Below, in pieces: positions 1-24,158 of a stretch of 24,158 nt of DNA. Every line of letters starts with the position of its first letter. Position 1 is the first letter of the stretch. The notes under the pieces were generated by a model. It was not told where the DNA came from and searched no databases. It saw only the letters and a list, made by a program, of their open reading frames with translations. Origin of the DNA: a virus; the IMG/VR virus record IMGVR_UViG_3300043772_001894, positions 1 through 24,158 of that record; one strand, given 5' to 3'. The position numbers were made by a program, and so were the translations under genes.

Positions 1-2
1 TG

Positions 3-251
3 CCCGTTGTTTTTAATTTTGAATCAATCCCAGACGACTTGATCAGCCCGGCCGAGTACAAAAAACATTTCGTTGTCCTGGGAGGGCTCACCGCATTTTG
101 GACCGTCTCGATTGCCTGTGACATCGGCACGTGGGGCACTGGGTATTGGCTTATTTGCACGCCGGCGGGAATGCTAGCCAAGTATGCGACCGTCAACTAC
201 ATCGCTCCGCCGATGTCTCCGCGGTGGTATCAGTTTTTCTATAAAGATTAA
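3..251 (+). CDS. Small hydrophobic protein, 5' end cut off by the window
   Basis: The frame is open from the first bases of the window to a TAA at 249-251, so the true start probably lies upstream. A TTG at 39 could be an internal start, but no ribosome site precedes it. The 82 visible residues have an N-terminal polar stretch, then a mostly hydrophobic middle (about residues 21-65) rich in Trp, Gly, Ile and Leu, which could hold one or two membrane segments, and a short aromatic C-terminus ending FFYKD. I do not recognise a family. Its place just upstream of phage packaging genes makes a phage accessory protein likely, but no function can be assigned. Confidence 0.5.
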   Translation, partial: PVVFNFESIPDDLISPAEYKKHFVVLGGLTAFWTVSIACDIGTWGTGYWLICTPAGMLAKYATVNYIAPPMSPRWYQFFYKD

Positions 252-277
252 AAAAGAGTCAAAGTTATGCCACGGTT

Positions 278-310
278 CCCCCTGCCCATAAACTAGATGG
301 GTACAGGGGG
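278..310 (+). promoter_or_regulatory. Hairpin that covers the ribosome binding site of the phosphoesterase gene
   Basis: Bases 278-284 (CCCCCTG) pair exactly with 304-310 (CAGGGGG), and inside them 285-289 (CCCAT) pairs with 297-301 (ATGGG). This gives 12 base pairs, a 7-base loop and a 2-base bulge (302-303). The 3' arm contains the AGGGGG ribosome site (305-310) of the gene starting at 316. No T-run follows, so it does not look like a terminator. Sequestration of the ribosome site in mRNA is an inference. A DNA operator dyad is the main alternative. Confidence 0.6.
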
Positions 311-315
311 TGCTG

Positions 316-1017
316 ATGACGAAGACACTTGACCGGTTCTTGTTCATTTCCGACCTGCAAATTCCTTTCGAGGCGCCGCGAGCTCTCCAGTTCTGCCAAG
401 CCGTCGCCCGTGATTTTAAAATCCCCATGAACGCCATCTACAACGTTGGAGACGAAGTCGATCAATACTTCGGGGGCCAGTGGGACAAGTACGTGGAGGC
501 CGATCACACGCCTCTTAGCGAGATTGCCGAGACCATCGACAAGTTGAGATCGTGGTATCAGGCTTTCCCCCACATGAAGCTGGCCGTCTCAAACCATGGC
601 CTTCGCTGGATTAAAAAAGCCGCCGCCGCACAGATCCCCTCTCAAATGATTGTCCCCTATCAAAAGATCATTAAAGCCCCAAAAACTTGGGTCTGGAAGG
701 ACCGCTGGGAGATCGACTGCAAGTACCCCATCTTGATGATGCACGGCATGGGCTACTCGGGACAACAGGGCCACCGCAACGCCGCCGTCGACGCCGGCAT
801 GAATACCGTCATCGGTCACCTTCACTCGCACGCGGCGATCACCTACATCAAGACGGAAACCAAACGCTATTGGGGCATGAACTGTGGAAGCCTGATCGAT
901 GACAAAAGTTATGCCTTCCACTACGGCAAGTATAGCCGCCAAAAACCCGTGCTTGGCGTGGGCGTGGTGGTCGATAAAGGGCTGACTCCCATCTTTGTGC
1001 CTTACGAACGTTTCTAA
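316..1017 (+). CDS. Calcineurin-like metallophosphoesterase
   Basis: The 233-residue protein carries the ordered metal-binding motifs of the calcineurin-like phosphoesterase superfamily: SDLQIPF (D13, with Gln15 where the classic DxH motif has His), NVGDEVD (D46), SNHG (N93, H94), MMHG (H143) and GHLHSH (H168, H170). Such enzymes use two metal ions to hydrolyse phosphomonoesters or phosphodiesters; the substrate here is unknown. I chose ATG 316 because AGGGGG lies 5 bases upstream; a GTG at 310 lies inside that ribosome site and is unlikely. The site sits in a strong hairpin (278-310). Phages often carry such enzymes near packaging genes, but a role in packaging is not shown. There is no signal peptide, so it should be cytoplasmic. 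Confidence 0.85.
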   Translation: MTKTLDRFLFISDLQIPFEAPRALQFCQAVARDFKIPMNAIYNVGDEVDQYFGGQWDKYVEADHTPLSEIAETIDKLRSWYQAFPHMKLAVSNHGLRWIKKAAAAQIPSQMIVPYQKIIKAPKTWVWKDRWEIDCKYPILMMHGMGYSGQQGHRNAAVDAGMNTVIGHLHSHAAITYIKTETKRYWGMNCGSLIDDKSYAFHYGKYSRQKPVLGVGVVVDKGLTPIFVPYERF

Positions 1018-1036
1018 AAATTTGGAGGGTGGTTCG

Positions 1037-1366
1037 ATGTATCCAAAGATGCGCGAGTATCCAAAAGAAATCGTCGTCTCTGACGTGATCTATAGCGTCA
1101 AGTTTGTCAGAAAAATACCTGGCATCGAGCACGAAGGCCTTGCCGGCGTGGCCTGCCCGTCCACCAAGACCATCTACATTGTCCTTGGTCAATCTGCGTC
1201 CGAAAGATTTAGCACGTTTTGGCACGAGGTTTTGCACGCCATCGAATTTGAAACGGGCAAACCCATACCGCACAAAACCGTTTATGCGTTGGAGGGCGAC
1301 ATTTCATCGGTTGCCGCTCAATTTATGCTTTTGTCGTCAAAGATCAAATGCTCTTGCGACGAGTGA
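1037..1366 (+). CDS. Small HExxH metallopeptidase-like protein
   Basis: This 109-residue protein contains FWHEVLHAIE (HExxH at residues 63-67), the zinc-binding and catalytic signature of gluzincin-type peptidases such as the ImmA/IrrE and SprT-like groups. Glu86 in the segment ALEGD is a possible third zinc ligand (inference). The N-terminal half looks like beta strands (IVVSDVIYSVKFV and TIYIVLG). The start at ATG 1037 is preferred because GGAGGG (1024-1029) sits 7 bases before it; a longer frame from 995 would overlap the preceding gene and has no better site. The C-terminus ends in CSCDE. Target unknown: it could be a host regulator or a virion protein. The family name is tentative, the motif is clear. 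Confidence 0.65.
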   Translation: MYPKMREYPKEIVVSDVIYSVKFVRKIPGIEHEGLAGVACPSTKTIYIVLGQSASERFSTFWHEVLHAIEFETGKPIPHKTVYALEGDISSVAAQFMLLSSKIKCSCDE

Positions 1367-1413
1367 CCTGAAACCGCTAGCCTAAACTGTAAGCAATCAA
1401 AAGAGGTTCTAGG

Positions 1414-1713
1414 ATGGAACTGATTTCCGATGACGCTAAGAGTCTTCACCGCATCATCAAAATGCTCAAGGAAGCTCTCACGGCACCACACATGACGGGC
1501 GTCACTCGGCAGCGCGAAGACAAGCGCAGGCAAGCCGCGGCACGTCACCTTGCAGAAATTAGATTCATCCTGACATCTGTGATTGAAACGTTTGAGCGCG
1601 AAGACGTTGACTCGGTCCACGTCGAGTACCAGTCGCCAAAGATTCCGTCGATCAAACCACGGATCAGACGGCGCGGTAAGAAAGCGCGCATGGATGAATT
1701 TGCAGACGATTAA
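1414..1713 (+). CDS. Hypothetical basic protein upstream of the terminase
   Basis: An ATG at 1414 follows AGAGGTTCTAGG, which supplies a ribosome site. The 99-residue product is predicted mostly helical in its first 65 residues (a charged amphipathic stretch with LHRIIKMLKEAL, then ARHLAEIRFILTSVIETFERE), followed by a strongly basic segment (PRIRRRGKKAR) and an acidic end. It stops immediately before the GTG of the next gene, so the two are probably translated together. I do not recognise a family. The basic tail could bind nucleic acid, which would suit a packaging-module gene, but this is only a guess. Confidence 0.7.
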   Translation: MELISDDAKSLHRIIKMLKEALTAPHMTGVTRQREDKRRQAAARHLAEIRFILTSVIETFEREDVDSVHVEYQSPKIPSIKPRIRRRGKKARMDEFADD

Positions 1714-2196
1714 GTGCAGGTTAGAAAATTGTCGAAAAAAGTAAGCAATAAAGATAGTTACGAAGAGTATAAGCTCGATCAGGTGGACCGGCTCATGCTC
1801 AACATTTTAGTTGAGTTCCCGGCCATCACCAACGAAGACCTCTCAAAACACGTAGGCCTTGGGGCCGAACAGGTGCGCCGTCGACGCCTTAGGCCAGCGT
1901 TCAACAAAGCCTATGACCGCGCCATCGAACCGGTGGAAGACATCCTGAAGCGCGCCCTTCCCATTGCGGCACGCAAAATGCTTGAGCTCACTAAATCAGA
2001 CGACAAACGCATCGCCTTTGAGGCGGCCAAGTGTCTCCTTGGGCCAATATTAAACCGCGTCACGGTCGAGCACTCCGTCCCTAAGATGAAAGTCTATAAG
2101 TCGGAGGTCCGCGGTGACGGAACCATCGTGCGGTCATTGGTTGAGGAGCTGCTTGAAGCACCAACGGATGTCATCGACGTGGATGGAGAAAAATGA
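1714..2196 (+). CDS. Putative terminase small subunit
   Basis: This 160-residue protein ends 4 bases inside the large terminase gene (ATGA at 2193-2196), the usual place of the DNA-recognition subunit. Residues ~25-60 (LMLNILVEFPAITNEDLSKHV split by a turn, then EQVRRRRLRPAF) resemble a winged helix-turn-helix with a basic recognition helix. A second helical part (residues ~70-115, with ARKMLELTKS and FEAAKCLLGPIL) may serve oligomerisation, and an acidic tail follows. The start is uncertain: GTG 1714 directly abuts the preceding stop, while TTG 1729 has a weak GCAGG upstream. Small terminase subunits diverge quickly, so the call rests on position and the helix-turn-helix. Confidence 0.7.
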   Translation: MQVRKLSKKVSNKDSYEEYKLDQVDRLMLNILVEFPAITNEDLSKHVGLGAEQVRRRRLRPAFNKAYDRAIEPVEDILKRALPIAARKMLELTKSDDKRIAFEAAKCLLGPILNRVTVEHSVPKMKVYKSEVRGDGTIVRSLVEELLEAPTDVIDVDGEK

Positions 2197-3572
2197 CGGG
2201 AGAAATTTTTGACATCGTCAAAATGATCCCGCCCGAGTCCCATTCCAGGGAGCAGACGATCATCATGAACGCCCTGCGCACGGATGGGCTGCGCAATGTG
2301 TTTGTGGCCATGGGAACAAAATTTGGTAAGACCGTGGCCTCGGCTGTTGCGCTGTCAAGCCAATGTCTTGAACGCCCTGGCACCGTGTGGCGCTGGGTGG
2401 CGCCGATCTACCAGCAATCAAAAATCGGTCTCGAATACTGTCAAAAGATCATGCCGCCAGAGCCGGACGTCAAAGCCAACATGTCCCTCATGCACCTTTA
2501 TGCCCCGGACGTTGATTCACGGATTGAGTTTTGGCACGGGCAACACCCCATGTCCCTCGAAGGCGCAGGCGTCCACGGCTACGTGATCGACGAGGCGGCC
2601 AAGTGTCATGAGCAGGTTTACCTTTCCGCAAAAACAACCGTCACGATGACCAAGGGCACCATCATGTGTATCTCAACACCTCTCGGGAAAAATTGGTTTT
2701 ACCAGCGCGCCATGGAGGCAAAAGATCACATGGCCTGGGCCATTAAAACCGGACGACCACTGGAGCAAATTTTTCTCACCGCACCAACGGCGGTCAACCC
2801 TTACATCAGCCGCGACATCATCCGAAAAGCAAAACGCGAGATGCCGGCTCGCCTTTTTCGCCAGTATTACATGGCCGAGTTTTTAGACGAGGGCACCGTG
2901 TTTACCGGTATTGCTGAGGCCCTTTACGGAGACCCGCTTGAGTTTGAAACCGACACCGTTAAGTGGATCGCTGACTGTGCCAAGAAAAAAACCGTGGTCA
3001 TCGGTGCCGACTGGGCCAAGTCGGAAGACTACACCGTGTTTACGGCGCTTGATCTTGAAACGAAAGAGCTGTGCGGTTTTTACAGGTTTCATAAGGTGCC
3101 TTACACGGAGGCCGTGCGTCGCCTCATTTGGTTTTCCACGCGCTTTGAATCGGTTGTGGTCATTCGTCACGACAAGACTGGCGTTGGATCAGCCATCGAC
3201 GACCTCATGGCGCACACGGATTTGCCGCACGAGGGGGTGACTTGGACGAGCAGCATTAAAAACGAAATGGTGGCACGACTGATGACGTCGTTTGAGCAGC
3301 GTGAAATAAAAATTCCAAGGTGGTCTTCGCTGGTTACAGAGCTCGAGCAGTACGAGATCTCGGTGACGCCAACGGGTGCGATGAGCTACGGTGCGCCAAC
3401 GGGGAAACACGACGACTGTGTGTCATCTCTCCTCATGGCGAACGCTGCTCTACTAGAATACGGTGACAAGACTTTAGAAGTTCGCTACGTTAATGAAATT
3501 GGTGAAGTGGTGGCGCCCAAGGATGGGCTAGAAGCTTACTACCAAAGCCTCGTCGAGGATGACGAGGATTAG
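2193..3572 (+). CDS. terL: Terminase large subunit (packaging ATPase and nuclease)
   Basis: All hallmarks of a large terminase are visible in 459 residues. The N-terminal ATPase has a Walker A-like loop MGTKFGKT (40-47), a Walker B segment GYVIDEA (129-135) and coupling motif STP (161-163). A conserved linker follows (NPYIS near 202-206, FRQYYMAEF near 222-230). The C-terminal RNase H-like nuclease has three acidic positions: IGADWAKS (D273), VIRHDKTG (Asp) and GKHDDCVSS (Asp pair). It would dock on the portal, power DNA translocation into the prohead and cut the concatemer. The length is normal and the protein intact. The start overlaps the upstream stop (ATGA), implying coupling with the small subunit. 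The C-terminus ends in a short acidic tail. Confidence 0.97.
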   Translation: MTGEIFDIVKMIPPESHSREQTIIMNALRTDGLRNVFVAMGTKFGKTVASAVALSSQCLERPGTVWRWVAPIYQQSKIGLEYCQKIMPPEPDVKANMSLMHLYAPDVDSRIEFWHGQHPMSLEGAGVHGYVIDEAAKCHEQVYLSAKTTVTMTKGTIMCISTPLGKNWFYQRAMEAKDHMAWAIKTGRPLEQIFLTAPTAVNPYISRDIIRKAKREMPARLFRQYYMAEFLDEGTVFTGIAEALYGDPLEFETDTVKWIADCAKKKTVVIGADWAKSEDYTVFTALDLETKELCGFYRFHKVPYTEAVRRLIWFSTRFESVVVIRHDKTGVGSAIDDLMAHTDLPHEGVTWTSSIKNEMVARLMTSFEQREIKIPRWSSLVTELEQYEISVTPTGAMSYGAPTGKHDDCVSSLLMANAALLEYGDKTLEVRYVNEIGEVVAPKDGLEAYYQSLVEDDED

Positions 3573-3591
3573 ACGCTAGGATGGCGGCAAC

Positions 3592-5952
3592 ATGGACGAC
3601 AAAAACACGAAGCTCGACCGCGAGGTAGAGCGAGAGTTTGACAGCTATTACGCAACACCCGAGGCGACGGTTAAAGATTTTAACCTCGTACGCGATGGGT
3701 TTGGTGCCGACGAAACAGCCGGCGGATCTCTTTTCTCGCAAGAAACGAAAGCCTATCTTGAAAGCGCGACGCTTAAAAACCTACTCTTTTCTGAGGACTG
3801 GGTTTTTATCACGGTCGACCGCATCGCTTCAAAAATTGCGGGCGTTCCCTTTGTGGTTTACCGCCGCGAGATTTTGCCAAACGGAAAAATGAAATGTCAG
3901 CGGGCCGATGATCACCCGCTCAACAAACTTTTAGAGCAACCAAACGATCAACAGTCTGGGTCTGAGCTCATATACAACGTCGCCACCGATCTTTCGATTG
4001 GCGGCAATGCCCTTATCTACGACGTCAAAAGCCAACTGGTGCAGGTTCCCTTTGAACGCGTGCGCCTAAACTTTACGGCGGGCGGTGGACCAACGGAACT
4101 AGAAAACTATATGGTCACCATGCACTTTAACGATGATGGGATGCCGCAGTTTGATAAGACGAGCCTCTTTCTAAAACCAAAAGACGTCTGTCACATCAAG
4201 CGCCCCAATCCATCGAGCATGTGGTGGGGGCTTAGTCCATTTATCCCTGGGCGTCGGTCGGTGCTCTTTAACCGCTACTCGACCGAGTATCTTCTCAACT
4301 ACTACATCAAGGGCGCTCACCCAGGCATGGCCCTCGAGATGTCGGCCGAGGCCAACGAAAAAAATGCGCTAAGGCTTTTGCGCTCCTTTGAACAAGCCTA
4401 CACGGGACGCCGCAATCAACGCCGCCCCATGGTGCTGCCGAAGGGTATTACGGCCAAACCGATTGGCGACTCGCTGGGCGACCAACAACTGAAAGACTAT
4501 ATCTTGTCAAACCGCGAGGTGATCTTAGCCCTCCTGGATATTCCAAAACAAGCCGTCTCACTTCAGGAGGCCGGAGGTCTTGGGTCAAAAGAATTTGACT
4601 CGGCCGTTCGCATGTTTTGGCAGGGCACACTGAAAACCACGATGAAGCTGATTGCCGGCGCGATGAACCGCAAACTGGCGGACCGCCTTGGTGAAGGCTA
4701 CTACCTCGATTTTGACCTAAGCGAAGTGGAAGCCTTACGACCGGACGACGTGGCGCTGGCTGATCTTGTCACTAAAAAAATGGCTTACATGACCCTCAAC
4801 GAGGTGAGAGCCGAGCTTGAGTTGCCGCCCCTAGACGGCGGTGACCGTACGCCGGGAACGATTGTCATGGCCGCACCCATCACGGATGCCGCTGAAAATA
4901 CACTTGAAGAAACCGAGACATCAGACGATGACGCCACGGATTTAGAAACGGAATCCACAGATAATCCACAAAACCCAACGGGCGCAACCGATCCAGAGGC
5001 GACAGACGACAAGTCAATGGCCGTCGACGCCATGCGATCAAAAGGTCGAAGCCTGGTTGGCATGATCTTTAAAGCCGGTGAGTCAACGGGCTGGCCAAAA
5101 CGCCGAGCCGAGGCATTACAAGAGTCCGTCTCTGGTGGAGAAAAAAGACTGCTGCCCGTCATTGCCGACATGTTTGCGGCGCAGGCCGAGGCCGTGGCCA
5201 AGGTGATTACAGCCAACGTGAAGTCTTTGCGCCTCATGCGCACGAAGGCCGATGACGACGCCGAGAAAAAACGAATCAAAAAAGAAATCCAGCGCGCCTT
5301 AAAAGAAATGTATGAAGACTACATGGATGGATACACCGGAGCCCTCACGTCATCCGTGGAGCTTGGCTACGACGGCGAGTATGAACTGCGCTTTGCCTTT
5401 GATTATCCAAACCAGCAAGCCATCGAGGCCCTGCGCGTGCGCAACGAGGCCGGTCGTTTGGCGGTCCTTGAAAGCCGCGGCATCTCGACCTTTAAAAACA
5501 TGACGGAAACGACGACCAACAAAGTGATGTCGTCCATCGAAAACGGTTTTAAAGAGGGCTTAAGCGGCACCGAGATTGCAAGCCGCATCATGGACGACGT
5601 CCTCGATGGTGACAACCTATCTGGACGCATCAACACGATTGTTCGCACCGAGTCACTCACCGCCTGCTCACTGGGCCAAGCTGCTTGTACGAGTGACGTG
5701 GCCCGCTATGTGCCAAACCTCAAAAAAGTTTGGATCACGGCCGGTGATGAACGCGTGCGCGACAGCCACGACGCCGTCGAAGGCGAGATGGTGGACTGGG
5801 ACGCCGCTTTTTCTAATGGCCTTCGTCACCCACGCGACCCGTCTGGGCCGCCAGATGAGACGATCAACTGTCGCTGTGACGTGGTGAACGTCCCCGCCGA
5901 CCAAGTAGACGACATCGACTGGGGAACCATAAACCCCGAGGAGGATAATTAA
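3592..5952 (+). CDS. Portal protein fused to MuF-type head morphogenesis protein
   Basis: Residues ~30-425 match an HK97/SPP1-type portal: LLFSEDWVFITVDRIASKIA, a DDHPLNKLLEQPND segment, GGNALIYDV, KRPNPSSMWWGLSP, LNYYIKGAHPG, and LLDIPKQAVSLQEA with the helix that follows. A Thr/Asp/Glu-rich linker covers ~428-473. The rest (~480-786) ends with the MuF (SPP1 gp7-like) signature: IVRTESLTA, AGDERVRDSHDAVEG, HPRDPSGPP and INCRC (758-762). The portal forms the dodecameric DNA gate at one capsid vertex; MuF-type proteins are minor head components loaded with it. In many phages these are two genes; here one uninterrupted frame covers both. ATG 3592 follows AGGATGG at a 7-base spacing. Confidence 0.93.
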   Translation: MDDKNTKLDREVEREFDSYYATPEATVKDFNLVRDGFGADETAGGSLFSQETKAYLESATLKNLLFSEDWVFITVDRIASKIAGVPFVVYRREILPNGKMKCQRADDHPLNKLLEQPNDQQSGSELIYNVATDLSIGGNALIYDVKSQLVQVPFERVRLNFTAGGGPTELENYMVTMHFNDDGMPQFDKTSLFLKPKDVCHIKRPNPSSMWWGLSPFIPGRRSVLFNRYSTEYLLNYYIKGAHPGMALEMSAEANEKNALRLLRSFEQAYTGRRNQRRPMVLPKGITAKPIGDSLGDQQLKDYILSNREVILALLDIPKQAVSLQEAGGLGSKEFDSAVRMFWQGTLKTTMKLIAGAMNRKLADRLGEGYYLDFDLSEVEALRPDDVALADLVTKKMAYMTLNEVRAELELPPLDGGDRTPGTIVMAAPITDAAENTLEETETSDDDATDLETESTDNPQNPTGATDPEATDDKSMAVDAMRSKGRSLVGMIFKAGESTGWPKRRAEALQESVSGGEKRLLPVIADMFAAQAEAVAKVITANVKSLRLMRTKADDDAEKKRIKKEIQRALKEMYEDYMDGYTGALTSSVELGYDGEYELRFAFDYPNQQAIEALRVRNEAGRLAVLESRGISTFKNMTETTTNKVMSSIENGFKEGLSGTEIASRIMDDVLDGDNLSGRINTIVRTESLTACSLGQAACTSDVARYVPNLKKVWITAGDERVRDSHDAVEGEMVDWDAAFSNGLRHPRDPSGPPDETINCRCDVVNVPADQVDDIDWGTINPEEDN

Positions 5953-5953
5953 G

Positions 5954-7207
5954 ATGACAAAGTTTCACCCGTTTAGCATCAAGGCGGCATCGGACGGCTA
6001 CACCTACATTGAGGGCGTGGCCAACAAGGCGGTCGTGGACCGCGGCAATGACCTGATCGACCCGAAGGCTTGGGACCTTAAAAACTACGCTAAAAACCCG
6101 GTGATTTTATATAACCACGACCGCGACAAGATCATTGGCCGTGCGGTGGAAATCAAGCCGCAGGAAGATGGCCTTTACATCAAGTGCCGGATCTCAAAGT
6201 CACGCGACGCCATGGTGTCGTATGTCCGCGACATGATCGAAGAGGGCATGATCAACGCGTTCTCTGTGGGCTTTAACGCCAAGGACTCCGAGACATCCAA
6301 AGACGGCGTCAACACAATTAAGGCGGCCGAGCTTTACGAGGTCTCCGTCGTCTCGATCCCCATGAACCAGGAAAGTCTTTTTTCCGTCACCATGAAAGAC
6401 CTGAAGGCGGCGGCCAACATTAGGGACATCCGTCGCAAGTTTTTGGAAGCCAAGGCGGCCAGCGAGGGCGTCCTGCAACTGCAAGACATGCTCGACGCCA
6501 TGGAGGCGTTAGGTGCCGACCGCGAAGAGTGCATCCTAGCGCTTTGCGAGGCGTGCAAGGTCACGCGCGACGAGATGCGTGAGATGCTATCCGGTGACGC
6601 CGGTGAGCCGTTGAAAGAGGTCTTAGACGAGTGCAAAAAGCTGTTGGACCTTCTTCGCGAAAACGACGGCAACGAGGAGGCGCCCGAGGCCAAGTCGAAG
6701 CCCGATGAATCAGACGACCGACCCGACATGGCGCCCGATCACGGTTCAGATGACGAGGAAACGAAAAAACCAAAGAAGGCCAAAAAGCCAAAAGCTGATG
6801 ACCCAGAAGACGCACAAAAATCGGTTGCCGTCCCCGGTAACGGTACCGAGATGCAGGTGCAGACCGACGTGCAGTCGATCCTCACGCAAAACAACGTGCT
6901 CTTGGCGTCCCTGATCACCGAGGTTCAAAAGCTGAACGAGCTGATGACACAGTATTTGGCGGCCGAGGTGGCCGAGGAAAACGAGCCGGAAGACAAGCCG
7001 GAAGACGAGGCAAAGCCAGAGGCCGAGACCCAGATGGCAGACGGTGAAAAGCCAGCCGTTGGCACGGCCCCGGCGGCCGACGTCCCACCACCTGCCGAAG
7101 GTGGCAAAACTTCAGACGAAGATGAGGCCACGTCTAAAATCGTTGAACAGAAGCTGGCTGAAATCAAGGCCACGCTGGCAAAGGTAAAAAAAACCGCGTC
7201 GATCTGA
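5954..7207 (+). CDS. HK97-type prohead protease with long charged C-terminal extension
   Basis: Residues 1-150 are a caudovirus prohead protease (herpesvirus-assemblin fold): NPVILYNHDRDKIIGRA supplies the candidate catalytic His55, INAFSVGF the candidate nucleophile Ser104, and AELYEVSVVSIPMN the conserved Glu and following strand. It should cut capsid and scaffold segments during maturation. The protein continues to 417 residues, well beyond a bare protease domain: helices at ~155-240, a Lys/Asp/Glu/Pro-rich stretch at ~243-290, a coiled-coil-like segment with LLASLITEVQKLNELM (~314-335), an acidic Pro-rich stretch and a last amphipathic helix. No separate scaffold gene lies before the capsid gene, so this tail may act as the scaffold (inference). 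It starts one base after the portal stop. Confidence 0.9.
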   Translation: MTKFHPFSIKAASDGYTYIEGVANKAVVDRGNDLIDPKAWDLKNYAKNPVILYNHDRDKIIGRAVEIKPQEDGLYIKCRISKSRDAMVSYVRDMIEEGMINAFSVGFNAKDSETSKDGVNTIKAAELYEVSVVSIPMNQESLFSVTMKDLKAAANIRDIRRKFLEAKAASEGVLQLQDMLDAMEALGADREECILALCEACKVTRDEMREMLSGDAGEPLKEVLDECKKLLDLLRENDGNEEAPEAKSKPDESDDRPDMAPDHGSDDEETKKPKKAKKPKADDPEDAQKSVAVPGNGTEMQVQTDVQSILTQNNVLLASLITEVQKLNELMTQYLAAEVAEENEPEDKPEDEAKPEAETQMADGEKPAVGTAPAADVPPPAEGGKTSDEDEATSKIVEQKLAEIKATLAKVKKTASI

Positions 7208-7220
7208 TGCGGTGAAACAT

Positions 7221-7245
7221 CTTGGAGCATGACGCTCTAGGTTTT
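7221..7245 (+). promoter_or_regulatory. Leader hairpin upstream of the capsid gene (possible weak terminator)
   Basis: Bases 7221-7228 (CTTGGAGC) pair with 7234-7241 (GCTCTAGG), including two G-T pairs, around the loop ATGAC, and TTTT follows at 7242-7245. It may be a weak terminator or attenuator between protease and capsid genes, or a leader structure of the capsid mRNA. Its loop nearly matches two other leader hairpins (13892-13908 and 15724-15745). Confidence 0.5.
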
Positions 7246-7277
7246 GATTAACGACTTCACTTCATCCAGGAGGAAAC

Positions 7278-8678
7278 ATGGAAGTCACGAAGCAAGTAGA
7301 TGAGTTGCTCCAAGAGACTAAAGCTCTTGCTGAGCGCGTAGAAACCGCAGAGGGCCGCGTAAAGGAGCTCGAGGCTGAAAAGGCAAAGGCTTTTTCTGCT
7401 CCGGTTATTGGCGGACGCTCTGACAGCGTTGAAGGCCGCGCCATGGCAGCATTCGGTTGCAGCCACGCCAAGCAACTTTTGTCGGTTAACACGGCAGATG
7501 AAAAATTCCGCTACGTCCCAGAAGAACTAAAGTGTGCGGTTCGCAACCTGAAGGAAGCCGTAGACCTAGCTCGTTTCTCGGCACAGATCCTTTCCGGCAA
7601 CGTCGATGGTCGTGCTAAGGGCGGAGATGACTCCGAAAGCCTCGTCGCTGTTAAAAACATCTTTGACACAAATTATGCCAAAGAAGTTTTGATCCCGATG
7701 ACCAAGAGCTTTGGCTCGAGCGCTGGCACAGGCCTTGAGTGGATTCCGACAGCCATCAGCCAAAACTACATCGCTGAATATGAACTGCAAAGACTGGTCG
7801 AAGGAAACTTCCGCACCGTCTCCATGCCGACAAACCCATTTGTTTTGCCCGTACAAAAAGCCGTCACCAAGGCGCGCCTCGCGTCCGAAGGCTCCGCGGT
7901 AACCGATGCAAACTTCCAAACTGCCCAGCTTTCCATGACAGCTAAAAAGTTTGCCGAGTATTTCGTATTGCCAGAAGAACTAACCGAAGACTCAATCGTT
8001 GACATCATGGCGATGGCTCGTCAAGAAGTGATCTCCGCTCAGGCTCGCGCAATTGAAGCGGCTGTCATCAACGGCGCAACCGGCGCACATATCGACAGCG
8101 ACACGGCAGCTCTTGGTGCCACCGTAGCTGAAAAAGCATGGGACGGCCTTCGCAAGCTTGCTATTGCAAACTCTGCTAACGGCGGAACACTGGACTGCAA
8201 CACGATCAATGGTGGCGTCTTATCCGTCGCACACCTACGCAAGATGCGCGCACAGATGGGCAAGTTTGGCGTTAACCCTGCTGAACTCGTGCTCCTCGTC
8301 TCTCCATCCGGCTACAGCTCTTTGCTCGCTACTGGTGAAGTGTTGACCATGGAAAAGTATGGCCCCATGGCAACCATCAACACCGGAGCCCTGGGAACCA
8401 TCCTCGGCATGAAGATCGTCGTTAGCCAGTACATGCGCGATGACCTCAACGCAAGCGGTGTGTATGACGGCGCTGTGTCTTCCTACACAGGCCTTCTTTG
8501 CGTCAACAAGAGCCGCTTCTTCGTCGGTCAGCGTCGTCCGATCGTCGTTAAGGCACAGGCAGATCTTCCAAGCCAAGACCGCTTCTTGCTTGCAAGCTAT
8601 CAGCGCAAGTGCTTTGTCGGCCTTCCACAGTCGGCGGCTGAAAAGTCTGTCGTCTACGGCGTCAAGGCTGCCCTCTAA
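7278..8678 (+). CDS. Major capsid protein (HK97 fold)
   Basis: The 466-residue protein has the layout of an HK97-type capsid protein. An N-terminal coiled-coil delta-like segment (residues ~4-38) and a charged region to ~120 are probably removed by the upstream protease. The shell domain follows: IPMTKSFGSSAGTGLEWIPT at its N-arm, an E-loop/backbone-helix region around 165-215 (NFRTVSMPTNPFVLPV, ASEGSAVTD), the P-domain helices (VDIMAMARQEVISAQARAIEAAVING), and an A-domain end with GTILGMKIVVSQ and PIVVKAQADLPSQDRFLLASYQRKC split over two strands. It should form the icosahedral shell. A very strong AGGAGGA at 7268-7274 precedes ATG 7278, fitting high expression, and a terminator follows at 8706. 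Confidence 0.94.
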   Translation: MEVTKQVDELLQETKALAERVETAEGRVKELEAEKAKAFSAPVIGGRSDSVEGRAMAAFGCSHAKQLLSVNTADEKFRYVPEELKCAVRNLKEAVDLARFSAQILSGNVDGRAKGGDDSESLVAVKNIFDTNYAKEVLIPMTKSFGSSAGTGLEWIPTAISQNYIAEYELQRLVEGNFRTVSMPTNPFVLPVQKAVTKARLASEGSAVTDANFQTAQLSMTAKKFAEYFVLPEELTEDSIVDIMAMARQEVISAQARAIEAAVINGATGAHIDSDTAALGATVAEKAWDGLRKLAIANSANGGTLDCNTINGGVLSVAHLRKMRAQMGKFGVNPAELVLLVSPSGYSSLLATGEVLTMEKYGPMATINTGALGTILGMKIVVSQYMRDDLNASGVYDGAVSSYTGLLCVNKSRFFVGQRRPIVVKAQADLPSQDRFLLASYQRKCFVGLPQSAAEKSVVYGVKAAL

Positions 8679-8705
8679 GATTGGTGCTCACATACATGAA
8701 AATGG

Positions 8706-8737
8706 GGGGCGGGGTTTCGTTAGCCCCGCCTCTTTTC
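8706..8737 (+). terminator. Rho-independent terminator after the capsid gene
   Basis: GGGCGGGG-type arm at 8706-8714 pairs with CCCCGCC at 8724-8730 (7 G-C pairs, extendable), with a loop of about 9 bases, followed by TCTTTTC. It lies 27 bases after the capsid stop and only 17 bases before the next start, so genes downstream probably depend on readthrough. Confidence 0.85.
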
Positions 8738-8753
8738 ACTCCAGGGTTATGAC

Positions 8754-9200
8754 GTGACAACAAAAATTGCTCTCTACCAAACCCAAACCATCATGCCACT
8801 TGCCACGCGGGATGCCGGCGTGCATGAGGAGGGTGTGTATGCGGAGTGCGACACGATCATTATGACCGTGTTTGTTGCGGCGATTGATCCGGCAACGTCA
8901 CTGAAAATTGACATCAAGGAATCTATTGTCGGCGCTGACGAAGGCGAAGCCTACAGCCTTGGTGGAACCGGCGAGATCATCGAGGTTGGTTCAAAACGCT
9001 ACTCGATACGCGGGTTTCTCTGTCAGCCTGTTTTTAAAGTCACCGTCACCGGTGGCACCGTACGATATGGGATTGTGATTTCAGGAAAACAAAACATTCC
9101 AAGTGTGCCTAATAACACGGTCGACTTCTCGAAGATCTTTACCGACGTCGAAGGGCTCACCGTGCTTGTGGACGACAATGGAAACGTCATCTCGTCGTAA
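8754..9200 (+). CDS. Putative virion decoration protein, beta-rich
   Basis: GTG 8754 has AGGG (8743-8746) 7 bases before it. The 148-residue product looks almost all-beta: alternating hydrophobic stretches (TIIMTVFVAAID, SLKIDIKES, KRYSIRGFLCQPVFKVTV, TVRYGIVIS) separated by Gly/Asp turns. The C-terminal piece (NNTVDFSKIFTDVEGLTVLV, then DDNGNVISS) could be an extended tail. I do not recognise a family. Placed directly after the capsid terminator and before two fibre-like genes, a capsid decoration or fibre-base role is reasonable but inferred. The downstream gene begins 10 bases after its stop, so these are probably co-transcribed by readthrough from the capsid unit. Confidence 0.75.
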   Translation: MTTKIALYQTQTIMPLATRDAGVHEEGVYAECDTIIMTVFVAAIDPATSLKIDIKESIVGADEGEAYSLGGTGEIIEVGSKRYSIRGFLCQPVFKVTVTGGTVRYGIVISGKQNIPSVPNNTVDFSKIFTDVEGLTVLVDDNGNVISS

Positions 9201-9209
9201 GGAAGGATC

Positions 9210-9719
9210 ATGGCCAAGCACATTTATAGGGGTTCAGGAGCCCCAAACTTCGTTCCTGAAGACGTTGGACACCACTATGTCGACGTCTTAACAAAGGACG
9301 CCTACCTGAGCGTTGGCACAAACTCACCGGCAGACTGGGTGATTGCAGCGGGGTTTTCTGTTTCCAACGGCATCGTCATCAACACTATGGATGGCGACGA
9401 GACGACGCTTTCACCGAGTGTCGTTGCCGTAAAGTCTTACATTTTAAATCTCATCAACTCGGTTGTCGCAAACCAGATGGTGGTTGAATACAAAACATTA
9501 AACGATGATGAAATCGCAAATAGATCCATCACGTTAGAACACGCGCCGGCCAGCGAAATCGATGTAACCCTTGACCTCGTAGGCGGAGGAGCCCAGGTGC
9601 TAGGCGATGATTTCACCGTCACGGGTGATGTCATTTCTTGGGACGGCCTTCCACTTCAAGATATTTTATCCATCGGCGACAAACTGCGCGTTTCATATTC
9701 AAAAGCAAACACACTGTAA
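9210..9719 (+). CDS. Putative head-fibre or appendage protein
   Basis: The 169-residue protein opens with a YRGSGAPNFVPEDVGHHYVD segment followed by YLSVGTNSPADW. This Gly/Pro-rich plus aromatic pattern is seen in many phage fibre and appendage proteins (family recollection, not a search). Residues ~68-90 are a hydrophobic helix. Residues 93-165 form a beta module with GDDFTVTGDVISWDG and IGDKLRVSYS that matches, by eye, residues 1029-1104 of the next gene's giant fibre. AAGGAAGGATC before ATG 9210 gives a good ribosome site. It probably works together with the fibre it precedes, for example as an adaptor or a smaller homologous fibre; exact placement on the virion is not shown. Confidence 0.75.
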   Translation: MAKHIYRGSGAPNFVPEDVGHHYVDVLTKDAYLSVGTNSPADWVIAAGFSVSNGIVINTMDGDETTLSPSVVAVKSYILNLINSVVANQMVVEYKTLNDDEIANRSITLEHAPASEIDVTLDLVGGGAQVLGDDFTVTGDVISWDGLPLQDILSIGDKLRVSYSKANTL

Positions 9720-9733
9720 GGAGATGGTAAGCT

Positions 9734-12700
9734 ATGGCGTTAATTAAAGGCCGCTTTATCGAGGACTCGTCCGTCGATGGCGCAAAAGTAAAACTGAAAA
9801 ATCAACAACCACTTAAAGGAAAAAAATCAGACGGTTCCGACAAAGACATCCTCCAGATTTCGTCTGACGGAAAAATCCAGTTTTTAGACCTACCCGTTGT
9901 TAGCGCTGACCCTGTTTCTGCCGACGAAGTTGGCCGCAAGGGTTACGTTGACGCCCAGGCGCAAAGCGCAAAAGACTATGCCGACGGCAAAGTTGCGCAA
10001 GAGGCCGCAGACCGTGCCGCAGCCGACGCCGAAATCGATGCGCGTATTGACACGCTCGAAGCGGACGCCGTCACCAAGGCCTACGTCGACACAAAGGACG
10101 CCGAGGGTAAAGCCTACGCAGACCAAAAAATTGCTGACCTCGTAAACTCCGCACCGTCAACGCTTGACACGCTTAAAGAGCTTGCCGATGCCATTGCGGC
10201 AGGCGAGACCGCATCCCAAGGCCTGTTGACTCTGATCGGTCAAACAGACGCCAAAGTTGACGCCGAGATTTTAAATCGCCAAAGCGCAGACCAAGTCCTT
10301 GACGACAAGGTTGACCAAGAGATTGCAGACCGCCAAGCGGCTGACGCAGCTCTTGACCTTCGACTGGACGTCCTGGAAGCCGACCCCGTCACAAAGTCTT
10401 ATGTCGACCAAAAAGACGCAGACCTTGCGGCACGCGTCAGCGCCATGGAAGCCTACGACAAAGAAACCGTCTACGTTGACTCCGTTAACGGTGTCGACGA
10501 AGCTGGTCGTGGGACAATGCTACGTCCATTCAAAACCATTAACTTTGCCTACGGACAGGTCCAAAGCGCTGCGACTGACCTGACAAAGTGGGCATCCGAA
10601 AAACTGATCTTGAGCCTGGCCGCCGGTAACTACTCGGAAGAGGTAGTCATCGGATTTAAACGCGCTAGGGTCGCGGTCGTTGGTGACGGTGTATTTATCA
10701 GCGGCGGCTTGACCGTAAAAATGCTGAAGGAAGACACCCCGACCATTACCGCTGGCGGTCTACCGTCTCCATGGACTGGCGACAACGTCAGGGCCACGTT
10801 TGAAATGGTGGGCACTGGCGGCGGCATGGAAGGCGGCTACGTCTCCAAAAACATTATCGTCAATGGCCAAGTGAAGCTATTGTCCGAGTCTTGGGCAAAC
10901 GCATCGAGCTGGCAGTTTGGCGGCGCTCTGAGCCACTATGTCTTTATGTCCAACGTGCAGCTTCGTGCCGGCTTGATCTCCGTTCACGACTCGAAGTCCT
11001 TTACGGGAACGGTCGGTCCGAACATCACGGCAGAGATTGACTCGTCTTCGATCGAGGGCGGCTACTTTGGTGCACAGCCTTTGACGGCTGGCGCTAATAT
11101 GCTGACCGCGACAAACCACCAGTTCAACATCAAAGCCCACAACTCTCAGTTGAAATCTACGATTGGTCCGCGAGCAGTCATCCTCGAGATCGACGGCTGT
11201 CGCGTGATGAACATTGACCGCACGATGGGCGGTGCCGTGGCTGGTTCGCAAGACGCTGCCGGTGTTACCGCGCAAGACTCGTCGAGCTACTCTGGGATAG
11301 TTAACTCGCCATTCGCTGGAACGGTTTACAAGCTTGGTCGCACGTCCACGGCTGGAAACGTCACCTTTAGAATGGATGCCAATTCATACGCATCCTTAAA
11401 AGGCAAGACCATCGACGCCGGCGCTTCTACTTTGCTTTATAACTTAATTGATAAAGCATCAGCGGTTGCTGTCCAATTGTCGGCAACAAACTACGTCGCC
11501 TCTGAGGCAACGGTTGAATCTCATTTAAGTGGTATCCACAGCGCTTTAGCAACCAAGGCAAATGCGTCGGACGTCACCGCGTCCATCAATGCCGAGCAAA
11601 CAGCGCGTCAAGCCGCGGACTCAGCAGAGGCCTCAGCACGTCAAGCGGCCGATACGGCACTTGATGCACGACTGACCGTTTTGGAAGCTGATCCAACGAC
11701 CAAGACCTACGTGGACGGCAAGTTTAACGACGCAAAAACCTACACGGATGCAGGAGTTGCAGAAGCAAAAGGATACGCTGACCAAAAGGTTGCGGCCCTC
11801 GTTAATGGCGCCCCTGAAATGCTCGACACACTTAAGGAGCTGGCGGACGCGTTGCAAGCGCAAAGCGGAGACCTATCGTCTAGCATCTTAAGCCAAGTTG
11901 GAGCCGTTGATCAGCGTCTAACCAACGAAATTGCAGACCGTGTTTCCGGTGACCAGGCTCTACGCACCGACCTGAATGCAGAAATATCCGCTCGCGAATC
12001 AGCAGATCTTGAGTTCTTAAAACTTGACGGAAGTCGACCCATGGGCGCACAGCTCGACATGGGTGGTCACGACATCAAAAACGCCAGCGGCGTCATGATT
12101 GGCTACAATGCTGCACCAGCTGAAAAGCTGCACATTGTTGATGGAAATCAATTGATCGAAGGCAGCGGAGAGACGTCCATCGTTATGAAGCGTGCCGGAC
12201 TTGTTGGCACCGCGCTTGATCCTATCTTCAAACTTGGTCGCATCGTCGCGGGCGGCATTCTAAAGCCTGTTTATCGCATTCTCTACCAAGACGCAGAACA
12301 AGGTGAAAGATCGGTATTTGAAGTTGAGTCAACGGGTACGGTTGCATCGGTATCTGACGGAACACGTCGAAGTCATTTTGAAGCCTACGTCAACAACGGT
12401 GACACTGAGCCAGTATTTAGATTGAACAGCCACCCAGACATGGGCCTTGAGCTTGGCGCTGGTGGAACGACTCCCGTTGATGTCGCACTCCGTAGAAACG
12501 GCGCACAGTCAGCAAAACTTGAAATTGGCGGTGACGCCAAGACCATTTGGTATGCCGACAATGTCGTCATTCAAGGTGGTGCAGGACTTGTAATGAGCGG
12601 TCAACGTGTCAAGGACGTTGGAGCACCTTCTCAAGATACAGATGCAGCTACCAAGGCTTATGTTGACGGATTGGCGACAAGCGAAGCGGCTGCTCGTCAG

Positions 12701-13765
12701 TCTGCTGATGCTGGCTTGCAGACAGCGATTGACGCCGAAGCAGCACGCGCTCTTGCCGCTGAAACAGCGCTCGACGCTCGCATCGACACGATCGAGGCAC
12801 ACCCGATCTACGGCAAAAAAGAGCTTAAGACCCTAGCGTCTGGAGATCTTTCTTACGTTGATTGTGCGGTTGAAGCGTTGGCCGACACGATGATCGTCTC
12901 TGTTTCCGGCGTGATGCATTATGAAGGCGACAGCTACTCTGTGAGTGTTGTCGACGGAAAAACACGCATCACATGGGTTGGAGATCTCGCATCCGGTGGA
13001 GCTGCTGCTTTAACCGCTGGCGACCGGGTTCTCTTGCAATACCTTACGCACGCGCCGTCTAGTGGCGGCGGCGGCGGTGGTGAGGTTCCAGTAGCACCAG
13101 TTGTTCAGAGTGTAACGGTATTGCCACAGTCTGAATTGTACTCGGCTGTGCAAGTTGCATGGACAGGTACAGCAACCAATTACAATATTTTAAAATATGG
13201 TGGACCTGAATTTGGTTGGGAACTTTGCGCTGGTGGGCCTTTGTCTTCTTCTTCTCCGGCAACAATCACTGATCTTCCAAGACCACAATCTTGGGAGCCT
13301 GATGAAAATGCTAACTTCAGAATGATTTTAGACAACAACGTAGAAGGTGTTCCTCACTTGTCACAAGCTTTTGATTTTAGCTTACCTAAGCGAGCAAGTG
13401 GTGGTGATCCAGAAGCAGAAATTCCGGCGTCTGGACAAGTTATTTCAGGTCTGAACGTTGAGAACAACGGGATAACATTCACAAATGTTGAATTTATTAA
13501 GTTGTTTTTCCCGGGAACTACAGATGAAATCACTCAATCGTCAAAAGTAAGAATTTCTTACACAAGCCCTGTACCTCTTGAAAACATGTATCTTGAATTC
13601 TTTATTAATGGCCAATGGACGGAAACATACAATCAAGGGCGTCCAGACGGTCTAACATCTAGCCCGATGACAGCAAATATCACAAGGGGATACAGCTATC
13701 GTCTTAAGCTTAAGAATTCGTCCGGTGTCGAAAGTGGCGTTTTAGAATTTAATGTTGGCTACTAA
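9734..13765 (+). CDS. Giant phage fibre protein (beta-helix, coiled-coil and collar modules)
   Basis: In 1343 residues these parts follow each other: an N-terminal tail-fibre-like anchor (1-65); a coiled-coil/collar module (66-240) with VTKAYVD, APSTLDTLKELADAI and VTKSYVD; a beta-helix-like region (243-~570) opened by VYVDSVNGVDE and RPFKTINFAY, a pectin-lyase-like start; a second module (~590-760) with TTKTYVD and APEMLDTLKELADAL; a classic fibre motif GSRPMGAQLDMGGHDIKNA (766-784); DAATKAYVDG (970-979); a beta module (1029-1104); a six-glycine linker (1111-1116); and a C-terminal beta-sandwich-like region. It should trimerise and carry host or surface binding at its C-terminus. The gene lies inside the head module, so it may be a head fibre rather than a tail fibre. 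AGGAGATGG precedes ATG 9734. Confidence 0.88.
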   Translation: MALIKGRFIEDSSVDGAKVKLKNQQPLKGKKSDGSDKDILQISSDGKIQFLDLPVVSADPVSADEVGRKGYVDAQAQSAKDYADGKVAQEAADRAAADAEIDARIDTLEADAVTKAYVDTKDAEGKAYADQKIADLVNSAPSTLDTLKELADAIAAGETASQGLLTLIGQTDAKVDAEILNRQSADQVLDDKVDQEIADRQAADAALDLRLDVLEADPVTKSYVDQKDADLAARVSAMEAYDKETVYVDSVNGVDEAGRGTMLRPFKTINFAYGQVQSAATDLTKWASEKLILSLAAGNYSEEVVIGFKRARVAVVGDGVFISGGLTVKMLKEDTPTITAGGLPSPWTGDNVRATFEMVGTGGGMEGGYVSKNIIVNGQVKLLSESWANASSWQFGGALSHYVFMSNVQLRAGLISVHDSKSFTGTVGPNITAEIDSSSIEGGYFGAQPLTAGANMLTATNHQFNIKAHNSQLKSTIGPRAVILEIDGCRVMNIDRTMGGAVAGSQDAAGVTAQDSSSYSGIVNSPFAGTVYKLGRTSTAGNVTFRMDANSYASLKGKTIDAGASTLLYNLIDKASAVAVQLSATNYVASEATVESHLSGIHSALATKANASDVTASINAEQTARQAADSAEASARQAADTALDARLTVLEADPTTKTYVDGKFNDAKTYTDAGVAEAKGYADQKVAALVNGAPEMLDTLKELADALQAQSGDLSSSILSQVGAVDQRLTNEIADRVSGDQALRTDLNAEISARESADLEFLKLDGSRPMGAQLDMGGHDIKNASGVMIGYNAAPAEKLHIVDGNQLIEGSGETSIVMKRAGLVGTALDPIFKLGRIVAGGILKPVYRILYQDAEQGERSVFEVESTGTVASVSDGTRRSHFEAYVNNGDTEPVFRLNSHPDMGLELGAGGTTPVDVALRRNGAQSAKLEIGGDAKTIWYADNVVIQGGAGLVMSGQRVKDVGAPSQDTDAATKAYVDGLATSEAAARQSADAGLQTAIDAEAARALAAETALDARIDTIEAHPIYGKKELKTLASGDLSYVDCAVEALADTMIVSVSGVMHYEGDSYSVSVVDGKTRITWVGDLASGGAAALTAGDRVLLQYLTHAPSSGGGGGGEVPVAPVVQSVTVLPQSELYSAVQVAWTGTATNYNILKYGGPEFGWELCAGGPLSSSSPATITDLPRPQSWEPDENANFRMILDNNVEGVPHLSQAFDFSLPKRASGGDPEAEIPASGQVISGLNVENNGITFTNVEFIKLFFPGTTDEITQSSKVRISYTSPVPLENMYLEFFINGQWTETYNQGRPDGLTSSPMTANITRGYSYRLKLKNSSGVESGVLEFNVGY
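10067..10195 (+). repeat. Coiled-coil/collar module, copy 1
   Basis: Encodes residues 112-154 of the fibre, including VTKAYVD, KAYADQKIADLVN and APSTLDTLKELADAI. It is matched by copy 2 at 11693-11854. The protein match is strong but the DNA has diverged at many third positions, so the duplication looks old. Confidence 0.75.
11693..11854 (+). repeat. Coiled-coil/collar module, copy 2
   Basis: Encodes residues 654-707 of the fibre, including TTKTYVD, KGYADQKVAALVN and APEMLDTLKELADAL. Compared with copy 1 it has about 11 extra residues between YVD and YADQK, which would lengthen the coiled coil. Confidence 0.75.
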
Positions 13766-13787
13766 CATTAAAGACGGTTTCATCATG

Positions 13788-13808
13788 GCCCCCGAAAGGG
13801 GGCTTTTC
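13788..13808 (+). terminator. Rho-independent terminator after the fibre gene
   Basis: GCCCCC (13788-13793) and GGGGGC (13798-13803) enclose the stable tetraloop GAAA, followed by TTTT. It lies 22 bases after the fibre stop. The rest of the 167-base gap to the next gene holds no open frame I trust; it contains the leader of the 73-codon gene. Confidence 0.9.
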
Positions 13809-13891
13809 CATTTACCCACCAAACGAAAAGACCTTGAAATCAGCCTCCCCGTGGTGAAACATACCTCATAGAGAATCTCCAATTCACTTGG

Positions 13892-13908
13892 TCGCTCAGG
13901 ACGAGCGA
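13892..13908 (+). promoter_or_regulatory. Leader hairpin with AGGAC loop
   Basis: TCGCTC (13892-13897) pairs perfectly with GAGCGA (13903-13908) around the loop AGGAC. It ends 8 bases before the ribosome site AGGGAGGA of the 73-codon gene at 13933. The 9-base string TCAGGACGA recurs in the leader hairpin of the tail-tube gene. Confidence 0.6.
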
Positions 13909-13932
13909 ACTGTTTCAGGGAGGAAACACCAA

Positions 13933-14154
13933 ATGAAAGTTAAGTTTGCAAAGCCTACATTTCCGGGCCAAGACCACGTCATCGTTCAGGTTGAGCACGG
14001 CGCCGAAAACGACCAGCTTTACACCAAGCACGTTAAAGTAGGTGAAATCATCACGCTCGACGACGACCTGGGCTATAAGGTCCTAAGCCAATACCGCGGC
14101 CTTTTTGAGATGGTTCAAGAAGACAAGTCGGTCAAAGAACTTTCAAAAAAATAA
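13933..14154 (+). CDS. Small hypothetical protein at the head-neck junction
   Basis: ATG 13933 is chosen because AGGGAGGA (13917-13924) sits 8 bases before it; a longer frame from 13888 lacks a ribosome site and would run through the leader hairpin. The 73-residue product has an N-terminal beta part (MKVKFAKPTF, HVIVQVEHG), a VGEIITLDDDLGYKVLSQY segment and a charged C-terminal tail. The pattern of a short strand protein with a VGEII.LDD turn resembles small proteins often found between capsid and connector genes, but I cannot name a family. It follows a terminator and has its own leader and a strong ribosome site, suggesting substantial expression. Confidence 0.75.
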   Translation: MKVKFAKPTFPGQDHVIVQVEHGAENDQLYTKHVKVGEIITLDDDLGYKVLSQYRGLFEMVQEDKSVKELSKK

Positions 14155-14167
14155 AAGGTGGTAGGCC

Positions 14168-14767
14168 GTGGCCTTAAACGCTAATGCCTTGACGACGGTT
14201 GCCGTTGCCAAGGATCACTTGGGTATACCGGCGGCTGACGCAACGCAGGATGGGCGCATTGAGCGCTTTATCAACGTGGCCTCAGACCGTGTTTCCAATT
14301 ACACGGAGCGCCAACTGGTGGCAGCCGACACGGTGGACATCCTCCACGGCGGCATGACCAACATGCTGATGCTGCGCGAGTGGCCTTTAAACGCGGTTTC
14401 CGAGATGGCCATTGATAGTGACGGCATTTTTGGACCTGAGACGGTGGTTGACCCGTCTGATTACCGGATCATCGACGAGGGGACATTGCTCTATGACGGC
14501 GTCCTCCCTTACGGGTACGGCAACATCAAAGTAACCTATAACGCCGGCTATCAAACAATACCGTCTGACATTGAGATGGCCTGTTTGTTGTTTGTCGAGT
14601 GGCTTTACCGCTTCCGCAACACGGGCAGCATTGGTCGCTCGGGCATGTCCAAAGGTGACGAGTCGACCACCATTTTGCAAGATATTCCCCCGATCATTAA
14701 GTCACTGCTAGACCCATTTCGGCGCACGGAGTTTTCGGTCCCAGACCGTCCGGCAAGGAACGTGTAA
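14168..14767 (+). CDS. Head-tail connector (adaptor) protein, HK97 gp6-like
   Basis: GTG 14168 follows AAAGGTGG. The 199-residue protein has the usual features of the head-tail connector (gp6/gp15-like) family: an N-terminal helical part (VAVAKDHLGIP, DGRIERFINVASDRVSNYTERQL), a strand segment around a YRIIDEGTLLY turn, then GYGNIKVTYNAGYQTIPSDIE, typical of this family just before the last long helix, MACLLFVEWLYRF. It should form a ring that docks under the portal and prolongs the DNA channel. Its place, directly before head-closure and tail-terminator genes, fits. The C-terminal helix DIPPIIKSLLDPFRR is also typical. Confidence 0.85.
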   Translation: MALNANALTTVAVAKDHLGIPAADATQDGRIERFINVASDRVSNYTERQLVAADTVDILHGGMTNMLMLREWPLNAVSEMAIDSDGIFGPETVVDPSDYRIIDEGTLLYDGVLPYGYGNIKVTYNAGYQTIPSDIEMACLLFVEWLYRFRNTGSIGRSGMSKGDESTTILQDIPPIIKSLLDPFRRTEFSVPDRPARNV

Positions 14768-14769
14768 CC

Positions 14770-15246
14770 ATGGCCGGCCCCCGCTCACTCGAAGACATCA
14801 AGCGCATTCAAAAGCGTTTAGGCGACATGTGGCGCGGGTGGAAGCCGGGCAGCCCCGAGACAAAAAAAGCGTTTTACTTAATTGGTGAGCGTCTGAAAAC
14901 CGAGGCCAAACTATTGGCGCGAGCAAACCGGATTGTCAACACGGGCCGCCTGATTAATACCATCTCCTATGTCCCAAATGACACGGGAACCCCAGGCATC
15001 ATTTTCGGCGTTTTTGGCACGCCCTACGCAAGGTTTCACGAGTACGGCGCCGCATGGACCGAGGCCAATCGCCGGGCCATGTTTTATTTCATGCGCAAAA
15101 CCGGTCAAAAACCAAGGCCGTCCAAAGGTGTGGTCCGCGGTGGGCGCATCACGCCAAGGCCTTTTATGTGGCCAACGGTGACAAAAAACCGGGACTACAT
15201 CATCGACCAAATTAGGTTGATTGGCATGGGGGGCGACAAAAAATGA
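14770..15246 (+). CDS. Head-closure or tail-completion protein (HK97 gp10 / Mu gpG-like)
   Basis: The 158-residue protein has a helical N-terminus (LEDIKRIQKRLGDM), a second helix (KKAFYLIGERLKTEAKLLA), then the family pattern NTGRLINTISY, FGVFGTPYARFHEYGA and RITPRPFMWPTV, which is characteristic of HK97 gp10-like and Mu virion morphogenesis proteins. These act in the neck, linking the connector to the tail. AAGGAA at 14755-14760 serves ATG 14770. The end overlaps the next start by 4 bases (ATGA at 15243-15246), suggesting coupled translation with the tail terminator. Confidence 0.82.
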   Translation: MAGPRSLEDIKRIQKRLGDMWRGWKPGSPETKKAFYLIGERLKTEAKLLARANRIVNTGRLINTISYVPNDTGTPGIIFGVFGTPYARFHEYGAAWTEANRRAMFYFMRKTGQKPRPSKGVVRGGRITPRPFMWPTVTKNRDYIIDQIRLIGMGGDKK

Positions 15247-15680
15247 CAAGTAAAAAACGAGCCATCTGTGACGCCATCTTATCGAAGCTCGATGACGTGC
15301 CGGGCCTTAAGCTAAAAGCTTTTGACAGGGTGCGGTTGTACTCATCGGACTTTCAAGACCACGAGCTGCCGGCGGTTCAGATCATTGACGTCGACGAGCA
15401 GGTGAGCCACGAGATGTCACGGGCCAAAAAGTCTTGGCGCATGGGCCTTGAAATCATCATGAAGCCAAACGAGTTTGGGGACGTCTCACAGAAAGACCTT
15501 TGGGATATGCAGTACGCGGTCGAGCGGGCTCTTTTTAAAGACCCCAATTTTTCCATCCCAGGGGTTATTCATCTACAATACCTGTCTTCCAGCACGGACC
15601 TTCATCTCCTTGAGCCTTACTACTATTGCCGGCTTGAGCTTATGTGCATGTATTATGAACCCTTGGTGGCCGACACCTAA
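15243..15680 (+). CDS. Putative tail terminator protein
   Basis: The 145-residue protein begins with a helix (KRAICDAILSKLDDVP), continues with beta strands (AFDRVRLYSSDFQDHELPAV, SWRMGLEIIMKP) and a helix (QKDLWDMQYAVERALF), and ends in strands with YYYCRLELMCMYY. This alpha/beta plan, the length and the slot between the gp10-like gene and the tube gene match tail terminators (lambda gpU-like), which cap the finished tube and join it to the head. Sequence conservation in this group is low, so the call leans on gene order. A 94-base gap follows with no gene; it contains the tube leader. Confidence 0.72.
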   Translation: MTSKKRAICDAILSKLDDVPGLKLKAFDRVRLYSSDFQDHELPAVQIIDVDEQVSHEMSRAKKSWRMGLEIIMKPNEFGDVSQKDLWDMQYAVERALFKDPNFSIPGVIHLQYLSSSTDLHLLEPYYYCRLELMCMYYEPLVADT

Positions 15681-15723
15681 AGTGGCAAAGTTCGCAGAGG
15701 GTTGACGGTGCCAGATAAACTAT

Positions 15724-15750
15724 CGTGAGTCAGGACGACATCACGCTTTT
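15724..15750 (+). promoter_or_regulatory. Leader hairpin with AGGAC loop before the tail-tube gene
   Basis: CGTGAGTC (15724-15731) pairs with GAC-TCACG (15737-15739 and 15741-15745), with A15740 bulged, around the loop AGGAC; CTTTT follows. It ends 13 bases before the AGGAGG ribosome site (15759-15764) of the gene at 15775. It may be a terminator after the terminator-protein gene, a leader element, or both. Confidence 0.6.
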
Positions 15751-15774
15751 ATAACGCCAGGAGGGCGATTTAAA

Positions 15775-17001
15775 ATGGCTAAGAACTATGCGGCGCTTTA
15801 CGCGTCAACCAATGATTCCTATGCAATTGAACAGGCAATCTATATCAAACCAGAGGCCTCACGCGGTCAGTTAATCGCACCCGCTGGATCTGATTTTCTT
15901 TATACGCTGTCAGGCGGCGGTCTTTCCCACAGCCAACCGTTTGAGCTGTCACCGCACCGCTCTGGTCGCCACGCCAACAACATCATCAAGAAAAAGAAAG
16001 AGTGCTCATGGAGCCTCTCCACGTACTTCAACATCGATGAAACGTTGGCATCTCCTGATGCCGCCGAGATCGACGCACCGGTCCGCGTTCTTTATAAGTC
16101 CCTTCTCGGTTATGAAGACGCCACCGCAGGGTTGGTCTACGATGCCAGCATCGCACCAAACCTGACGTTCTCCATGTTTGAGATTGGAGACAAATGGGCC
16201 AAGCAAGGCCGCGGCTGTTTTGTGGAAAGCACTTCGATGAGCTTCCCCGGTGACGGCGAGGCCAAGTGCGAGTGGTCTGGTAACGCCGCAGAGGCCATCA
16301 TGGTAGGCCTCGGTAAATCAACCACGGCAAGCACCGGAACCAACGTTGAACTTCAGGCAGGCGAAGGAAAAAACTTCCCCGTCGGAAGCCTCGTCATGAT
16401 TATCAAAGCTGACGGCACCACTAGATCTGCCGATACTGCCACCGGTGCCCGCGTGGTCACGGCAGTTTCGGGCGACGTGGTCACATTGTCTGGCGCGGCT
16501 TTGGCGGATGCCGATGGATCGGCTAACCCGGTTTACCTTTGCTACTACGAGCCGGCAACAAAGTCAGGCATCGATGCACCTGTCACCGGTCTAAAGGGAT
16601 CAGTCACAATCCCATCGATTGGAAATCAAGTTTTCCGCATGGCCAAGATCGACATCAAAAACAATCACGAGCTCTTCAATTACGGCTTTGGCACGGACTC
16701 CTTGTCTGGTCCATTGTTTGTCCCTGGGTCTCGCGTCTCCGTTGACGTGAGCCTTGAGATGAACATGAGTGCCAAAGTTTTGAAGTTCTTCAACAGCGTT
16801 CAGGAATTTACTGCACAAGCCTGCACGATCGTCTTAGGCGATGCGGCCAAGCGTCACCTCGAGGTTGTGTTGCCAAAGATTCTTTTCAAAGTTCCAGCGA
16901 TCTCCGTGCCAGACACCGGATCGATTCCCGTGACGTTTGAAGGAACGGCGTTGCAAACTGCTCTTGACGCTGCCGACGAGGTCCAAGTAAAGTTTATCTA
17001 G
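15775..17001 (+). CDS. Major tail tube protein
   Basis: The 408-residue protein has the layout of a siphophage tube protein: N-terminal strands (QAIYIKPEASRGQL, FLYTLSGGGLSHSQPF), a central core with CSWSLSTYFNID, MSFPGDGEAKCEWSGNA (~155-171), then an insertion of about 85 residues (~180-262) rich in Gly, Thr and Val, and a C-terminal core half (GLKGSVTIPSIGNQVF, RVSVDVSLEMN, HLEVVLPKILFKVPAISVPD, IPVTFEGTAL), which is typical of the family. It polymerises as stacked hexamers around the tape measure. AGGAGG before ATG 15775 and a terminator after the stop fit a high-copy virion protein expressed as its own unit. Confidence 0.88.
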   Translation: MAKNYAALYASTNDSYAIEQAIYIKPEASRGQLIAPAGSDFLYTLSGGGLSHSQPFELSPHRSGRHANNIIKKKKECSWSLSTYFNIDETLASPDAAEIDAPVRVLYKSLLGYEDATAGLVYDASIAPNLTFSMFEIGDKWAKQGRGCFVESTSMSFPGDGEAKCEWSGNAAEAIMVGLGKSTTASTGTNVELQAGEGKNFPVGSLVMIIKADGTTRSADTATGARVVTAVSGDVVTLSGAALADADGSANPVYLCYYEPATKSGIDAPVTGLKGSVTIPSIGNQVFRMAKIDIKNNHELFNYGFGTDSLSGPLFVPGSRVSVDVSLEMNMSAKVLKFFNSVQEFTAQACTIVLGDAAKRHLEVVLPKILFKVPAISVPDTGSIPVTFEGTALQTALDAADEVQVKFI

Positions 17002-17030
17002 GCCGAGATACCCCCTCAGCTTAACCATCT

Positions 17031-17068
17031 ATAAGCCCAGGCCCTCAACGCTTGGGCTTATTGGTTTT
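17031..17068 (+). terminator. Rho-independent terminator after the tail-tube gene
   Basis: ATAAGCCCA (17031-17039) pairs perfectly with TGGGCTTAT (17053-17061), with a 13-base loop, followed by TGGTTTTC. It lies 30 bases after the tube stop and 30 bases before the ribosome site of the chaperone gene, so chaperone and tape-measure genes are probably reached by readthrough. Confidence 0.8.
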
Positions 17069-17094
17069 CACTTCTAGGAAGGAAGGAATAAGCC

Positions 17095-17550
17095 ATGGCA
17101 CTTCAGCTACCAAGTCTCAGTGAGTCGATCGAAGTGATCGCAAAAATTGATTCCAGCATTGCAAAAACCAGTGATGACGCCTACGAAAAATACCTAGAAA
17201 CGGGCGACGAGGCGCACCTTGCGTTTTCCGAGGGTGAAGAGCCCACGCGGTTTGTCATGCGTAAGGTATTGCCTTATAGCCTTGCACAGAAGGTCCAATC
17301 AGAGATGGTAAAAATGACCGGTGGCGGCGAGGTCAACGTATCGATGACCTTCATGGCCGAAGAGGTGCGGTGCTCACTTGTGGGCATTAAAAACCCGGCG
17401 AGCCTTCCCGTTGATAAGCACATTAAGTTTGAGCGCGACTCAGACGGAGGTGCCAGCAAAGACCTTATGGCCCAGCTCGTTGGCTGCGGCGTGGCGATGA
17501 ATCTATTTACGGCGCGTAAAGCACGCGAAGGCGCAAAAAAAAATCCATAA
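17095..17550 (+). CDS. Tail assembly chaperone, short form (lambda gpG analogue)
   Basis: The 151-residue protein lies between tube and tape measure, the fixed slot of tail assembly chaperones. It has an N-terminal segment that may be a strand plus acidic linker (AKTSDDAYEKYLETGDEAHL), a core with TRFVMRKVLPYSLAQKV, SMTFMAEEVRCSLVGIKNP and KFERDSDGGAS, and a C-terminal helix DLMAQLVGCGVAMNLF with a basic end. Such chaperones coat the tape measure and recruit tube subunits and are absent from the virion. AAGGAAGGA precedes ATG 17095. The frame ends at TAA 17548, seven codons after the reading frame meets a run of nine A at 17535-17543. Confidence 0.85.
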   Translation: MALQLPSLSESIEVIAKIDSSIAKTSDDAYEKYLETGDEAHLAFSEGEEPTRFVMRKVLPYSLAQKVQSEMVKMTGGGEVNVSMTFMAEEVRCSLVGIKNPASLPVDKHIKFERDSDGGASKDLMAQLVGCGVAMNLFTARKAREGAKKNP

Positions 17551-17963
17551 CGGAGAAGATCACGGCCCTCCTCGAACTCGCCACGGCTGACCACGGCAGG
17601 CTAAAGAAGGCCGGACGATCTTTTAATTGCGCCACCTGCCCAGAGTCCATTCAAAAGCTCAGGCGATGCCGCGAAGACCGCGATGATTTCACGGAAGACG
17701 ACGGCGCCATTTGGCCCATGGTGATCGAACCAGGCGGCAGTCAATTCGGTTTTTGCCCGGCCAAAGCATCGTGGGACAGCCAAGCCATGGGGTTGTTCCG
17801 TATTTTGGCGCTTTCAGCGGAGACGGGTAAACTTTACGAAGCCGGTGGGCTATCGGATCAGCCGGAGTGGTTTATCGAACTCGCAGCGTGGTTTATCCCG
17901 ACCTACAAGCAACGAAAGCTGGCCGCTCTTGCCAGGGCATTTTTGGGTGACGGAGGAAAGTGA
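17095..17963 (+). CDS. Tail assembly chaperone, frameshifted long form (gpGT analogue)
   Basis: A -1 shift on A AAA AAA (17535-17541) would move ribosomes from the short chaperone into a frame that stays open without a stop to TGA 17961-17963. The product would be about 289 residues. No credible independent start serves the second frame: the first ATG is at 17718 with no ribosome site. The extension starts KSITEKITALLELATADHG, carries Cys179, Cys182, Cys192 and Cys221, and ends with a helical part (WFIELAAWFIPTYKQRK). In lambda and many siphophages the equivalent long form bridges to the tape measure, and a set ratio of the two forms is needed. The shift itself is inferred from the sequence. 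Confidence 0.82.
17535..17541 (+). promoter_or_regulatory. Programmed -1 frameshift (slippery) site
   Basis: The codons GCA AAA AAA AAT contain a nine-A run (17535-17543) including the heptamer A AAA AAA. Both tRNAs can re-pair one base back and continue in the downstream open frame. I see no strong stem just 3' of it, so slippage by RNA polymerase on the nine-A run is an alternative mechanism with the same result. Confidence 0.8.
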
Positions 17964-20900
17964 TGGCAGTTACAAACGATGACCTCACCATCAAAATTAC
18001 AGCCGAGACGGTCGAAGCGATTAAGTCGGTCAAAAATCTTGGCGACGTCTTTGGTGGTCTTGGCGGTCAAATATTAAAGGCAAACGCCGCCGTTGACCTG
18101 GCCATCAAAGGTTTTGAGGCCATCAAGTATGGCATCCAAAAAGTGGTCGAGCCGTTCCAAGAGGCCGTCCACGCGTCCATTGAATACCAGTCGACACTGG
18201 GGAAACTAAGAAACACCCTTAAAATTACCGGTGAGTTTAGCGAAGACGCTTTAAAGTCTTTTGAGCAGTTTGCCGAGGCCATGGAGAGGACCACGACCCT
18301 CACCCAAGAGCAGGCATATACGATGCTGTCCCTGGCCAAGGCCGTTGGCGTTACCGACGAGCAGGCCAAGCAAATGGTGCAAACAGCCAAAAACCTATCG
18401 GCCGTCACCGGACGCGATGTCAACGAGAGCTTTCACGCCCTGCTGTCATCGTTAAAGGGTAACTCCCGCGAGCTCATGGTTTTGGACCCAACGCTAAAAA
18501 ACCTGAGCACGTCGGCTTTTATGTCGGGCGCGGCGATTGACCAGCTAGCAAAAAAATACGACGGCTTTGCCGAGAGCGCCGGAAAATCATTCAAAGGCAT
18601 TGTTGATAGGGCCAAAAATTTTAAGGAAGAGATTTCTCGCAACGTTGGCGACGTCCTCATGGTGGCTTTTGACATGAAGTCGACCGAGGAGTTTAAGCTT
18701 GCGTTTTATAAAAACGTGTTGGAAACAATCGAACGCATCAAACCAAATTTGATTGAATTTGCCGAGGTTTTAAGAGACATCAAGCGTGAGCTGGTTGGTG
18801 GTTTGGTGGCCGCAGCAAAGTCGTTTGCAGATGTCATTACGGGGCTATATCGAGCCTTTAGCGTTCTAAATTTTAAGGTCGTCGCGGCATCGGTCGGAGC
18901 ATTGACGATTGCGCTTGGCGCCTTGCTTGTCGCCATAAACGCGGACGCCGTTATTAAATTTATCACAAATATTTCAACCCTGATCACCACACTTAGGGCG
19001 TTCGCCGCGGCCGCATGGGCCACCGTGGCCCCCGTTGCGCTGTTGGCTTTAAAGTTTGCTGCCGTTGGAGCCGCGATCATTGCGGTTGTTGCCGCCGTTG
19101 ATTTTTTGACAGCAAATGGAATTAAGATATTAACAGGATCATTGTTGTGGCTTGGATCTAAACTAGATCTGGTCATTGGCAAGTTTCTCAACCTTATTGG
19201 CATGGTTAAAGAAGGATCCAAACTAATTCAAGCAAGTTGGAAGCTTGACGACAAAGCCTCAGAAGCGTTTAGCAAAATCGGCATGGGTGACACCACTAAA
19301 GATGTCATCGACAAAATAAATGAAATGCGAAAAGCATACTTGGGCGCTGGAAAAGAAGCCGGACACGTTGCCGAAGAGACAAAAAAAATAAGCGGTGCCT
19401 TCAAAGACCGAAAGGTTGTTGATCCCATCGCTATCGAGGCGTACACAAAAGCGCTCAACGAGATCAACCAAAAGACAAAAGAAATAAATCTTGAAGCGGC
19501 CCGCGACGGCATGTCTCAGGTTGAGATCATTGAAGAGCAGCTACGCGTTCAAGAGGAACTAATTGACGCAAAAATAAAAGAGATTGAAATTAGCAAACAG
19601 TACACGTCTGAACAGAAAAAAAACCTGACGGCAGCGTTAAACGAACAAAGGGGCGCAATACAAGACAAAGCCGAGGCTGACAAATTAAAAGCCCCCGGTG
19701 AAGATTATGAAAAACTAAGCAAATCAGGCGACCAGATGATTCAAGGAATCACCCAGGCGTTCCAAACTGGCACGACCGGAGTGATTGCCGGTTATCTTAG
19801 CGTCGCCGATAAGTTTGTCGATTTCCTACAAGGCGTGGTTGATTTTCTTCCAAACTTTTTAAACAAGATCGCTAATCTTTTTAACTCCATCACAGACCTG
19901 CCCATGAAATTGGTATCAAGCCTTGAAAAAGTTTTTCAATCAATCACTGGCTTCATTGCAAACGCCTTGCCTAACATGCTTCGCGCTTTGCCACAGATCA
20001 TGAGGATGGTGGTTCAGTTTTTAGCCGAAGGCATACCGCAGGCGTTTAACGCATTATTCGACGCCGTTCCAGACTTGATCGTGGAGTTGATCGATGCCAT
20101 CCCTGAATTTGTTCAAGGCATTGTCACGTCGTACATCGACAACATGCCGCGCATCGTCATTTCGTTTGTAAACAAGATCATACCTGCCCTTCCGCGGATT
20201 GCCGTCGGCCTGTTTAAGACGCTTTACATCGAGCTGCCGCGCGCCATTTTAAAAGGAATTATCGATGGATTAAAAAATATTCGAGACGCTGTCAGCGGGT
20301 CTCTGTCTCCAAAAATAGACATCAAACGTCAAATTGAAGACATCACAAAACTGACCGGATCATCGGCAGACATTTTCGGCGTCAAAGACCTGACGGAGGG
20401 GCTTGCCGACAGCGCCCAGCGACAGGCCGAAGAGTACGGGCAATCAATCAAAGACGGCATGCAATGGGCCATCACCATGCTCATCAACGCTTGGCGGTGG
20501 ATTTACGACAAAATCATCGCGCCGATTGGAAAATTCTTTCAAGATGTTTTCAACGGTATTGCCGCGTTTTTTAAACCAATCTTTGATGCCTTTGCCGTTG
20601 CTTTCAGGTCGGCCGTCGATCTTTTAAGACCGGTGGGTGACATGTTTAAGTGGGTTGCTGAAAAGCTCGAAGCGATCTTTGGCCCTTTTATCGACGCCAT
20701 TCGACAGCTCATGTCGTGGAACCCGGCTAGCGGTATTACAGGCGGCGGAACAGGTGGATTTTTTCAGCAGGCGGCCAATCAAGTTAGTAGTTGGTTTTCA
20801 ACAGGTGGCCCCGTCTATGCGTCGGAAGGTATGCTGATGACGCCGCGTGGAACGGACACCATCCCAGCAATGCTTTCACCAGGCGAGTTTGTCATGAGCG

Positions 20901-21127
20901 CCGGTGCGGTGAAGTCGATCGGTATTGATAACCTAAAGCGTTTAAATAGCGGCGCACAGGTTGGCGGAAATCAGGTGATCAATAACGAGTTCAATATAAA
21001 AATAGAGTCCAAAGGAAACGTGGATGAGGCCTTTGTGCGCACAAAACTGATGTCTGTGATTAAAGAAGAACTCCGCCGCTCCTCGCTCGACGGTGAGCGC
21101 CTCTTGTCGTCTGGGGGTGTGCGGTGA
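17963..21127 (+). CDS. Tape measure protein
   Basis: At 1054 residues this is the longest tail gene and sits right after the chaperones. Its N-terminus begins with strands (DLTIKITAETVEAIKSVKNL) and helical amphipathic segments. About residues 305-383 are a hydrophobic Ala/Val/Ile-rich stretch with several possible membrane segments. Long charged helices follow (~410-590). A second stretch of amphipathic helices covers ~590-900. The C-terminus has the common tape-measure signature GGPVYASEG, RGTDTIPAMLSPGEFVMSAG (~948-985). It sets tail length and may help DNA cross the membrane. Using the usual ~0.15 nm per residue, a tail near 160 nm is expected. ATG 17963 is preferred to GTG 17960 because GGAGGA (17952-17957) is 5 bases before it. 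Confidence 0.93.
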   Translation: MAVTNDDLTIKITAETVEAIKSVKNLGDVFGGLGGQILKANAAVDLAIKGFEAIKYGIQKVVEPFQEAVHASIEYQSTLGKLRNTLKITGEFSEDALKSFEQFAEAMERTTTLTQEQAYTMLSLAKAVGVTDEQAKQMVQTAKNLSAVTGRDVNESFHALLSSLKGNSRELMVLDPTLKNLSTSAFMSGAAIDQLAKKYDGFAESAGKSFKGIVDRAKNFKEEISRNVGDVLMVAFDMKSTEEFKLAFYKNVLETIERIKPNLIEFAEVLRDIKRELVGGLVAAAKSFADVITGLYRAFSVLNFKVVAASVGALTIALGALLVAINADAVIKFITNISTLITTLRAFAAAAWATVAPVALLALKFAAVGAAIIAVVAAVDFLTANGIKILTGSLLWLGSKLDLVIGKFLNLIGMVKEGSKLIQASWKLDDKASEAFSKIGMGDTTKDVIDKINEMRKAYLGAGKEAGHVAEETKKISGAFKDRKVVDPIAIEAYTKALNEINQKTKEINLEAARDGMSQVEIIEEQLRVQEELIDAKIKEIEISKQYTSEQKKNLTAALNEQRGAIQDKAEADKLKAPGEDYEKLSKSGDQMIQGITQAFQTGTTGVIAGYLSVADKFVDFLQGVVDFLPNFLNKIANLFNSITDLPMKLVSSLEKVFQSITGFIANALPNMLRALPQIMRMVVQFLAEGIPQAFNALFDAVPDLIVELIDAIPEFVQGIVTSYIDNMPRIVISFVNKIIPALPRIAVGLFKTLYIELPRAILKGIIDGLKNIRDAVSGSLSPKIDIKRQIEDITKLTGSSADIFGVKDLTEGLADSAQRQAEEYGQSIKDGMQWAITMLINAWRWIYDKIIAPIGKFFQDVFNGIAAFFKPIFDAFAVAFRSAVDLLRPVGDMFKWVAEKLEAIFGPFIDAIRQLMSWNPASGITGGGTGGFFQQAANQVSSWFSTGGPVYASEGMLMTPRGTDTIPAMLSPGEFVMSAGAVKSIGIDNLKRLNSGAQVGGNQVINNEFNIKIESKGNVDEAFVRTKLMSVIKEELRRSSLDGERLLSSGGVR

Positions 21128-22530
21128 GTCTCATACAAGATAATGGCTACCTTAACGGCCCATACCTCGGACGTGAGTCCTACCTTGGTGCCGACGCCTT
21201 GAACGCACAAGACTTTCAGGTTTTACGCGTCATCGACGGATCACGGGCGACGCTGTTTCAAACAAACTTTGTGGTCAATCAAGACCCACTGCCAAGATTT
21301 TTTCAGGTGCTTCGTCAAATTACCGGACCGCGAGGCGCTCTTGTGCAGGTTTTGAGACGAGTCAATGAGTTTACAAAAGGCATCCATTGGCAAATTCAAA
21401 AAAACCCATCTAAGCCAAAAACAGTCAACACGTCGACCAAACTCGGACGGATCTTACACACCATCAATGCCGATGATTTTTATTTGGCTGGTCCGTACCT
21501 GATGGACGGATACCTATCAAAAGGGATGATCGTGTGGCCATCATTTCAGGTCAAACGAGATCTCACAAAACAAGACCCCATGCTCTTTCAGGTGGAGCGC
21601 GTCATTTATGACGTCCCACGCCCGAAGTTATTTAACGTCGAGCGCGTCATTACAAAAGAATTAGAATATGGTTTCCAAGTTAACAGGATTCAGCGCCGCG
21701 AGATTTTATGGCAAGTTAATCGAATACTCTACAACACGAAAAAGCTGCGCGTCCTTTTAGACTTTCCATCGCGTGGTATTACGGGAAACAACTGGACCGC
21801 GTCCAGCACGGCCTCCGGAGACTTTAGCGCTCTCAATCTCAACACGGATATAGTTGAGCAGTGTTGGAGATCAAACGGATCAAAAATAGTCGCATTAACC
21901 TGCGACACCCAAGTAAGCCAAGGCGTGTTTGTAGACACGGTGGCCATCCTCGGGCACAACCTAACGCGGTCGGCTACGGTTGAAATAAAGGCCTCCAATG
22001 ACCCAGGCTTTGCCACCTATGAGTCGATCGTCATGGAAACAAACCGGACGTCTAATTGGTATTACATAGCACCAAAGGCCCCGACCACGTCTTATCGTTA
22101 TTGGCGCTTTCAAATTGGAGACAGCACAAACGCGGCTGATTATCTTCAAATTGGATCGATTGTATTTGGTTCCTCCATCATCATGGTGGCCAACGACATC
22201 ACGGACTCGGTCCGCAGGTCGACCAAGCATTTTTCAGACAAAGTGCAGACGGAAGGATTTACCAACGTCTCGAATGACCGTGCCATCAAAAGCGGCTTAG
22301 GCGTTGAGTTTAGATCGATTGCCTACGACGGCCAAGACTACACGAGCCTGCGCCGCGTGTTTGATACGGCTAGGACCTCGATCAAGTGTCTGTGGATTCC
22401 GACCCCGGAGTACCCAGAGCGCTTTGCCGTGTTTGGAAAGCTGTCGACCATACCGGAAGAGTCCCACATGTCTCTTGGTCCAAAGGAAGACTACGTTTCA
22501 TTTAACGTCGACGTGGACGAGTCCCTATGA
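21124..22530 (+). CDS. Distal tail protein with duplicated short-repeat blocks and a discoidin-like domain
   Basis: GTG 21124 overlaps the tape-measure stop (GTGA) and follows GGGGG. The first ~204 of 468 residues contain ten copies of a ~14-15-residue repeat with consensus FQVxRxI, in two blocks each led by a YLxGPYL motif. The middle (~205-350) resembles an F5/8 type C (discoidin, galactose-binding-like) fold: VDTVAILGHNLTRSATVEIKASNDPG split over two strands, then YWRFQIGD and LQIGSIVFG. The last ~110 residues (ITDSVRRSTKHFSD, DYTSLRRVFDTARTS) look like a second tail-tip domain. Its place between tape measure and hub gene corresponds to the distal tail (Dit) position. The discoidin-like part suggests carbohydrate contact. 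Family assignment is from pattern only. Confidence 0.72.
   Translation: MSLIQDNGYLNGPYLGRESYLGADALNAQDFQVLRVIDGSRATLFQTNFVVNQDPLPRFFQVLRQITGPRGALVQVLRRVNEFTKGIHWQIQKNPSKPKTVNTSTKLGRILHTINADDFYLAGPYLMDGYLSKGMIVWPSFQVKRDLTKQDPMLFQVERVIYDVPRPKLFNVERVITKELEYGFQVNRIQRREILWQVNRILYNTKKLRVLLDFPSRGITGNNWTASSTASGDFSALNLNTDIVEQCWRSNGSKIVALTCDTQVSQGVFVDTVAILGHNLTRSATVEIKASNDPGFATYESIVMETNRTSNWYYIAPKAPTTSYRYWRFQIGDSTNAADYLQIGSIVFGSSIIMVANDITDSVRRSTKHFSDKVQTEGFTNVSNDRAIKSGLGVEFRSIAYDGQDYTSLRRVFDTARTSIKCLWIPTPEYPERFAVFGKLSTIPEESHMSLGPKEDYVSFNVDVDESL
21145..21405 (+). repeat. Repeat block 1 of the distal tail protein
   Basis: Encodes residues 8-94. YLNGPYL is followed 22 residues later by five repeats beginning at residues 31, 45, 60, 74 and 89 (FQVLRVI, FQTNFVV, FQVLRQI, VQVLRRV, WQIQKNP). 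Steps are 14, 15, 14 and 15 residues. Confidence 0.8.
21478..21729 (+). repeat. Repeat block 2 of the distal tail protein
   Basis: Encodes residues 119-202. YLAGPYL is followed 21 residues later by five repeats beginning at residues 141, 155, 170, 184 and 196 (FQVKRDL, FQVERVI, FNVERVI, FQVNRIQ, WQVNRIL). Steps are 14, 15, 14 and 12 residues, so the layout copies block 1. Confidence 0.8.
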
Positions 22531-24158
22531 GTGGCAGTGACCGCAGAAAATATTTAACCGCAACAACGCTCGATCAATCGCTTCTCGATTGGTGTCACGA
22601 CAACCTAGAGACCAGGATTGAGATGATCTGCGACATTGAAGCCCCAGACGGGTCGGTGATCCACGTCTCAGACCGCAACAAATACGTGGGCAGCACATTT
22701 TACGAGGCACGGATTGTCTTCCCAACCATAAAGCGCACGCTGGGTGAGTGGCTCGACAACAAGCTTGAGTTTTCAGTCATCAACATTGATCTGTCAAACG
22801 TGGACGGAAAATATAACCGTTTTCTTCCAGGGGGAGACGACTACGGGACGTTTATCAATAAGGGCGTCACCGTAAAAATTGGCCTGGCCGAGCAGGAGTC
22901 GACTTACAAAACTATTTTTTCGGGAAAGATCACAGACGTTGGCGGTGTAAAACGATCAACCAAGGCCATCAGCCTGACGGCTCGCGATAACTTTGCCGTG
23001 CTTGACCTGGCCTTTCCACGTGTGGCGTTTACACGGACCGAATACCCAGACCTTGAAGACCGTAACGTTGGAAAAATGGTGCCCGTCATCTACGGGGACT
23101 ACACGGTGAGCCTGTCTCCAGATCCCGCCGTGATCCCAGCGTTTCCAGTCAACGGCGCCAAGCCCGAGGTAAACGGCGGACAAGAGTATATTGGCACGGC
23201 CCCCGCGACACCGATCCTCCCGTCGGCTCGTCAAAACGTTAAGTGCGTCATATCAGCAAATGACCTGGCCATACTTGATACGTCAAACGTTTGGCTTAAA
23301 AGATCCGAGGTGTGGAGTCAGGTGCCATCAGGCCAGATCGTAAACGTTGGATCAGGAAACCGCTCGTTTGAGGTCAAACAAAACGGACCGTCTTGGGTCG
23401 TTAAAGACGACGGCACAACCGAAGTTTTTTTATTTGAAACCAGTGACGAGTTTTATGTGCGGTGTAAAGGAAAAAACTTAAGCGGCTACAATGACAATAT
23501 TGTATGGCAAGCCCGAGACCTGCTGATCACGTACGGCGGACTCACGGCGGCTGATTTTGACGGGACGTGGGACACATACCGCGACAAGGCCTCGCCTGCG
23601 AAGTCTGCCGTTGCGTCCATAAAGTCTCGAGCATGGATACAAAAGCAGCAAAGCGTCATCGAGTATGCGCTGTCATTACTGGAGCAGGTTCGCCTTGAGG
23701 CCTTTGTCAACCGCGACGGTAAGATGTCGATTCACGCCATGCACTTTGAGGATTGGCCGGCAAGCCCAGGCTTTAAAATTAGTAACTGGGACGTGGTGCA
23801 AGGCAGTTTTAAGCCGTCCATCGAAGACCGCAATAACTTTAACCGCGCCCAGGGTCTTTACGATTACCGTCCAAACCGCGGTGAGCTTGGGTTTTCCACG
23901 CCCGTTCACCGGAACCAAGCGGCCGTTGACCAGATGGGCGGTAAGCTTGTCAGTAAAGAGATCGACTTCCCAAACCTCTACGTGGACTCAGACGTGCGAA
24001 ACCAGCTTGTGGAAATCCTACGGATGGCGTCATCTTTAAAAGAAGGCGTCGACGTCACGCTCACTTGGCGGTCAATGTTGCGTGAGGTTGGCGATATGAC
24101 GAAAATGTCTGTTGATATTGGGGGAACGGTGATGACAGACGTCCCCATGATGATTCGC
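22527..24158 (+). CDS. Putative tail hub / tail-tip protein, 3' end beyond the window
   Basis: ATG 22527 overlaps the previous stop (ATGA) and the frame stays open for 544 codons to the window end. The N-terminal part (SLLDWCHDNLETRIEMICDI, then a FEARIVF-like YEARIVFP segment) leads into features common to siphophage hub and tail-tip proteins: LEFSVINIDLSNVDGKYNRF, a GVTVKIGL strand, FSGKITDVGG, and MVPVIYGDY (a VP.IYG motif near residue 190). Later comes a NDNIVWQARDLLITYGGL segment with TAADFD, which resembles the part of gpJ/Tal-like proteins that builds the hub ring. It would cap the tube and hold the host-contact parts. The missing C-terminus could add fibre or enzymatic domains. Confidence 0.75.
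   Translation, partial: MSGSDRRKYLTATTLDQSLLDWCHDNLETRIEMICDIEAPDGSVIHVSDRNKYVGSTFYEARIVFPTIKRTLGEWLDNKLEFSVINIDLSNVDGKYNRFLPGGDDYGTFINKGVTVKIGLAEQESTYKTIFSGKITDVGGVKRSTKAISLTARDNFAVLDLAFPRVAFTRTEYPDLEDRNVGKMVPVIYGDYTVSLSPDPAVIPAFPVNGAKPEVNGGQEYIGTAPATPILPSARQNVKCVISANDLAILDTSNVWLKRSEVWSQVPSGQIVNVGSGNRSFEVKQNGPSWVVKDDGTTEVFLFETSDEFYVRCKGKNLSGYNDNIVWQARDLLITYGGLTAADFDGTWDTYRDKASPAKSAVASIKSRAWIQKQQSVIEYALSLLEQVRLEAFVNRDGKMSIHAMHFEDWPASPGFKISNWDVVQGSFKPSIEDRNNFNRAQGLYDYRPNRGELGFSTPVHRNQAAVDQMGGKLVSKEIDFPNLYVDSDVRNQLVEILRMASSLKEGVDVTLTWRSMLREVGDMTKMSVDIGGTVMTDVPMMIR

Follow-up and report, generated by a model that had tools for sequence, protein, structure and literature searches.

The leader hairpins of this phage DNA are quite probably translational operators of the CsrA/RsmA family, predicted to be bound and read by a dimer of the host's own CsrA. 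Judged by sequence, the element belongs to a known kind, as its loop and closing pairs match known CsrA/RsmE sites. The leaders of a 73-codon gene and of the probable tail-tube gene each present an A(N)GGAX hairpin loop together with a second GGA that overlaps the ribosome site, as CsrA/RsmA operators do. The spacing of the two sites, 20 and 27 nt in these two leaders and 19–30 nt in the other paired sites, found in relatives, falls in the range over which CsrA bridges (10–63 nt, best >18; PMC7652899).

Results

A siphovirus fragment from a probably temperate group

The window, by which we mean the whole stretch of 24,158 nucleotides analysed, is a 24-kb siphovirus fragment encoding terminase, portal, protease, major capsid, tail fibre, head-tail adaptor, neck, probable tail tube and tape measure. 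No named phage matched it at the DNA level, and its terminase, portal and capsid are only ~22–31% identical to proteins of named phages, with matches scattered over many hosts. An integrase in two long-contig relatives, of 50 kb and 46 kb, makes a temperate lifestyle probable for the group. The tail protein of family phrog_290 is probably the tail tube, given its location ahead of the tape-measure gene; a structure search from sequence with the tube family gave no useful match. Used as a search query, the 73-aa protein recovered only relatives already in our set. Single-sequence scans supplied six capsid and four tube relatives, and alignment scans 22 and 16. The two paired leaders and their genes are as follows.

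13892–13908, + strand: upstream CsrA-type hairpin of the 73-codon gene, TCGCTC[AGGAC]GAGCGA, 6 bp
13911–13928, + strand: ribosome-site hairpin, TGTTTC[AGGGAG]GAAACA, with a six-base A-N-GGA-X loop, closing C-G then U-A
13933–14154, + strand: 73-codon gene, in the morphogenesis cluster, directly upstream of the head-tail adaptor
15724–15745, + strand: upstream CsrA-type hairpin of the tube gene, CGTGAGTC[AGGAC]GAC(A)TCACG, 3+5 bp, one A bulged on the 3' side
15755–15767, + strand: ribosome-site hairpin, CGCC[AGGAG]GGCG
15775–17001, + strand: tail protein gene (phrog_290), probably the tail tube

Paired GGA-loop sites in two leaders

The preliminary description had placed hairpins ahead of the capsid, 73-codon and tube genes, with loops closed by C-G, and all three were recovered. 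The 9-base string TCAGGACGA is indeed common to the 73-codon and tube hairpins, the capsid loop reads ATGAC, and the distances from hairpin to ribosome-site core, AGGAGG or GGGAGG, agree (26 nt for the capsid, ~9–10 nt for the 73-codon gene and ~12–13 nt for the tube). The idea of one element shared by three leaders is borne out by two of them, those of the 73-codon and tube genes, where the loop is AGGAC; it fails for the capsid gene, whose AUGAC loop lacks GGA, so that the three hairpins are not equivalent.

The chance of obtaining a C[A(N)GGAX]G hairpin, estimated by dinucleotide shuffling of the 80 nt upstream, is P = 0.003 for the 73-codon leader and P = 0.007 for the tube leader. The ribosome sites of both genes themselves lie inside C-G-closed loops of the A(N)GGAX type, and two such hairpins appeared in 0 of 20,000 shuffles of the 73-codon leader and in 1 of 20,000 of the tube leader; across the single leaders tested, two sites in one leader occurred in at most 3 of 20,000.

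The 487 kb of window and relatives contain 75 GGA-loop hairpins on the coding strand and 22 on the other, versus 36.6 in shuffles, an excess that partly consists of ribosome sites. Paired sites upstream of a start number seven on the coding strand, none on the other strand and 0.15 on average in shuffles; as four of the seven belong to one homologous leader, they amount to about four independent cases. When loop trimers were counted without bias across all relatives, GGA did not stand out, because the count is dominated by terminators and by hairpins within genes, and the element is missing from most distant relatives. Restricted to leader hairpins, the same count over all 32 contigs gave a GGA excess of only ~1.4-fold, since many relatives of 45–59% identity have short leaders that lack it.

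Conservation of the loop on changing stems

Among relatives, the loop of the 73-codon leader reads AGGAC (window and L012), AAGGATT (L010) or ATGGATC (L015), so that its length changes while A(N)GGA is kept in all, and the stems carry two compensatory changes. In their tube leaders, L015 and L016 retain TC[AGGAC]GA above differing lower stems, and L016 also keeps the one-base 3' bulge of the window at the same position; covariation was judged by eye here because MAFFT misaligned the lower stems. A fixed loop on changing stems is the pattern of an RNA element read by a protein, as first proposed, and it extends to the relatives, which keep the loop. In an alignment of 12 hairpins, 92% of stem cells are paired and 15 double changes are seen versus 5.5 in shuffles, figures inflated by the four rows picked by a stem scan. 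The upstream loops occur in the contexts UC[AGGAC]GA and GC[AGGAC/A/U]GC; they read GGAC, GGAU or GGAA, and none reads GGAG.

These observations bear on the possibility that no dedicated protein is involved and that the loops offer AGGA for 30S standby, the ribosome-site hairpin merely holding a loop open. AGGA does pair with the 3' end of 16S rRNA, and ribosome sites by their nature enrich the coding strand in GGA. Yet AAGGATT and ATGGATC keep A(N)GGA without extending the pairing to 16S rRNA, which ATGGATC weakens. Standby has no need of a C-G closure either, yet C-G closes 12 of 12 pentaloops, followed by U-A or G-C (A-U in one hairpin), in a set that was partly selected on C-G. We therefore regard standby as an improbable explanation, and CsrA recognition as the better account of both loop and closing pairs.

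The capsid leader

7221–7241, + strand: capsid-leader hairpin, CTTGGAGC-ATGAC-GCTCTAGG, 8 bp, without GGA
7268–7273, + strand: capsid ribosome site AGGAGG, which contains GGA and has no strong local stem
7278–8678, + strand: major capsid protein gene (PF05065)

With AUGAC as its loop, the capsid hairpin of the window departs from A(N)GGAX and is not classed as a CsrA site; since GGA is missing, we take it to be a degenerate or lost site of the CsrA type. At the same aligned position, L012, L013 and L028 have GC[AGGAA]GC or GC[AGGAC]GC versus GC[ATGAC]GC in the window, and L028 (47% identical) has a second capsid-leader hairpin, GTTCC[AAGGAG]GGAAC, over the ribosome site. The hairpin is nevertheless near-invariant across four phages, the window and three close relatives, always with AUGAC in place of AGGAC. 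This conservation fits no CsrA rule, and we cannot explain it.

The portal leader and other carriers of the element

3515–3528, + strand: hairpin GCCC[AAGGAT]GGGC at the end of terL, 64 nt upstream of the portal start
3548–3567, + strand: portal-leader hairpin, CCTCGTC[GAGGAT]GACGAGG
3574–3586, + strand: hairpin over the ribosome site of the portal gene, CGCU[AGGAU]GGCG, with a U-G closing pair (C-G in L028)

The portal leader (3515–3586) thus holds three consecutive GGA-loop hairpins, two of them within the 3' end of the terminase gene. Its counterparts include CCTCGTC[ATGGAT]GATGAGG in L013 and GCC[AGGAT]GGC over the ribosome site in L028. Paired sites elsewhere comprise GGTC[AAGGAC]GACC and GATC[AAGGAG]GATC ahead of a capsid-region gene in L039, and TAGC[AGGAT]GCTG and GCCCGC[AGGGAG]GCGGGC ahead of the adaptor gene in L026. 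A further hairpin, GGGCGAC[AGGAT]GTTGCTT, precedes a gene starting MAVNLTVSNTT in L015 (11291–11313) and L016 (10299–10321).

The same hairpin type also occurs outside the morphogenesis cluster, in L067 (G005:11276-11327) and L068 (G003:15540-15562), where the gene behind it encodes a small putative DNA-binding protein of 73 aa (G005) or 107 aa (G003). The preliminary description had proposed that the element coordinates high-copy virion proteins; with the portal leader and, in two relatives, the gene for a small putative DNA-binding protein among its carriers, that restriction does not hold. Virion-only specificity was dropped because blind matches preceded this gene.

A phage-built model recovers csrB and csrC

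We built a covariance model from 12 phage hairpins only, two of them from the window. Over both strands of the window, the three leaders supply its four best matches: the capsid hairpin, the upstream hairpins of the 73-codon and tube genes, and the hairpin at the tube ribosome site. Of these, the capsid and ribosome-site hairpins were absent from the training set. No hairpin within a gene of the window scores as high. In the contig parts outside training, matches fall mostly in gene leaders, including one in G003 and one in G005, where GAC[AGGAC]GTC is accompanied by GATC[AGGAG]GATC over the ribosome site; some fall within genes, as does one site in G013. Within the window, the two outcomes named beforehand as refuting the proposal did not occur, since relatives keep the loop and the genes hold no equally good hairpin. 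Rfam models gave no match to the element at gathering score, and one chance match at a lax threshold.

Applied to 45 kb of E. coli K-12 that include the 369-nt csrB, the model placed its best match, and three of its best four, inside csrB. In another 45 kb of E. coli, csrC ranked second, behind a match in the spacer after rrfA. CsrB repeats are CAGGA(U/A/C)G within hairpin loops (PMC7652899). RsmE binds RsmZ stem-loops whose A(N)GGAX loops, 5–8 nt long, are closed by C-G and then by U-A, or by G-C in SL3, and the loops of SL3 and SL4 have five bases, without the N; most isolated RsmZ GGA sites, five-base loops included, have only micromolar affinity for RsmE (PMC4005645).

A search for csrA (PF02599) found it in none of 27 related records, most of them fragments and one of them the 50-kb record with integrase, nor in the window record. 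Since csrA was not found in the phage records, host CsrA is the likely reader of the hairpins. Patterns derived from the alignments found no capsid or tube relatives in genome_contigs, and the plasmid collection held no relatives.

The reader could instead be an RNA-binding protein encoded by the phage, coat-operator-like or novel, with a CsrA-like preference for loops. Such a protein would suit an element seen on phage genes alone, all of them in this one group, and might account for the strongly kept AUGAC variant of the capsid leader that CsrA leaves unexplained. It would, however, have to reproduce the rules of CsrA in detail (the optional N of A(N)GGAX, the C-G closure and the second copy at the ribosome site), and a model built from its sites would have to recover csrB and csrC, as ours does; we consider it unlikely. 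A coat operator of the MS2 type, which has an ANYA four-base loop and a bulged A, was ruled out because the five-base AGGAC loop does not fit.

Leaders possibly near transcript starts

Three strong terminator-like hairpins, after the capsid gene (8704–8734), the tail-fibre gene (13787–13806) and the tube gene (17031–17061), divide the morphogenesis cluster into units.

13787–13806, + strand: terminator-like hairpin downstream of the tail-fibre gene

The hairpin after the tail-fibre gene implies a promoter of its own for the 73-codon gene. More generally, terminator-like hairpins between units suggest that the leaders with hairpins lie close to the 5' ends of their own transcripts. The string GGTGAAACAT occurs at 7211–7220 and 13855–13864, a short way upstream of the capsid and 73-codon leader hairpins. 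Upstream of the tube hairpin, GATAAACTATCG and, farther upstream, CAAAGTTCG (15685–15725) are kept in L015 and L016 as a possible promoter.

Although hairpins that follow terminators and stand close to the starts of what are probably separate transcripts could be plain stabilising structures or RNA-processing sites (for RNase III, or for a RegB-like nuclease cutting GGAG), this is very unlikely, as stability alone would leave the loop free to change, the stems are too short for RNase III and the upstream loops read GGAC, GGAU or GGAA and not the GGAG of RegB. A processing enzyme had been suggested as the reader, and nothing points that way.

Discussion

We propose that a host-encoded CsrA dimer would dock one face on the upstream hairpin, at its A(N)GGAX loop, and, by analogy with glgC, the other on the GGA of the ribosome site. 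Bridged in this way, the ribosome site would be covered and the 30S subunit shut out, and because of this cover translation would be held down, for the 73-codon and tail-tube genes here and for capsid, portal and adaptor genes in relatives. Release would follow a fall in free CsrA, for which host sponge RNAs or titration by abundant late phage mRNA are natural candidates. We infer three parts of this scheme: the binding of CsrA, its presence in the host, and repression rather than mRNA stabilisation.

These leaders suggest that host CsrA may control the timing of virion-protein synthesis. CsrA sites on cellular mRNAs and on sponge RNAs are already known; in the open-access literature we found no report of CsrA operators in the leaders of phage structural genes. 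If the proposal is correct, the timing of virion production is tied to host metabolism, and a sequence rule is available for finding such operators in other phages. More tentatively, a group of temperate siphophages could be using dedicated two-site operators to hand control of its morphogenesis genes to the carbon-storage regulator of the host, and virion output would then track host nutrition. On this broader picture, which we hold possible and would not yet favour, late mRNAs may also soak up CsrA and reprogramme the host, and the AUGAC variant of the capsid leader would be a site of altered specificity or one that has escaped.

A link between phages and the Csr system has precedents. CsrA is known to influence prophages (PMC12371270), and PMC7366521 cites Serratia work on such an effect as well. 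Phages that carry csrA genes (30 of 2517; PMC7366521) share this link to the Csr system; they differ from the present group, in which csrA was not found and sites on the phage mRNAs would recruit the protein of the host. The CAGGA(U/A/C)G hairpin loops of E. coli CsrB and CsrC resemble the phage hairpins closely enough for both RNAs to be matched by the phage-built model, but they belong to noncoding sponges, whereas the phage hairpins are candidate operators. Pseudomonas RsmZ offers the same five-base AGGAX loop in SL3 and SL4, closed by C-G and then by G-C or U-A; RsmZ gathers many sites in a sponge RNA, whereas the phage genes have one to three hairpins each, in the leaders of their mRNAs. 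In the E. coli glgC leader, one hairpin site and one ribosome-site copy are bridged by a CsrA dimer (PMC7652899). The phage leaders share with it the GGA hairpin loop just upstream, the GGA on the ribosome site and a spacing within the bridging range; they differ in that the genes behind them are those of phage morphogenesis, and in that for the 73-codon and tube genes the GGA of the ribosome site also lies within a hairpin.
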